64,000 nt of DNA, taken from Bdellovibrionales bacterium (GTDB taxonomy: Bacteria > Bdellovibrionota > Bdellovibrionia > Bdellovibrionales > UBA1609). The translations under genes were made by a program, and so were the position numbers. The stretch is from positions 1 to 64,000 of the forward strand of contig JADZEO010000082.1 of assembly GCA_020850475.1 (NCBI GenBank). Reading direction: 5' to 3'. The notes under the pieces were generated by a model. The model searched no databases, had not been told where the DNA came from, and was given only the letters and a program-made list of their open reading frames with translations. Within the stretch, counting starts at the first letter, position 1. The number at the start of each line of letters is the position of its first letter. This document shows, piece by piece, positions 1 through 64,000 of the stretch.

Positions 1-205
1 CATCCATCATCTCGGTGAGCATTTCAAAAATACCACGAAGAGAGAATTTACTTGCGGGAAGAATTGCAGCTTCACCTTTACCTAAAGACAAGCGGGCAGC
101 CGTTCCAATTGCGAAAACACCAACAGTGGCAGCACCCAAAGTTGCAACGTGCGCATAATCGTGCCCAACGCCAGGAATTAATTGTGTCCAGTTAAAATGT
201 ACCAT
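1..205 (-). CDS. atpB: ATP synthase F0 subunit a (N-terminal part, cut by window edge)
   Basis: Only the first 68 codons lie in the window, reading leftwards from an ATG at 205. The translation begins MVHFNWTQLIPGVGHDYAHV and continues into a hydrophobic stretch, as in the N-terminus of the membrane subunit a that forms the proton half-channels against the c-ring. The ATG shares one base with the TAA stop of the upstream atpI-like gene (TAATG), so the two are translationally coupled. The identification rests on this short segment and on the AtpI/AtpZ neighbours. The c subunit is not in the window and probably lies further left. Confidence 0.75.
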   Translation of the reverse strand, partial: MVHFNWTQLIPGVGHDYAHVATLGAATVGVFAIGTAARLSLGKGEAAILPASKFSLRGIFEMLTEMMD

Positions 206-576
206 TAAGGTTCCAACTTCTTTTTGATGGCCTCTATTAATCTACCGCCTAAAGTAAACGCCACTGCCGTTACCACCGCCGTCGAGATACCGACCAGAAA
301 TCCCGCCACGTCCCAACGCCCGCTGGTAATCACTTGGTAGAGAATTAGCCCTAAAATTGCGTACTTGATTACAATGACACTGACGCCTAAAGCAATTGAT
401 TTTTTGTGGAAAATCTGGTGCCAAGACCAAATCAGAAGAATCCAATTCAGCCCCATCAGCCCTGATCCCAGAACGACTGCCGGAACCTTTTGCGTTGCAT
501 TATTAAGAATAAACCCGCCGACAACAACGAGCGTGACGGCAATGTGCCAGTAGAGGACCTTTGCGCCGAACTTCAC
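205..576 (-). CDS. atpI: AtpI-like ATP synthase accessory membrane protein
   Basis: A 123-aa, four-helix membrane protein just upstream of atpB, the usual place of atpI, whose product assists assembly of the F0 c-ring or Mg2+ supply. Hydrophobic segments lie near residues 8-24, 32-52, 60-84 and 90-112, and the C-terminus is basic (IKKKLEP). A longer open frame exists, but the best start is the GTG at 576: it overlaps the TGA stop of the upstream gene (GTGA) and follows a purine-rich GAGAAGAAGGGG. The family is diverse, so the name is based on size, topology and position rather than on a signature motif. Confidence 0.6.
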   Translation of the reverse strand: MKFGAKVLYWHIAVTLVVVGGFILNNATQKVPAVVLGSGLMGLNWILLIWSWHQIFHKKSIALGVSVIVIKYAILGLILYQVITSGRWDVAGFLVGISTAVVTAVAFTLGGRLIEAIKKKLEP

Positions 577-788
577 GAAGACCCCTTCTTCTCGTCTGCC
601 ATGAACTTGCGCAGCAAAAAGATCAGGTGAAACATCCACCCGCCGGTTGAGGCAAAAATCATCCCGGCCGTGCCCAGCCCCCCCCAACCATAAATCTGAT
701 CTAGCTTTTGGCCAATATACAGGCCCGCGAGCACGACACCCACCAGTTCAAAACCCATTCCCGTAAAGATGAGGCCCTTTGACTTCAT
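573..788 (-). CDS. atpZ: AtpZ-like F0F1 ATPase accessory protein
   Basis: A 71-aa protein with two predicted membrane helices separated by a short polar loop (GQKLDQIYGW), matching the small AtpZ/AtpI family. Such proteins are encoded at the head of many F0 operons and are thought to act with AtpI in cation handling or assembly of the enzyme. The ATG at 788 follows AAGGAAGG at good spacing. Its stop overlaps the GTG start of the atpI-like gene. It sits directly after the TPR lipoprotein gene with a 9-bp gap. Confidence 0.6.
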   Translation of the reverse strand: MKSKGLIFTGMGFELVGVVLAGLYIGQKLDQIYGWGGLGTAGMIFASTGGWMFHLIFLLRKFMADEKKGSS

Positions 789-797
789 TTGCCTTCC

Positions 798-1631
798 TTA
801 TTTGGAAAAACCACCGGCACCCGGGAGATTCGCCATGCGCTCGCGGATGCGATTAATCCTTAGCTCGATAAAGTCCGGAGAGGGATGAATCTTCTTCACT
901 CCTTCCAGCACGGCGATGGCCTTATTAAGATCGCCCTTTTCCTCGAATGTGACGGCCAGAGATAGCTGCACATTTTCCTTCATTGCCTCCTCAGGATAAT
1001 TCTTGATGAGGTCCTCGAAGACCGCCGCCGCTTCATCGTGCCTTTTCGTGGTCAGCAATATATTTCCCCTAAACGCGAGATACTCAAATTTACTGTCTTC
1101 TGGGCGCAAGATCTTCAGAAGGTCTTTCACTTCGGTCGCGGCTTGGTAGAAGTTGTTCAGATAGAAATATGCTTTCGCAATGTTAAAGCGAATGTCCTTT
1201 TCTTCCTCAGTCGAGTGCGGCAACTCCAAAAGGTGGCTATAGGCCCGAATGGCTCCTGCATAGTCAGAAATTTTTTCAAAATAAATCGAGGCGATCTTCT
1301 TTTGCGCGTCCACTCTTTCGCCGGCATCGGGCGAATATAAAATGAGGTGGCGATAAAACTCGATCGCCGTCATGAACTCGCTCGTCTCTAGATGGGCGAT
1401 TCGCGATCCCCGCCGAGCTGCTTCGATGGCCATGGCGGTGCGCGGACGGCTGCGCACCGCTCGGTCATAATGGCGCAGGGCCTTGGCCCAATCCTTCACT
1501 TCAGCGGCTTCTTCGGCCCGCCTAAATTCGACTGTTTGGTAATTTACTCGACACCCGGTCAGCACCAAACTGGACAACAGCAGAATTAATTTAATCCCTC
1601 GCGGGACCCAATTATTCCTCACCATCCCCAT
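798..1631 (-). CDS. TPR-repeat lipoprotein
   Basis: A 277-aa predicted lipoprotein. A type II signal peptide with lipobox LTGC (Cys27) is followed by helical repeats of TPR type through most of the protein, including a pair of clear units around residues 40-75 and 195-250. TPR lipoproteins act as periplasmic scaffolds; the exact partner here cannot be told. The start overlaps the end of gyrA by 20 bp, with a second ATG two codons later (1625) as an alternative. Position between gyrA and the atpZ-atpI-atpB genes suggests co-transcription with gyrase or with the F0 genes, but no function is implied by that. Confidence 0.75.
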   Translation of the reverse strand: MGMVRNNWVPRGIKLILLLSSLVLTGCRVNYQTVEFRRAEEAAEVKDWAKALRHYDRAVRSRPRTAMAIEAARRGSRIAHLETSEFMTAIEFYRHLILYSPDAGERVDAQKKIASIYFEKISDYAGAIRAYSHLLELPHSTEEEKDIRFNIAKAYFYLNNFYQAATEVKDLLKILRPEDSKFEYLAFRGNILLTTKRHDEAAAVFEDLIKNYPEEAMKENVQLSLAVTFEEKGDLNKAIAVLEGVKKIHPSPDFIELRINRIRERMANLPGAGGFSK

Positions 1632-4068
1632 CGTCTTCGCTCACCAGTGCAATTCCAGTAACGTATTCGTTGTCCTTGAGGTTAATTAAGCGAACTCCTT
1701 GGGTGTTGCGACCAAGCACGGAAATGTCTGTCGCCTTCATCCGAATCGCTTGTCCCTCGTTGGTGGTAATGATGATTTCGTCCTCATCCCTGATTGCCCG
1801 AGCGGCCACGACCGGCCCAACCTTGTCGGTAATTTTCTGGGTAATAATGCCCACTCCGCCGCGGCTCTGGACGCGATACTCCGGCAGTGCGGTCCGCTTC
1901 CCGTAACCGCCCTCGGTGACGATGAGAATCGTCTCCTGACTCTCTTTATCCACAACCTCCATGCCAATCACAATATCGTCTTTGCCCAAGGTCACGCCCT
2001 TGACTCCACGAGCAGAGCGTCCCATTGCCCTCACGTCGCCTTCGTCAAAGCGAATCGACATGCCTTCCTTGGTGACAATAAAAATATCGCTCTTCCCGGA
2101 ACTGGTTTTAGCGTCAATGAGGTTATCGTTGAGATCCGTGGTCAGCGCGATGAGTCCTGATGGGCGCGGGTTGGAATACGCTGACAGTTGGGTCTTCTTG
2201 ATAACTCCCTTCTCGGTAATCAGTACAACGAAGTTATCATCAATAAACTCTTTGATCGGCAAAATCGCTCTGACTTTTTCGCCACTCGACAAATTGATAA
2301 CATTATTGATCGCTTTACCTTTAGTCGTGCGTGATCCCTGGGGAAGGCGGTGGACTTTTTGCCAATACACTTTGCCACGATCACTAAACAACAACATGGT
2401 GGTCAAGGTGTCCGCGGTAAAGAACCTCCAAACATAATCCTCTTCGCGAGAGCCGGCGCCCTTGAGGCCTCGTCCCCCGCGCTTTTGCACTCGGTACTCA
2501 TCAACTGGAATTCGCTTGATGTATCCAGAGAAGGTCATCGAAACAATCATCTCTTCGTTGGCGATAAGGTCTTCGTCTTCAAGCTCTTCGTCGCTCGACT
2601 CGATTTTGGTAAGTCGGGGAGTGCCGAATTTTTCTTTAATCGCCGTCAACTCTTCGTTAATGATCTTGTAAATTTCCTTTACGTCGGAAAGTACTTTTTT
2701 GAGCCAAGCAATTTGCTTTCCCACTTCCTCAAGCTCATTAAGAATCTTTTCTCGCTCCAGACCAGTTAGGCGCTGCAAACGCATTTCAAGAATGGCCTGG
2801 GCCTGCTTGTCGGAAAACTGGAACTTGTCCATCAGCGCTTGGCGCGCAATATTGGCTTCCTTGGAAGCCCGAATGGTCTTAATGACCTCTTCGATTTGAT
2901 CAAGTGCTTTCTTTAAGCCTTCGAGAATGTGGGCTCGGGCTTCTGCCTTCTTCAATTCAAAAATGCACCTTTTGGTAACCACATCTTTACGGTGGTCAAT
3001 AAAGGCCTCAAGCATTTGTTTGAGATTAAATTGCAGTGGCTGGTTCCGTGCGTCCAGGGCCAACATGATAATGCCAAAGCTCACCTGAAGGCTGGTAAAC
3101 TTGTAAAGCCGATTAAGGACCACTTGGGCATTTTCATTTCGCTTCAACAAAATGACGATTCGCATTCCCTCGCGAGAGGATTCGTCGCGAATATCCGATA
3201 TGCCTTCAATCTTTTTATCTTTAACCAAGTCCGCAATACTCTCGATGAGCTTGGCTTTGTTCACCTGATACGGAATCTCGGTGACAATAATTTCTTCGCG
3301 GTCTTTTTTAGTCTCAATCTCGGCGACCGCCTTTAGCGTAATCACTCCACGGCCCTTCTTATAGGCCGCCTGAATGCCGTGAGTCCCAGCAATGACCGCT
3401 GCGGTGGGAAAATCGGGGCCAGGAATAATGCGAATCAACTCATCAATCTTCAACTCTGGATTGGCGATCAGGGCTTTGCAGCCATCAATCACTTCGCCGA
3501 GGTTATGGGGAGGAATATTCGTCGCCATACCCACGGCAATCCCGGAGCTGCCGTTAACGAGCAGATTAGGAAACTTGGCCGGCAACACCAATGGCACCAG
3601 CAAAGAATCATCGTAGTTGGGTCCCCAGGGTATGGTTTCTTTCTCGATGTCTTCGAGGAGTTCCTCGGCCAGTGCCGTCATGCGAATCTCGGTATATCGA
3701 GGTGCGGCCGCCGCATCTCCGTCGATAGAGCCAAAGTTTCCTTGTCCGTCAACTAGGGGTTCGCGCAACGAGAAGTCCTGGGCCATTCGCACAATCGTAT
3801 CGTAAACCGCCATATCACCGTGCGGGTGATATTTACCAATTACATCACCCACTACGCGCGCTGATTTCTTGTAGGGCTTATCGTGAGTGTTATTCAGCTC
3901 GTGCATTGAGAACAAAATGCGCCGATGAACTGGTTTCAACCCGTCTCTCACGTCAGGGAGGGCCCGGCCCACAATGACGCTCATCGAGTATTGGAGGTAC
4001 GCCTCGCGCATCTCCTTGTTGATATCAACTTCAGTCAAATTCGAAACAGCCGGGGTTTCCATTTTCAA
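1612..4068 (-). CDS. gyrA: DNA gyrase subunit A
   Basis: Breakage-reunion subunit of gyrase, which with GyrB introduces negative supercoils. Length 818 aa fits bacterial GyrA. The catalytic tyrosine is Y125 in AAPRYTEIRM, and the C-terminal half carries the six-bladed pinwheel repeats with the GyrA box QKRGGRG. The tail is acidic (EDDGDGEE). The quinolone-determining segment reads HPHGDMAVYD, with Met86 where E. coli has Ser83 and Asp90 kept at the Asp87 position. The open frame begins at TTG 4068 after AAAGG; ATG 4062, two codons later, is an equally good start. It follows gyrB with a 12-bp gap. Confidence 0.97.
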   Translation of the reverse strand: MKMETPAVSNLTEVDINKEMREAYLQYSMSVIVGRALPDVRDGLKPVHRRILFSMHELNNTHDKPYKKSARVVGDVIGKYHPHGDMAVYDTIVRMAQDFSLREPLVDGQGNFGSIDGDAAAAPRYTEIRMTALAEELLEDIEKETIPWGPNYDDSLLVPLVLPAKFPNLLVNGSSGIAVGMATNIPPHNLGEVIDGCKALIANPELKIDELIRIIPGPDFPTAAVIAGTHGIQAAYKKGRGVITLKAVAEIETKKDREEIIVTEIPYQVNKAKLIESIADLVKDKKIEGISDIRDESSREGMRIVILLKRNENAQVVLNRLYKFTSLQVSFGIIMLALDARNQPLQFNLKQMLEAFIDHRKDVVTKRCIFELKKAEARAHILEGLKKALDQIEEVIKTIRASKEANIARQALMDKFQFSDKQAQAILEMRLQRLTGLEREKILNELEEVGKQIAWLKKVLSDVKEIYKIINEELTAIKEKFGTPRLTKIESSDEELEDEDLIANEEMIVSMTFSGYIKRIPVDEYRVQKRGGRGLKGAGSREEDYVWRFFTADTLTTMLLFSDRGKVYWQKVHRLPQGSRTTKGKAINNVINLSSGEKVRAILPIKEFIDDNFVVLITEKGVIKKTQLSAYSNPRPSGLIALTTDLNDNLIDAKTSSGKSDIFIVTKEGMSIRFDEGDVRAMGRSARGVKGVTLGKDDIVIGMEVVDKESQETILIVTEGGYGKRTALPEYRVQSRGGVGIITQKITDKVGPVVAARAIRDEDEIIITTNEGQAIRMKATDISVLGRNTQGVRLINLKDNEYVTGIALVSEDDGDGEE

Positions 4069-4080
4069 TAAACCTTTTTG

Positions 4081-6531
<2,451 letters not shown>

Positions 6532-6539
6532 TCATCCCT

Positions 6540-7682
6540 TCACTTAACTGCTTCGACAATTTCACCTCGAGCAACCTGTAAGACAGCGATATCCGTATTT
6601 CCAAAATCCAGTGGAAATGAAAGATCAGTTGTCGTCACAAGAATCTGGGATCTTATGCTTTTTAATGCCTCAATCAGGTTGGTCCGTCGCTGTTGATCAA
6701 GCTCGGATAAAACATCATCAAGCAGCAAAATCGGATACTCTTGGTGAACCCCGTAATGATACATGATTTGAGCTATCTTGAAAGACAAAATTAAGGCTCT
6801 TTGCTGCCCCTGCGAACAGAAAAAACGTGAGTTATTTCCAGCAAAAAGAAACTCTATGTCATGCTTGTGTGGACCCACCAACGAGGTCCCGGAATCAAGC
6901 TCCGCATTGCGCAATTGTGCGAGCCTAGTTTCCATCATCTGGTGGATCGCGGCGGGATCCGGCTCAGAAGTTTTAACGCCTGAAATACTATAATCCACAG
7001 AGATATCCACATCTGATTCGGGAAAGGCTTTTTTGGCGTGGTGTTTAAAGTTTGGCAAGATCGACTGCAGAGCTTCGAGGCGCGCCACGGTAAGGTCCAC
7101 GGCCAATGACAGGAATCCTGGTTGCATTGAGTCGAGAACACGGTTGGCCTCGCTCCTATCGACGACCACGCCAAGTTTGGCGTCACGGAGCCAACGATTC
7201 CGTGAACGCAAGGCCCGGTGATACTGATCAACGACATGGCTCTTAAGCGGTGAGTGAGAGAGCACTAAATCATCAAGGAGCTCTCGTCTTAATTCCGGTC
7301 CCTCTTTGATGACGCCCAGGCTTTCCGGGCTAAATAAAACACACGGATATCGTGACATGAGGTGGCCGCGGGAGCTTCGTTTACCGTTAATAAAAAAAGA
7401 ACGTCGACTTCCTCCCAAGATCATCTTGATCTCGTCCGTCTGTTGATCCTTTCGATCAATCACGACCTGAATAGTCGCCACCGACGACTCGTCAGGACCC
7501 AGCCAAGCTTTGGTGTCCCCAGGCCGAAAAGAACGACCGCGACAAATCAAGAATATCGCCTCTAGTAGGTTGGTTTTACCTTGGCCGTTTTCGCCCAGTA
7601 GGACATTGACTCCAGGGCGAAGCGACAAATCAAGATGGGAATAGTTTCGAAAATTGCGAATCTTGAGGTGGCGGACGACCAT
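6540..7682 (-). CDS. recF: DNA replication and repair protein RecF
   Basis: SMC-like ATPase of 380 aa that with RecO and RecR loads RecA onto gapped DNA. The Walker A motif is GENGQGKT (30-37), the ABC signature appears as CSQGQQRAL, and Walker B as ILLLDDVLSELD. The ATG at 7682 directly abuts the dnaN stop (no spacer), indicating translational coupling of clamp and RecF synthesis. The order dnaN-recF-gyrB is conserved in many bacteria. Confidence 0.95.
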   Translation of the reverse strand: MVVRHLKIRNFRNYSHLDLSLRPGVNVLLGENGQGKTNLLEAIFLICRGRSFRPGDTKAWLGPDESSVATIQVVIDRKDQQTDEIKMILGGSRRSFFINGKRSSRGHLMSRYPCVLFSPESLGVIKEGPELRRELLDDLVLSHSPLKSHVVDQYHRALRSRNRWLRDAKLGVVVDRSEANRVLDSMQPGFLSLAVDLTVARLEALQSILPNFKHHAKKAFPESDVDISVDYSISGVKTSEPDPAAIHQMMETRLAQLRNAELDSGTSLVGPHKHDIEFLFAGNNSRFFCSQGQQRALILSFKIAQIMYHYGVHQEYPILLLDDVLSELDQQRRTNLIEALKSIRSQILVTTTDLSFPLDFGNTDIAVLQVARGEIVEAVK

Positions 7683-8801
7683 TTAGATTCGCATCGGCAT
7701 CACTACGCAAGTATAACTATCGTCGTCCTTTGGACGAACCAATCCAGGTGAAAGTTGGTCATTCAACTGAATTTGAACGGTATCGTCAGTCATGCTGCTA
7801 AGGACGTCCAAAATGTACTTGGCGTTAAAGCCGATTTTTAATTCTTTACCCGCGTAGTCGACCTCGATGGTCTCTCGTGCGTCACCAAGTTCCGGGTTGT
7901 TAGAAGAAATCTCCATCCGGCCATTGGTCAGATTGAGAGTAACGCCCTTCGATTTTTGATTTGAAAACAACGAAACCCGCTTCAACGAAGAGAGCAAGGT
8001 ATCTCGTTTCACTGAAAGCCGTTTACTGAGATCCCGTGGAATAAGCTGTTGATAATTGGGATACTTACCCTCGATAAGACGAATCATTAAAACCGTAGTT
8101 CCGCTGCGAACGATCAACTGGGCTCCTTCAATCGCCATCTCGATGGGTTGGTCGACATGATCAAGTAGCTTACGAATTTCATTAAGACCTTTTCGCGGAA
8201 TGATCACTCCGGTTCCTGATAATTTGTCAGCTTCATCTCCGGTCACTCGCTCGACCAAGCTGAGGCGATGCCCGTCGGTCGCGACCATGCGAAATCCCTT
8301 GCCACGGGTTTCCTCAAAGCGATGAAAATAAACGCCGTTAAGGTGGTAACGAGTCTCATCGTTCGAAACACTGTAAATGGTTTTCTCGATCATCTCGGCA
8401 AGTACTTGTGAGTCGATGCTAACAAAATTTTCAGTCGAGTAGGTCGGAAACACCGGATACTCATCGGGGCTAATTCCGACGATATTCGATTCAATTTGGT
8501 TTTGACGGATGTGGAGCCAGTTGTTTTCCCGCTTTTCAAGTTCTACCAAACCCGGAGGTAGCTCTTTTAAGATGTCAAAAAGACTCTTAGCATTAACTGC
8601 AACTCGGCCTGAGCGTTCGACCTTGGCAGATACTTCGTCAGTAAGACTTACTTCAAGGTCTGTGGCAAAAATTTTGAGACGATCCCCTTCAGCATCCAGG
8701 AGCACGTTAATGAGGATGGGCATTGCATTGCGTTTTTCTACGATGTTCTGTGCTCTGGAAAGAAGAGTGACAAAGTCTGCTTGTTGAATCTGCAATTTCA
8801 T
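7683..8801 (-). CDS. dnaN: DNA polymerase III sliding clamp (beta subunit)
   Basis: Ring-shaped processivity clamp for DNA polymerase III, 372 aa. It shows the usual N-terminal pattern (LLSRAQNIVEKRNAMPILINV), the central FKATDGHR-like segment FRMVATDGHRLSLVE, and the conserved C-terminal end VVMPMRI. The ATG at 8801 follows AAGAGGGG. The origin lies immediately upstream, between dnaN and dnaA, so dnaN is separated from dnaA by oriC while still on the same strand. Confidence 0.97.
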   Translation of the reverse strand: MKLQIQQADFVTLLSRAQNIVEKRNAMPILINVLLDAEGDRLKIFATDLEVSLTDEVSAKVERSGRVAVNAKSLFDILKELPPGLVELEKRENNWLHIRQNQIESNIVGISPDEYPVFPTYSTENFVSIDSQVLAEMIEKTIYSVSNDETRYHLNGVYFHRFEETRGKGFRMVATDGHRLSLVERVTGDEADKLSGTGVIIPRKGLNEIRKLLDHVDQPIEMAIEGAQLIVRSGTTVLMIRLIEGKYPNYQQLIPRDLSKRLSVKRDTLLSSLKRVSLFSNQKSKGVTLNLTNGRMEISSNNPELGDARETIEVDYAGKELKIGFNAKYILDVLSSMTDDTVQIQLNDQLSPGLVRPKDDDSYTCVVMPMRI

Positions 8802-9034
8802 CGGCCTTATCCCCTCTTGTTAATAACTAGTACTTTTATATAATTAATAACCAGTAGTAATAGTAGGGCTGTGAATAACCCATTTAGCAACTTAACACCT
8901 CGAGAAGATTTAACTTTCGATGTGGATAAGTACCTAGCAATCCCACCGCCCAAAAGCCATTGTTTTGTTGAAAAGATTTGTCCACAAAACATTCGCAAAG
9001 TTTCCAACAAAGTTATCCACAACACTTATTCACA
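8802..9034. other. Chromosomal replication origin oriC
   Basis: The dnaA-dnaN gap plus the last bases of dnaA hold a dense set of DnaA boxes. Perfect TTATNCACA sites are at 8870-8878 (minus), 8921-8929 (minus), 9013-9021 (plus) and 9026-9034 (plus); a one-mismatch site, TTGTCCACA, is at 8978-8986 (plus). An AT-rich stretch at about 8819-8863 is the likely unwinding element. Boxes on the dnaN side face one way and those on the dnaA side the other. The position between dnaA and dnaN matches many bacterial origins, including that reported for Bdellovibrio. Identification is strong from the box cluster and gene context. Confidence 0.92.
8852..8878 (-). promoter_or_regulatory. DnaA-trio array next to a DnaA box (basal unwinding element)
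   Basis: Reading outward from the DnaA box TGTGAATAA (8870-8878), a GGC spacer is followed by the triplets TAG, TAG, TAA, TAG, CAG (8864-8866 back to 8852-8854), then by AT-rich DNA. In other bacteria repeats of 3'-GAT-5' next to a DnaA box and a GC-rich spacer guide DnaA filament assembly on one strand during origin melting. All three parts are present here in the right order and spacing. Confidence 0.75.
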
Positions 9035-10466
9035 GCCCTGTGATGTTGTGGATTCGGCTCTCTAAATCTTCAATACTTCTCTTTAAATCAGAATCCTTTT
9101 GGAGGTTAGTATCTATACGACGAATCGCATTAATAACAGTCGTATGATCTTTTCCGCCCATCAGGCGACCAATCTCCACCAGTGACTTGTCCTGGTGCTT
9201 CTTAATTAACCACATAGCAACCTGTCGTGCGACGACAATCGGTTTAGTTCTGGTACGTGCCCGTAAATCTGTAATGCGAAGTTTGTAGTGATCGGCGACC
9301 AGACGCATAATATCATCAGAAGAAAGGGTGGTTGTATCGTCATTGACCGCCAAAACGCGCTTGGCGAGCTCCAGGTTAATCTCAAGCCCCTGTAGATCAG
9401 AGAACATTTTGACTCGGTTCAGGTTGCCCTCGAGCTCTCTAATCGAACGCTTTGAGATGCGGGCAATGTAGTTAACCACTTCGCTTTGAAGGCGGATACC
9501 CCGGCGCTCTGCCTTATATCTAAGGATAGCAACCCTCGTTTCGAGCTCAGGCATCGTAATGTCGGCAATAAGACCCCATTCCAAGCGTGTTCGAATACGG
9601 TCCTCTAGACCGTTAATATCTTTGGGCATCCGATCCGAGGCCACGACGACCTGATGGCCCTTTTCAAAAAAGTCATTCAAGGTATGAAAGAACTCCTCCT
9701 GAACGGCCTCACCACGCCCCAAGATTTGAATATCGTCCATCAACAAAATGTCACAGGACTCGCGATACCGAGCTCTAAATTTATACATTTCCTGACGACG
9801 GATACTCGAAATACAATCATTAAGAAATCGTTCGGCCGAGACGTAGCAAATCCTCAGGTGTGGTTGTTTAACTCGGATATGATTGCCAACCGAGTTTAAG
9901 AGGTGGGTTTTTCCCATTCCGGTCGGTCCACAGACAAACAAAGGATTGTAATTTTCCTTCCCAGGGTTTTCCGCCACACTGTAAGAAGCGGCATGGGCAA
10001 ACTCATTGTTTCGACCCACAACAAAGGTGGAAAAGGTAAACTCGGAGTTAAGGTTGTCGCGTGACACCGAGCCTGACGAGGGTGTCCTCGCCTCTTGGGT
10101 ATTGTTAAATCGAGGCTCCGAAGACGGCTGAATCGGGGACTCAAGTTCACTCTCAAAACCCTCTGCCTCATTTAATGAAACAGCAGCCGGCGCTCCCGTC
10201 ACGACCATTTCAATTTCAAACTGAGATTTATAAATTGCTGAAATTTCAGAACAAATTCGATCAAAACAAAACTCTGAAATCCATTGGCGGTGGAGCTCTG
10301 AGCGAACGCCAAGCCGAAAGCAAGAAATACCATCTTCGCGTTTTTCAATATCAAGGAGATCAGTTTCTTCGAACCAGGCCTGAAACGGTTTATTATTCCG
10401 GTTTTTGGCAATAAGGCTCGTCTTAATCTGGTTCCATAAATCTTGAGTTTCCTGAGTTTCGCTCAC
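9030..10466 (-). CDS. dnaA: Chromosomal replication initiator DnaA
   Basis: AAA+ initiator that binds DnaA boxes and melts the origin. With the start at GTG 10466 it has 478 aa. Domain I starts with the usual QDLWNQIK; domain II is a low-complexity Ser/Pro linker; domain III has Walker A GPTGMGKT (180-187) and Walker B ILLMDDIQ; domain IV ends with the signature GGKDHTTVINAIRR. The frame is open for 23 more codons upstream (to 10535), but the GTG at 10466 follows GAGG by six bases and gives the normal DnaA N-terminus. The stop codon falls inside a DnaA box (9026-9034), so the gene's end is part of oriC. Confidence 0.97.
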   Translation of the reverse strand: MSETQETQDLWNQIKTSLIAKNRNNKPFQAWFEETDLLDIEKREDGISCFRLGVRSELHRQWISEFCFDRICSEISAIYKSQFEIEMVVTGAPAAVSLNEAEGFESELESPIQPSSEPRFNNTQEARTPSSGSVSRDNLNSEFTFSTFVVGRNNEFAHAASYSVAENPGKENYNPLFVCGPTGMGKTHLLNSVGNHIRVKQPHLRICYVSAERFLNDCISSIRRQEMYKFRARYRESCDILLMDDIQILGRGEAVQEEFFHTLNDFFEKGHQVVVASDRMPKDINGLEDRIRTRLEWGLIADITMPELETRVAILRYKAERRGIRLQSEVVNYIARISKRSIRELEGNLNRVKMFSDLQGLEINLELAKRVLAVNDDTTTLSSDDIMRLVADHYKLRITDLRARTRTKPIVVARQVAMWLIKKHQDKSLVEIGRLMGGKDHTTVINAIRRIDTNLQKDSDLKRSIEDLESRIHNITGL

Positions 10467-10508
10467 AGACACCCTCGCGAATAAGAATGTTGATCTTTTT
10501 CCCTGGAA

Positions 10509-10517
10509 TGTGGATAA
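10509..10517 (-). promoter_or_regulatory. DnaA box in the dnaA upstream region
   Basis: A perfect strong DnaA box, TTATCCACA on the minus strand, lies 43 bp before the dnaA start. It sits at or just after the transcription start expected from the candidate promoter at 10526-10554. This placement is typical of autorepression of dnaA by its own product. It might also assist origin function as a second box cluster. Confidence 0.7.
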
Positions 10518-10525
10518 GTGGGGCA

Positions 10526-10554
10526 CGTCTAGCATGACCTTGGAATTCTTTCAA
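10526..10554 (-). promoter_or_regulatory. Candidate dnaA promoter
   Basis: On the minus strand TTGAAA (10554-10549) and TAGACG (10531-10526) are separated by 17 bp. The -35 is good and the -10 weak (3 of 6). The predicted start would place the DnaA box at about +2 to +10. Sequence-based only. Confidence 0.35.
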
Positions 10555-10558
10555 TAGC

Positions 10559-10587
10559 TTGACGAGGCTGCGTCCTTATGGTTTTAT
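10559..10587 (+). promoter_or_regulatory. Candidate promoter of the rpmH-rnpA-yidD-yidC operon
   Basis: TTGACG (10559-10564) and TTTTAT (10582-10587) with a 17-bp spacer, about 68 bp before the rpmH start. It faces away from dnaA. The hexamers match the sigma70 consensus at 5/6 and 4/6. Confidence 0.5.
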
Positions 10588-10654
10588 GGCGCACCAAATC
10601 TAAGTGTTGGATAAGACGTAGGAAACTTGTCGTAAATCGGGAGACTGGAAATTT

Positions 10655-10804
10655 ATGAAAAGAACGTATCAACCGAGTCGTAAACGTAGAAAGAAAACCC
10701 ACGGCTTTCGCTCGCGGATGGCGAGCAAAGATGGACAAGAAGTATTGTCCCGTCGTCGCGCTAAGGGCCGCAAGCGTCTGACGGTGGCAGTAGGTGGCAA
10801 GTAA
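10655..10804 (+). CDS. rpmH: 50S ribosomal protein L34
   Basis: A 49-aa highly basic protein starting [19 protein letters not shown], the invariant L34 signature, and ending in the KGRKRLTV type tail. L34 is a late-assembly component of the large ribosomal subunit. It heads the rpmH-rnpA-yidD-yidC-khpB operon beside dnaA, the order found in most bacteria. It was identified by reading the sequence directly, since it is short. Confidence 0.97.
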
Positions 10805-11162
10805 AGCCCAAACTGGGCTGAACAGTCTTCGGAGTCGTTCTGATTTTCTGGAGATTTCACGCACCGGCCGTCAAATCAAACCATGTCCTTGGCTGATTTT
10901 GGCTTTCCGAAAAAATGACTGCGGAGAGTCACGTTTTGGATGGACCATTCCTCGTTATGTTGGGAACGCTGTTGTCAGGAATCGTCTTCGCCGCTGGTGT
11001 CGTGAGTACTACCGAAAACAGGCAAAACTCAGAGAAAAATCATTGGATATCAATCTGATCTTCCGACGTCGGGAGAAGGACTTTTATAAGAATGTCGAAC
11101 GAGAGAGCTTTTTCACCTATCTGGATCGGGCCAATGAAACGCTTGAAAAACAACGCGCTTAA
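10794..11162 (+). CDS. rnpA: Ribonuclease P protein component
   Basis: Protein cofactor of RNase P, which with the RNA subunit removes 5' leaders of tRNA precursors. The 122-aa sequence holds the family motif [10 protein letters not shown] within [12 protein letters not shown] and is basic throughout. The open frame begins at a GTG (10794) that overlaps the end of rpmH by 11 bp; no clear Shine-Dalgarno sequence decides the start, and a start a few codons later is possible. The RNase P RNA gene was not found in this window. Confidence 0.92.
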
Positions 11163-11394
11163 TTGCCTTCGGGCCGTGATGCGGCTGCTCGTCCAGTTTT
11201 ATCAAGGAACGATCAGTCTTTGGCTGGGCGGGAATTGCCGCTTTTATCCAAGTTGTTCGGAGTATGCCCTGGAGGCCATCGAAACCAAGGCCCCTCACGA
11301 AGCGCTCCGCTTGATTGTGCGCCGTCTTTGTCAATGTCATCCCCTGGGAAATGCGGGCTTTGATCCGGTTCCCTTAAGTGAGAGGAAGAAATGA
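11134..11394 (+). CDS. yidD: Membrane protein insertion efficiency factor YidD
   Basis: Small protein assisting YidC-mediated membrane insertion. The diagnostic segments are FYQGTISLWLGGNCRFYPSC, LCQCHPLGNAGFDPVP, with the conserved Cys residues in CRFYPSC and CQCHP. The frame is open from 11092. The ATG at 11134 gives 86 aa and overlaps the end of rnpA; an ATG at 11179 would give 71 aa, closer to typical YidD, but neither has a strong ribosome site. Its TGA overlaps the yidC ATG (ATGA). Confidence 0.88.
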   Translation: MKRLKNNALNCLRAVMRLLVQFYQGTISLWLGGNCRFYPSCSEYALEAIETKAPHEALRLIVRRLCQCHPLGNAGFDPVPLSERKK

Positions 11395-13058
11395 GCCAAG
11401 AGCAACAACCGTCATTTCTCGATAGCAAAACTATTTTGGCAATCGCGCTAGTGGGATTGAGCTGGGTAGCGTGGCAATCATATATGACGAAGAAATACCC
11501 CCGGGCTGATGAACAAAACCCTCAACAGGTTGAACAATCAGTCACCGGTGGAGAAGCTAAGATGGCGGAGGGCACTGCCGGCGAAGGTAATGGCGGCGCC
11601 GCTGTGGATAAACCTGAGGCCAAAGTGGACGGAGCCGTGAGCGCTCCAGCGGAGCCGGTCGCAAGTAAAGCCGAAAGCTTGGTGCATTTTGAAGACGACC
11701 ATTGGTCCTTTGATATCTCTAGTAAAGGCATGGGGATAAGAAACCTTTCCTTAAAAAACTACACAGACCGAGAAAAGCAACCGGTATCAATCGGTGGGGC
11801 GAGCGCGGAAGCGATGTTTGCAACCAACCTTATTGGCCGTCGAGGGGATTTGGATTTTTCAATAGAACAAATCAGCCCGGGTGAATTTAAGGGCACGGCC
11901 AATACCGAAGCGGGCCAGATAATTAAACTGGTTCGAGTGAAGTCGGCGCAATATCTTTTGGAGAATGAAATCATTGCTTCTGGATTGACCGGAGCCTTTG
12001 TCGGACTGAGAACGGCGATTGGAGATAGAATTGTAAAGGCAGAAAGCTCGGGCTTCATGATGCCAGCTTTTGATCAGCAAGAGTTTTATGTTCATGCCAA
12101 AGGCGGTAGCGAGCGATTGGTAGTGAACCCGAGTGACCTTGGTGAGATCGAGCGCACCTTGACGCAAGTTCATGTTGCGGCCCTCGGAAACCACTATTTT
12201 GCCCAAGCGGTGATCGACAATTCAGATGTTATGCCTGAACTCAAGAGCTTTGGCGATGCTCAGGCCGGCCTCGTTACCGGCTGGGTACAACATACGATGT
12301 TGAACAAGGCTGACGCGTTTAAGGTGCGATATCAAACTTTCGCTGGACCCAAATCATTCTCGCTGCTGGAAAAGATTGATCCTGAACTCGCCCAAATCGT
12401 TAACTTCGGAATGTTCTCGTGGATCGCCAAGCACATTCTTACGCTAATGAAGTGGTTTTTCTCTTTAGTTGGAAACTGGGGAATCGCGATCATCATTTTG
12501 ACCATTATCGTGCGGGTGTTTGTTTTGCCGTTTGCCGTGATGTCTTACAAATCAATGAAGAACATGCAGGCGATTCAGCCGCAAATTAAGGCCTTGCGCG
12601 AAAAATATGGCGAGGACAAGGCTCGGCTGAATCAAGAAATGATGGTCTTGATGAAGACCCACAAGGTTAACCCGCTGGGGGGTTGCTTGCCGATGTTGTT
12701 GCAGTTCCCCATTTTCATTGCTCTATATCAGGTACTTGGTCAGAGCATCGAACTATACCAAGCTCCGTTTGGGCTTTGGATTCCCGATCTCAGCCTTAAA
12801 GACCCCTTTTACATCCTTCCGGTGTTAATGGGAGTTACCATGTTTATTCAGCAAAAGATTACGCCAAACACGATGGATCCGGCGCAGGCCAAAGTGCTGA
12901 TGTTCATGCCGATTGTTTTCACGTTTTTTATGCTTTCGTTACCGAGCGGACTCACGCTGTACATTTTTGTAAGTACGCTCTTTGGAATTTTGCAGCAGAT
13001 TTATTTTATGAGGGACACAAAAACTAACCTGAAGACCGTAGAAGTCACAGCAAAATAG
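11391..13058 (+). CDS. yidC: Membrane protein insertase YidC
   Basis: Inner-membrane insertase (Oxa1 family) that integrates membrane proteins alone or with Sec. The 555-aa protein has the Gram-negative layout: an N-terminal helix (about residues 10-27), a periplasmic beta-domain of roughly 300 residues after an Ala/Gly/Glu-rich linker, then the five-helix core beginning near GNWGIAIIILTIIVRVFVLP. The core Arg of that segment, central in the hydrophilic groove, is present. ATGA overlap with yidD shows tight coupling. Confidence 0.96.
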   Translation: MSQEQQPSFLDSKTILAIALVGLSWVAWQSYMTKKYPRADEQNPQQVEQSVTGGEAKMAEGTAGEGNGGAAVDKPEAKVDGAVSAPAEPVASKAESLVHFEDDHWSFDISSKGMGIRNLSLKNYTDREKQPVSIGGASAEAMFATNLIGRRGDLDFSIEQISPGEFKGTANTEAGQIIKLVRVKSAQYLLENEIIASGLTGAFVGLRTAIGDRIVKAESSGFMMPAFDQQEFYVHAKGGSERLVVNPSDLGEIERTLTQVHVAALGNHYFAQAVIDNSDVMPELKSFGDAQAGLVTGWVQHTMLNKADAFKVRYQTFAGPKSFSLLEKIDPELAQIVNFGMFSWIAKHILTLMKWFFSLVGNWGIAIIILTIIVRVFVLPFAVMSYKSMKNMQAIQPQIKALREKYGEDKARLNQEMMVLMKTHKVNPLGGCLPMLLQFPIFIALYQVLGQSIELYQAPFGLWIPDLSLKDPFYILPVLMGVTMFIQQKITPNTMDPAQAKVLMFMPIVFTFFMLSLPSGLTLYIFVSTLFGILQQIYFMRDTKTNLKTVEVTAK

Positions 13059-13068
13059 GAGAAGTGTG

Positions 13069-13623
13069 ATGACAGGATTTTTTGGCAAACTATTCGGTGG
13101 GGGAAAAAAGAAAGAGGCATCTGAAGGCGGAGCCGTAGGCTTGGTCAAAGAGATCATGGCAGGCCTCGTAGAGAGAGGCGGCTTTGATCTGACTTTCAAG
13201 GTATGGGCGGAGCCCGAGGGTGACGTAAAAGTTGAGATGTCTGGAGAGGATGTCGAACACCTAAAGGCCCGAGATGGCCAGCTGTTGGACGCCTTTCAGC
13301 TTTTTGTAACCCGAGTACTGCAACACCAGCTGCCGGAGCAGTCAATTGACGTGGCCGTCGATTGTGAAGGCTACCGGGAAGAAGCAAATCAGGCCCTGAT
13401 TGATTTGGCCGATAAACTCAAGGAAGTTGCTTTGAGCAAAGGCAAGTCAGTGTACATTCGGGCCCTACCGCCGAAGGACCGCAAGGTTGTTCATCAGTAC
13501 CTGGCGGAAGACGGTCGCGTAAAGAGCCGGTCAATTGGCGACGGACACTTTAAAAAGATCAAAATTTATCCCGCTAAAGACAACCACCGAGATCAGGAGC
13601 CAATGGCTGATTCGGTGATGTAA
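13069..13623 (+). CDS. khpB: RNA-binding protein KhpB/Jag (KH and R3H domains)
   Basis: Cytoplasmic RNA-binding protein linked genetically to cell elongation and division in other bacteria. A KH-like region (about residues 50-120) is followed by an R3H domain with the R..H motif in KDRKVVHQYL and the end FKKIKIYPA. The classical N-terminal Jag_N domain is missing; instead there is a short glycine/lysine-rich lead (FGKLFGGGKKKE). The ATG at 13069 follows AGGAG by 8 bp; the frame also has an in-frame GTG one codon earlier. It lies just after yidC, its usual place. Confidence 0.88.
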   Translation: MTGFFGKLFGGGKKKEASEGGAVGLVKEIMAGLVERGGFDLTFKVWAEPEGDVKVEMSGEDVEHLKARDGQLLDAFQLFVTRVLQHQLPEQSIDVAVDCEGYREEANQALIDLADKLKEVALSKGKSVYIRALPPKDRKVVHQYLAEDGRVKSRSIGDGHFKKIKIYPAKDNHRDQEPMADSVM

Positions 13624-13637
13624 GATGGAAATGGGAG

Positions 13638-15044
13638 ATGGGCATACTTTCTCGAGATGAGGACACGATTTGCGCAATCTGCACTCCGCCCGGCGTGGGG
13701 GGAATTGCCGTTCTGCGCATTAGTGGTTCCCAGGCCCTTGAGGTCGCTCGAAAGGTTTGCCCATTTATTCCCACCGCAGCCGAAACCCACCGGGTTTTTT
13801 ACGGCTTTGCCAAGACGGTTGATCGAAATAACGAAATCGATGAAGTTTTGGCTACCTACTTTGCGGCCAACCGCTCCTTTACCGGCGAAAGCACGGTGGA
13901 GATCTCCTGCCACGGAGGCTTTGTGGTCTCCGAGCAGCTTCTCGAAGAAGTTCGGCGGGCTGGCGCACGGCTTGCCGAGCGCGGGGAATTTACCTATCGC
14001 GCATTTATGAATCAACGCTTGGATTTGGTCCAGGCCGAGAGTGTACTGAATCTGATTGAAGCAAACTCTCGACGGGCCTCCGAGCTGGCCCTTCGCCACC
14101 TGAAGGGCGATCTTTCAGCTTATGTAAATCGACTTGAAGACGCCATTCACTGGATTTTGGCGCATCTCGAAGCAAACATTGATTTTGCCTATGAAGACAT
14201 CGAAGCGGCGAGCACGGCTGAACTCGTGAGCCGACTCAGGTCCGAGGTCGCCAGCGTCGATCGAGTTCTTGAGAGTTATAGACAAGGAAGAATGCTGCGT
14301 GACGGGATTAGAATTGCGATTGTCGGCCCGCCCAACGCGGGTAAATCGAGTCTCATGAACGCCCTGGTGGGCGAAGAGCGCTCGATCGTAACTGAGATCG
14401 CCGGCACCACTCGTGACACCATCGAAGGAGCCCTCTTGGTGAATGGGGTGAAGGTGACCTTCGTTGATACGGCGGGACTCCGCGAGACCCAAGACCGGGT
14501 CGAGCAGCTGGGGATTAGTCGCACTCGGGCGGCCATTAAGGATGCCGATTTGGTGTGGTGGGTTGTCGATTTGGGTGATCTAGAGAGCTCGCCAGTGGAT
14601 GCGGCAGTTTTTGAAGTCGGCTCCGAACAGCTTTGGGTTCTTGGCAACAAGACGGACCTCGTGCTGGACGGATCGGCCGAGGCAAGGCTGGGAAATTGGC
14701 TCGAGGGCGTGAGCGAGCATGGGATGCGGGGGTCGCGCCGTTTTTGCTTGAGTTGTCTTAATCCGCAGTCGGTTGCATGGTTGCGATCTGAGCTTGAGGA
14801 GCAGGTGAAGCTGGAATTTTCCGAAGTCTCAGCGGTTTTAACCAATAGCCGCCATCGAGAATTATTTGAAGTGATCAAACGCAGCTTGGATTCTGGGCTT
14901 GAGCTGGTCGAACGTGGCGAAAGTGCTGAGTTCGTGGCTTTCGAGTTAAGAGCCGCGCTCATGGGAGTTCACGAGCTGCTGGGTAGAAAGTTTGACGACG
15001 AAGTCCTTGATAGAGTGTTTAAAGAATTTTGTTTGGGGAAGTAA
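13638..15044 (+). CDS. mnmE: tRNA uridine-5-carboxymethylaminomethyl GTPase MnmE
   Basis: GTPase that, with MnmG, modifies U34 of certain tRNAs. In the 468-aa protein the N-terminal folate-binding domain (TICAICTPPGVGGIAVLRISG) is followed by the G domain: G1 GPPNAGKS (230-237), G2 TTRDT, G3 DTAGLRE, G4 NKTD. It ends with FCLGK, the C-terminal Cys motif needed for activity. It is immediately followed by its partner gene mnmG with a 3-bp gap, which fits joint function. Confidence 0.97.
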   Translation: MGILSRDEDTICAICTPPGVGGIAVLRISGSQALEVARKVCPFIPTAAETHRVFYGFAKTVDRNNEIDEVLATYFAANRSFTGESTVEISCHGGFVVSEQLLEEVRRAGARLAERGEFTYRAFMNQRLDLVQAESVLNLIEANSRRASELALRHLKGDLSAYVNRLEDAIHWILAHLEANIDFAYEDIEAASTAELVSRLRSEVASVDRVLESYRQGRMLRDGIRIAIVGPPNAGKSSLMNALVGEERSIVTEIAGTTRDTIEGALLVNGVKVTFVDTAGLRETQDRVEQLGISRTRAAIKDADLVWWVVDLGDLESSPVDAAVFEVGSEQLWVLGNKTDLVLDGSAEARLGNWLEGVSEHGMRGSRRFCLSCLNPQSVAWLRSELEEQVKLEFSEVSAVLTNSRHRELFEVIKRSLDSGLELVERGESAEFVAFELRAALMGVHELLGRKFDDEVLDRVFKEFCLGK

Positions 15045-15047
15045 GCA

Positions 15048-16949
15048 GTGGGAATGAACGCCGATTTTGATGTCATCGTAGTAGGTGCTGGTCATGCGGG
15101 GATTGAAGCCGCAGCGGCCGGGCATCGTCTCGGACTTCGAGTGGCCGTGGTGACCAGTAATGTCGATCGAATTGGATATATGAGCTGTAACCCCTCCATT
15201 GGTGGGTTGGGCAAAGGGCACATTGTTAAAGAGGTCGATGCGCTTGGCGGTGAAATGGGCCGGGCCGCAGATGAAACCTGTATTCAGTTTAAGCGCCTCA
15301 ACGCGCGCAAGGGGCCAGCGGTCCGCGGCTCGCGCGCCCAGTGCGATAAGTTTTTGTATTCCGATTATATGGGGCGGTTTTTGCGCGGACTTGAGAACAT
15401 TCGCATTCTAGAGGGCGAAGCGGTGAGGCTTCTGCTTGAGGGGAGCTTCTGCAGAGGTGTAGTGCTTGCCGATGGTTCGCAAGTGTGGTCACGAGCGGTG
15501 GTTTTGACGACCGGCACTTTTTTGTCGGCGGTGATGCACTTTGGTTTGCGGAAAGTTGCAGGAGGACGCATTGGCGACTCTGCGAGCGAAGGTCTGTCTG
15601 ATCAGTTGCGGGACCGAGGGTTTAACATTCTTCGCCTCAAGACCGGAACCCCTGCGCGCTTACGCAAGGGCTCTATAAATTGGAGTGCCTTGGTCGCACA
15701 GTCGGGCGATGAGCGCTTTGTGCCGTTTAGTGTCCGCAGCGAGAACGTCTTGAAGCTGCCGCAGATTCAATGCCATCTCAGCTATACGAACGAGCGAACT
15801 CACGAGGTGATTCGCCGCAACCTGCACCTTTCGCCCATGTATTGTGGAGTGATTGAGGGCATTGGTCCGCGATATTGTCCGAGCATAGAAGATAAGATTA
15901 CCCGCTTTGCGGATAAGGATCGGCACCAGACTTTTTTGGAGCCAGAGGGGTTGAATTCCGACTTAATTTACTTGCAAGGAATGTCGACTTCTTTACCCGA
16001 GGAAGTTCAATATGAGTTTTTGCGGACGATTCCGGGCCTAGAGAGCGTTGAGATTTTGCAGCCGGGCTATGCTGTTGAATATGATTGTGTCGAGCCAAGC
16101 CAAATTCGGCACAGTCTGGAGACCCGCGAGATCGAGGGGTTGTTTTTGGCGGGACAAATTAATGGAACCAGCGGGTATGAAGAAGCCGCGGGCCAGGGCT
16201 TGGTTGCAGGAGCAAATGCGGGACTAAAGATATTAGGGAAAGACGAGTTGATTTTGGGTCGTGATGAATCCTACATCGGCGTGATGATCGACGACCTTGT
16301 GACAAAGGGCACGCGCGAGCCATATCGGATGATGACCGCTCGGGCCGGGTATCGACTGCACCTTCGCGAGGACAATGTTCTGGAGAGACTATCCGACCGA
16401 GGAATCGGGGCTGGTTTGGTGGATGGTGTGGGCAGAGAGAGGGTTGAGCATCTACTTAAGTCTCGGCGCCATCTCGAGGAGCTTCTTGAGGCTGGGCGTT
16501 TTGTTCCCGATGAGGAGACTCAGCGGGCCCTCTTAGGAATCGGAACCGCGGTTTTGGGTAAGCCAATGAGTTACGCAGACTTGCTGCGCAGGCCAGAACT
16601 CAGCTGTTTCGATTTGATGCGGCTTGGCGTACCAATTAACGAAGACGAGCGGGTTTGGGAGCCTGTCGAAATTGGGGTAAAATATAGCGGATATATTTCG
16701 AGACAGCGCGAGGTCATTTTCCAAGCGCAAAAGATGGAAAGAGTTCTTTTGCCCGACGAATTGCGTTACAATGAGGTCTCTGGGCTTTCAAGTGAGGAAG
16801 TCGAAAAACTCTCGCGAATTCGTCCCAGAACGCTTGGCCAGGCGGGTCGAATTAGTGGAGTTAATCCATCTGCTATCCAGGCGCTTGTTGTGTATTTGAA
16901 GGCAGCTGAACGTAGGCGGGGGCCGATTTATTTTGAATCAAGAGGTTAA
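15048..16949 (+). CDS. mnmG: tRNA U34 modification FAD enzyme MnmG (GidA)
   Basis: FAD-dependent partner of MnmE. The 633-aa protein has the dinucleotide fold GAGHAG (13-18), the motif SCNPSIGGLGKGHIVKE with DALGGEMG, and the second family motif GQINGTSGYEEAAGQG. The start is GTG 15048, spaced seven bases from GGGGA; ATG 15054 is an alternative. It overlaps rsmG by 17 bp. Confidence 0.97.
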   Translation: MGMNADFDVIVVGAGHAGIEAAAAGHRLGLRVAVVTSNVDRIGYMSCNPSIGGLGKGHIVKEVDALGGEMGRAADETCIQFKRLNARKGPAVRGSRAQCDKFLYSDYMGRFLRGLENIRILEGEAVRLLLEGSFCRGVVLADGSQVWSRAVVLTTGTFLSAVMHFGLRKVAGGRIGDSASEGLSDQLRDRGFNILRLKTGTPARLRKGSINWSALVAQSGDERFVPFSVRSENVLKLPQIQCHLSYTNERTHEVIRRNLHLSPMYCGVIEGIGPRYCPSIEDKITRFADKDRHQTFLEPEGLNSDLIYLQGMSTSLPEEVQYEFLRTIPGLESVEILQPGYAVEYDCVEPSQIRHSLETREIEGLFLAGQINGTSGYEEAAGQGLVAGANAGLKILGKDELILGRDESYIGVMIDDLVTKGTREPYRMMTARAGYRLHLREDNVLERLSDRGIGAGLVDGVGRERVEHLLKSRRHLEELLEAGRFVPDEETQRALLGIGTAVLGKPMSYADLLRRPELSCFDLMRLGVPINEDERVWEPVEIGVKYSGYISRQREVIFQAQKMERVLLPDELRYNEVSGLSSEEVEKLSRIRPRTLGQAGRISGVNPSAIQALVVYLKAAERRRGPIYFESRG

Positions 16950-17589
16950 GAACCAGAGCCGAGTCTGGAGAATTGATACTTGGTTTCCAGACCTTTCCGA
17001 CGGGGTTCGCGAGAAGCTCAGAACTTACTTTGATGAGCTTCACAAATTTAATTCAGTTTTGAATTTGATCTCAGCCCGGTCGGCATCCGACCTGGATTTA
17101 GTGCACATATCAGACAGCATTTTAGGCTGCCAGCTGATTTTGGAACAGCGCCCCACGGCTCCGGCTTTCGATTTTGGCTCTGGAAACGGATTGCCGGGTG
17201 TGATTTTGGGGATTTTGGACCCCACCCTATCGGTGGTCTTGATTGAGAGCGATGGACGAAAGGCCGAGTTCCTGAAGCACGTCGTGGCCCGGCTCCAGCT
17301 TAAGAATGTGAGCGTTCGCAATATGCGAGTCGAGGACTTGCCTCCCGACTCAGTTAAGTTTGCGGTTTCCCGCGGGTTTGCATCGATTCAGAAGGCCCTG
17401 TCTATTACCCGTAAAATTTTGGCGATGGACGGGATGTATTTTCATTTCAAGAGCGAGTCCTGGGTTCGCGAAGTTGCGGAGATCCCCTCTCAGATGTGCA
17501 GGTTTTGGCTACCCACCCTGGTGGGCGGATACTCACTACCCCACGGAGACACGAGACTATTCATTGTGGGGACTAAAAAAATTCGATAA
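16933..17589 (+). CDS. rsmG: 16S rRNA (guanine527-N7)-methyltransferase
   Basis: SAM-dependent methyltransferase, 218 aa, that methylates G527 of 16S rRNA (GidB). The SAM motif appears as FDFGSGNGLPGVIL, preceded by NLISARS and followed by acidic residues of motif II (VLIESDGRKAEFL). Its TTG start (16933) lies inside the end of mnmG. The gidA-gidB-parA-parB order is a typical origin-proximal cluster. Loss of rsmG is known to give low-level streptomycin resistance. Confidence 0.93.
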   Translation: MNQEVKNQSRVWRIDTWFPDLSDGVREKLRTYFDELHKFNSVLNLISARSASDLDLVHISDSILGCQLILEQRPTAPAFDFGSGNGLPGVILGILDPTLSVVLIESDGRKAEFLKHVVARLQLKNVSVRNMRVEDLPPDSVKFAVSRGFASIQKALSITRKILAMDGMYFHFKSESWVREVAEIPSQMCRFWLPTLVGGYSLPHGDTRLFIVGTKKIR

Positions 17590-17597
17590 CCAATGAT

Positions 17598-17613
17598 TGT
17601 TCCACGTGGAACA
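17598..17613. promoter_or_regulatory. parS centromere site 1
   Basis: TGTTCCACGTGGAACA is a perfect 16-bp palindrome matching the bacterial parS consensus. With flanking bases the symmetry extends to 20 bp (17596-17615). It lies 8 bp after the rsmG stop and 11 bp before the 3' end of the converging lipoprotein gene. ParB would load here and spread. Confidence 0.93.
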
Positions 17614-17624
17614 ATTCACTAGGG

Positions 17625-18137
17625 CTACTTGCCGCCCTTTTCTTCGACAGGCTCCGGGGCCTGGGCCACATACCGTTCGGTGAGCTTTGGAACTCTAACG
17701 CTCCAATTTTGAGGCGCAGCTCGAAGACGTTTGTTGACCAGATAAGCCTGGTACTCGGCTGGGTTTGGCCACTCATTTCCGGCGGCGAAGGCAACTCGAT
17801 AGGCCCGTCGCCCGTCAACCCGCCTATGCTCCGCGCGGATTTTGTAGTAGGCAGCCATTTGGCGGTAGTGAGTAATCAAGCGTGAGGAGTTGGAGATCTT
17901 CTTGCGGGCGACTTTCAGATCCATGTTGTTCAGCGCGCCCGCCAATTCCTTATTGTTTTCTTCTTGAGTCTTCTCTTCATCTTTCAGTTTTCGCTCAAAT
18001 TCCTTCTGAATAGTCGACAAGTCTTTGTAGATAGGGTCCTTGAGTTCAGGATTTGGATCTAAACTCTTGCATCCGAGTAGGTGCAAAGCAACCAAACCGC
18101 AGAGTGCGCTGGTAACCCATCGACCCAATTGAGACAT
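17625..18137 (-). CDS. Small lipoprotein of unknown function between the two parS sites
   Basis: A 170-aa predicted lipoprotein. The start is taken at ATG 18137 because this gives a short signal peptide with lipobox LLGC (Cys23); the frame is open to 18263 but that would read through parS. After the lipobox comes a charged helical segment (residues about 35-75, rich in Lys/Glu) and a basic region with Arg/Tyr (HYRQMAAYYKIRAEHRRVDG). The C-terminus is PEPVEEKGGK. No family was recognised. It is divergent to parA and flanked by parS on both sides. Confidence 0.7.
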   Translation of the reverse strand: MSQLGRWVTSALCGLVALHLLGCKSLDPNPELKDPIYKDLSTIQKEFERKLKDEEKTQEENNKELAGALNNMDLKVARKKISNSSRLITHYRQMAAYYKIRAEHRRVDGRRAYRVAFAAGNEWPNPAEYQAYLVNKRLRAAPQNWSVRVPKLTERYVAQAPEPVEEKGGK

Positions 18138-18153
18138 TTTTCTAGACTCCACT

Positions 18154-18169
18154 TGTTCCACGTGGAACA
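18154..18169. promoter_or_regulatory. parS centromere site 2
   Basis: A second identical copy of TGTTCCACGTGGAACA, symmetric over 18 bp with flanks. It lies between the divergent lipoprotein gene (start 18137) and parA (start 18238), 68 bp before parA. Besides centromere function, ParB bound here could affect transcription of both genes. Confidence 0.93.
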
Positions 18170-18237
18170 ATCGGACGAATTCTTGGTTTTTTTTAGAGAG
18201 AAGAACCATTTTGAGACAACTGACGAGGTGAAATTCC

Positions 18238-19095
18238 ATGGCAAGAACAATCTGCGTAGCCAATCAAAAAGGTGGCGTGGGAAAGACCACGTCGTCAGTC
18301 AACATTGGAGCCGCTCTGGCGGCGCGCGGTCGCAAGGTACTCATCCTTGACATGGATCCACAGGGAAATGCCTCCTCAGGCCTTGGCGCAAAGCGTCAAG
18401 AAAGCCAAGAGAACAATATCTATCCTGCGCTTATTGGAGACCGGCCACTGGCGGCAGTTATTCAGCCGACCGAAGCTCCGAATCTATCCATCGCCCCGGC
18501 CAACTCTGATCTCGTCGGCGCAGAAATTGAGCTGATCGATGTTCCGCGCCGAGAGTATCGCCTCAAAGAAGCCATTCAAACGGTCGCGGACCAATATCAT
18601 TATATTATTATAGACTGCCCGCCCTCACTGGGGCTGCTTACAGTGAACTCGCTCACTGCGGCCGATACCTTTCTTGTCCCCCTTCAATGTGAATACTATG
18701 CCCTGGAGGGGCTAAGTCAGCTCCTCAACACCGCGGGCCTCATCAAGAAGAATTTAAATCCCAATCTTAAGATCGAGGGAATTCTTCTTACGATGTTTGA
18801 TACTCGAAACAATTTGAGCCACCAGGTCGTTTCAGAAATTCAGGCGCATTTTAGCGACAAGGTGTTTAAGGCAATCATTCCGCGGAATGTTCGCCTCAGC
18901 GAGGCGCCCAGCCACGGAAAATCAATTCTGGAATACGACCCCAAGTCCATCGGCGCGCGAAAGTATCATGAGCTTGCCGAGGAGCTCGATGAAAGGGTTT
19001 ACGGCACGCAAAGTGAAGCGGCCTTACGACACCAGGGGCCCGAGATTGAGCAGCCGGCATTAGGGCGTGATCGCGAGGAGATGGCAAATGTCTGA
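18238..19095 (+). CDS. parA: Chromosome-partitioning ATPase ParA
   Basis: Deviant Walker A ATPase, 285 aa, that forms a DNA-bound gradient to move ParB-parS complexes. The P-loop is KGGVGKTT (11-18); the A' and B motifs are ILDMDPQGNAS and YHYIIIDCPPSLGLLT. It lacks an N-terminal HTH, as expected for chromosomal (type Ib/Soj-like) ParA. The C-terminus carries a loosely conserved tail (about 25 residues). The ATG at 18238 is preceded by GAGG. It overlaps parB by 8 bp. Confidence 0.97.
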   Translation: MARTICVANQKGGVGKTTSSVNIGAALAARGRKVLILDMDPQGNASSGLGAKRQESQENNIYPALIGDRPLAAVIQPTEAPNLSIAPANSDLVGAEIELIDVPRREYRLKEAIQTVADQYHYIIIDCPPSLGLLTVNSLTAADTFLVPLQCEYYALEGLSQLLNTAGLIKKNLNPNLKIEGILLTMFDTRNNLSHQVVSEIQAHFSDKVFKAIIPRNVRLSEAPSHGKSILEYDPKSIGARKYHELAEELDERVYGTQSEAALRHQGPEIEQPALGRDREEMANV

Positions 19096-20089
19096 GGCAA
19101 AGGAAAATACCACGAAGAAGACCCTGAAGAAGCCAGCCCTGGGGCGCGGCCTGGGCAGCCTCCTTGGCGAGGCGGCAGTGTCCACCACTTCCACTGTGGC
19201 TGCGGAAGCAACTCCCAAAATGCAGGCAGAAAAAATACCCGCCCTCCGCGACGGCTTTATTGAGACCGCCGCCCCCCAAGTTCCCGATCACGCGAGGATC
19301 TGGAAGGTTGCGATCGAAAAAATCTATCCTAACGTCAACCAGCCGCGACAGGTGTTTGATGCCGAACCGCTGAAGGAGCTGACGGATTCAATTCGAGAAA
19401 AAGGGATCTTGCAGCCCATCGTCGCCCGCAAAATGCCCGATGGGGGATTTGAAATCATCGCCGGCGAACGCCGGTGGCGAGCAGCCCAACAGGCCGGCCT
19501 TCATGAGGTCCCGGTAATTCTCAAGGAAACAGATGACCAAGAGGCCATGGAGCTTGCGCTCATTGAAAACATCCAACGCGCCGACCTCAACCCCGTTGAG
19601 GAAGCCGAGGCCTATGCCCACTTAATCAAAAAGTACAATATGACCCAGCAGCGCCTGGCGGAAAAAGTTGGAAAAGACCGGGTGACCATCGCCAATACCA
19701 TGAGGCTGCTCAATCTCGCACCCGAGGTTCGAGTGATGGTTTCGCGGGGTGAGCTATCAATGGGGCAAGCCAAAGTTCTTTTGTCCGTTGAAGACCCCAA
19801 ACTCCAACGAGCGCTCGCCAACAAAGTAAAGAACGAGAAGCTCTCGGTACGGGCGACCGAAAAACTGGTTTTGAGGGCATTCAAACAAGCCTCGACCGCA
19901 GCCGCCTTCAATGACATCGACATTTCTGGCCGCCTCGCCAAAGGATTGGCCGACGAACTGCAAAAGGCCCTGGGCACCAAGGTTGTGATTGATTACCAAC
20001 AAGGTAAGGGTAAGATATCAATCAACTTTTATTCGGACGAAGGACTCAATCAAATCGTCGATAAGATTCGGGCGGCATGGCAGAAGTAA
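19088..20089 (+). CDS. parB: Chromosome-partitioning CTPase ParB
   Basis: Centromere-binding protein, 333 aa from ATG 19088 (GGAG eight bases upstream). Near the N-terminus it has the LGRGLGSLLGE segment that contacts ParA. The CTP-binding domain shows GERRWRA (126-132) and the following ENIQRADLNPVEEAEAY; the HTH region reads MTQQRLAEKVGKDRVTIANT. The C-terminal part forms the dimer domain. Overlap with parA and with the downstream bactofilin indicates one transcript. Confidence 0.97.
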   Translation: MSEAKENTTKKTLKKPALGRGLGSLLGEAAVSTTSTVAAEATPKMQAEKIPALRDGFIETAAPQVPDHARIWKVAIEKIYPNVNQPRQVFDAEPLKELTDSIREKGILQPIVARKMPDGGFEIIAGERRWRAAQQAGLHEVPVILKETDDQEAMELALIENIQRADLNPVEEAEAYAHLIKKYNMTQQRLAEKVGKDRVTIANTMRLLNLAPEVRVMVSRGELSMGQAKVLLSVEDPKLQRALANKVKNEKLSVRATEKLVLRAFKQASTAAAFNDIDISGRLAKGLADELQKALGTKVVIDYQQGKGKISINFYSDEGLNQIVDKIRAAWQK

Positions 20090-20451
20090 GTCGATTTCCC
20101 TCAGATCAAGTCAAAGAACCCGTCCAAACCGGGCAAGTCACCGCACTTCTCGATCACGGAGCGGCCTTCGAGGGTCGCCTCACCTTTGAGGGCACGGTTC
20201 GCATTGGCGGTCAGTTTCAGGGTGAAATATTCACTAACGACACCCTGGTGGTAAATCCAGGCGCCAAAGTGGAGGCCCAAATTGAGGCCGATGTGGTGAT
20301 TATTAGTGGCGCAGTGAAGGGAAATATTTTTGCGCGTAGTCGCGTCATTATGCATCCGCCGGCAATCTTCAAGGGAACCGTAACCACTCCGAGTCTGCGA
20401 ATTGATGAGGGAGTGGTCTTTGAGGGCGCCTCCTATATGCCGAAAGCCTAA
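20077..20451 (+). CDS. Bactofilin cytoskeletal protein
   Basis: A 124-aa bactofilin (DUF583-type). The central part is a run of short beta-helix turns with repeated Gly and hydrophobic residues (EGTVRIGGQFQGEI, VVNPGAKVEAQIEADVVII, SGAVKGNI), flanked by short disordered ends. Such proteins polymerise without nucleotide into filaments; in Myxococcus bactofilins help position the ParABS machinery. The ATG at 20077 lies 13 bp inside parB, so it is translated with parB. A related role in organising the origin is inferred from the overlap. Confidence 0.9.
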   Translation: MAEVSRFPSDQVKEPVQTGQVTALLDHGAAFEGRLTFEGTVRIGGQFQGEIFTNDTLVVNPGAKVEAQIEADVVIISGAVKGNIFARSRVIMHPPAIFKGTVTTPSLRIDEGVVFEGASYMPKA

Positions 20452-20474
20452 TGCGGTTATCGCCGTATTTTGGC

Positions 20475-20503
20475 TTGACCCTCTTACGACACCATTGCTA
20501 AAT
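20475..20503 (+). promoter_or_regulatory. Possible promoter before the ATP synthase cluster
   Basis: TTGACC (20475-20480) followed after 17 bp by CTAAAT (20498-20503). The -35 is fair, the -10 poor. The 84-bp gap is the only sizeable one between parB and atpC, so a promoter or processing site is expected here. Confidence 0.28.
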
Positions 20504-20535
20504 CCTATCAAATTTTTCACAGGGATTTCAATGCT

Positions 20536-20976
20536 ATGGAAATTCTGACGGCTCTAGGTGTTGATTACACCATAGGGATTCAGTTCATCATTTTCGTCAT
20601 CGCCTATGTGTTTTTGACGACCCTCGTGTTTCGTCCTTATCACCGAGCATTTGAAGAGCGCGTCCGCCGCACCGAAGGCAACACCGAGACGGCGGAAAGA
20701 ATTATCGCCGAATCAAAGGAGCTCGAGGTTGAGTATGAGCAGAAGGCGCGCGCACTCAATAACGAGACCCGAGTGATTTTTGATCACTCCAGAACTGAGG
20801 CGATGCGCGAGTATGACCGCATGGTTTCTCAAGCTCGCGAGCGGGCCAAGAACATTGTCGAAAAAACCCGAAGCCAAATTACTTTTGAGGTTGAAAAAAC
20901 TCGCAGTGATATGAGCAAAGAAGTGCCGGGCCTCACCAAGGCCGTGGTTCAAAAGTTGATGGGCCAGGAGGCCTGA
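20536..20976 (+). CDS. atpF: ATP synthase F0 subunit b' (first b-type subunit)
   Basis: A 146-aa peripheral-stalk protein with one N-terminal membrane helix (about residues 13-32) and a long charged alpha-helix after it (FRPYHRAFEERVRRTEG onward). It lacks a signal peptide. It precedes a second b-type gene, so the stalk is probably a b-b' heterodimer, as in many deltaproteobacteria-like and photosynthetic bacteria. Which of the two is called b or b' is a matter of convention. Confidence 0.85.
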   Translation: MEILTALGVDYTIGIQFIIFVIAYVFLTTLVFRPYHRAFEERVRRTEGNTETAERIIAESKELEVEYEQKARALNNETRVIFDHSRTEAMREYDRMVSQARERAKNIVEKTRSQITFEVEKTRSDMSKEVPGLTKAVVQKLMGQEA

Positions 20977-20978
20977 AT

Positions 20979-21548
20979 ATGAATAGACTCATGCTTCTAT
21001 TGATTGGTGTGGTTGCGCCATTATTGGCACAAGCCTCAGAGGCCGGCGGGGGCCACGATGCGCACCAAATTCCCTGGGATATGCTAAAGCCGCAATTTTT
21101 AAACTTCGGCGCAGTCGTAATTTTGATTCTTTATTTTGGGCGCAAACATATTGCCCAACATTTCAAGCAGCGCCACGAACAATACCGGGATCTGGTTACC
21201 CGGGCGGAAAAAGCCAAAGACGAGGCGGAATCGCACAAACACAAAATTGGCGAGCGCCTGACTCGCCTCGAGAAGAACTCGGAAGACAGCATTCGCAAGG
21301 CGCGAGCCGAAGCGGCAGAGCTAAAAAATCACATTATTAAGGACGCGCAAAAATTGTCGGAAAAGCTTGAACAAGAGGCCGGCCGATCTGCGCTGTTCGA
21401 ACTTGAGCGCGCCAAAAACGAACTGCGTAACGAAATGATTCAGATCGCAGTAAAGGCGGCCAAAGAGGCGCTTGCCGATGAGGTCGATGATGGAAAGCAA
21501 CGCCGCCTTCAGACTGAGTTTGTCGAAAAGATACAGGTGGTAAGATAA
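20979..21548 (+). CDS. atpF: ATP synthase F0 subunit b (second b-type subunit)
   Basis: A 189-aa b-type stalk subunit. A hydrophobic N-terminal segment resembling a signal peptide (MLLLIGVVAPLLAQASEA) precedes a second membrane helix (NFGAVVILILYFG), followed by a long coiled-coil rich in Glu/Lys/Arg/Ala. The ATG at 20979 has a strong GGAGG seven bases upstream. The stop overlaps the atpH start (TAATG). Confidence 0.88.
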   Translation: MNRLMLLLIGVVAPLLAQASEAGGGHDAHQIPWDMLKPQFLNFGAVVILILYFGRKHIAQHFKQRHEQYRDLVTRAEKAKDEAESHKHKIGERLTRLEKNSEDSIRKARAEAAELKNHIIKDAQKLSEKLEQEAGRSALFELERAKNELRNEMIQIAVKAAKEALADEVDDGKQRRLQTEFVEKIQVVR

Positions 21549-22096
21549 TGGTAGTTTCGGAAGTTGCCTCCCGATATGCAAAGGCGTTGTTTAGCCTAGC
21601 GAGCGAAAACAAGCGCGCCAAACCGGTTCTTGAGGAGCTTCGTGCCCTGCGCGCGATGTTCGAGAAGGACCGGGAAATGCAGCAATTCGTTCGTTCACCA
21701 CTCATCAAGGCGGAGGAAAAGGAAGCCGCTATGGCCAAAGCCCTAAAGGGCTCGGGCGTTAGCGCCGAGGTTGAAGCCTTTTTGCTGCTGCTGGCGCGCA
21801 AAAATCGTTTGCCGATTTTTCCCGAAGTGCTTGAGGCGTACCAGCATTTTACCGACGAGGCCAACGGCGTAACCCGAGGGGTTGTGCGTTCGGCAAGAGT
21901 GTTGAGTCAAGAGGACCGCGGTCGCATCGAGGAAACGGTCTCTCGCTATACTAAAAAGAACGTCATATTGACTTATAAAGAAGACGAAGACTTGTTGGGC
22001 GGATTGGTTGCCGAGGTCGGCAGCTACACCTTCGACGATTCTTTAACCGCGCATTTGAAAAGATTAAATGAAGAACTTAAGAGGAGTGCTCACTAA
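21548..22096 (+). CDS. atpH: ATP synthase F1 subunit delta
   Basis: A 182-aa delta subunit (OSCP), which links the stalk to the top of F1. It starts with the family pattern [14 protein letters not shown] and has the C-terminal signature [18 protein letters not shown]. It lies between the b genes and atpA, as usual. Confidence 0.94.
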
Positions 22097-22098
22097 CG

Positions 22099-23622
22099 AT
22101 GGAAATCTCAATCAGAGCAGACGAAATTAGCCGGGTTCTTAAAGAACAAATTAAAAACTACAAAAAAGATGTCGAAGTCAGCGAGACCGGAAGCGTTTTG
22201 GCGGTTGGCGACGGGGTTGCTCGAGTTTATGGACTCGACAACGCCATGGCTGGCGAGCTGGTGGTCTTTCCGGGTAACGTCGCCGGCATGGTACTGAACT
22301 TGGAGAAAGACTCCGTCGGTATCGTGATCTTTGGTGAAGACAAAGACATTAAGGAAGGCGACACCGTCAAGCGAACGGGCAAAATCGTTCAGGTTCCCGT
22401 TGGCGAAGGTCTGTTGGGCCGAGTGGTAAACGCTCTCGGTCAACCCATTGATGGTCGCGGACCCATTGAGTCCAAGCACACTCGCGCGGTTGAAATCAAA
22501 GCGCCGGGAATTATTAAGCGTCACCCGGTGCATGAGCCCCTACAAACGGGTCTCAAGGCAATCGATTCAATGATTCCCATCGGTCGCGGTCAGCGAGAGC
22601 TGATCATCGGTGACCGCCAAACGGGAAAAACGGCCATTGCCGTCGATACGATTATCAATCAAAAAGGCAAAGGCGTTCATTGCTTTTATGTGGCCATCGG
22701 CCAGAAGCAATCAACGGTGGCCCTGGTGGTTGAGAAGCTTCGGCAGTCTGGCGCCATGGACTATACGACGGTCGTTGCCTCGACGGCGTCAGAACAGGCT
22801 CCCCTCCAATTTATCGCCCCCTACACTGGCTGCACAATGGCCGAGTATTTCCGGGACACCGGTCGCCACGCCCTCATCGTCTATGACGATTTGACCAAGC
22901 AAGCGCAAGCCTACCGGCAGATGTCTTTGTTGTTACGTCGTCCTCCGGGTCGCGAAGCTTTCCCTGGCGATGTGTTCTACTTGCACTCGCGCCTTCTTGA
23001 GCGCGCGGCGAAGTTGAGTGAAGACGCCGGAAGCGGTTCGCTGACGGCGCTGCCGATTATTGAAACACAAGCCGGTGACATCTCGGCATATATTCCGACG
23101 AACGTCATTTCGATTACTGACGGACAAATCTTTTTGGAATCCGATCTTTTCTACAAGGGCATCCGCCCGGCAGTTTCGGTCGGTAAGTCGGTTTCTCGTG
23201 TGGGCGGTGCCGCTCAGATCAAAGCGATGAAGCAAGTCGCGGGAACTCTCAAGCTTGAGCTTGCCCAGTTCCGGGAGCTGGAAGCTTTTGCGGCGTTTGC
23301 CTCAGATCTTGATAAGGCCACCCAGGCTCAGCTGGCGCGCGGCCGTCGGTTGGTTGAAATCCTTAAGCAAGGTCAATACAGCCCCTTCGGAGTGGCCGAA
23401 CAAGTTGTCCTTATTTTTGCGGCAACCAACGGTTACATCGACGACGTTGAAGAGGCAGATGTTCAGCGGTTTGAATCAGAGCTGATGGAGTTCCTCGGCC
23501 AGAAGTATAAAAACGTCATTCAGCTTCTGGATCAACACAAGGCCATTAAAGACGACGTGAAGTCAGCAATGGTTGAAGCTCTTGAGGAATTTAAAGCGGT
23601 GTTTAAAGCGGCCGTAAAGTAA
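22099..23622 (+). CDS. atpA: ATP synthase F1 subunit alpha
   Basis: Non-catalytic nucleotide-binding subunit, 507 aa. The P-loop GDRQTGKTA is near residue 170 and the family signature [14 protein letters not shown] is intact. A Shine-Dalgarno sequence lies within the last codons of atpH, two bases before which the reading frame ends. Length and motifs are standard. Confidence 0.98.
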
Positions 23623-23630
23623 GGTAAAAG

Positions 23631-24512
23631 ATGCCAAGCTTAAAGGACATAAGAAGTCGAATTGCGAGCGTGAAAAACACGCAGCAGATTACGCGCGCCA
23701 TGAAGATGGTATCGGCGGCGAAATTGCGAAGAGCGCAGCACAACATTGTTAACATGCGGCCCTACGCTAACAAGATTCTCTCGGTCATCGCGGACATTGC
23801 GATCACGCACCGAGTGACCCATCCCCTCCTGAGCCCAAGCGCTTCGCCGCGCAAGGTTTTGGTTGTGGTGGTAACAAGCGACCGGGGTCTCTGCGGCGGA
23901 TTCAACGCTAACGTTAATAAGTTTGCGGAGCGATTTCACCGTGAAAATTCGAGCAAATATGAAACGCTCGACATACTCTTTATTGGGCGTAAAGGCGCGG
24001 ACTATTTCAGACGCCGAGGTCTCAAAGGCGTAGATACAATTACCAACTTGGCGCGCGAAATTTCGTACGTCTTGGCGGCGTCGATTGCTGAGCGGCTAAT
24101 GAAGAGTTACAGCGAGGGCGGTTACGACGAGATTCGCTTGGTTTACAACGAATTCAAGTCGGCGATTTCGCAAAACCTCGTTTGCGAAACGCTATTGCCA
24201 ATCGATCTTTCGCGAGCGACGCTGGGTAGCCAGACCGACTCGAAGTTTTCTAAAGATCTTTTGTTCGAGCCGCCACCCGAAGAAATTGTTGATGATCTTT
24301 TGCACAAGCACTTCGCGGTTCAGGTGTATCGCTGTCTGTCTGAGAGCGTAGCAGCTGAACACGCGGCGCGGATGACAGCCATGGAAAACGCGACCAACAA
24401 CGCAAAAGAGATGATTGGTAATTTGACACTGACTTATAACAAACTCCGCCAGGCCTCGATCACCAAAGAGTTGATCGAGATTTGCAGTGGAGCTGAGGCA
24501 TTGAAGGGATAA
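23631..24512 (+). CDS. atpG: ATP synthase F1 subunit gamma
   Basis: Central rotor shaft, 293 aa. The N-terminal helix pattern IRSRIASVKNTQQITRAMKMV and the C-terminal signature EHAARMTAMENATNNA are clear, with SDRGLCGGFN in the middle. The order alpha-gamma-beta-epsilon is canonical. Confidence 0.97.
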   Translation: MPSLKDIRSRIASVKNTQQITRAMKMVSAAKLRRAQHNIVNMRPYANKILSVIADIAITHRVTHPLLSPSASPRKVLVVVVTSDRGLCGGFNANVNKFAERFHRENSSKYETLDILFIGRKGADYFRRRGLKGVDTITNLAREISYVLAASIAERLMKSYSEGGYDEIRLVYNEFKSAISQNLVCETLLPIDLSRATLGSQTDSKFSKDLLFEPPPEEIVDDLLHKHFAVQVYRCLSESVAAEHAARMTAMENATNNAKEMIGNLTLTYNKLRQASITKELIEICSGAEALKG

Positions 24513-24515
24513 TAG

Positions 24516-25925
<1,410 letters not shown>

Positions 25926-25962
25926 TTTTCGCGCAGCCTGATGGTTCGCGGAGGAGTTAACG

Positions 25963-26370
25963 ATGTTTACGCTCACTCTGGTAACTCCAGAGAAAAAAAT
26001 GTTAACGGACGTTGATGTCGAGGAAGTAGTTGTTCCGGCATTTAAGGGAGAATTGACGATTCTCCCCGGACACGCCCCGCTCATGTCGACCCTGGGAATC
26101 GGAGTTTTGCGATACCGCGTGAAGGGAAGCAGTGCCTTTCAGTCGGCAGCCATCTCTTGGGGGTATTGTGAAGTGAATCCTCGCGGAGTGAATATCTTGG
26201 CCGAAACGGCTGAGGCGACGGACGAACTCGATCGAGAGAGGATTGAGGCGGCACGCAAAAAAGCCGACGAGATGCTTCGCTCGGGCAAGCTGACGGTTGA
26301 CGAGATTGTTAAGTATCAGCGCAAACTCCGTCGCGCGGAAATTCGTCTCGGCATGCTCAACAAGCACTGA
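25963..26370 (+). CDS. atpC: ATP synthase F1 subunit epsilon
   Basis: A 135-aa epsilon subunit, with the beta-sandwich start FTLTLVTPEKKML and GELTILPGHAPLMSTLGIG, and the C-terminal helical hairpin rich in Arg/Glu (ERIEAARKKADEML). The ATG follows CGGAGGAGTTAACG. This is the last gene of the F1 cluster; an intrinsic terminator follows. Confidence 0.95.
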   Translation: MFTLTLVTPEKKMLTDVDVEEVVVPAFKGELTILPGHAPLMSTLGIGVLRYRVKGSSAFQSAAISWGYCEVNPRGVNILAETAEATDELDRERIEAARKKADEMLRSGKLTVDEIVKYQRKLRRAEIRLGMLNKH

Positions 26371-26405
26371 CGGCGACCAACATTACAAACAGAGAAATGA
26401 CGACA

Positions 26406-26436
26406 AGCCGACTTAAGGGTCGGCTAGTTAGTTTTT
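26406..26436 (+). terminator. Intrinsic terminator of the atp cluster
   Basis: Seven-base-pair stem AGCCGAC/GTCGGCT with a six-base loop (26406-26425), then AGTTAGTTTTT. It lies 36 bp after atpC and overlaps the last codon of the converging nagZ-like gene. Confidence 0.8.
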
Positions 26437-28194
26437 GAGGCGCCGGCGTCGGCTCGGTGGCCACTGGGCGCGTGCTTCGGTGCTTCCCTCTTCTGCGGCG
26501 GGTCCACGCAAATCTTCGGGCTCTGGGGGCAGTCGTCGCAAAAATTCGGTCAGCCAATAGCCGGACTGAAAGTTGCGAGAGTTCAAATTAACCACCGCCA
26601 AAAACTGATTGGTGTTGTAAATCGCCCCGGGGTTGGTGGTGTTTACGACAATCAGGCGCGCTTTGGTGGCCTCATCAAGATTATTCACCATTCGTACGGT
26701 TCCCGATCCCGTGGCGTAAAACAGCGCTAGGGAGTTTGGTCGAGAAGCTAGGGCCTCGGTCACCTCAGGGTCAGTACCGGGCGAGAGAACCCGGAGCTTA
26801 GCACCCGAGCCCCAGACCTCGCGGACCGCGTGGTAAAAGCGCGGATCAGCCGAGAAGACGAGTGCCTCGCGGACTTCGCGGGCGGAGCCCTCGAGATAGG
26901 AATATCCCCGGAGAGATTTGGTCAGATTTTCTTGGCTCACGCGATTAGTAAGAACTCGGAGCTCCCCAGCGAGCTGCGCGAAGCGGGAGCTAAGCTCCGA
27001 GGGCGAGTTGCCGACGGGAGGCCTGAGCGCCAGTTTGACCCTCAAGATGCGGCGGACACTCTCGTCAACTCTCTCGACGGAAATTCGCCCAGAGGCAATG
27101 GCCTCGCGAACGGCCGTAACGGCGAGGCGTTGGTTGCTCGGAGTCCAAGCCACCATCACCTGATCGCAGCCGGCGAGAATTGCCCGCACGGCCCGCTCGC
27201 CAACGGCGCCGATGGAGCCGGCGGCGCTCATCTCGATGTCGTCGGTAATGACCAGTCCGGGATAATTGGTTCGCTTACGCAAAACCTCAGTAATCAACAT
27301 CTTTGAAAAAGTAGCAGGCACCCCGGAGGGATCGATGCTCGGGAAGGCAATGTGGGCAACCATGATTGCGCTTGGGTATTGAAACTTGGCAAACCACTCG
27401 AAGGGCACAAGGTCACGGGTTTCGAGCTGCTCAAGCGTATCTTTTTTGTGGGGCAGCGAGCGATGGCTGTCGGTAATGACGCCGCCGTGGCCGGGAAAGT
27501 GCTTAGAAGTGGGAATGACCCCGGCGTCGGCCAGACCGGCGGAATAGGCTTCGCCAAAAAGCTTCACGCGCTCCGGACTTTGTCCAAAGGAGCGATTGCC
27601 GATAAAGTTGCCCTCATAAGGATCGGACAAGTCCATCACCGGAGCCAAGTTCATGTTAAATCCGAGCAGGGAAATGATCTTGCCAGTGATTTTTCCGGCT
27701 TCCCGAACCAATTTGGGGTCATCGGCCATTCCCAGAGCCAAGGCGCTGGGGGGCGAGGGATTGGTCTTAACGCGAGTTACAGTGCCGCCCTCTTGGTCTA
27801 CCATCAACAGCATCGGCAGCCCAACGTGTGACCGCGAGACCTCTTGGATTTGCTGATTCAGAGTGGAAATTTGCTCGGGGCTGCGGATGTTGCGATGAAA
27901 GACAATAAGTGAACCTGGTTTATATTTAGCGAGCAAGCGGCGAAGGGGCGGATCCATTTCTTGGCCCCGAAACCCAAAGACAAACATTTGCCCAATCTTC
28001 TGTTCAAGAGAAAGCCGCCCCAGCTCCGCCTCGATCTTGGCCTGGTCGGCTTCGGCGAGCGGCAACACCTGACCAAAGGCGGTGCCCACGCCCCAAAAAG
28101 CAAGCGAGACAAAAGCCGCGATTTTACACTTGCCGCCGAGCTCAGCCAAAACAGACAGGAGATTGAAAAAGTTTTTAGATATAATTACGCTCAT
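26428..28194 (-). CDS. nagZ: Secreted GH3 beta-N-acetylglucosaminidase (NagZ-type)
   Basis: Glycoside hydrolase family 3 enzyme that removes GlcNAc from muropeptides. The NagZ signature KHFPGHG (231-237) with Asp242 and His244 of the catalytic Asp-His pair is intact, and the nucleophile lies in LVITDDIEMS (Asp318). At 588 aa it is much longer than the one-domain cytosolic E. coli form and has a second C-terminal domain, as in secreted Bacillus NagZ. The start is taken at ATG 28194 (GGGA before it), giving a hydrophobic N-terminal segment at about residues 22-42 ending AFGQ, so export is predicted. The frame is open 71 codons further upstream. The start overlaps that of the divergent gene. Confidence 0.88.
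   Translation of the reverse strand: MSVIISKNFFNLLSVLAELGGKCKIAAFVSLAFWGVGTAFGQVLPLAEADQAKIEAELGRLSLEQKIGQMFVFGFRGQEMDPPLRRLLAKYKPGSLIVFHRNIRSPEQISTLNQQIQEVSRSHVGLPMLLMVDQEGGTVTRVKTNPSPPSALALGMADDPKLVREAGKITGKIISLLGFNMNLAPVMDLSDPYEGNFIGNRSFGQSPERVKLFGEAYSAGLADAGVIPTSKHFPGHGGVITDSHRSLPHKKDTLEQLETRDLVPFEWFAKFQYPSAIMVAHIAFPSIDPSGVPATFSKMLITEVLRKRTNYPGLVITDDIEMSAAGSIGAVGERAVRAILAGCDQVMVAWTPSNQRLAVTAVREAIASGRISVERVDESVRRILRVKLALRPPVGNSPSELSSRFAQLAGELRVLTNRVSQENLTKSLRGYSYLEGSAREVREALVFSADPRFYHAVREVWGSGAKLRVLSPGTDPEVTEALASRPNSLALFYATGSGTVRMVNNLDEATKARLIVVNTTNPGAIYNTNQFLAVVNLNSRNFQSGYWLTEFLRRLPPEPEDLRGPAAEEGSTEARAQWPPSRRRRLKN
28180..28185 (+). promoter_or_regulatory. Perfect -10 hexamer just before an outer-membrane-type gene
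   Basis: TATAAT ends 7 bp before the ATG at 28193. TTGAAA at 28163-28168 is too close (11 bp) to serve as a normal -35. If this -10 is used the message would be nearly leaderless. Confidence 0.35.
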
Positions 28195-29008
28195 GTCATC
28201 CCGAATTAACAGCCTTGAACGCGCTCTTTCCGCCGTACTCATCGGCATAATACTGATGGGAACTGAAGGACGCGCACACGCGGCCGAGGCGATTCCGGAC
28301 GTTGGTAAGCGAACACTGGCGAGTGAGGATGACCCGGGTGATGGGTTGGTGGTGGTCGAGCCGGCCAATGTTGTTCCCATCAGCCGCAAAGGAGAGTTTC
28401 GCCTCATCCCTTATAGCGACCGCCGTTCAAAGTGGGGAATGACGTTTAGCCTGTCTTACAGCGCGTTTTCGCCGATTTATTACGAACCCAATTTTTATGC
28501 GGTTAACTTCGAAGAAATGTATCTGTCGGAAGATGTCCCGCTCATTGAGATGACAATGACTTGGAAGCGAAACTTTTCTCTCGGGTCATTGGGAATTGAG
28601 TTTGGCGTCGGCATGTATGAAAACGATTCGGACGTCACCGAACTGCCGTCGACCCTATCGATTATTCCAATTCGCTTAGGCGGAGTTTTTGCTCTCGATG
28701 CTATGACCAAAGAACCCTGGGTGGTTCCCTATGTTTCGGGAGGCGCCTATACGGTGAGCTACAAAGAGGAATTGGCCTCCAGCTCAGTCAACGGATTTAC
28801 ACAGGCCTCCTTTTACGTCGCGGGAGGAGTAGCCTTTCAACTTAACTGGATTGATAAGCAAGCCGCCCTCGAGTCCTACGTTGATTCGGGCATTGAGAAC
28901 ACCTATCTCTACGTTGAGGGGCGCAAGTTTTTTGCCTCTACGGCGGAAAAAGATCCGGACTTTGAGACCGACATTCACGCCAACGGTGGATTTCGGGTTG
29001 AATTCTAA
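28193..29008 (+). CDS. Putative outer-membrane beta-barrel protein
   Basis: A 271-aa protein with a Sec signal peptide (hydrophobic core LSAVLIGIILMG, cleavage near AHAAEA). The mature part alternates hydrophobic and polar residues in amphipathic strands (WGMTFSLSYSAFSPIYY, MTWKRNFSLGSLGIEFG, VVPYVSGGAYTVSYK) and ends in ...GFRVEF with a terminal Phe, the usual sign recognised by the Bam machinery. No specific family was recognised. The ATG overlaps the start codon of the divergent nagZ-like gene (shared CATG), and no ribosome-binding sequence is visible. The gene ends 38 bp from the converging mfd. Confidence 0.7.
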   Translation: MSSRINSLERALSAVLIGIILMGTEGRAHAAEAIPDVGKRTLASEDDPGDGLVVVEPANVVPISRKGEFRLIPYSDRRSKWGMTFSLSYSAFSPIYYEPNFYAVNFEEMYLSEDVPLIEMTMTWKRNFSLGSLGIEFGVGMYENDSDVTELPSTLSIIPIRLGGVFALDAMTKEPWVVPYVSGGAYTVSYKEELASSSVNGFTQASFYVAGGVAFQLNWIDKQAALESYVDSGIENTYLYVEGRKFFASTAEKDPDFETDIHANGGFRVEF

Positions 29009-29046
29009 TTAACGAGACACCGCGAGAGTTTTCGCTAGCGTAAGCG

Positions 29047-32000
29047 CTACTGCGGCGGGAGCAGGCGCTTAAGCAGCATCAACTCATCCAACACGGATGG
29101 CCAGGTGATTTCATTCATACGAATAATCAACCGACTGTCAGGAGAAAGCGAAAACTTTTTGTTTTCGCGAGCGGTAAGTTCGAGAACCCGTTGAACGGGT
29201 ATGCGAGTCTGCGGAGTAAACGCGAGCGAGATTCGCTTGGTGCCAGCGGTCACATCGCGAACGCTGAGTTCGGCGCAAACTCGGCGAATCATCATGACCC
29301 CCAGCAAATTGAGCACCACGGGTGGAGGCTTGCCGAATTGATCGCGAAGCTCTTCTTCGATGCGCTCGAGGTCTTCGGGGAGTGAAATATCAGTCAGGGC
29401 CTTGTAGTAGTAGAGGCGCACCCGAATATCCGGAATATACGAATCGGGTATAAAGGCCGGAATGCGAAGGTTGATTTCGGGCTCAATGTCGTCGGGCTTG
29501 TGAGGGGTGCCGCGAACTTCGTTGACGGCTTCGTCGAGCAACTCCATGTAGAGCTCATAGCCAACGGCGTTGATATGTCCAGATTGATCTTGGCCGAGCA
29601 GGTCACCCGCCCCGCGAAGCTCCAAATCGTAGTGAGCAATGCGGATGCCGCTGCCCAAAGCGGTGTTTTCCTGGAGCACACGCAAACGTTCTTGCGCGTC
29701 TGGATCAATTCGCCGATTCGGTGGAATGAGCAGATAACAATAGGCGCGCTCCTTACTGCGCCCCACCCGGCCGCGGAGCTGATAGAGTTGGCTTAGGCCA
29801 AAATGATCGGCGCGATCGACGAACATGGTGTTCGCTCGAGGAATGTCCATTCCTGATTCGATGATGGTCGTACAAATGAGCATATCAAGTTCATAGTTGA
29901 AAAACTGAACCATGGTTTTTTCTAGTTCGGACTCGTCCATTTGGCCGTGAGCGACCGCCATTCGAATGTCGGGAAGCAGCTCGCGGAGCTCATCGGCAAG
30001 TCCGTAAATGCTTTGCACGCGGTTATGGATAAAGAAAATCTGCCCACCCCGCCCCACTTCCGCCAGGACGGCCTTTCGGATGGTTTCCTTATCAAACTTG
30101 CAAACAAAGGTTCGGGTCGGGAGTCGATCAAGGGGTGGGGTGTTCAACAAACTGAGGTCACGAATCCCCACCAAACTCATGTGAAGCGTCCGCGGGATAG
30201 GGGTCGCTGACAGGGCCAAGGTATCAACGCCCACCTTGATTTTGCGTAAAGTTTCCTTGTGTTTCACTCCGAACTTTTGCTCTTCATCGATAATCAGCAA
30301 GCCCAAGTTTTTAAACTGAATGTCCTTACTGAGCAGGCGGTGGGTTCCGATGACAATGTCAACCTGCCCCGCCGCGAGATCCGCCAAGGTCTTCTTAACG
30401 TCCTTGTTGTCAACAAAGCGATTAAGCGGGCGAATGATCACAGGCCAAGGCGCAAAGCGCTTCAGAAAAGTTTGGGTGTGTTGAAAGGTCAAAACCGTAG
30501 TTGGCGCGATAACGGCCACTTGCTTTTTGTCCTCTACGGCCTTGAAGGCTGCGCGCATGGCAATCTCGGTCTTTCCAAACCCGACGTCACCGCACAACAA
30601 GCGGTCCATTGGGCGCTCGCCGCCAAGATCAGTAAGAACATCCTGAATGGCGCGCACCTGATCATCAGTCTCTTCGTACGGGAAGGCGTTTTCAAAGCTA
30701 AAATAGTTTTCGTCGGGAGAAGAAAAGGGCTGTCGAGAAAACTGGGCGCGCTTGGCATAAAGCTGAAGGAGATCCAACGCCAAGTCTCGCAAATGCTTGC
30801 GAACCTTGGTCTTGGTTTTTTCCCAACCCGTTCCCCCGAGCTTGTCGAGCAGAGCTGGCGACGCGGGCCCAGAGTACTTTTGAATTTGGCCCACGCGATA
30901 AACGGGCAAATACAAGCTGTCGTTGTCGCGGTAGCGAAGGTGAATCATCTCAGTCGGAACGCCCTGGATCTCCATCGCCTTGAGGCCGTCATAAATTCCT
31001 ACGCCATGAAGCTTGTGGACGACAAAGTCGCCCGCCTTGAGGTCGCCGAAGGTAACCGCATTCACCCGCTGAGCCAGCGTGCCCGACGAGCGCTGCTCCC
31101 GGCGAGCCTTCTTAGTCCCCCAAAAATCGGAGTCTCGCAAAAACAAAAGCTGATCGGGGTTACTGCGAACCGTATCCGGCCAAGGGCCTACCAAAATTTG
31201 AACTAGATTGGGCTGGCGTTCCTGGGCGGCCAAAAGCTCTGCCCAGGGAGGAGAGGCGCCCTCGAACAAGGCCGTCGTAAAGCCGCACTTTTCTAACAAG
31301 AGCGCAATACGGCTTGCTGAAGACGAGGCGTGAGCGCTGACAAAAATACTAAACCCATCGTCACGAAGCGGGCGGAGCTTTGCGGAAACATACTGGATCT
31401 GTTCTTCCGGCTTCCCAAGTAAGGCAACGGCCTGGGTGCGAAACTCCGTCATATCAGGAGCGGGATACTCGATGATGTCACTGTGATCGGCGTCCTCGGT
31501 CTGCGAGGCTTCGGAGAGAAGGATTTTTGAAAAATCGATCTGGCGACTGCCCTCTGGCCAGGGCAAGCTTTCGAACGAGTCAAAAAGACCATCAACTTCG
31601 GGGCGAACGGCCGCCGAAGAAGCCTCAAGAAAATCGGCCCGGAGGGATTCCCGATTGAGATCATGGTGCCGAGAACACTCGAGCGGATCGAGAGTGACGA
31701 CGGTCAGCGGGCAACTAAAATGACTCAAGGGGGATTCTGGCGCGGAGTAGAAGTACGGCAAGAGAAATTCAATGCCAGGAAAATGATGTCGCTGGGTCAG
31801 AGAATGCAAAATGGTTTCGACTTCCGCCGAGCTCACCTCGCGACCTTCGAGTGAGGCGCGGTAGCGTGAGGTGAGGTCTTGCAGAGTTTCTTCGTTGAAG
31901 AGGGTCTCCCGAGGCGGAATGAGGACAATCTCCTCCGCCGAAAGGTCCGTGCTTAATTGCGTTTCTGCATCAAAGAAACGCAGAGAGTCGACTTCGTCCC

Positions 32001-32595
32001 CAAAGAGTTCCAGGCGAACAGGTTGATCATAAGTGGGAGAAAAGAGATCGACGATGCCCCCCCGCTGAGTAAAAAGCCCCACCTCGTCGACCACGCCAGA
32101 GCTTTGATAACCGAGGGAGGACAAGTGCTTAAAAAACTCGGGCCCCAGGGTGTCACCCTTCCGTAGCCGCACCATGTTTTGCGACAGTTCGCTGAACGGC
32201 AGGGTTTTTTGAACCAGGGAGGTGACGGAGGCTAAAAAAATCTGCCCCGGGCGAGCTTCTTGCGCAGCAGCCAGCCAGCGAACGCGCTGACTTGAGAGTC
32301 GAGGGTTGGGGTAGAGATTGGAATAGGGGCTTACATCAAATCCCGGCAAGGTAAAAACCGGGGAAGTCTTATTGAAAAAGCGAATGCACTCGATGAACCG
32401 GTCGACCTCGTCATCCGTTGGGACAATCACAAGCCGCACGCCGCCACGATCCCAGGGGAAGGAATCAGTTACGAGCCCGGCAGCCAAAGTGAACGAAGTT
32501 GTGCCCACGACGTGGAGGGGCCGGTGCCGGTTACGATCCCAAGCCGAATCAATAATTTGTCCGAGGCGAGGATGCCAGGCTTCATGGATTTTCAT
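29047..32595 (-). CDS. mfd: Transcription-repair coupling factor Mfd
   Basis: A 1182-aa DNA translocase that removes stalled RNA polymerase and recruits UvrA. It has a UvrB-like N-terminal part, a CarD/RID-type domain that binds RNA polymerase (GDFVVHKLHGVGIYDGL), helicase motifs GDVGFGKTEIA and IIDEEQKFGV, the TRG-type region and a C-terminal regulatory domain. The length is normal. Starting at ATG 32595, it is divergent to the nuo operon across a 220-bp gap. Confidence 0.97.
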   Translation of the reverse strand: MKIHEAWHPRLGQIIDSAWDRNRHRPLHVVGTTSFTLAAGLVTDSFPWDRGGVRLVIVPTDDEVDRFIECIRFFNKTSPVFTLPGFDVSPYSNLYPNPRLSSQRVRWLAAAQEARPGQIFLASVTSLVQKTLPFSELSQNMVRLRKGDTLGPEFFKHLSSLGYQSSGVVDEVGLFTQRGGIVDLFSPTYDQPVRLELFGDEVDSLRFFDAETQLSTDLSAEEIVLIPPRETLFNEETLQDLTSRYRASLEGREVSSAEVETILHSLTQRHHFPGIEFLLPYFYSAPESPLSHFSCPLTVVTLDPLECSRHHDLNRESLRADFLEASSAAVRPEVDGLFDSFESLPWPEGSRQIDFSKILLSEASQTEDADHSDIIEYPAPDMTEFRTQAVALLGKPEEQIQYVSAKLRPLRDDGFSIFVSAHASSSASRIALLLEKCGFTTALFEGASPPWAELLAAQERQPNLVQILVGPWPDTVRSNPDQLLFLRDSDFWGTKKARREQRSSGTLAQRVNAVTFGDLKAGDFVVHKLHGVGIYDGLKAMEIQGVPTEMIHLRYRDNDSLYLPVYRVGQIQKYSGPASPALLDKLGGTGWEKTKTKVRKHLRDLALDLLQLYAKRAQFSRQPFSSPDENYFSFENAFPYEETDDQVRAIQDVLTDLGGERPMDRLLCGDVGFGKTEIAMRAAFKAVEDKKQVAVIAPTTVLTFQHTQTFLKRFAPWPVIIRPLNRFVDNKDVKKTLADLAAGQVDIVIGTHRLLSKDIQFKNLGLLIIDEEQKFGVKHKETLRKIKVGVDTLALSATPIPRTLHMSLVGIRDLSLLNTPPLDRLPTRTFVCKFDKETIRKAVLAEVGRGGQIFFIHNRVQSIYGLADELRELLPDIRMAVAHGQMDESELEKTMVQFFNYELDMLICTTIIESGMDIPRANTMFVDRADHFGLSQLYQLRGRVGRSKERAYCYLLIPPNRRIDPDAQERLRVLQENTALGSGIRIAHYDLELRGAGDLLGQDQSGHINAVGYELYMELLDEAVNEVRGTPHKPDDIEPEINLRIPAFIPDSYIPDIRVRLYYYKALTDISLPEDLERIEEELRDQFGKPPPVVLNLLGVMMIRRVCAELSVRDVTAGTKRISLAFTPQTRIPVQRVLELTARENKKFSLSPDSRLIIRMNEITWPSVLDELMLLKRLLPPQ

Positions 32596-32739
32596 TGGGG
32601 GATCACAGTTAATTCACCGCACCAAAAAAGCAACTGATTTTGTGGGACAGATAACGCGAAGTTGCCCAAGGAACCCCATGGGCTGGCGACCGCGGGCACG
32701 GCGGCCCGGTCGATATCTTCTTGAATACACTGATTTTTC

Positions 32740-32769
32740 TTGGACTCTTGAGCGCCGCTCTGATTATAT
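32740..32769 (+). promoter_or_regulatory. Possible nuo operon promoter
   Basis: TTGGAC (32740-32745), an 18-bp spacer and TTATAT (32764-32769), with TG at the extended -10 position. About 47 bp separate it from the nuoA start. The -35 is weak. Confidence 0.3.
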
Positions 32770-32815
32770 ATTTCCCGGACCCCAAATCTTAAGATTTCAT
32801 CGTTCGGAGATTGGA

Positions 32816-33187
32816 ATGTCACCGCTGGTAATCATCCTCGCTCTCGGAGTCTTCGTTGCTATTTTCGGTATCGCACTCGTTTATGTTTCTTCTCTGCTGG
32901 GGCCGCGCCAGCCGCAGTCGCAGATGAAGTTGACGCCTTATGAATGCGGGCTTGAAGGCGAGCGCAGAGAAGACACAAAAATTTCTGTGAACTTTTATCT
33001 CACCGCGATTCTTTTTATTCTCTTCGATATCGAGATTATTTTTATGTATCCGTGGGCGGTGGCCTTTGGTGATTACCTCTCGGCGGGAAACGGCGTCTAC
33101 ATCTTTGCGGTCATGGCCGTCTTTTTGGCGATCTTTATTTTCGGATTGATTTGGGAAATCAAATCCAAGGCGTTGGAGTGGGAATAA
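32816..33187 (+). CDS. nuoA: NADH-quinone oxidoreductase subunit A
   Basis: A 123-aa Complex I subunit with three membrane helices. The signature between helices 1 and 2 is TPYECGLEGERRE, followed by SVNFYLTAILFILFDIEIIFMYPWA. The start ATG 32816 follows CGGAG; a much longer open frame upstream is unlikely to be translated. It heads the operon and abuts nuoH with no gap. The genes for the hydrophilic arm are not next to it. Confidence 0.95.
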   Translation: MSPLVIILALGVFVAIFGIALVYVSSLLGPRQPQSQMKLTPYECGLEGERREDTKISVNFYLTAILFILFDIEIIFMYPWAVAFGDYLSAGNGVYIFAVMAVFLAIFIFGLIWEIKSKALEWE

Positions 33188-34366
33188 ATGGGACAAGACG
33201 TTTTTGAGATTACAATTAATGCCGTTAAGATGGTGGCCATTTTCTTATTGATGGTGCAACTGGTGCCAGTTCTGGTTTGGGTTGAGCGCCGAGGCTCAGC
33301 GTTTATTCAAAACCGGTTTGGTCCGAATCGAGTGGGGCCACTGGGGCTCACGCAGCTTTTGGCGGACGCGGTAAAGTTTTTGTTTAAAGAGGAATATATC
33401 CCGAACGGAGCGAATCGCCTTTTGTTCTATGGCGCGCCCGTGATGGCGTTGGTCCCCGGGGCGCTCGCCTTTGGGTCTTTGCCGCTCTCGATGCCAATTA
33501 AGATTGAACCCTTTTCGATTTCAATTTTAGGAATGTCCATTGCGACCACCAAGGCCTACACTTTTGCGTTTCAAAGCTTCGACATTGGCATTGGAATTGT
33601 TTTTGTTCTAGGCGTTTCGTCGTTAGGCGCTTACGCGCTGTTAATGGCGGGTTGGAGTTCGAACAACAAGTATTCGTTGTATGGAGCCCTTCGCGCGAGC
33701 GCCCAGATGATTAGCTACGAACTGGCTCTCGGCTTGTCCTTGGTAGGCGTTTTGTTGCTTTACAACACCTTTACGTTTTCTGAAATGATTAACCTCCAGC
33801 AAGGACCGCTGACGATTAACGTCATGGGAGCGGTGAAGGAAATTTCCTTTTTGCCGAACTGGGGCATCTTCTTTCAGCCGTTGGGCGCGATTATTTTATT
33901 TTCCGCCATGTTTGCCGAAACCAATCGCCTGCCCTTTGATTTGCCAGAAGCGGAAGCCGAGCTCGTGGCCGGATATCACACCGCCTATGGCGGACTTAAA
34001 ATGCTCATGTTCTACATTGGTGAGTACGGTCACATGCTCGTGGCCTCGGGTCTGATGGTGACCTTTTATTTTGGCGGATATAACTTGCCACTCATCGACA
34101 GCGCTCAAGTGGTGGAACACTTTGTTGGTCATGGACTTTCGGCAAATGCCGCAGCGGTCATGGGAGCGCTTGCCCTCTTTGTTGTTTTTCTGGCAAAGGT
34201 CTTAGTCTTTCTGTGGATTTTTATTTGGGTCAGATGGTCTTTGCCGCGTTTTCGGTATGACCAGCTAATGGATTTGGGTTGGAAAACCATGTTGCCCTGG
34301 GCTCTGGCGAATACCATCGTCACGGCCGTGGTCATCTTGGTTCTCAGAAACAAGTGGGTTCATTGA
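33188..34366 (+). CDS. nuoH: NADH-quinone oxidoreductase subunit H
   Basis: Membrane subunit at the arm junction, near the quinone site. The motif AETNRLPFDLPEAEAELVAG and the early segment VERRGSAFIQNRFGPNRVG are typical. At 392 aa it is longer than the usual 320-340; the extra length includes a loop after helix 1-2 (PLSMPIKIEPFSISILG). Its TGA overlaps the ATG of nuoJ. nuoI, which often lies between H and J, is missing here. Confidence 0.96.
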   Translation: MGQDVFEITINAVKMVAIFLLMVQLVPVLVWVERRGSAFIQNRFGPNRVGPLGLTQLLADAVKFLFKEEYIPNGANRLLFYGAPVMALVPGALAFGSLPLSMPIKIEPFSISILGMSIATTKAYTFAFQSFDIGIGIVFVLGVSSLGAYALLMAGWSSNNKYSLYGALRASAQMISYELALGLSLVGVLLLYNTFTFSEMINLQQGPLTINVMGAVKEISFLPNWGIFFQPLGAIILFSAMFAETNRLPFDLPEAEAELVAGYHTAYGGLKMLMFYIGEYGHMLVASGLMVTFYFGGYNLPLIDSAQVVEHFVGHGLSANAAAVMGALALFVVFLAKVLVFLWIFIWVRWSLPRFRYDQLMDLGWKTMLPWALANTIVTAVVILVLRNKWVH

Positions 34367-34899
34367 TGGAAAACAGTTTGTTGTTTTATGTGCTATCGAC
34401 ACTGATTGTGTTGTTTTCGTTTGGCATGTTGGTGGCGGCAAACCCGGTGTTTTCGGCGCTGTTCTTAGCGCTGACGATGGTGGGCCTGGCCGGGTTGTTT
34501 TTTCACCTCGAGGCTTATTTCATAGCCGGAGTTCAGCTCATTGTTTATGCCGGCGCAGTCATGGTGCTGTTTGTGATGGTGTTAATGCTGTTTGATCTCA
34601 AAAAAGAGATTGCGCCGTTTTCGCGCGGCACCCTAGCGGGTTTTGTAAAGTTGGTTTGTGCTGGCGCCTTGTTCGGCTTGATTATTGGTGCCGCCAAACA
34701 CTCGACGGAAATGATGATGATCACGCCCGAGCAGGCCGCCAGCCAAAGTGGTTACGCAGTCGAGATGAAGGCCCTGGCGACGCTACTGTTTACCAAATAT
34801 TTGCTGGCCTTCGAAGTTCTGGGGGTGTTGCTGCTGTTGATTGCCGTCGGGGTTGTGGCGGTGTCGCGCGCGAAGGGAGGAACCCATGTTCGCTCTTGA
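34366..34899 (+). CDS. nuoJ: NADH-quinone oxidoreductase subunit J
   Basis: A 177-aa membrane subunit with five helices. The conserved region in helix 3 reads [20 protein letters not shown]. The ATG at 34366 overlaps the nuoH stop (TGATG), which decides the start over an earlier Met in the open frame. It overlaps nuoK by 14 bp. Confidence 0.93.
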
Positions 34900-35212
34900 G
34901 GGACTTAAATACGTAGGACTAAATCATTATCTGGTGTTGTCCGGCATTCTTTTTACCATCGGCATGCTCGCCGTTCTCCTGCGCAGAAATCTCATTGTAA
35001 TTTTAATGGGCGTGGAACTGATGCTCAATGCGGTGAACCTGAGCTTCGTCGCGTTTAGCCACTTCTCAGCCAACATTAACGGGCAGCTCATGGTGTTTTT
35101 TGTAATGACGGTCGCGGCGGCTGAAGCGGGCGTGGGCTTGGCACTCGCGGTGACGCTGTTTAAGACCTTTCGAGAAGTTAATATTCGGCTTTTTGAGCAA
35201 CTTAAGGGTTAG
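34886..35212 (+). CDS. nuoK: NADH-quinone oxidoreductase subunit K
   Basis: A 108-aa three-helix antiporter-like (MrpC-type) subunit. The conserved glutamates are in [16 protein letters not shown] and [13 protein letters not shown]. The ATG at 34886 has an excellent GGGAGG at 7-8 bp spacing inside the end of nuoJ. Confidence 0.95.
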
Positions 35213-35221
35213 GGCAATTCG

Positions 35222-37150
35222 ATGACGACAAACATACTATTTGCAGCGCTGTTGCTGGCCCCACTAATTGGCTTTCTTTTTAATGGCATCCGCTATCAGA
35301 GTAAAAATTGTCTGCTGGCGGGAACCGTTGCGTCGGGCGCAGCACTTCTGTCTTTTGCTTGCTCTGTGGTGTTGGTTTACCAGCTCGCGCATCTGCCAGT
35401 CGAGAGCCGCGCACTGACCGCCCACTTTTTTGACTGGATGACGGTTGCGACCTTTAAGGTAAGCGCCGCTTTTTTGCTCGACCAAATCAGCGCGATCATG
35501 GTTCTGGTGGTAACGGGCGTGGGTTCACTCATTCACATTTTTAGCGTCGGCTACATGTCACACGACGAACGCCCGTCAAAGTATTTCGCCTACCTCAATC
35601 TCTTTTTATTCAACATGTTGCTACTCATTCTCGGTGACAACCTTTTGGTGATGTTCGTTGGCTGGGAAGGCGTTGGCCTTTGCTCTTACCTGCTTATTGG
35701 CTTTTGGTTCACTGATCGCGAAAAGGCAGCGGCGGGAATGAAGGCCTTTATCACCAATCGGATTGGTGATGCGGGATTTTTAGTCGGGATTTTTTTGATT
35801 TTTGCTACCTTTGGCACGGTGACGTTTACCAACTTGATTTCGTTGCTGCCGGCGGCGGCCGAAGTCGGATGGACCGGGCCGATCACACTCGCGTGTTTGT
35901 TTTTGTTTGTCGGAGCCACGGGCAAGTCAGCCCAGATTCCTCTGTACGTTTGGCTGCCGGATGCCATGGCGGGCCCGACTCCGGTTTCGGCACTCATCCA
36001 CGCGGCGACCATGGTGACGGCGGGTGTGTACATGATGGTGCGACTGAGCGCACTTTATGTCTTAGCACCGAATGCGATGATGGTGGTGGCGATCGTCGGC
36101 GCTCTTACGGCGCTGATGGCGGCATCCATTGGCATGACCCAATGGGACATCAAAAAGATTTTGGCCTATTCAACAGTATCGCAGCTTGGCTACATGGTTT
36201 TGGGCGTCGGCGTTGGCGCCTTTATGCCGGCGATGTTTCACTTGATGACCCACGCGTTTTTTAAAGCGCTGATGTTCTTGGGCTCTGGGAGCGTGATCCA
36301 CGCCATGCATGAAGAGCAGGACGTTCGCAAAATGGGCGGTCTCAGAAAATATATGCCCATCACCCATGCGACCTTCTTAATTGGTTGGCTGGCGATTATC
36401 GGCATGCCGCCGTTTGCGGGATTTTTTAGCAAAGATGAAATTTTGTGGAACGCCTGGAATTTGCCTGGAGCCGGTAAATTGTTCTGGCTCGTCGGCGTGG
36501 TGGGCGCGGCGATTACGGCCTTTTATATGACTCGACTGATGGCCTTGGTCTTTTGGGGCAAGAGTCGGGTGTCTTCGCACGTGCACCCGCATGAGGCGCC
36601 TCCGTCGATGGCAATACCGCTGATTATTTTGGGTGTGCTTTCCTTGGTCGGCGGTTGGGTGGGAATTCCTCACGTCATTTCCGCGATCCTTCCGGGACAT
36701 CCCGAAAATATTTTGGGACACTGGCTGGAGCCGGCCTTAGCTCGGCTGCCGCACGAGATTCACGGCTCGGCCCTGTTGGAGTGGTCGTTGATGGGAATTT
36801 CAGTCGGCGTAGCCGGCCTCTCGGCTTGGTTTGCCTTTGATTCATATATTAAACACCCCGACCGACCGCAAAAAATCACGGCGAAGATTCGGCCGGTCTA
36901 CGAGCTGGTCAACGACAAGTATCGAGTTGACGAGCTTTACTTCGGTAGAATCATTAACCCCTTGGTCGACATAAGTAAGGGACTTTGGGCGTACATTGAC
37001 GTTAATTTTATTGATAAGGCAACTTACGCTGCCGCGGACCTGATTAAGAGCGCTGGTGGCGGAATTCGCGCGATCCAAAACGGCAACATTCAACACTATG
37101 CTTTAATGGTGGCGCTAGGTCTCGTGCTGTTGATCGTATTTGCTCTTTGA
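35222..37150 (+). CDS. nuoL: NADH-quinone oxidoreductase subunit L
   Basis: Distal proton-pumping subunit, 642 aa, with about 16 helices and the long lateral amphipathic helix toward the C-terminus. Conserved segments include WEGVGLCSYLLIGFW, PDAMAGPTPVSALIHAATMV and SKDEI. The length and motifs are normal. Confidence 0.97.
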   Translation: MTTNILFAALLLAPLIGFLFNGIRYQSKNCLLAGTVASGAALLSFACSVVLVYQLAHLPVESRALTAHFFDWMTVATFKVSAAFLLDQISAIMVLVVTGVGSLIHIFSVGYMSHDERPSKYFAYLNLFLFNMLLLILGDNLLVMFVGWEGVGLCSYLLIGFWFTDREKAAAGMKAFITNRIGDAGFLVGIFLIFATFGTVTFTNLISLLPAAAEVGWTGPITLACLFLFVGATGKSAQIPLYVWLPDAMAGPTPVSALIHAATMVTAGVYMMVRLSALYVLAPNAMMVVAIVGALTALMAASIGMTQWDIKKILAYSTVSQLGYMVLGVGVGAFMPAMFHLMTHAFFKALMFLGSGSVIHAMHEEQDVRKMGGLRKYMPITHATFLIGWLAIIGMPPFAGFFSKDEILWNAWNLPGAGKLFWLVGVVGAAITAFYMTRLMALVFWGKSRVSSHVHPHEAPPSMAIPLIILGVLSLVGGWVGIPHVISAILPGHPENILGHWLEPALARLPHEIHGSALLEWSLMGISVGVAGLSAWFAFDSYIKHPDRPQKITAKIRPVYELVNDKYRVDELYFGRIINPLVDISKGLWAYIDVNFIDKATYAAADLIKSAGGGIRAIQNGNIQHYALMVALGLVLLIVFAL

Positions 37151-37158
37151 GGTGATAG

Positions 37159-38736
37159 ATGCTGTTAACCACATTGGTCTTCCTACCGCTTTTTATGGCT
37201 GGCGTTTTGCTTTTGGTGCCCAACGAGAAGGTGCTTAAACCGATGGCCCTGGGCTTTGCGCTCGTCGAGTTTGTGCTGAGCCTTGCGCTGTTCTTGCGGT
37301 TTGATCCTGGGCTTGCGGGACTGCAGCTCGTCGAGCGTTCGGCTTGGATTCGCTCGGCGGGCATCGGATACTTTCTTGGCATCGACGGCATTTCCTTGTG
37401 GCTGGTCTTGCTGACGACCTTCTTAACTCCGATCACTATCCTCGGGGCTTGGTCGGCGATTACTAAAAAGGTCAAAGCCTTTTTGATTGCCATGTTGGTG
37501 CTTGAAACCACCATGCTGGGCACCTTTGTGGCCATGGATGCAATTTTGTTTTACACTTTTTTTGAGGCCTCGTTGCTGCCCATGTATTTTATCATCGGCA
37601 TTTGGGGCGGCGAGCGACGGATTTATGCGACTCTCAAGTTTTTTATTTATACGATGGTCGGCTCACTTTTTATGCTCTTGGGAATTATCGCCCTCATGTT
37701 CTATGCCCAAGACCAACTGGGTTACATGTCGGCAAGCCTAGTTGACTTCTACAAGCTGCAAATCCCCTTTGTCGCCGGAGAATTTCTATCGACACAAACC
37801 CTGCTCTTTTTTGCGTTTTCGTTGGCTTTTGCCATCAAGGTACCGGTGTTTCCGTTTCATACGTGGCTACCCGATGCTCACGTTGAGGCACCCACACCAG
37901 GCTCGGTGATTCTTGCTGGGGTCATGCTTAAAATGGGCACCTATGGATTGTTGCGGTTTTCCATACCGATGTTTCCCGAGGCAGCCTCGTACTTTGCTTG
38001 GATTTTTCTTTTGATCGGCGTTGTTGGAATTATTTATGGAGCCCTCGTGGCGATGGTTCAGCCCGACATCAAGAAGTTGGTGGCCTATTCTTCGGTATCT
38101 CACATGGGCTATGTCGTTCTCGGCTTGTTTGCCTTTAACGCCTATGGCATCTCGGGCGGCTTGTATCAAATGCTCAATCATGGAATCAGCACCGGCGCAC
38201 TTTTCTTGTTGGTGGGGATGATCTATGAACGAACACACTCGCGGGAAATTGCACGATACGGAGGCTTGGCTTCGGCGGCACCGATATTTACCATTTTGTT
38301 TATGATTATTACTTTGTCTTCGATAGCCGTGCCCATGACCAATGGCTTTGTTGGAGAGTTCTTCATTTTGCTGGGCACCTTTATGAGCGCGAAGGGGTAT
38401 GCCCTCTTTGCGGTCACCGGCGTGGTGCTTGGTGCGGCCTATATGCTTTGGATGGTTAAGCGGGTCTTTTTTGGAGAAAAAGGGGAGCTCGTCAAGAAGT
38501 ATGAGTCTCATGGACTCGACGTCAATTGGCGGGAAATTTTGGTGATGGCGCCGCTGGTGGTTTTAGTTTTTTGGATGGGCCTGTTCCCCAACCAGTTTTT
38601 GCGGTGGAGTAAGGCCAGCATTGATCACCTGGTCGAAAATCGCCTGACCTATGAATTGCCGGTTGTTGGAGTTCCGTCAAACCCCTCATCCTATGTTGTT
38701 CAGCGCGCAGCGAGCGCATCCAAGGCGGGAGAGTAA
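37159..38736 (+). CDS. nuoM: NADH-quinone oxidoreductase subunit M
   Basis: Antiporter-like subunit, 525 aa, with 14 helices. The motifs FEASLLPMYFIIGIWGG, TWLPDAHVEAPTPGSVILAG and FNGYVGE-type NGFVGEF are visible. The ATG follows GAGGTG four bases upstream. It is separated from nuoN by one base. Confidence 0.97.
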   Translation: MLLTTLVFLPLFMAGVLLLVPNEKVLKPMALGFALVEFVLSLALFLRFDPGLAGLQLVERSAWIRSAGIGYFLGIDGISLWLVLLTTFLTPITILGAWSAITKKVKAFLIAMLVLETTMLGTFVAMDAILFYTFFEASLLPMYFIIGIWGGERRIYATLKFFIYTMVGSLFMLLGIIALMFYAQDQLGYMSASLVDFYKLQIPFVAGEFLSTQTLLFFAFSLAFAIKVPVFPFHTWLPDAHVEAPTPGSVILAGVMLKMGTYGLLRFSIPMFPEAASYFAWIFLLIGVVGIIYGALVAMVQPDIKKLVAYSSVSHMGYVVLGLFAFNAYGISGGLYQMLNHGISTGALFLLVGMIYERTHSREIARYGGLASAAPIFTILFMIITLSSIAVPMTNGFVGEFFILLGTFMSAKGYALFAVTGVVLGAAYMLWMVKRVFFGEKGELVKKYESHGLDVNWREILVMAPLVVLVFWMGLFPNQFLRWSKASIDHLVENRLTYELPVVGVPSNPSSYVVQRAASASKAGE

Positions 38737-38737
38737 A

Positions 38738-40213
38738 ATGACAATCAACCTCAGCGTCATCGATTTTATTTTAATCAGCCCGGCGGTGGCTTTGTTCTTA
38801 GCCAGCCTGCTCCCGCTGAGCCTCAAGGCCTTTCGGCCCAACCGAGAAACGCAGCCGACCACCGTGATCCTGTGGGCACTGGTCGGCCTGGTGGCCTCGG
38901 GAGGAATGGCGATTGCGAACTTTGGTGTCAGCCAAACGGCGTTTGAAAAGGCCCTGGTTTTCGACGGCCTTTCGAGCTGGTCTTCCATTTTAATTGTGGT
39001 GTCGACAGCGTTCGGGCTGTTGTTGGCCAAGGAAAGTCTGGCAACCAACACCAAGCAGTTTAGCGAACTGGTTTTTTTAATACTCAACGCGGCCGCCGGA
39101 ATGATGTTGGTGGCGTGGTCGAATGATTTAATTATGCTTTTTATCGGCATTGAGGTGATGTCTTTGTGTCTCTACCTTGCTGTCGCCCTGAGCTTGGAGC
39201 AGCGACTTGCCAAAGAGGCCGCATTTAAATATTTTGTTTTGGGTAGCTTCGCTTCGGCCATTTTTCTTTATGGAGTGGCCTTTATTTTTGGGACGAGCGG
39301 CAACACATTTTTGCTGGAGTTATCCGAGGTGGGCTCGGAACTGATCAGCACCAATCGACTTTTTTTGTTCGGCGTTGTTATGGTCGTGGTGGGCTTGGCC
39401 TTTAAGGTTTCTATCTTTCCATTTCACGACTGGACGCCCGATGTTTATCAAGGTTCCGCGACACCGGTTACGGCCTTTATGGCGGCGGGAGTGAAGGTTG
39501 CCGTGTTTGTGTCGTTCTTGCGGGTGATGGCGACGCAAATTCTCAACGGCGAACGCGCAGAAGATTTGATTTTTGCCCTTGAGTGGCTCACGGTCCTCAC
39601 CATGTTGGCCGGCAATATTGCCGCCATCCTTCAGAGTAGTGTGAAGCGCATGTTAGCCTATTCGAGCGTTGCCCACTCGGGTTATGTTCTAATGGGCGTG
39701 TTGGCCGCAGGAGTTGGAGAGCAGGGCGAGCTAGGGGCTTCGGGCGTTTTGTACTACGTGCTGGGCTACGCGGTGATGACCCTTGGATCCTTTGGTGTTC
39801 TGAGTATGTTCGAAAAGAACGAAGGCACAGATCTTGAGGTCACGGACCTCAAGGGCTTGGCCAGTCGGTATCCAATTGCGGCCCTCTGTCTTTCACTGTT
39901 GTTGCTGAGTCTAGCGGGCATTCCCCCGACCGTGGGATTTTTCGGAAAGTTCTTTTTGTTTTCGGCCGCTCTTAAGCAGGGATTTTTCTGGGTTGCCGTG
40001 TGGGGCGTGTTGAGCTCGGCTATTAGCGTCTACTACTATCTGCGTCCCATCGTTTACATGTACATGGCCGAGGGCGAACCCTTACAGGCACCCGCGGGTC
40101 GGCAGCTTTCTAAGATTGTGGTTACAGTCTGTGCGATCCTGGTAGTTGTCGTCGGTCTCATTTCGAATCCCGTGTACGATGCCATTCGCAAGAGCGTGGC
40201 GGGCATGTTTTAG
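38738..40213 (+). CDS. nuoN: NADH-quinone oxidoreductase subunit N
   Basis: Antiporter-like subunit of 491 aa. It shows FIGIEVMSLCLYLAVAL, FPFHDWTPDVYQGSATPVTAFM and SLAGIPPTVGFFGKF. The ATG at 38738 follows GGGAG; an in-frame upstream extension inside nuoM is ignored. This is the last gene of the operon. A weak inverted repeat without a T-run follows before the converging patatin gene. Confidence 0.97.
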   Translation: MTINLSVIDFILISPAVALFLASLLPLSLKAFRPNRETQPTTVILWALVGLVASGGMAIANFGVSQTAFEKALVFDGLSSWSSILIVVSTAFGLLLAKESLATNTKQFSELVFLILNAAAGMMLVAWSNDLIMLFIGIEVMSLCLYLAVALSLEQRLAKEAAFKYFVLGSFASAIFLYGVAFIFGTSGNTFLLELSEVGSELISTNRLFLFGVVMVVVGLAFKVSIFPFHDWTPDVYQGSATPVTAFMAAGVKVAVFVSFLRVMATQILNGERAEDLIFALEWLTVLTMLAGNIAAILQSSVKRMLAYSSVAHSGYVLMGVLAAGVGEQGELGASGVLYYVLGYAVMTLGSFGVLSMFEKNEGTDLEVTDLKGLASRYPIAALCLSLLLLSLAGIPPTVGFFGKFFLFSAALKQGFFWVAVWGVLSSAISVYYYLRPIVYMYMAEGEPLQAPAGRQLSKIVVTVCAILVVVVGLISNPVYDAIRKSVAGMF

Positions 40214-40269
40214 AAAAGTGTTTCGCTTAGGTTGGCGTGGGACGCCTGAGCCGAGGCCCGAAAAAAACC

Positions 40270-41487
40270 CTAAATGTTGTACTGGCGCAAGGTCGTCATT
40301 GCGCACTTAAAGCCAGTCTTTACGATCTTCGAGAGAATTGTCGGGTTAAGGCTAAAGTGATCGTAAAAGAACATCTCATAATCTTGCGGACTTGGATGAA
40401 TGTAAATGTACTCGACATGAGGTTTGTAATTGGTGCGTGAGACCAGAATGTCCATCAATTTTTGTCGGTGCTCGTCGGGGATTTCGGCTTCTCGCAAATA
40501 GCCATTAACGGCATTGATCAACCCACGAACAGTTTGCTGGTGTTCAATGTGCTTGGCGATCTTTTGTTGGACCACTTGATAGAGGGCCTGATTGGCAATG
40601 ATTGGAATTCCATATTCATGTAAGGAACCCATCTCTTCATTGTAGTGATAGGGCTGAATCGAATAGGATGCGATAACCAAATCCGAGCCATGGTCGGCAG
40701 CCACATGAGTCGACAACGTGTCGCGAATTTCGCCATCAAAAAAATAGATTTCTTTTCCGGACTGATTGGTAATTGCATAAGGCGAGAAAAACGGAGGGAG
40801 ACTCGCGGATGCGGCGACGGCTTCACTGATCTTGGAGTAGCTCGCGTATTTGATGGACTTGTCTTTTTTAGTTTCCTCAAAGGGCCCGAACACAACCTTG
40901 CGGGAATGGTTCAACTGGGTCGCGACAATAAAGAGCTGAGCCTTGAGGGCTTTAAAGTCATTCGAAATCAGAACATTGTCTCGCAAGTAGCGCTCAATAT
41001 TTTCGGTCGTGAACACCCCATTGACCTTAACTCCGCGCTTAAGCAGCACCTCTAGACCACCTGAAATGACGGGCTTTTTTCGAAACAATTTGGGCAAAAT
41101 GCGAGTGGGATTTCCGGCCCGAATATTGAGCGAAAAAATATCGCGATACGTCAGCGGCTTAAGGTACGAGCCCGTGGCTTTCTTGCGCCAGATCGGCGAA
41201 TCAAGCCCCGCCCCTTGAGTGAAAGCATGGATAATGGCGTCTACATCGTAGCCAGCAGCCAAGAAGGTGCTTATCACCGAGCCGGCACTTGAGCCCACAT
41301 AAGTCTGAAACGTGAGAGGAGCTGGCGGCGCAGGTGTTTCCGCCGGGTCTTCGGCGGATTTAAATCCCCCGGAAAATTGAAAGCCCTTTTCTCGAAGAGC
41401 CAAACACACCCCAATGTGAAAGGCTGCGGCCTTGACGCCACCTCCACTCAACACTAAGGATGGATGTTTTTTTTCGCTTAGGCGCAT
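40270..41487 (-). CDS. Patatin-like phospholipase
   Basis: A 405-aa protein of the patatin/RssA-like lipid acyl hydrolase family. The oxyanion hole is SGGGVKA (14-20) and the nucleophile Ser67 is in GSSAG. The catalytic Asp251 is in FFDGEIRD, with Glu in place of the usual Gly/Ala of the DGG/DGA motif. A Pro/Ala-rich insertion (about residues 40-58) separates the first two motifs. No signal peptide is visible, so it is probably cytoplasmic or peripheral. Possible substrates are phospholipids of the cell itself or of prey; the sequence does not decide. Confidence 0.85.
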   Translation of the reverse strand: MRLSEKKHPSLVLSGGGVKAAAFHIGVCLALREKGFQFSGGFKSAEDPAETPAPPAPLTFQTYVGSSAGSVISTFLAAGYDVDAIIHAFTQGAGLDSPIWRKKATGSYLKPLTYRDIFSLNIRAGNPTRILPKLFRKKPVISGGLEVLLKRGVKVNGVFTTENIERYLRDNVLISNDFKALKAQLFIVATQLNHSRKVVFGPFEETKKDKSIKYASYSKISEAVAASASLPPFFSPYAITNQSGKEIYFFDGEIRDTLSTHVAADHGSDLVIASYSIQPYHYNEEMGSLHEYGIPIIANQALYQVVQQKIAKHIEHQQTVRGLINAVNGYLREAEIPDEHRQKLMDILVSRTNYKPHVEYIYIHPSPQDYEMFFYDHFSLNPTILSKIVKTGFKCAMTTLRQYNI

Positions 41488-41574
41488 AACCTGAATATCC
41501 TAAACAAAATCTTAGTGGAGGGGAACCCCTATTTTTTCTGGTCCCATCTATTTTGCCAGTAATATAAGCGGTTT

Positions 41575-41653
41575 ATCGTGCCTGGAGTGGGCTGGCCCCC
41601 GGGGCTGGTGACTATCCAATCAGACGCGGCTGAATAGTCTAAGGGGGCTTTTT
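41575..41653 (+). ncRNA. Candidate small structured RNA with terminator
   Basis: A GCCCCC (41595-41600) / GGGGGC (41643-41648) closing stem encloses a GACTAT (41610-41615) / ATAGTC (41634-41639) stem and is followed by TTTTT (41649-41653). The sequence GCCCCCGGGGC offers a competing hairpin. With the TATAAG near 41563 an RNA of roughly 80 nt would result. No known RNA family was recognised. The start is uncertain; the end is set by the T-run. Confidence 0.35.
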
Positions 41654-41768
41654 GAGCAGTCGAGATAAGCGCTGACCACCATCCGAAGGTCTAGAATGGG
41701 TAGCCATGAAACCTAGTCAGGCAAAGGCAGACAAAGGCCCAGAGATGAATATTCGCCCGCAATCTTTC

Positions 41769-41806
41769 TTTACAAGAGCCCTTCCTATGGTAGATTTGAC
41801 TAGTCA
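41769..41806 (+). promoter_or_regulatory. Promoter with overlapping palindrome for the HTH gene
   Basis: TTTACA (41769-41774), a 16-bp spacer and TAGATT (41791-41796). The perfect 10-bp palindrome TGACTAGTCA (41797-41806) starts right after the -10, where the transcription start would lie. It is a plausible operator, perhaps for the HTH protein itself. Confidence 0.5.
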
Positions 41807-41820
41807 GACGGGAGGATGGT

Positions 41821-42339
41821 TTGACTAAGGCCAGCTGGATCACACTTAACGACTACTCAATTAAGTACAAAGTCAGTGCTTCGACCCTTAGAAGGCGAAT
41901 CAAGGACAAGACTGCGGAGTTTCGTTTTGATGATGGCAAGTACTGGTTTCGTGACCTTCCCCTCAAGAATCATAGTCCTAGGGAAGCGAACAAGGCTTCT
42001 ATCGCCCCCCCACAAGGCGAAGCCTTGAACGCAGCAAAAGGATCGGCAAAAGACTCTTCCCCCTTGATTCAGGAATTGCCGCTGAATCAAGGGGCAGACG
42101 CACCCTCGCAGGTGTGGTCGACAGCTCAGGCGCTGCTCCAGGAGATCAAAAAGGCCTACATGATCATCCTGCAAGAAAAGGAAGAGCAGATTTTGCAGCT
42201 GAAAGAGGAAGTCATCGATCTAAAAACCTTGGTTAGGGTTCTCGAGCAGAACAACGAGCACCTGCTGGGTGCGACCAACCACGCCTCGGCGGCGGACGAG
42301 AGTCCCACCGGCGACTGGGCCTTTTCACTCGATAAATAA
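41821..42339 (+). CDS. HTH and coiled-coil protein of unknown function
   Basis: A 172-aa protein starting at TTG 41821, five bases after GGGAGG. Residues about 7-45 resemble an excisionase/MerR-type helix-turn-helix with a small wing (ITLNDYSIKYKVSASTLRRR, then FRFDDGKYWFRD). A Ser/Pro/Ala/Gln linker follows (50-100), and residues about 103-150 form a strong coiled coil (IKKAYMIILQEKEEQILQLK). A DNA-binding regulator that oligomerises through the coil is the likely type. It stands alone between two minus-strand genes. Confidence 0.75.
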   Translation: MTKASWITLNDYSIKYKVSASTLRRRIKDKTAEFRFDDGKYWFRDLPLKNHSPREANKASIAPPQGEALNAAKGSAKDSSPLIQELPLNQGADAPSQVWSTAQALLQEIKKAYMIILQEKEEQILQLKEEVIDLKTLVRVLEQNNEHLLGATNHASAADESPTGDWAFSLDK

Positions 42340-42349
42340 GCTCTCCACC

Positions 42350-42378
42350 AAAATGAAAAACGCCCACAGGTGTGGGCG
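42350..42378 (-). terminator. Intrinsic terminator of lon
   Basis: On the minus strand the stem CGCCCACA/TGTGGGCG (42361-42378) is followed by TTTTTCATTTT (42360-42350). It lies about 28 bp beyond the lon stop. The same stem might also slow transcripts from the HTH gene, but there is no T-run on that side. Confidence 0.85.
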
Positions 42379-42406
42379 CAGTCTTAAAGCAATTTGCTTG
42401 AATCCC

Positions 42407-44821
42407 TTAGGCGGCCGAAGGATTGGAGTCCATCTTCCCCTTTTTGTTTGGCTTCACGACGTCTTTGGTCTTTTTGCGGGCTTTCTTGTCAAAAGCGAGG
42501 GCAAAAACCTCGTCCAAGTTTTCAACGAAGATAAAGTTCATCTTCTCTTTGAACTCAGAAGGAATATCCGAAACATCCTTCTTGTTCGCCAAAGGCATGA
42601 TGATCTTGGTGATGCCATGGCTGAGGGCGGCCAGAGCCTTTTCGCGAATACCACCCACGGGCAGCACTCGACCCGACAGCGTAATCTCTCCAGTCATCGC
42701 AATGTCTTTGCGAATCGGGGTGTCGGTCATCAAGCTCGTCAAACAAGTCGCAATCGTCACTCCCGCAGATGGGCCGTCTTTCGGGATGGCACCCGCAGGC
42801 AAGTGCACATGCACCTCGTTGTTTTCGAACCAAGTCTCGTCGATTCCCAGTTCAGCATAGTGCGATTTTGCATAAGACATAGCTGCGGCGGCGGACTCCT
42901 TCATGACATCACCGAGCTGTCCGGTGAGCATCATTGAGCCCTTGCCCTTGAACTTCAAGGCTTCGACGTAGAGAATTTCGCCGCCCGCCTGAGTCCACGC
43001 CAGTCCGGTGCAAATCCCCACTTGGTTCTCCTTGAGTTTTTCGTCACGCAAAAAGCGCGGAGGTCCCAGCAGGTCCGAAACGCGCTCGGCATCGATCACC
43101 ACTTTTTGATTACTGCCAAGGACCACCTGTTTGGCGATCTTTCGGCAGACTGAACCAATTTCTCTCTCGAGATTGCGCAGTCCCGCCTCACGGGTGTAGT
43201 GCGAAATCAGGAACTTAATCCCCTCGTCGAGGAACTCGATGCTATCTTTATTAATTCCATTTTGCTCGATTTGCCGTTCGATCAAGTGTTTGCGTGCGAT
43301 CAACACCTTGTCGTTTTCGGTGTAGCCGGAAATATTAATGATCTCCATCCGATCACGCAATGCCGGAGGAATATTTTCCAGCACGTTGGCGGTCGCAATA
43401 AACAGGACATTGCTCAGATCAAAGTCAACATTGAGGTAATTGTCTCTAAAAGTTGAGTTCTGCTCTGGATCCAACACCTCCAGCATGGCGGCGCTTGGGT
43501 CACCGCGAAAATCGGAGCCCAGCTTATCAACCTCATCGAGAACAATTACCGGGTTATTGGTCTTGACGTGTTTAAGGGCATGAACAATCTTGCCAGGCAT
43601 GGCGCCGACATAGGTTCGTCGGTGACCACGAATTTCGGCCTCGTCCTTTACGCCGCCCAAAGAAAGGCGGAAGTACTCACGGCCCATCGAGCGAGCAATA
43701 CTTTTACCAAGCGAAGTTTTTCCTACGCCAGGAGGTCCCGCAAAACACAAGATCGGACCCTTCAGATCTTTATTCTTGAGTTTGCGAACGGCCAAGAACT
43801 CGAGAATACGATCCTTCACCTTGTGGAGATCGTAATGATCTTCGTCGAGAATTTTTTGGGCTCGCGTAATGTCCAAATTGTCTTCCGTTGAGCGGGCCCA
43901 CGGCATCTCAACCATCCAGTCGAGATAAGTTCTAACCATCGAAGCCTCGCTGGCATCGGGGTGCATACGCTCCAAGCGGTTCAATTGTTTGAGAGCCTCA
44001 GTTTGAACCTCCTGAGTCATACCGCAGTTCATAATACGCTCACGAAGTTCGTCGATCTCTTCCGTTTTGGAATCTGAATCCCCAAGCTCATTCTTTATTG
44101 CACGCATTTGCTCGCGCAAAAAGTACTCGCGTTGGCTCTTGGACATCTCGTCTTTGGCGGTATTGCGGATGCGAGCTTGCATCTGCAGCACTTCCAGTTC
44201 GTTGGCGAGAATCTCGTTAACCAACTTAAGGCGATCCTTGGGCACTTGGGTTTCGAGCACGCGTTGAGCGTCCGCGACCTTGAGGCCAAGATTGGAAGCA
44301 ATCAAGTCGGCCAAACGTCCAGGATCAGTCACATCATCTAATACTAATAGGATATCGGGAGAGAGCATCCGGCCCAGAGCAATGATCTTTTCCAGCTGCT
44401 CCTTGGCATTGCGGATCATGGCTTCAAACTCAATATTGGGACCGGTTGTCGCCGGGTCGTCGATTTTTTCCACCTCGACTTCAAAGCTTGGTTTGGATTT
44501 AACATATTGAGTGATCCGGCCCTTTGAGATCCCCTGAATCAAAATCTTCACGCGTCCGTCAGACAACTTCCGCATACGCATGATCATGGCGATGGTACCA
44601 GTTCGGAAAATCGTGTTCTCCGCAGGGTTCTCCTCGGTGATTTCCTTTTGCGAGGCCAAGAAGATCAATCGATTTTTCGCCAAGGCTTCCTCTACCGCGC
44701 GAATCGACGACTCGCGCCCCACATACAGAGGTAAAATCATGTAGGGGAAGACCACGATGTCCCTCACGGGCAACATGGGTAAGTGTTTGGGGATCTCGAT
44801 TACTTTGTCGTCAAAATTCAT
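42407..44821 (-). CDS. lon: ATP-dependent protease Lon
   Basis: AAA+ serine protease, 804 aa. The N-terminal substrate-binding domain (LPMLPVRDIVVFPYMILPL), Walker A GPPGVGKTS (362-370), Walker B VIVLDEVDKLG, and the Ser685/Lys728 catalytic dyad (KDGPSAG and GIREKAL) are all present. The C-terminus is a Lys-rich tail of about 20 residues. The ATG follows GGAGG by four bases. Lon degrades misfolded and regulatory proteins. Confidence 0.98.
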   Translation of the reverse strand: MNFDDKVIEIPKHLPMLPVRDIVVFPYMILPLYVGRESSIRAVEEALAKNRLIFLASQKEITEENPAENTIFRTGTIAMIMRMRKLSDGRVKILIQGISKGRITQYVKSKPSFEVEVEKIDDPATTGPNIEFEAMIRNAKEQLEKIIALGRMLSPDILLVLDDVTDPGRLADLIASNLGLKVADAQRVLETQVPKDRLKLVNEILANELEVLQMQARIRNTAKDEMSKSQREYFLREQMRAIKNELGDSDSKTEEIDELRERIMNCGMTQEVQTEALKQLNRLERMHPDASEASMVRTYLDWMVEMPWARSTEDNLDITRAQKILDEDHYDLHKVKDRILEFLAVRKLKNKDLKGPILCFAGPPGVGKTSLGKSIARSMGREYFRLSLGGVKDEAEIRGHRRTYVGAMPGKIVHALKHVKTNNPVIVLDEVDKLGSDFRGDPSAAMLEVLDPEQNSTFRDNYLNVDFDLSNVLFIATANVLENIPPALRDRMEIINISGYTENDKVLIARKHLIERQIEQNGINKDSIEFLDEGIKFLISHYTREAGLRNLEREIGSVCRKIAKQVVLGSNQKVVIDAERVSDLLGPPRFLRDEKLKENQVGICTGLAWTQAGGEILYVEALKFKGKGSMMLTGQLGDVMKESAAAAMSYAKSHYAELGIDETWFENNEVHVHLPAGAIPKDGPSAGVTIATCLTSLMTDTPIRKDIAMTGEITLSGRVLPVGGIREKALAALSHGITKIIMPLANKKDVSDIPSEFKEKMNFIFVENLDEVFALAFDKKARKKTKDVVKPNKKGKMDSNPSAA

Positions 44822-45134
44822 AAGGCCTCCGCATTGGCGGGAATCAACATTGCTTACCTACTTATCTTTTCGGTCTGGGCGCCCAGGTCTTTAAGGAAAA
44901 AGAAGAGGGAAGAGGTCCGGAATTTACTGAAACGACCCGGATTTTTGCAAAATTGTGGCGACAAAAAATTGACGAGTCTAGGTCTTAATAGGCTTCGTTA
45001 AGACTGGAGGCGAGGTCGCCCCATAAGAAAAAATTTGTTGTTGCATAAGTCAATCGGTGGACGGGCTCAAAAACAACGAGGGGCCGCTTTGCGGCCCCTC
45101 GCCAAGGAGGTTAACATGAAAAACACACGGTCTC
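44822..45134. other. 313-bp gap upstream of lon
   Basis: This stretch should hold the lon promoter (minus strand) and the end of the DksA-like transcript. Visible elements are a 12-bp perfect palindrome CTGGGCGCCCAG (44875-44886) about 55 bp before lon, a hairpin terminator for the DksA-like gene (45077-45101), and an eight-codon ORF with a strong ribosome site (45116-45142). No confident sigma70 or heat-shock promoter could be read. Confidence 0.5.
45066..45101 (-). terminator. Intrinsic terminator of the DksA-like gene
   Basis: Eleven-base-pair stem CGAGGGGCCGC/GCGGCCCCTCG with a TTT (AAA) loop at 45077-45101; on the minus strand it is followed by TTGTTTTTGAG. It lies 33 bp after the gene's stop codon. 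Confidence 0.85.
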
Positions 45135-45142
45135 TTATCTAA
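45116..45142 (+). other. Eight-codon ORF with strong Shine-Dalgarno
   Basis: AAGGAGGT precedes ATG by five bases, and the frame reads MKNTRSLI then stops. It overlaps the 3' end of the minus-strand DksA-like gene and follows that gene's terminator stem. It has the form of a leader peptide but there is no plus-strand gene downstream, so it may be chance. Confidence 0.2.
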
Positions 45143-45503
45143 CAAATCTCGATTTTAAGGCTTCTCTTAACTCCGCACCCTCAATGCTCAGGCGGGTCCA
45201 GGGGATGGCCAGCAGCCGCTCGGCCTCAATGAATTCCGCCGTTTCCTCACACAGCCCAAAAGTTCCCGATTCGATACGGGCGAGGGCGGATTCAATTTCC
45301 AAAAGCCGCATACGGAGGCGGTTTTGAACCGACAGAAATTGATTTTCAGCGAGAGTTCTCATCGACTGATCAATCTCATCGCCCCGATCATCGCGGCTGG
45401 CGTAGTCCGCACGGTTCTGCGAAAGACGGTTGAGAGTTTCTGCCTTGGCCGCGAGCAGGCGGGATTTACACTCGTCAACGAGAGTCATTGCTAAACGTTC
45501 CAT
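45135..45503 (-). CDS. DksA/TraR-family protein with degenerate zinc finger
   Basis: A 122-aa protein with the N-terminal coiled coil of DksA-like transcription factors (residues about 10-80, with Asp-rich tip DYASRDDRGDEIDQ) and a C-terminal region aligning to the zinc finger (SGTFGLCEETAEFIEAERL, then AIPWTRLSIEGAEL). Only the first of four zinc-binding Cys remains (Cys85); the others are Thr88, Ser106 and Gly109. DksA-type proteins bind the RNA polymerase secondary channel and act with ppGpp. Some known paralogues work without zinc, so function may be kept. The ATG follows GAGGGGG at five bases. Confidence 0.82.
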   Translation of the reverse strand: MERLAMTLVDECKSRLLAAKAETLNRLSQNRADYASRDDRGDEIDQSMRTLAENQFLSVQNRLRMRLLEIESALARIESGTFGLCEETAEFIEAERLLAIPWTRLSIEGAELREALKSRFVR

Positions 45504-45554
45504 TTTTCCCCCTCAAAAAAGGTAGAGTTGAACATCGGTGCCGGCTGGTCCGGA

Positions 45555-45629
45555 CTCGCCTTCCGTTCAGGAAGGTGTTGGTAAGACGTGAAGACGCACT
45601 CAGGCGGTTAGTGCGGGCGAGATTTTTTT
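45555..45629 (+). ncRNA. Candidate structured RNA ending in a T-run
   Basis: In the gap between two minus-strand genes the plus strand shows CTCGCC (45555-45560) pairing with GGCGAG (45616-45621), enclosing hairpins CCTTCC/GGAAGG (45559-45564/45570-45575, sharing two bases with the outer stem) and CGCACT/AGTGCG (45595-45600/45610-45615). It is followed by ATTTTTTT. No plus-strand gene lies upstream to need a terminator. No promoter could be assigned, and no known RNA family was recognised. Confidence 0.3.
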
Positions 45630-45640
45630 ATAGCGAGTGG

Positions 45641-47623
45641 CTACTTGGTCGGCTTCTTAGCCAATTTAAGTGGGGTGATTTGACCTTTATCAACTGTAAG
45701 TGCCGTTAATGGGCGCTCAATTTCGCGTGAAGCGTTCATATAAAGAGTACCCAAGGAGCCTTTAAAGGTTTTGGCCTCAGCCAGGCTTTCCGCCAGACCG
45801 ACGCGGGTGTTTTGCCCGCGCTCGATAAGCTCGCGGACCATCAGGCCAGCATCATAACCTTGGGCCTCAAAAAGCCCGGGCTCTTCCTTAAAGGTCTTTT
45901 GAAAATCACGAAAAAAAGCCGACTGGCGAAAGCGAGAGTCATTAGAAAAGAAGGCATCAACAAAAACCGAGCCCTCAACAAAGCGTTCGCCCTTGGCGAC
46001 CAGCTCGGAAGTATTCCAAATATTTGTCCCAAGGAGGTGAACCTTGTTGACCTCTTGAAAAGCCAACATGGGTGCAATTTGACTTACGGCAACGGCACCA
46101 TCGGGAATAAAAAGCGCGTCGAATTCGATGATCGGCGGCAAAAGATCTGTCGGCGGAAGCGTCCTGCCGCTTACGGTTTTGACCTTCTTCTGCCATTCAC
46201 GAAGGTGATAGCGATACTCTTCGGCACGATCTTCCAAATAAAAGGTTCCAACGAGGCGCTGAATTGGACCGCTAAAATCAGTTTCCTTCGGATTGTAGGG
46301 CTGGGCGCCGACAACCTGACCGCCGCGAGCTAAAACCTCATCCCAAAATAGGTTGGCGTACTCAACGCCGTACGGATCGTTGGGATACAAAATGGCAAAG
46401 CGCTTATGGCCGAGATCTTCAATTGCGACTTTGGCGAGTTGGCGAACTTGCATCTCGCTCGTCAAACTGTTTCGAAAAACGGTGGGACCGATATCGGTAA
46501 TCCCGGCCTTTTGGGAAAGAGCAATGCTGGGTACTCCGAGTTCATCGGCCTTAGAAGCGACAGCCACCGCGGTCTTACTTGAAAGACTGCCGATAATCGA
46601 GATGACGTGATCTTCAGTGACCAGCCGTTCGACGGCTCGGCGGGCGGAATCGGGGTTGCCTTCGCTGTCAATCACCGCGAGCTTCACTTTAGAAGCATGT
46701 GGCCCATAAATCCCAAGTCCAAGTTGAATGCCGCGCAAAGTTTTATAGCCAAAGTTAGAGGCCTTGCCGCTTAATGGTAGCACGGCTCCAACCGTATAGG
46801 GCTCCACCTTGCGGCGGGCTTCAATTTGCTCAAGAAGGTGATTGGCTTTTTCTGAGAGTTCGGTTTCTGGAGCCAAACTCACCGTCTCAAGTAAAAAATC
46901 TCTCGCCTTCCAAAAGTCGCGCTGCTCGAACAGCAGTGTTCCGATGCGCAAGACGGCGTAGCTGCGAACAAAACCAAACTTGCTATCGCCAGCAACGATT
47001 TCGAGATCCTGGTCACTCAGGTGCGATTCAACATAATCAATCGCGCGGTTCTTAAAAACCTCGCGCTCGTTTGGATTGGTCTCGTTTTCGGAGAGGTAGA
47101 TAATTGATCGGAGAGCATCGATGCGATCCCCGACGGCCGTAAGAACCTGAAAGCGCAAGCGGTAGATTTCCAGGCGGGTTTGAGGAGAAAGATCGCTCAT
47201 TTTTAGGCACTTATTAGTCAGACTCAGCACCTCATCATAGCTCCCAGTCTTGGCTAAGGCCTTGGCCGCGCCAACGAGAGCGTCGGCCTCGCGCGGACTA
47301 AACACGTCACTGTTAACGACGGAGATATAGGAATCGTAGGAGTTTCGGTAGTCACGTTTTTGATAATAGATTTCGCCCATCGCCATGTAAGCATCGTCCG
47401 CGACATCGGTGTCGGGGTGATCTTTAACCAGTTTTTTGAGTTTATTCATCGCCCGGTCGTGGGCGCCAGCGGCCATGTCGATCTCAACTTTCGACATGGT
47501 GTCTTGCAGGGGAGCGCCAGCCTTTGTGGGTGGCTTCTTTTTGGGTGCGGAAATGCACGAGCTCAGTCCCAAGCCGCAGGCCAAGAGCAAAATCCAAAAA
47601 ACAGGGCGGCAGGCAATTTTCAT
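45641..47623 (-). CDS. Lipoprotein with TPR repeats and a periplasmic-binding domain (LpoA/LppC-like)
   Basis: A 660-aa lipoprotein with lipobox LSSC (Cys23). The N-terminal half (about 45-270) is built of TPR-like helices; from about residue 277 a type-1 periplasmic-binding fold begins ([17 protein letters not shown]) and contains [20 protein letters not shown]. The same two-part plan occurs in LpoA, the outer-membrane activator of penicillin-binding protein 1A, and the binding half also resembles branched-chain amino-acid receptors. A role in peptidoglycan synthesis is likely but unproven. It overlaps dnaJ (ATGA) in the grpE operon. Confidence 0.78.
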
Positions 47624-48630
47624 TGGCGCGACTTCATGACCTTTTTGACGTTGTTTAAAAATTCAACCACTAGCGGTGATTTTTGCGTCAAATGCTTCAA
47701 TTGTCCAACGGCTTTCTGGTCCTCTTCGCTCAGATCGGAGGGAATGTCGACGATGACTTTAACCAGCATATCCCCATGCCCATACCCACCAATGTCTGGG
47801 AAGCCCTTGTTCTTTAATCGAAAGAGTTGCCCAGGGTGGGTTCCGGGAGGAACGCGTAAGCTCGCCTTGCCCAGCAGCGTCGGGATTTCGATCTGTGTGC
47901 CGACGATGGCATCGACAAAAGAAATTGGTAGATCCATTAAAATATTATTTTCTTCACGGCGAAAAAGAGGGTGTTCCTGACAATTGACAATCACATACAG
48001 ATCGCCCGCATCGCCGGGCTTGCCCACCGCATCGCCTTCACCGCGCAACTTCAGGCGCTGACCGTTGCGAACACCCGAAGGGACGGTGATTGAAAGCTTG
48101 GCGGTTTCTTCTTTACCTCCCCGTCGGCGCACAAACGAAATCGTCTTTTCACAGCCCTTGGCGGCCTCTTCCAGAGTGATCGAAAGAGTGTAGCGAAGAT
48201 CGGCACCGCGATTTTGCTCAAACCCTGCGGCACCGCCCGCGGGTCCACGACGGCGTCCACTAAACACGTCGCCAAAAAAATCATTGAAGACATCTTGAAA
48301 GGATTCAGGATCGGTTCCGCCAAAGCCGCCCCCGAAATCACCACCAAAATCTTTGAATCCGCCAAAGCCCTTACCAAAAGGACCTTGTCCCTGAAAGCCT
48401 CCGGCGTGGGCGCCAACGTGCCCAAACTGATCATACATTTGTCGCTTCTTGGGATCGCGCAAAACCTCATAGGCTTCATTTACTTCTTTGAAGCGATCTT
48501 CGGCTTGACGGTTTCCCGGGTTCTTGTCGGGATGGAACTTGAGCGCAAGCTTCCGGTAAGCCTTCTTGATGTCTTCAAGAGACGCCGAGCGACTGACCTC
48601 AAGAATGGAATAGTAGTCTCGCTTTCCCAA
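47620..48630 (-). CDS. dnaJ: DnaJ-type chaperone lacking the zinc finger (class B)
   Basis: A 336-aa J-protein. The J domain has the HPD motif (KFHPDKN, about residue 33), followed by a long Gly/Phe region (to about 130) and two C-terminal substrate-binding beta-domains. The four CxxCxGxG repeats of class A DnaJ are absent; the sequence runs from [13 protein letters not shown] to [14 protein letters not shown]. It therefore matches CbpA-type J-proteins. The start is TTG 48630, six bases after GAGGGG. It follows grpE and would deliver substrates to DnaK, whose gene is not in the window. Confidence 0.93.
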
Positions 48631-48644
48631 TCGAAACCCCTCAA

Positions 48645-49202
48645 TTATCCTTTAGTACCCAATTCTTTCGCCACAACCACCTGAGCAGGTCGGAGGACAC
48701 GGTCGTGAAGCCGATAAGCCCGTCGGAAAACCTGAGTTATGTGTCCCGGCGGATAGCGATCGGTTTCCTCGCTACTCAGGGCCTCATGCATAAGAGGATC
48801 AAACGGTTCACCAACCGGGTCGTGTCCACTGACGCCAAAACGCGAGAGGACTGAGCGCAGCTCTTCGGCGGTGAGGCGGATGCCGTCAACAAAGCCATTA
48901 ACGTTCTCTGGTTTAATTTCGGAACTCAGGGCGCGATCAAAAATATCGAGCACATCGAGCAGGGCCAAGAGCAAGCGCTCGGAGCCGTACTTCACCAAAT
49001 CGGAGCGCTCCTTGATCATGTGCTTTGTGTAATTTTCAAACTCTGCTCGCAGGTAGAGGTAGTCGTTCTTCCATCGAGCGGCTTCTGCCTCGGCCTGGCC
49101 GAGGGCACTGGGCGCAGACTCGTCGCCGACACTCTCAATTTCGTCACCAAACTCGGAGTTGGGATTTGATTTGTTGTTATTGCTGTCGTCGGAATGGGAC
49201 AA
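48645..49202 (-). CDS. grpE: DnaK nucleotide-exchange factor GrpE
   Basis: A 185-aa GrpE with a disordered Ser/Asn/Glu-rich start, a long central helix ([20 protein letters not shown]) and a beta-domain with [20 protein letters not shown]. GrpE opens DnaK to release ADP. The start is a TTG at 49202 preceded by GGAGG at five bases; no ATG fits. It heads the grpE-dnaJ-lipoprotein operon. Confidence 0.95.
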
Positions 49203-49238
49203 CCCGGCCTCCTGAGTAAAGGATAATATCGTAATAGC

Positions 49239-49267
49239 AAATATGTGCCCAATACAGAGATTGTCAA
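49239..49267 (-). promoter_or_regulatory. Promoter of the grpE-dnaJ operon
   Basis: A consensus TTGACA (49267-49262) with a 17-bp spacer to ATATTT (49244-49239), or 18 bp to TATTTG. The -35 overlaps the hemW stop codon. No CIRCE repeat was seen. Confidence 0.5.
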
Positions 49268-50442
49268 CGCGTCAAGAGATTCGGGGAAGAAGGCAGTCTG
49301 GCAAGCTCTTGGGCCGAAAAGGTGACCTCTAGAAAGGCCTGATTACTTAGGTGGACGCCCTGGCGAGTAAGCCTCCAACCGCCACCGGCGGACTCTACGA
49401 GGCCGGCCGCCTGAAGTGACAACAGTCGGCCCCTAACAAGACTTGCGATTTCTTCTCCAAACCGCAAGCCCATGGCCGAGAGATCAACGCCAGCGCTGCG
49501 GCGCAGAGAGGTGTGACAGTAATCCGTTAGCGCCTCATGTGCCCTCAAGCGCTCGCGCTGTTTGTGGGGAACATCAGAGGCGGTGGCCTGGCGCTCATAT
49601 TCTTGCATCGAATTGGAGTTCCAAAACCGAACTCCGTAGGCCTCGTCTGGCTGGTAGGAGTGAGCACTCAGCCCAATTCCCCAGTAAGGTTGGTCGGTCC
49701 AATAAAGGAGGTTATGTTTTGATTCCCAGCCGGGGCGACTAAAGTTAGAAATTTCATAACGAATCAGCTTGGACTCCTGGAGGCGCTCCTCGATGAGATC
49801 AAACATCCTCAATTGGTCCGGGTCCGCCGGTCGTCCCGCCGACATTGGATGATTCGCGGGGACAGTCAGGCAGTAGGCACTTAAATGCGGCGGGTTATAT
49901 TTGGCGACCAGTTCAAGATCGGACTCGAGCTGTACGAAAGTCTGTCCCGGCAGAGCAAACAGCAGATCAAACGAGTAGTTCACATTTTGGCCCGCCAAAA
50001 AGTCGAGCGTTTGGCGCGTCTGAAGGGCCGTGTGTTTGCGGCCGCACCGAGCCAGCAAGTCGTCGTCAAATGTTTGAGCTCCGACACTAAAGCGGTTAAC
50101 CCCGCCGTCGCGGTATATACGAAAAGACGCCTCATTCATCGTGGCCGGATTGATTTCAATCGTGACCTCGGTGTCGGCATGAATTGGAAAGCCTGCATTG
50201 GCAAGGGCGGCGATAATCGTTACAATGTTTTCGGCAGGCAGAATGCTCGGAGTACCGCCGCCAAAATACAGACTCGTTAGTTGAGCGGCAGGAAACAAGT
50301 GGGCGCGCGCCTTAATTTCTCGAAGCAACAGCTCAAGGTACTCCGACGAAGGGCGAATCTCAGAAGTAGCAAAGGTGGTAAAGTCGCAATAGTGGCAACG
50401 CTGCAAACAATAGGGAATGTGAACATAAATTCCAAAGGCCAT
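49264..50442 (-). CDS. hemW: Heme chaperone/radical SAM protein HemW-like
   Basis: A 392-aa radical SAM protein. The 4Fe-4S cluster Cys are C12, C16 and C19 in YCLQRCHYCDF, and SLYFGGGTPS with the following ITIEINPAT segment is typical. HemW has the CxxxCxxC site but lacks the features needed for coproporphyrinogen oxidation seen in HemN and is regarded as a heme chaperone; older annotations call it coproporphyrinogen dehydrogenase. Only 16 bp separate it from the divergent M16 peptidase gene. Confidence 0.88.
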   Translation of the reverse strand: MAFGIYVHIPYCLQRCHYCDFTTFATSEIRPSSEYLELLLREIKARAHLFPAAQLTSLYFGGGTPSILPAENIVTIIAALANAGFPIHADTEVTIEINPATMNEASFRIYRDGGVNRFSVGAQTFDDDLLARCGRKHTALQTRQTLDFLAGQNVNYSFDLLFALPGQTFVQLESDLELVAKYNPPHLSAYCLTVPANHPMSAGRPADPDQLRMFDLIEERLQESKLIRYEISNFSRPGWESKHNLLYWTDQPYWGIGLSAHSYQPDEAYGVRFWNSNSMQEYERQATASDVPHKQRERLRAHEALTDYCHTSLRRSAGVDLSAMGLRFGEEIASLVRGRLLSLQAAGLVESAGGGWRLTRQGVHLSNQAFLEVTFSAQELARLPSSPNLLTR

Positions 50443-50458
50443 GGAAGGTATTTAGCTA

Positions 50459-53059
50459 ATGTTTAAAAAGTTTCAATTGAAAAACGGACTTAAGGTCCTT
50501 CTGGTAGAGAGTAAAAAATCCCCGGTGGTGTCGGTTCAAATGTGGGTTAAGACCGGGAGTGCCGATGAACGCAAGGGCGAGGAGGGCATTAGCCACTTCA
50601 TCGAGCACCTGTTGTTTAAGGGCACACGGAAATTTGGGGTTGGCGAAATCGCCGCTACCGTCGAGGGCTCCGGGGGTGAACTTAACGCCTATACCTCTTT
50701 TGATCAGACGGTCTTCTACGTCACGATATCAAAGGAATTTACCGACACGGCACTGGAAGTTATTTCAGACATGATGGGCTTTCCGCTTTTTGATCAAAAG
50801 GAAATCAATAACGAAAGAGAAGTCGTCATTGAAGAGATCAAGCGCGGACGGGACAACCCCCACCGCCAAGCCAGCCAACTCTTGTTTGGCCAGGCCTACA
50901 AAAAGCACCCCTATGGCTTGCCGGTCATTGGCTTTGATAAAGTGATTAAAAAAGTATCTCGCAAGACCTTGATCAACTACTACCAAAGTCGCTATGTCCC
51001 CCGGAACATGATGTTGATCGTGGTGGGAGACTTTGATGCGAGTGAAATGAAAGTCAAAGTTGAGAGTTATTTTGCCGAAATGAAAGACCTCAAGCTTCGA
51101 CGAGTGGTACGCCCTCGCGAAGCCAAGCAGACCAAACCCAGAATCAAAGTGCTCAAAACGGCGTTCGAAGAGGCGCAGGTTAACATCGCCTGGAAGATTC
51201 CCAAGTTTGACCATCAAGATATTCCCGCCCTAGACGTTTTGGCGCTCATCTTGGGTCAAGGGGATAGCTCCCGTTTGATGCACCGACTACGCCTAGAAAA
51301 ACCCTTGGTCAACAGCGTGTCGGCGAGCAGCTTTACCCCGTTTGACCCAGGATTTTTTGCGGTATCAATGTCTCTCGTCCGTGAAAATCTCGACACGGCC
51401 CTGCCGGTCTTGATTGAGGAACTCTATCAGGCGCTCGCGGTCCCGCCGCAGTCGGAGGAGTTAGCCAAGGCAGTAATGAACCTAGCAAGCGAAGAATTTT
51501 ACTCAATGGAAACCGTCGACGGCATGGCGCGGACTTTTGGCTCTTACGAACATCACTTTGGTGACTACAAGTATTTCAACAAGATTATGAAAAAGGTCAA
51601 TGGGCTAAAGCCCGCCGACATCGTGGCGGTGGCAAGAAAGTATTTGCGCCCGGAAACTATGACCGTCACGATGACCACTCCAAGGGGCGAGCGAGAGGCG
51701 GCGAAAATTCTTACGGCGGCGACCAAGAAATTCAGGGTCCCACCACCGGCCAAGAAGGGGAAGGCCGCCAAAAAGGCCAAGCCCAATCGACTCAAGTGGA
51801 AGCTGTCAACGCGATCTGTGGGCGGAGATGACCGCCCGACTAAGGTGCCCCGCAAAGAGGGAGTTCTCATTTTGCGCGAGGCTCATGACACCCCGGTGAT
51901 CAGTTTGCGTAGCGCCTTTCGCGGTGGCGTCCGTCAAGAAGGCCCGGGACAAGGTGGTCTAACCGAACTTTTGTCACGGGTGTGGGCGACAGAAACCAAG
52001 TCCTGGTCTGAAAGGCAGCTCTATCATGAGGTTGAAGCAATGGCCGCAAGTCTCTCGGCCTTTGGCGGACGCAACACGATTGGACTCACGCTGACGACCA
52101 TTTCTGATCACACCGACAAAGCCTTGGAGCTATTTCAGTCCGTTTTGCTGGAGCCCACGTTTAGTGCAGAAATCATTGAGCGCGAAAAGACCATCATGCT
52201 GGAGCAGCTCAAACACCGCAACGACAACCCAGCGCAAGTGGCCGTGCTTAAGTTCATGCAAAAAATGTTTGGCGATCACCCCTACGGGCGCGATCCGATG
52301 GGCGATGAGAAGTCCCTTCGTGGCCTGGGGACCAAGGAGCTTTTTTCACATTACAACAAGATGGTGACCAGACAAAATTTTGTTGGCGTTTCCTCGGGCG
52401 ACTTGAACCCCAAACAACTCGGGCAAAAAATCGACGGCTTTCTCGGCCGGCTTTCCGCAGGTGAACGAATTCGCGACCACTTTGCTTTTGCGCCCCCGCA
52501 AGAAACGCTGCGCCTCTTTGAGGCCAACGAAAAAGAGCAAACCCACATTGTCTATGGCTTTCCTGGCCTCACCTTGACCGACCCACAGCGCTTTTCTCTT
52601 CAAGTGTTACAGTCAATACTCGCCGGGCAGGGCGGGCGCTTGTTTATCGAGCTTCGCGATAAAGCCTCTCTGGCGTATTCGGTTGCGCCCCTCCGGATGG
52701 AAGGTCTCGACGGAGGATATTTTGCCGCCTACATTGGCTGTTCTCCTGAAAAGGGGGCGAAGGCCATCGCGATGATGGAAACTGAATTTAGCAAGTTGTG
52801 TGACAAAGAAGTCCCCGAGGCCGAACTGGAGCGAGCCCGCCGCTACTTGATCGGTCGTCACGACATCGACTTGCAGAGAAACACCGCCGTGAGTTCGTCG
52901 CTCTTGTTTGATGAGATTTACGACATTGATTTTGTCGAAACCTATCGGTATGCCGAACGGATTCGCGCCGTTTCGGCCAAGGACGTGCGTAACCTCGCTC
53001 GCCAATTGCTTCAGCAAAAGTTTATCATTAGTGCCATTGGACGAGAGTGTCCCTGGTAA
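50459..53059 (+). CDS. M16-family zinc metallopeptidase, two-domain
   Basis: An 866-aa protein with two M16 (pitrilysin-like) halves. The N-terminal half has the inverted zinc motif HFIEH (46-50) with the downstream Glu region (EEIKRGRDNPHRQA). The C-terminal half aligns to the same fold but lacks HxxEH (GGLTELLSRVW), as in the non-catalytic partner of such enzymes. A Lys/Ala-rich linker (about 430-470) joins them. No signal peptide is visible. Similar proteins process peptides or presequences; the substrate is unknown. The ATG has AAGG ten bases upstream. Confidence 0.9.
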   Translation: MFKKFQLKNGLKVLLVESKKSPVVSVQMWVKTGSADERKGEEGISHFIEHLLFKGTRKFGVGEIAATVEGSGGELNAYTSFDQTVFYVTISKEFTDTALEVISDMMGFPLFDQKEINNEREVVIEEIKRGRDNPHRQASQLLFGQAYKKHPYGLPVIGFDKVIKKVSRKTLINYYQSRYVPRNMMLIVVGDFDASEMKVKVESYFAEMKDLKLRRVVRPREAKQTKPRIKVLKTAFEEAQVNIAWKIPKFDHQDIPALDVLALILGQGDSSRLMHRLRLEKPLVNSVSASSFTPFDPGFFAVSMSLVRENLDTALPVLIEELYQALAVPPQSEELAKAVMNLASEEFYSMETVDGMARTFGSYEHHFGDYKYFNKIMKKVNGLKPADIVAVARKYLRPETMTVTMTTPRGEREAAKILTAATKKFRVPPPAKKGKAAKKAKPNRLKWKLSTRSVGGDDRPTKVPRKEGVLILREAHDTPVISLRSAFRGGVRQEGPGQGGLTELLSRVWATETKSWSERQLYHEVEAMAASLSAFGGRNTIGLTLTTISDHTDKALELFQSVLLEPTFSAEIIEREKTIMLEQLKHRNDNPAQVAVLKFMQKMFGDHPYGRDPMGDEKSLRGLGTKELFSHYNKMVTRQNFVGVSSGDLNPKQLGQKIDGFLGRLSAGERIRDHFAFAPPQETLRLFEANEKEQTHIVYGFPGLTLTDPQRFSLQVLQSILAGQGGRLFIELRDKASLAYSVAPLRMEGLDGGYFAAYIGCSPEKGAKAIAMMETEFSKLCDKEVPEAELERARRYLIGRHDIDLQRNTAVSSSLLFDEIYDIDFVETYRYAERIRAVSAKDVRNLARQLLQQKFIISAIGRECPW

Positions 53060-53268
53060 CCCTATAACGCAAAATTATCTCAATGATAATCGGCGCCGAT
53101 ATCGAGGTTGGCGCCAGTCTCATTTTGAGTCGCAAAATAAGCCGAAAGCCCAGGGAAGTGTACAAACGCCTGGAAGATGCGACGAATTTGGTAAAATGAA
53201 AGGCGAGGAGATCCGAAAACTTATATGGGATACGAGACGGGTATTCCAATTGAGGAGGACCGCTGAGA
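53060..53268. other. Gap between the M16 peptidase and the unknown 208-aa protein
   Basis: A 209-bp stretch. It contains a small open frame of 38 codons (53083-53199) without a ribosome site, and the ribosome site GAGGAGG of the downstream gene. No terminator or clear promoter was recognised. Confidence 0.4.
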
Positions 53269-53895
53269 ATGGGCGGACACGCCAAGAAACTGGTTCCAGA
53301 TTTGGTCACCACGTCTAAAGAATATTTTGACGAGGCCGTAGGTTCGGCATTGCGGGAACGCAAAGTACAGACCACCATTCGAGTTAAGTCGTATTTGGTC
53401 GACTTGCTCGACTTCTATTTGTTTGCCGGAAATTTGTTTGAGGAATCGCCAGAAACCGGAAAGAAAAAAACCGAAACTTTGGCTGAAATGTATCTGCGCG
53501 CGGCAAACGCAGAGCCGACGTTGCGGGCGGAAATCCTTAAGCGGCTCGGAGATACCAGTCTGTATATTAGTGGTTTTTTTGGCGAGTCGCTCAAACGCAA
53601 AGTCGTCGACATTGATTACTATGCGGAAATCGGCGGCTCTGCATATGGCAGCTTGGCGCAAATGATTTCTGATGATGCGGCCGCCCAGGTTTACTTGGAT
53701 TTTTCAGGTCGCTTTTTAGATTATGTCGAGGTCTTGACTTACATTAGTGAGCGCTCATTTGTCGTAAGCCAAGACGATCTGCTGCGACTGTATGATCGGT
53801 ATGTTCTGACCGGTTCTCCTCAGGCCCAGGAAGAGCTGAGCGCCAAGGGCTTGTTGGTGCCTACGCCATTCGCGAAAAAAGTAATCAAACAGTAA
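53269..53895 (+). CDS. Conserved-looking protein of unknown function
   Basis: A 208-aa protein with no signal peptide and no recognised domain. It is predicted mostly alpha-helical; segments such as VKSYLVDLLDFYLFAGNLFE and SAYGSLAQMISDDAAAQVYL suggest a compact helical bundle. The ATG at 53269 is preceded by GAGGAGG ten bases upstream, so the spacing is a little long. It lies 39 bp before tatB on the same strand and could be co-transcribed with the Tat genes. Nothing in the sequence points to a role. Confidence 0.7.
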   Translation: MGGHAKKLVPDLVTTSKEYFDEAVGSALRERKVQTTIRVKSYLVDLLDFYLFAGNLFEESPETGKKKTETLAEMYLRAANAEPTLRAEILKRLGDTSLYISGFFGESLKRKVVDIDYYAEIGGSAYGSLAQMISDDAAAQVYLDFSGRFLDYVEVLTYISERSFVVSQDDLLRLYDRYVLTGSPQAQEELSAKGLLVPTPFAKKVIKQ

Positions 53896-53932
53896 AAACT
53901 CCAAATAGCCGATAGGCTTTCTTTGAGATAGC

Positions 53933-54262
53933 ATGGGCCCCATGTTCAACATGGGTCTTTCCGAAATGATTATCCTAGCGGTTTTTGCTCTGCTAGTGAT
54001 TGGTCCCAAGCAGTTGCCCGAAGTGGCTCGCGTTATTGGTCGCTTGCTCAATGACTTCAAGCGGGCGACGGGGGATCTGTCGACCACGATTGCCGACGTG
54101 AAGAACCAGGCAAACTACCTAAAACAGAAGGCTGAGCAAACGTTGCGGGAAAAGGTGGAGGCGGAAAATCCGGCGTCGCCAGAACAGAGTCCATCGGCAG
54201 CGACGGAGCCGGCCGCAAAACCCACTCCAGACCCTGATTCCAAGAGTGAAGATCAAACATGA
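53933..54262 (+). CDS. tatB: Twin-arginine translocase protein TatB (TatA/B family)
   Basis: A 109-aa TatA/B protein. A single N-terminal helix (MIILAVFALLVIGPKQLPE) is followed by an amphipathic helix (VARVIGRLLNDFKRATGDL) and a disordered Pro/Ala/Ser/Glu tail. The GPKQLPE hinge and the position directly before tatC suggest TatB rather than TatA. The start may be 53933 or ATG 53942 (MFNMG), which is closer to most TatB. The stop overlaps tatC (ATGA). Confidence 0.85.
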   Translation: MGPMFNMGLSEMIILAVFALLVIGPKQLPEVARVIGRLLNDFKRATGDLSTTIADVKNQANYLKQKAEQTLREKVEAENPASPEQSPSAATEPAAKPTPDPDSKSEDQT

Positions 54263-55020
54263 ACGTTGAGAATGAGGGCGACAAAAGCATTACGCTAGTC
54301 GATCATTTGGCCGAACTTAGAACGCGAATTTGGTGGTCAATGGTCGCGGTGTTTGTTGGCTTCATCGCGTGTTTTAACTTTAGCGAATTTCTTTTTGATA
54401 TTGTTCGTCAGCCGATCGCGCCCTACCTCAAGGCCACTGGTGGTCTCGTTTTTACGGCGCCGACGGACAAATTCATCGCGCACCTAAAAGTTTCATTCTT
54501 GGCGGGAACTATCGTTACCTGTCCCGTGTGGATGTATCATGTCTGGAAGTTTGTGTCCCCCGGTCTCTATGACAAGGAAAAAAAATACGCCGTCGCCTTT
54601 ATTGGCTTTGGATCTTTACTCTTTATGATGGGTACGGCCTTTGTTTACTTTGCGGTGTTCCCGATGGCGTTTAAGTTTTTAATGACGTTTGGTGGGTCAA
54701 CGGATACGCCAATGATCACCATCGGCGAGTATTTGTCCTTTTTTGTTACGACAACGCTGGTGTTCGGGGTGGCCTTCGAAATGCCGGTCATACTCGCGAT
54801 TCTTGGAATGACAGGATTAATTTCGGCCGAATTTCTTTCGACCTATCGTCGTTATGCCTACGTGCTACTGGCGACAGCCTCAGCGGTTTTTACACCTCCA
54901 GATGCCCTGAGTATGATTCTCATGTTGGCACCGATGCTGGTGCTTTATGAGCTGTCTGTGCTTCTGGTGAGATTTTTGGCGCCGAAGCCGGTGACCTTTG
55001 AATCGACAACTAAAGGGTGA
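54259..55020 (+). CDS. tatC: Twin-arginine translocase protein TatC
   Basis: Core receptor of the Tat system for folded proteins, 253 aa with six membrane helices. The N-terminal motif [12 protein letters not shown] and the early segment [15 protein letters not shown] with its conserved Pro/Trp/Phe residues are present. It overlaps tatB by 4 bp. Its 3' end overlaps the converging mutase gene by 11 bp, so no terminator fits between them. Confidence 0.96.
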
Positions 55021-56605
55021 TGGTTTCTTTATAACGCCCAAAAACCTGTCGAAGAGTATCTGAGATTTCCCCAAGGGTAACATGATGAGTAACGGCCTCG
55101 ACGAACAGGGGCATAAGGTTGTCTTCCGTTTTGGCGGCATTCCTGAGCCGTTCCAACTGAGCCGCCACCACCTTGGCGTCGCGCGCCGCCTTAAAGCGTT
55201 TAAGCCGCTGAATTTGTTCGCTGGCGGCCGCCTCAGAAACTCTCAGGGTTTCAATGGGCTCACCTTCGTGTTGCACATAATCGTTCACGCCGACGATGAT
55301 CTCTCGTTTAGCTTCAACGTCGAGCTGATATTGATAGGCGGAGTTTTGAATTTCGTTCTGAATCCAACCGCGCTCGATGCAGGCGACAACTCCGCCGAGA
55401 CCCTCGATTCGAGCGATGTAATCCGTCGCACGCTTCTCCAGGTCGTCAGTCAAAAATTCGACATAATCACTTCCGCCCATTGGATCGATGACATCCGACA
55501 CGCCCGATTCGTTGGCAATTATCTGTTGAGTGCGCAAGGCAACAGTGGCGGCGCTTTCGGTTGGGAGCCCGAGGGCCTCATCCATGCTGTTGGTGTGCAG
55601 GCTTTGGGTTCCGCCAAGCACAGCCGCGAGGGCTTGCAGGGTTACGCGGACAATATTATTCGCGGGCTGCTGGGCGGTCAGCGTCACTCCAGCCGTCTGG
55701 GTGTGAAAGCGAAGCTTCATGGACTTAGGGTCTTTGGCGCCAAAGCGCGATTTCATAATTTGCGCCCACATTCGTCGGGCCGCCCGAAATTTTGCGATCT
55801 CTTCAAAAAAATTGTTGTGAACATTAAAGAAAAAGCTCAAGCGCCCGGCGAATTCATCAACATCGAGTCCGCGATCCACCGCCGCTTGGACGTAAGTGAT
55901 GCCGTTGGCGAGAGTAAAGGCCAGCTCCTGGGCCGCCGTCGCGCCGGCCTCGCGAATGTGATACCCCGAGATGCTGATAGTGTTCCACTCAGGGATTTCT
56001 TGCCGGCAATAATCAAAAATGTCCGTAATAATTCGCATCGACGGTTTCGGCGGGAAAATATACGTTCCGCGTGCGATGTACTCCTTCAGGAGATCGTTCT
56101 GAATGGTGCCCCGGAGGTCCTTAAGCGCAATTCCGCGCTTGCGCGCCACGGCCGCATAAAAAGCCAACAAAATTCCGGCCGTCGAATTAATCGTCATCGA
56201 GGTCGAAATTTTTTCGAGTGGAAGATCTTTTAATAGAACCTCCATGTCCTCAAGAGAGGAAATCGCCACGCCGACTTTGCCCACCTCTCCGGTGGACATC
56301 AAGTGATCCGAGTCATAGCCCATTTGAGTTGGCAAATCGAAGGCCACACTCAGGCCCGTCGTCCCTTTTTGTAAGAGTAGCTTGTAGCGCTGATTGCTCT
56401 CGGCCGCCGAGCCGAAACCCGCATACTGCCGCATGGTCCAGAGGCGGCCGCGGTACATTGTTTCTTGAACTCCGCGAGTAAAGGGAAACTCCCCGGGAGC
56501 AGAGTCGGCGACCTTAGGACTATCCGCGCGGGAATAAAAGGGCTGTAGATCTAGCCCGCTTGAGTTTTTAAACACCGGTTTTCGTTGGTCTGACTTCCCA
56601 CTCAT
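55010..56605 (-). CDS. Methylmalonyl-CoA mutase catalytic chain (no B12 domain)
   Basis: A 531-aa TIM-barrel chain of the adenosylcobalamin-dependent acyl-CoA mutases. Signatures are [34 protein letters not shown] and [19 protein letters not shown]. The C-terminal cobalamin domain of fused mutases is absent; the B12 subunit must come from another gene. Tyr61 fits methylmalonyl-CoA mutase, but Gln240 (TYVQAAV) stands where the human enzyme has Arg. The preceding carboxylase genes support methylmalonyl-CoA to succinyl-CoA as the reaction. Its ATG overlaps the biotin carrier stop. Confidence 0.85.
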
Positions 56606-57126
56606 GATTCGTAACTGATGAGTACGGCCCCTGACTCAACCGCATCGCCTTCTTTGACGTGAATAGCGTGGATTTTTACATCTCTGGGGGCGCGCATCTC
56701 ATTTTCCATCTTCATTGCCTCCATGATGACGAGAGGCGTGTCGGCCGCCACTTCTTGGCCTGGCGTTACCAAGATCTTAACAATTTTGCCCGGCATACCG
56801 GAATCAAGTGAAGCTCCGCCGCCAAAGCCACCACCCTTTTTAAGGCTTTCATGCAGAATCTTTTCTTCGTTGTAGATGCGGACGGTGCGAAAGGAACCAC
56901 GAGTATAGACCGTATACTCAGTGTCTTGGCCGGTCACATCGACGAGGTAAGAGCTGTTTTTGAAAATCAAACTGATGGCACCGTCAGCAGTGAGGTAATC
57001 CACCTTGGCGATCTCGTAGTTGATCCACTCCTGGTCTTCGGCCTTAAGCGAAACCTTCCAGGAGTTGCGAGTTTCGTTGACGTTGACTTGATATTTGATG
57101 CCGTTGGACTCCGCTTCAAAATACAT
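56602..57126 (-). CDS. Biotin carboxyl carrier protein of an acyl-CoA carboxylase
   Basis: A 174-aa protein with a biotinyl domain at the C-terminus. The biotin attachment Lys139 is in EAMKMENEM. The N-terminal half resembles the BT/linker part of propionyl-CoA carboxylase alpha chains, here as a separate protein. The Gly-rich hinge KKGGGFGGG (97-105) separates the two parts. It lies between the biotin carboxylase and the mutase gene, both adjacent. Confidence 0.87.
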
Positions 57127-57128
57127 GA

Positions 57129-58631
57129 TTACACCCTCAGGCTGGTCTTGCGGCCGACATCTTTCCAGCGGCTCGCGAGGTTGAAGTTGCTGACGTCGCG
57201 AAGTTTACTGTCTTTGTAGGCGCTGATCGCCGCTGAAATCAAAAAGACGTGCTCATCAACAAACATAAAGAGCTGGCGCTGTTTCTTTCCTTTGATTTCT
57301 TGCTCAATAAATTGCGTGGTGTAAGAACCATCGAGAAACACCGGGTGTTCGAGGATATTTTTGTGTAACACTAAGTTACTCTTAACCCCGGTCAGCATTG
57401 TTTCAGCGAGCGCCCGCTTAAGGCGGTGAATGCACTCCTCGCGGGTGTGGCCCCAGACGATCAATTTGGCAATCATCGGGTCATAGTAGATCGGAATTTC
57501 ATAACCGGGATAGGCATAGCCATCCACGCGCACAAAAGGCCCTTGCGGGAGTCGGCAGCGCCGGATTTTTCCAGGGCTGGGAGTGAAATTCACCGGGTCT
57601 TCGGCACAAATCCGCAGCTCAATGGAATGACCCTTCTGGGTAATATCAGCCTGCTTAAAGGAAAGTTTGCGGCCGGCGGCGACAAACAGTTGCTCTTGAA
57701 CGAGGTCCACTCCGGTCACCATCTCAGTGATCGGGTGCTCAACCTGCAAGCGCGTGTTCATCTCCATGAAGAAAAATTCTTTGGTCTTGTTGTCAAAAAT
57801 AAATTCAATCGTGCCAGCGCCAACATAATCGATGGCCTTGGCCGCCTTGACTGCGACCCGTCCCATTTCTTCGCGTACCGCCTGGGGGACGGAGATACTT
57901 GGGCTCTCCTCCAGGATCTTTTGATTGCGTCGCTGCATCGAGCATTCGCGCTCAAAAAGGTGAACGACATTGCCGTGCTTGTCGCCAAAAACTTGTATCT
58001 CAATGTGCTTAGGATTTTGAATAAAGCGCTCGATGAACACCCGATCGTCGCCAAAATAATTGCGGCCCTCGGACTGACAGGTGCGAAAGGCGCTGGGCAG
58101 TTCGGAGGGCGAGAACGCGACCCGAATGCCTTTGCCGCCGCCGCCCGCAGAAGCTTTAATCATGACGGGGTAGCCGATCCGCTCGGCTTCGTTTTGAGCG
58201 TGCTCAATGTCGCGAATAATTCCGTCCGAGCCCGGCACGGTAGGAACCCCGGCGGCTTTCATCAGTTCGCGAGAAGAGAGCTTGTCCCCCATGGCGACGA
58301 TGTTCTCCGGTGTTGGGCCTATGAAATTGATTCCAGCAGCTTCAACCCGGCGGGCGAAGTCGGCATTTTCGCTCATAAAACCATAGCCAGGATGAATGGC
58401 GTCGGCGCCGCATTCGCGGGCGACGGCCAAAATCTTATCGACGTTGAGATAGGACTCCTTGCTGGGGCCGGGGCCAATCATATAGGCGCGGTCGGCGAGC
58501 AGGACGTGAGCGCTATTGCGGTCAACGTCGCTATAGACGGCAATCGTCTCGATGCCAAGCTCGCGACAGCAGCGAATCACGCGAATTGCAATTTCCCCTC
58601 GATTAGCAATTAAGACACGCTTAAACAGCAC
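57129..58631 (-). CDS. accC: Biotin carboxylase subunit of acyl-CoA (propionyl-CoA) carboxylase
   Basis: A 500-aa ATP-grasp enzyme that carboxylates biotin. The sequence begins with VLFKRVLIANRGEIAIRVIR; the ATP-binding loop is SAGGGGKGIRVAF, and FIEFIFD-type GTIEFIFDN and MNTRLQVEHPITE are conserved. The GTG at 58631 is five bases after GGAGG; an upstream extension in the open frame is not needed. It is about 50 residues longer than typical AccC, with an extra C-terminal segment (KKQRQLFMFVDEHVFLIS). Clustered with the carrier protein and carboxyltransferase, it is probably the propionyl-CoA carboxylase alpha part. Confidence 0.92.
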   Translation of the reverse strand: MLFKRVLIANRGEIAIRVIRCCRELGIETIAVYSDVDRNSAHVLLADRAYMIGPGPSKESYLNVDKILAVARECGADAIHPGYGFMSENADFARRVEAAGINFIGPTPENIVAMGDKLSSRELMKAAGVPTVPGSDGIIRDIEHAQNEAERIGYPVMIKASAGGGGKGIRVAFSPSELPSAFRTCQSEGRNYFGDDRVFIERFIQNPKHIEIQVFGDKHGNVVHLFERECSMQRRNQKILEESPSISVPQAVREEMGRVAVKAAKAIDYVGAGTIEFIFDNKTKEFFFMEMNTRLQVEHPITEMVTGVDLVQEQLFVAAGRKLSFKQADITQKGHSIELRICAEDPVNFTPSPGKIRRCRLPQGPFVRVDGYAYPGYEIPIYYDPMIAKLIVWGHTREECIHRLKRALAETMLTGVKSNLVLHKNILEHPVFLDGSYTTQFIEQEIKGKKQRQLFMFVDEHVFLISAAISAYKDSKLRDVSNFNLASRWKDVGRKTSLRV

Positions 58632-58644
58632 ACCGACCTCCTGC

Positions 58645-60216
58645 TTATAACGGGATGTTGCCGTGTTTTTTCGGCGGGTTAGTATCGCGTTTATTTTTGA
58701 GCATCTCCAGCGAATCAATGATGCGCTTACGGGTCATGGCCGGCTCAATCACTTCGTCCATATATCCGAGTTCCGCGGCCACGTAGGGATTGGCAAAAGC
58801 GTCTTCGTATTCCTTGGTGAGGCGAGCTTTTTCGGCAACAGGATTAGAGGCGCCAGTAATTTGTTGGCGGAAGATGATATTGACCGCGCCATCGGCACCC
58901 ATGACGGCAATTTCGGCCGTGGGGTAGGCGAGGTTAACATCGCCCCGCAAATGTTTTGAGGACATCACACAGTAGGCGCCGCCATAAGACTTGCGAGTGA
59001 CCACGGTGATTTTTGGAACCGTGGCTTCAGCGTAAGCATACAAAAGCTTAGCGCCGTGAGTGATGATACCGTTCCACTCTTGATCCGTGCCCGGCAAAAA
59101 GCCCGGCACATCGACGAAGGTGACAATCGGAATGTTAAAGGCGTCGCAAAACCGGACAAAGCGCGCCGCTTTAATGCTGGCTTGAATGTTCAGGCAACCA
59201 GCCAAAATCTTAGGCTGATTGGCGACGATGCCGACACTGCGGCCGTTGTAACGGCCAAAGCCAACGAGGATGTTTTGGGCGAAATGCTTGTGAATTTCTA
59301 GGAAGTAACCCTCATCAACGGTCTTTTGAATCACGTCCAGCATGTCATAGGGTTTTTTGGGGCTGTCGGGAATCAAGGTGTTCAGCGACTCGTCAATGCG
59401 GTCCGGGCGGTCGTTGGTGGGGATAATCGGAGCATCGTCGAGATTGTTGAGCGGCAAAAAGTTCAAAAGTTCGCGAATCATCAGCATGCAATGGCGATCA
59501 TCTTCCGTTGCAAAGTGGGCCACGCCGGACTTTTGCGCATGCGTGACCGCTCCACCGAGCTGCTCTTTGGTCACGTCTTCGTGAGTGACGGCCTTGATCA
59601 CATCTGGGCCCGTCACGAACATGTAGCTCGACTCTTTTACCATGAAAATAAAGTCCGTGAGACTGGGGCTATACACCGCGCCACCCGCGCAGGGACCCAT
59701 AATGGCGCTTATTTGCGGAACTACGCCCGAGGTCGTTACGTTACGCAAAAAGATATCGGCGTAACCGCCGAGGGCTTCGACGCCCTCTTGAATGCGCGCA
59801 CCACCGGAGTCGTTGATGCCGATGAGAGGGGCGCCGGTTTTAACGGCCAGATCCATAATCTTACAAATCTTGTTGGCTTGAGTGCGCGACATACTGCCGC
59901 CAAACACCGTGAAGTCTTGGCTATAGACATACACGAGCTTGCCGTTGACCCGACCGTAGCCCGTGATGACGCCGTCGCCGGGAACTTTTTTATCACCCAT
60001 GCCGAAGTTGCTACAGCGATGGGCGACAAAGCGATCCACCTCAACAAAGCTGCCAGGATCGAGGAGGACATCAAGCCGCTCGCGCGCCGTCAGTCGGCCG
60101 CCCTCTTTGTGTTTGACAATTCGGGCTTCGCCGCCGCCCTGAAGGGCAGCATCGTTTTTGGTTTCAAGCTGTCGCAAGCGATCAGCCGTTAACGAACTCA
60201 CTTCCACGTGTTCCAT
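58645..60216 (-). CDS. pccB: Acyl-CoA (propionyl-CoA) carboxylase carboxyltransferase subunit
   Basis: A 523-aa carboxyltransferase with the two crotonase-like halves. Signatures include [36 protein letters not shown], and in the second half [12 protein letters not shown] and [12 protein letters not shown]. It transfers carboxylate from biotin to propionyl-CoA to form methylmalonyl-CoA. The ATG at 60216 is six bases after GGGAG, so it is preferred over the TTG at 60219. It is the first gene of the four-gene cluster that ends with the mutase. Confidence 0.92.
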
Positions 60217-60231
60217 CAAGTACTCCCCCTC

Positions 60232-61521
60232 TTATGGATAGTGGCGACCATACATGCGTGGGAACGGAATGGTCTCGCGAACGTGACCCAAGCCGCAGAT
60301 CCAAGAAACGGTCCGCTCCACACCTAAACCAAAGCCGGCATGCTGAAAGCTGCCATAGCGTCTTAGGTCTAGATACCAAGCAAAATCTTCTTCTCGTAAT
60401 TTGTGTTCTTTGATTTTTTCACGAAGGATCTGCAAGCTCTCTTCGCGCTGACCCCCGCCGATAATTTCTCCGTACCCTTCGGTCGCCAGCAAGTCGCAAC
60501 TCATGCTTGAGCCAGGCTCCTTGGGGTCTTCCTTCATGTAAAAGGCTTTGATCGCCGAAGGATAGTGATGAACAAAAACCGGCTTATCAAACTTTGAACT
60601 GATGATGGTTTCGTCAGTGCCCCCAAAGTCATCACCAATGACAAAATCAGGATTTTCTTTTTTAATAATCTGCGAAGCCTCACCGTAGTGGAGGCGCGGA
60701 AAGGGCGCCAAGACGTTGGCGAGTCCAGAGGTGTTGCGCTCTAAGGCCGCTAGCTCAGCCGCGCAGTTCTTGATGGTGCGCTGAACTACGTATTCGACGA
60801 ATTGTTCGGCCAGCTCCATGTTGTCGTAAAGATCGTTAAAGGCCACCTCGGGTTCGACCATCCAAAACTCAATCAAGTGGCGACGAGTTTTTGACTTCTC
60901 TGCGCGAAAGGTCGGCCCAAAACAATAGACCTTGCCAAACGCTGCGGCGGTGGCCTCCATGTAAAGCTGCCCGCTCTGCGAGAGGTAGGCCTTTTCATCG
61001 AAATATTGAGTTTCAAAAAGCGTGGAGGTGCCCTCGCAAGCGCTCGGAGTAAAAATGGGCGCGTCGGTGAGCGTAAAGCCGCGGCCATCAAAAAAATCGC
61101 GGATGGCGCGAATCACCTCTGCACGAACCCTCAGCACGGCGTGCTGGCTTTTTGAGCGAATCCACAAATGACGATGTGACATTAAGAAGTCGGGGCCGTG
61201 TTCTTTGGGAGAAAGCGGGTAGTCCACCGACGGGGCGGTAATTTCTAAGGAGAGGCCCCCGAGCTCAAATCCCCCGGGGCTGCGCTTCTCTTCTCTCACC
61301 TTGCCAGTTACGCGAACACAAGCCTCTTGGGTAAGCTGCGGAAAGACGTCAAGCGCTGCCGGCTCGCATTCGCCGGTAAAATAGACGCACTGGCAAAGGC
61401 CGGTGCCATCCCTCAACAGCAGGAACTTGATCTTGCCGGAGGAACGAGAATTAAAAACCCAACCGCGCAGCTCGACGGTTTGACCAACATGGTCCTTAAG
61501 ATCAGAAATAAACACTCTCAT
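60232..61521 (-). CDS. asnS: Asparaginyl-tRNA synthetase
   Basis: A class IIb aminoacyl-tRNA synthetase of 429 aa. The N-terminal OB-fold ([20 protein letters not shown]) is followed by class II motifs: motif 2 around [19 protein letters not shown], and motif 3 [16 protein letters not shown] with RETIPFPR. The segment [13 protein letters not shown] is typical of AsnRS. The ATG 61521 gives the normal N-terminus; the 13 codons upstream in the open frame are not used. It sits 15 bp from the pccB cluster. Confidence 0.95.
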
Positions 61522-61645
61522 AAGCGCCAACCACTCTATATAATCGACAATCTTCGACAAAAGAGATTTCCTACCACAGCGCTTGAGCCGAGATCATCCA
61601 AAAAGAGGGTTAATGAGGAGCCCCTAACGCATCACATTAGGGGTC

Positions 61646-62917
61646 TTAGGGAAGCCCGAGAGCAGCGATTGCTCTCGCGATATCAAGGCGACCACGTGAG
61701 GAGTTGCGGTAATTCGGGTCATTCTTAACGTTCGACAAAAGCAGCTGACGAATTTCTTGTGCGCTCGCTTGAGGTTTCGCACTCCACAGCAAGGCGGCCG
61801 CTCCCGACACAAAGGGCGTGGCCATGCTCGTGCCGGTCGAGGCGCGAAAGCCGCCACCGGGCACGGTGCTCACGATGCGCGAACCGGGCGCAAACAAATG
61901 GACGGCCACGTCACCGTAATTTGAGTGTTCCGCCATCAGATCAAGATTTCCACTCGAGCCAATCGTGAGCTGGGCCGGGAGGCGATAAGACGCCGGATAC
62001 TCCACGTTCACATCAATGTTGACGGAACGGTTTCCGGCGGCTGCCACAAACAACACATTGTGGGTCGAGAGTGCCGCGATCTTGTCGCCCAAAATTTGCG
62101 AGCAAGGAGCGCCTCCCCAGCTCGCGTTAATTACCTTCGCTCCCATTGCTACCGCGTAGTCAATCGCCACGACGGCATTGCCAAGAGTTCCTCCACCAGA
62201 GGAGTCGATAAAGGTGAGGGGCAAAATCTTGGCTGCGGGAGCAACCCCTTGAACATAACCGGTTTGATGGGCGACATCGCTGTGCTCGGCAGCAATAATT
62301 CCCGAGACATGGGTGCCATGAAAGGAATTGTCATAAACGAGCGGCGAGTTGGCGGCAAAATCATAGCCGGAGAGGTCGTCAACATAGCCATTCTGATCGT
62401 CGTCAATTCCATTGGAAGACTTGTCCCGGCCGGAACCATCGAGTCCGCTCTCGCCCGGGTTGTTGAACACGCGAGAGGCCAAATTGGGATGAGTGACATC
62501 CACCCCGGAGTCGATGACGGCAACCACCACTCCTTGTCCCCGAACGTCCCGCTGCCAAGCCGCCGCGGCGCCAATTCGTTCGGGGCCCCAGTTATCAGGG
62601 TAATCATACATTGTATAAGCCGGCGCCGGGTCGGCTTCGAGTTCGACCCGTTGGTTGACCTCGACAAAATCGATGTCCTTGAGATTTTTTTCCACGAAGC
62701 CGTCGATAAAAGATTCGCGATCTTTACCCTGTTCAACGCTGACGGCACCGGTGCGCCAGCGAACGACAAACTGACCCGGCACCGCCGTGGACTGGCATTC
62801 CGCAGAGGTTTTGGGGAAGACGGTTTCTCCCGAGCGCGGTTTATCGCAACCGCTCAACAGTGCGATTGAGATAAAGAGTGTGGCTAGCTTAAATGTGCTA
62901 GAGACATCCTGGCCCAT
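61646..62917 (-). CDS. Subtilisin-like serine protease lipoprotein (S8)
   Basis: A 423-aa predicted lipoprotein (lipobox LSGC, Cys24). After a propeptide of the inhibitor I9 type (about residues 45-95) comes a complete subtilase domain: Asp136 in VIDSGVD, His203 in FHGTHVSG, Asn296 in AAAGN and Ser364 in GTSMATPFVSGAA. All catalytic residues are intact. The start ATG 62917 follows GGAGGGGG. The likely place of action is the periplasm or cell surface. A 7-bp inverted repeat CCCCTAA/TTAGGGG (61621-61643) follows but lacks a proper T-run. Confidence 0.93.
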   Translation of the reverse strand: MGQDVSSTFKLATLFISIALLSGCDKPRSGETVFPKTSAECQSTAVPGQFVVRWRTGAVSVEQGKDRESFIDGFVEKNLKDIDFVEVNQRVELEADPAPAYTMYDYPDNWGPERIGAAAAWQRDVRGQGVVVAVIDSGVDVTHPNLASRVFNNPGESGLDGSGRDKSSNGIDDDQNGYVDDLSGYDFAANSPLVYDNSFHGTHVSGIIAAEHSDVAHQTGYVQGVAPAAKILPLTFIDSSGGGTLGNAVVAIDYAVAMGAKVINASWGGAPCSQILGDKIAALSTHNVLFVAAAGNRSVNIDVNVEYPASYRLPAQLTIGSSGNLDLMAEHSNYGDVAVHLFAPGSRIVSTVPGGGFRASTGTSMATPFVSGAAALLWSAKPQASAQEIRQLLLSNVKNDPNYRNSSRGRLDIARAIAALGLP

Positions 62918-63122
62918 CGTTCCCCCTCCATGGAGAAGCACCCCTGTATTATTGTGGTTTTGGCACGGCAAAATGGTTAGTCCGGATCCCCTTAAAGCCA
63001 GTAATAGTGGTTTCTAGCTTGAAGCTAGACGGAGTCTGGACCTAGACCTCAAAAGTTTTTTGGGGAGCCATTAGGGGCTGGCGACGCCACCTGAAGCGTC
63101 AACAACGCCGAACCGAGAGGGC
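62918..63122. other. Gap before the subtilase gene
   Basis: This 205-bp stretch separates the amidohydrolase stop from the subtilase start. It should hold the subtilase promoter, but no convincing hexamers were read. Short inverted repeats such as GACGC/GCGTC near 63083-63100 lack a T-run. No gene was seen. Confidence 0.4.
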
Positions 63123-64000
63123 TTAATTCAGACGAGTTCGCAGTCGGGCAAGTTCAGCCTTGGCTTGGGCGAGGACTTGTTCCCGAGCAAATACCAGAGA
63201 CGAAGAATCTTTAACGACTTGTCGTCCGTGGATAAACACGTCGCGCACATCGCGCCCGGAGCAGGAATAGACGAGAGCGGAGTAGGGGTTTTCTACCGTC
63301 GCACAACTCGGATGATCACGTCGAACAACAACAACGTCGGCGAGCTTGCCGGCTTCGAGCGAACCCAGCGAAGACTCCATTCCCAACACGCGCGCACCAC
63401 CGAGGGTGGCGAGCTCGAAGGCCTGTTCAGCCGGCAGGGCTTCGGGACCAAACGGGGGCTTTTGTATGAGTGCGGCCAAGCGCATTTCGAGAAAGGGGTC
63501 CATGGTGTTGTTACAGGGAGCGCCGTCTGAGCCAAGGCCGACGACCATGCCGCGGCGGAGATACTCCGTGATCGGGGCAATGCCGCTCGCGAGTTTAAGA
63601 TTGGAACTTGGGCAGTGGACCAACTTGGTCTTCGAACGAACGATTTTTCCCACCTCGCTCTTGGTTAGGTGAATGCCGTGAACGAGAACGGTCGACGGAG
63701 AAAGTAACCCGAGCTGCGCAAAGTACTCGACATTGTTCAGGCCCGAACGCTTTTTGACTAAGGCGATCTCATCCTTATTTTCTGAAGCGTGGGTGTGAAT
63801 TAACACCTGATGCTGATTTTGCAGAGCCACGGTTTCGCGCAAAATTCTTTCGGTGCACGAGACCGCGAAGCGGGGGCACAGGGCATAAGAGATCAGCGGC
63901 GATGACTGGTGCCAACGACGGAGGAGGCGCTCGCTCTCTTGGAGTGAGGACTTGGTGTCCACATAAAGAGGACCAGAGGCTGATTTAAGATCAGCCAGAC
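63123..64000 (-). CDS. Amidohydrolase-superfamily deaminase (C-terminal part, cut by window edge)
   Basis: The frame is open to the right edge, and the GTG at 63962 is only an internal codon. The visible part of about 292 residues has features of the SsnA/MtaD/TrzA group of metal-dependent deaminases or chlorohydrolases: IHTHASENKDE, VLVHGIHL, CPSSNLKLASGIAP, GSDGAPCNNTMDP and the end GKLADVVVV. The HxH metal motif and the N-terminus are outside the window. Likely substrates include methylthioadenosine, S-adenosylhomocysteine or other amino-heterocycles; the sequence seen does not decide. No operon partner is visible. Confidence 0.85.
   Translation of the reverse strand, partial: LADLKSASGPLYVDTKSSLQESERLLRRWHQSSPLISYALCPRFAVSCTERILRETVALQNQHQVLIHTHASENKDEIALVKKRSGLNNVEYFAQLGLLSPSTVLVHGIHLTKSEVGKIVRSKTKLVHCPSSNLKLASGIAPITEYLRRGMVVGLGSDGAPCNNTMDPFLEMRLAALIQKPPFGPEALPAEQAFELATLGGARVLGMESSLGSLEAGKLADVVVVRRDHPSCATVENPYSALVYSCSGRDVRDVFIHGRQVVKDSSSLVFAREQVLAQAKAELARLRTRLN

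Follow-up and report, generated by a model that had tools for sequence, protein, structure and literature searches.

A well-preserved DnaA-trio element, very probably the basal unwinding system, in the oriC of a Bdellovibrionota chromosome

The gap between dnaA and dnaN analyzed here holds, at positions 8852 to 8878, a well-preserved copy of a known origin-opening element, real but largely ordinary; together with the AT-rich DNA beside it (8817 to 8878 in all), it very probably constitutes the basal unwinding system (BUS) of the chromosome's oriC. The window (i.e., the whole 64-kb stretch of DNA that was analyzed) comes from a Bdellovibrionota genome; in a scan of named bacterial genomes, its DnaA is 66 to 68% identical to those of Bdellovibrionales, Bdellovibrionaceae, and Pseudobdellovibrionaceae MAGs (four loci). 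The gap measures 228 bp and separates dnaN (7683 to 8801, minus strand, 372 aa) from dnaA (9030 to 10535, minus strand, 501 aa), within the order gyrA–gyrB–recF–dnaN–dnaA–rnpA–yidC (genes named from their translations), as in Bdellovibrio. GC skew changes sign in the oriC area and turns positive just past dnaA, and four perfect DnaA boxes are present within the gap and at its edge. Two perfect parS sites (TGTTCCACGTGGAACA, at 17598 to 17613 and 18154 to 18169) are situated near parA/parB, some 9 kb from oriC; B. bacteriovorus likewise has two parS sites near its origin.

On the plus strand, positions 8852 to 8878 read CAG-TAG-TAA-TAG-TAG-GGC-TGTGAATAA, which bears out, base for base, what the initial annotation had read there, GC spacer and box included. 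The DnaA box of the BUS, TTATTCACA (8870 to 8878, minus strand; TGTGAATAA on the plus strand), is a perfect match to TTWTNCACA and has one mismatch to TTATCCACA, where the published BUS definition, from which we took the limits on box mismatches, trio number, and box distance, allows up to two (PMC8287927). The plus-strand spacer GGC (8867 to 8869; GCC on the dnaA sense strand) separates this box from the DnaA-trio array (8852 to 8866, plus strand), which reads 3′-GAT GAT AAT GAT GAC-5′ away from the box and is made up of TAG at 8864 to 8866, TAG at 8861 to 8863, TAA at 8858 to 8860, TAG at 8855 to 8857, and CAG at 8852 to 8854. The array thus comprises five NAN triplets in phase, of which four are consensus; it starts 3 nt from the box (at least three triplets are called for, at a distance of 0 to 16 nt), and it has the defining polarity, 3′-GAT-5′ away from the box. 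Beyond them lies the AT-rich DNA unwinding element (DUE; 8817 to 8851), which, by nearest-neighbor energies, is both the 30- and the 50-bp stability minimum of the 64-kb window; the stretch flanking the trios at 8820 to 8851 has a GC content of 12%; the trios accordingly adjoin unstable AT-rich DNA within oriC, as the definition specifies. Within this AT-rich DNA, two 13-mers (8820 to 8832, TTAATAACTAGTA; 8844 to 8856, TTAATAACCAGTA) are identical at 12 of 13 positions and lie 24 nt apart, the second overlapping the degenerate trio 5.

Comparison with the published BUS layout upholds the resemblance that had been pointed out: the order of box, spacer, trios, and AT-rich DNA, the polarity, and the position in the dnaA–dnaN gap all agree (PMC8287927). 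To call the element complete, with five triplets, is slightly generous. Trio 5 (CAG, i.e., 3′-GAC-5′) is off the consensus 3′-[G/A]A[T/A]-5′, with its central adenine kept and its third base not, and no close tandem second box is recognizable: inspection by eye found no box-like 9-mer directly upstream of 8870 to 8878. Such a second box is not obligatory, because single-box BUS modules have been described, the tandem set being predicted in 57% of origins (PMC8287927).

The arrangement of box, spacer, and trios is not due to chance. When defined as a box with at most one mismatch, a spacer of 2 to 5 nt, and at least four consensus trios, it occurs once in the 64-kb window and in none of 40 shuffles of the 64 kb, and it arises in only 0.1% of shuffles of the dnaA–dnaN gap itself. 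Across the 3.91-Mb genome, the pattern of four WAR triplets followed by NNN and TGTGNATAA has a single occurrence, and the same pattern read backwards has none.

Alignment of the dnaA–dnaN gaps of related genomes had been proposed as a check, with lack of conservation of the triplets as the outcome that would speak against the element. We examined these gaps in 85 genomes of the order (with per-genus counts over 48 genera), scoring the trios on the dnaA sense strand, where they read (CTA)5. This array is perfect in 39 of the 85, has at most two mismatches in 76, and has at most four in 83 (only 0.05% of shuffles come within two mismatches), with its phase conserved across the 48 genera; because 83 of the 85 related gaps carry a (CTA)5-like array, lack of conservation is not what is observed. 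On the opposite strand, no such array comes closer than three mismatches in any of the 85 gaps. Trio 1 is essentially invariant over the 48 genera, and among trios 1 to 4 degeneracy is greatest in trio 3; the base adjoining trio 1 is C on the sense strand in 46 of the 48, and in 46 of 48 the trios lie 3 to 4 nt from the box. The box itself is degenerate in many relatives (two to four mismatches to TTWTNCACA), and the distance from the array to dnaN is highly variable, at roughly 13 to 200 nt. With the box distance fixed and the dnaN distance variable, the array keeps its place relative to the box and not relative to dnaN.

Outside the order, the array is also present in 20 more distant genomes of the phylum, where a tandem box pair often precedes it in the manner of B. 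subtilis (e.g., TTATCCAC-AAATCCACA-GG-array); at loci L123, L126, L144, and L174, tandem DnaA boxes stand directly before the spacer. In the order to which the window belongs, the first of the two boxes has apparently decayed. One large family of the phylum lacks the array or has ATA-type arrays instead; at three loci in the phylum but outside the window's family (L145, L149, and L150), either ATA-type arrays after a DnaA box seem to replace the GAT trios or there is no clear array.

We aligned the window's DnaA with the B. subtilis DnaA of cryo-EM entry 8btg and read residue pairs off the printed alignment. The residues that capture trio bases are defined by the B. subtilis structure, in which Asn196 contacts the third base (PMC10721633). 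Directly visible in the alignment is the retention of most of this pocket (B. subtilis = window: E183 = E235, N187 = N239, I190 = I242, I193 = I245, R202 = R254, E223 = E276, and E228 = E281); N196 and K222 are not kept, being replaced by Q248 and G275, respectively. Variation in the trios of relatives bears on the same model. Counted as genus-position combinations within the order, departures from A at the central trio base comprise 12 cases of C, 10 of T, and 1 of G; trio 1 has none, and trios 3 and 5 have the most (replacements by C or T are found at loci L007, L008, L010, L017, L027, L032, L050, L075, and L076). B. subtilis DnaA tolerates only C at this position, with T and G impaired (PMC10721633); the rarity of G and the tolerated C fit those data, whereas the frequent T does not.

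The presence of the element, its conservation, the stability minimum, and the retained DnaA residues are shown directly by the present analysis; strand choice, the DnaA filament, and melting are extrapolated from work on B. subtilis and B. bacteriovorus. DnaA-ATP would dock on the duplex box at 8870 to 8878 through domain IV, and the oligomer would extend across the GGC spacer onto the plus strand toward dnaN, with one protomer per triplet. By homology with the B. subtilis structure (PMC10721633), DnaA should engage the plus strand, reading it 3′ to 5′ away from the box, and neighboring pairs of protomers would each capture the two 3′-side bases of a trio (3′-GA-5′). Base capture would stretch the plus strand such that the helix opens into the AT-rich DNA at 8817 to 8851, with helicase loading then expected at this AT-rich element. 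The initial annotation had taken the layout to indicate the strand gripped and the end that opens first; on this model, oriC would open at its trio/DUE end; melting in B. bacteriovorus is at the equivalent end (PMC5124646).

Apart from the BUS box, the gap and its edge contain further DnaA boxes. A second box, TTATCCACA (8921 to 8929, minus strand), lies 42 nt from the BUS box in the same orientation; a box of the same sequence, TTATCCACA (9013 to 9021, plus strand), is in the orientation opposite to that of the BUS box; a copy of TTATTCACA (9026 to 9034, plus strand) overlaps the dnaA stop codon; and the DnaA-box-like GAATCCACA (9047 to 9055, minus strand), within the dnaA 3′ end, fits the B. 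bacteriovorus consensus NN(A/T)TCCACA (PMC5124646). The 14-bp sequence AGGGCTGTGAATAA forms a perfect inverted repeat (8865 to 8878 and 9026 to 9039), such that the BUS box and spacer are duplicated, inverted and without trios, at the dnaA stop.

Between the second box and the BUS box is an IHF-like motif, TCTCGAGGTGTTA (8893 to 8905, minus strand), that agrees with WATCARNNNNTTR at seven of nine specified positions, and a short A-run (8915 to 8917, minus strand) lies 9 nt upstream of its core. Canonical IHF sites have an A-run upstream of the core. To align relatives, gaps were anchored on the trios and offsets counted from trio 1. The second box is located at exactly −63 in 23 of the 48 genera and one base away in 9 more. 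In an order-wide test that is post hoc, the idea having arisen from viewing the alignment, the IHF-like motif at −39 has a mean score of 6.23 of 9; 300 shuffles gave no more than 4.40, and the best of 400 permuted IHF consensuses fell just short, at 6.21. Support is weaker at the 20 more distant loci, where the IHF score is highest at −40, not −39, and 4% of permuted consensuses equal it. An AAA run occurs in the upstream interval in 58% of genera, versus 21% elsewhere. The order, with its near-fixed geometry, is second box, 42 nt with the IHF-like site, BUS box, 3 to 4 nt, and five trios. The genome encodes four HU/IHF-family proteins, among them an IhfA (135 bits, against an NCBIfam cutoff of 111) and an IhfB-like protein that falls below its cutoff (98.6 versus 115 bits), yet has IhfB as its best match. 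Consensuses for Fis and CtrA, considered as alternatives to IHF, have no peak at the conserved element, and the E. coli 33-mer pre-initiation IHF consensus has none in this register; a GATC (SeqA-like) signal peaks at −62 and probably reflects the letters of the TTATCCACA box.

The co-occurrence of a conserved IHF-like site with trios suggests, with moderate support but speculatively, that a bend as in E. coli is combined with a trio filament as in B. subtilis. An IHF bend between the BUS box and the box at 8921 to 8929 would probably bring further DnaA to the BUS, a weaker inference than the steps above. More generally, Bdellovibrionota origins might join trio filament and IHF bend, mechanisms commonly regarded as alternatives, in a near-fixed geometry, with an IHF-folded DnaA complex feeding or stabilizing the trio-bound strand; we offer this tentatively and would lean somewhat against it.

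Three other explanations of these features deserve consideration. The IHF-like motif, in its fixed register between two DnaA boxes, invites a reading along E. coli lines, in which an IHF bend allows a box-bound DnaA oligomer to capture the single-stranded DUE and the trios are dispensable. An IhfA above its family cutoff and an IhfB-like protein are encoded, and in E. coli the left DnaA-binding region, which adjoins the DUE, does have an IHF site and R5M on the far side of R1 (PMC10380432). Conservation, however, is much stronger in the trios than in the IHF-like motif, so the trios are unlikely to be dispensable, and B. bacteriovorus DnaA unwound its own oriC in vitro, if weakly, with no added HU or IHF described (PMC5124646). 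We consider melting without the trios unlikely, although the trio and IHF mechanisms may act together.

The remaining explanations deny the array a role in opening. It could be part of a dnaN promoter or leader, conserved for dnaN transcription or translation, given its location 51 to 65 nt upstream of the dnaN start codon; but it is to the DnaA box that relatives hold a constant distance, that to dnaN varying widely, and a promoter scan of 8700 to 9150 gave a single sigma-70-like match, at the chance rate and on the strand opposite to that needed for dnaN. Rfam yielded no family match and no structured RNA at 8000 to 11500. A function in dnaN expression is therefore very improbable as the cause of conservation. 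Still harder to credit is a microsatellite-like repeat that arose by slippage and persisted by chance in an AT-rich gap: although the CTA units are tandem, there are five of them in nearly all genomes, strand-polar and at a fixed start from the box, and substitutions interrupt units without changing their number, which is unlike slippage. The array is best read as the trio component of a BUS.

The locus presents a single-copy BUS that is readable from raw sequence, and the design of box, spacer, and five trios hardly changes throughout an entire order of predatory and related bacteria. For the base-capture model, the order-wide alignment supplies a set of naturally occurring mutations. If the fixed IHF-like site is real, the Bdellovibrio origin becomes a tractable case for cooperation between bending and trio binding.

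The element is a new example of a BUS, from an organism related to one whose origin has already been characterized. The BUS of B. subtilis oriC (DnaA-boxes #6/#7, GC-rich spacer, and trios) has the same order, from box through spacer and 3′-GAT-5′ trios to AT-rich DNA, and the same polarity. It, too, is in the dnaA–dnaN gap near dnaN. The two systems share the trio-pocket residues of DnaA, apart from the Asn196 and Lys222 replaced here, and trio 3, which is 3′-AAT-5′ here, has a 3′-AA-5′ dinucleotide in B. subtilis as well (PMC10721633). They differ in that one recognizable box stands here in place of the tandem #6/#7, and in that, unlike in B. subtilis, an IHF-like site and a second box follow 14 to 42 nt beyond the BUS box. 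BUS elements have been predicted in 85% of 2,070 origins, and their function has been shown in several species (Pelliciari et al. 2021, PMC8287927).

The closest characterized origin, which we compared through its published description (PMC5124646), is that of B. bacteriovorus, a different genus and probably a different family. Its oriC has the same gene order, a gap of 232 bp (228 bp here), and a DUE beside DnaA box 1, with four GAT trios and a short GC-rich region between them and that box, whereas trios 3 and 5 here are AAT and GAC, respectively; its two boxes in the dnaA 3′ end match those at 9026 to 9034 and 9047 to 9055 in position (PMC5124646). Melting at the DUE end was established there with P1 nuclease and primer extension, and initiation was confirmed by RIP mapping (Makowski et al. 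2016, PMC5124646); an IHF site in the Bdellovibrio oriC does not come up in the text of that paper.

For the IHF-like site, the likeness is to E. coli. The left half of the E. coli origin runs from DUE to box to IHF site to box. The same order is seen here as in DUE–R1–IBS1–R5M, with a box beside the DUE followed by the IHF-like site and a further box (PMC10380432), the two boxes here sharing their orientation at a distance of 42 nt. The BUS score of E. coli is only weak (PMC8287927), and its DUE has 13-mer repeats, where the present origin has clear trios.
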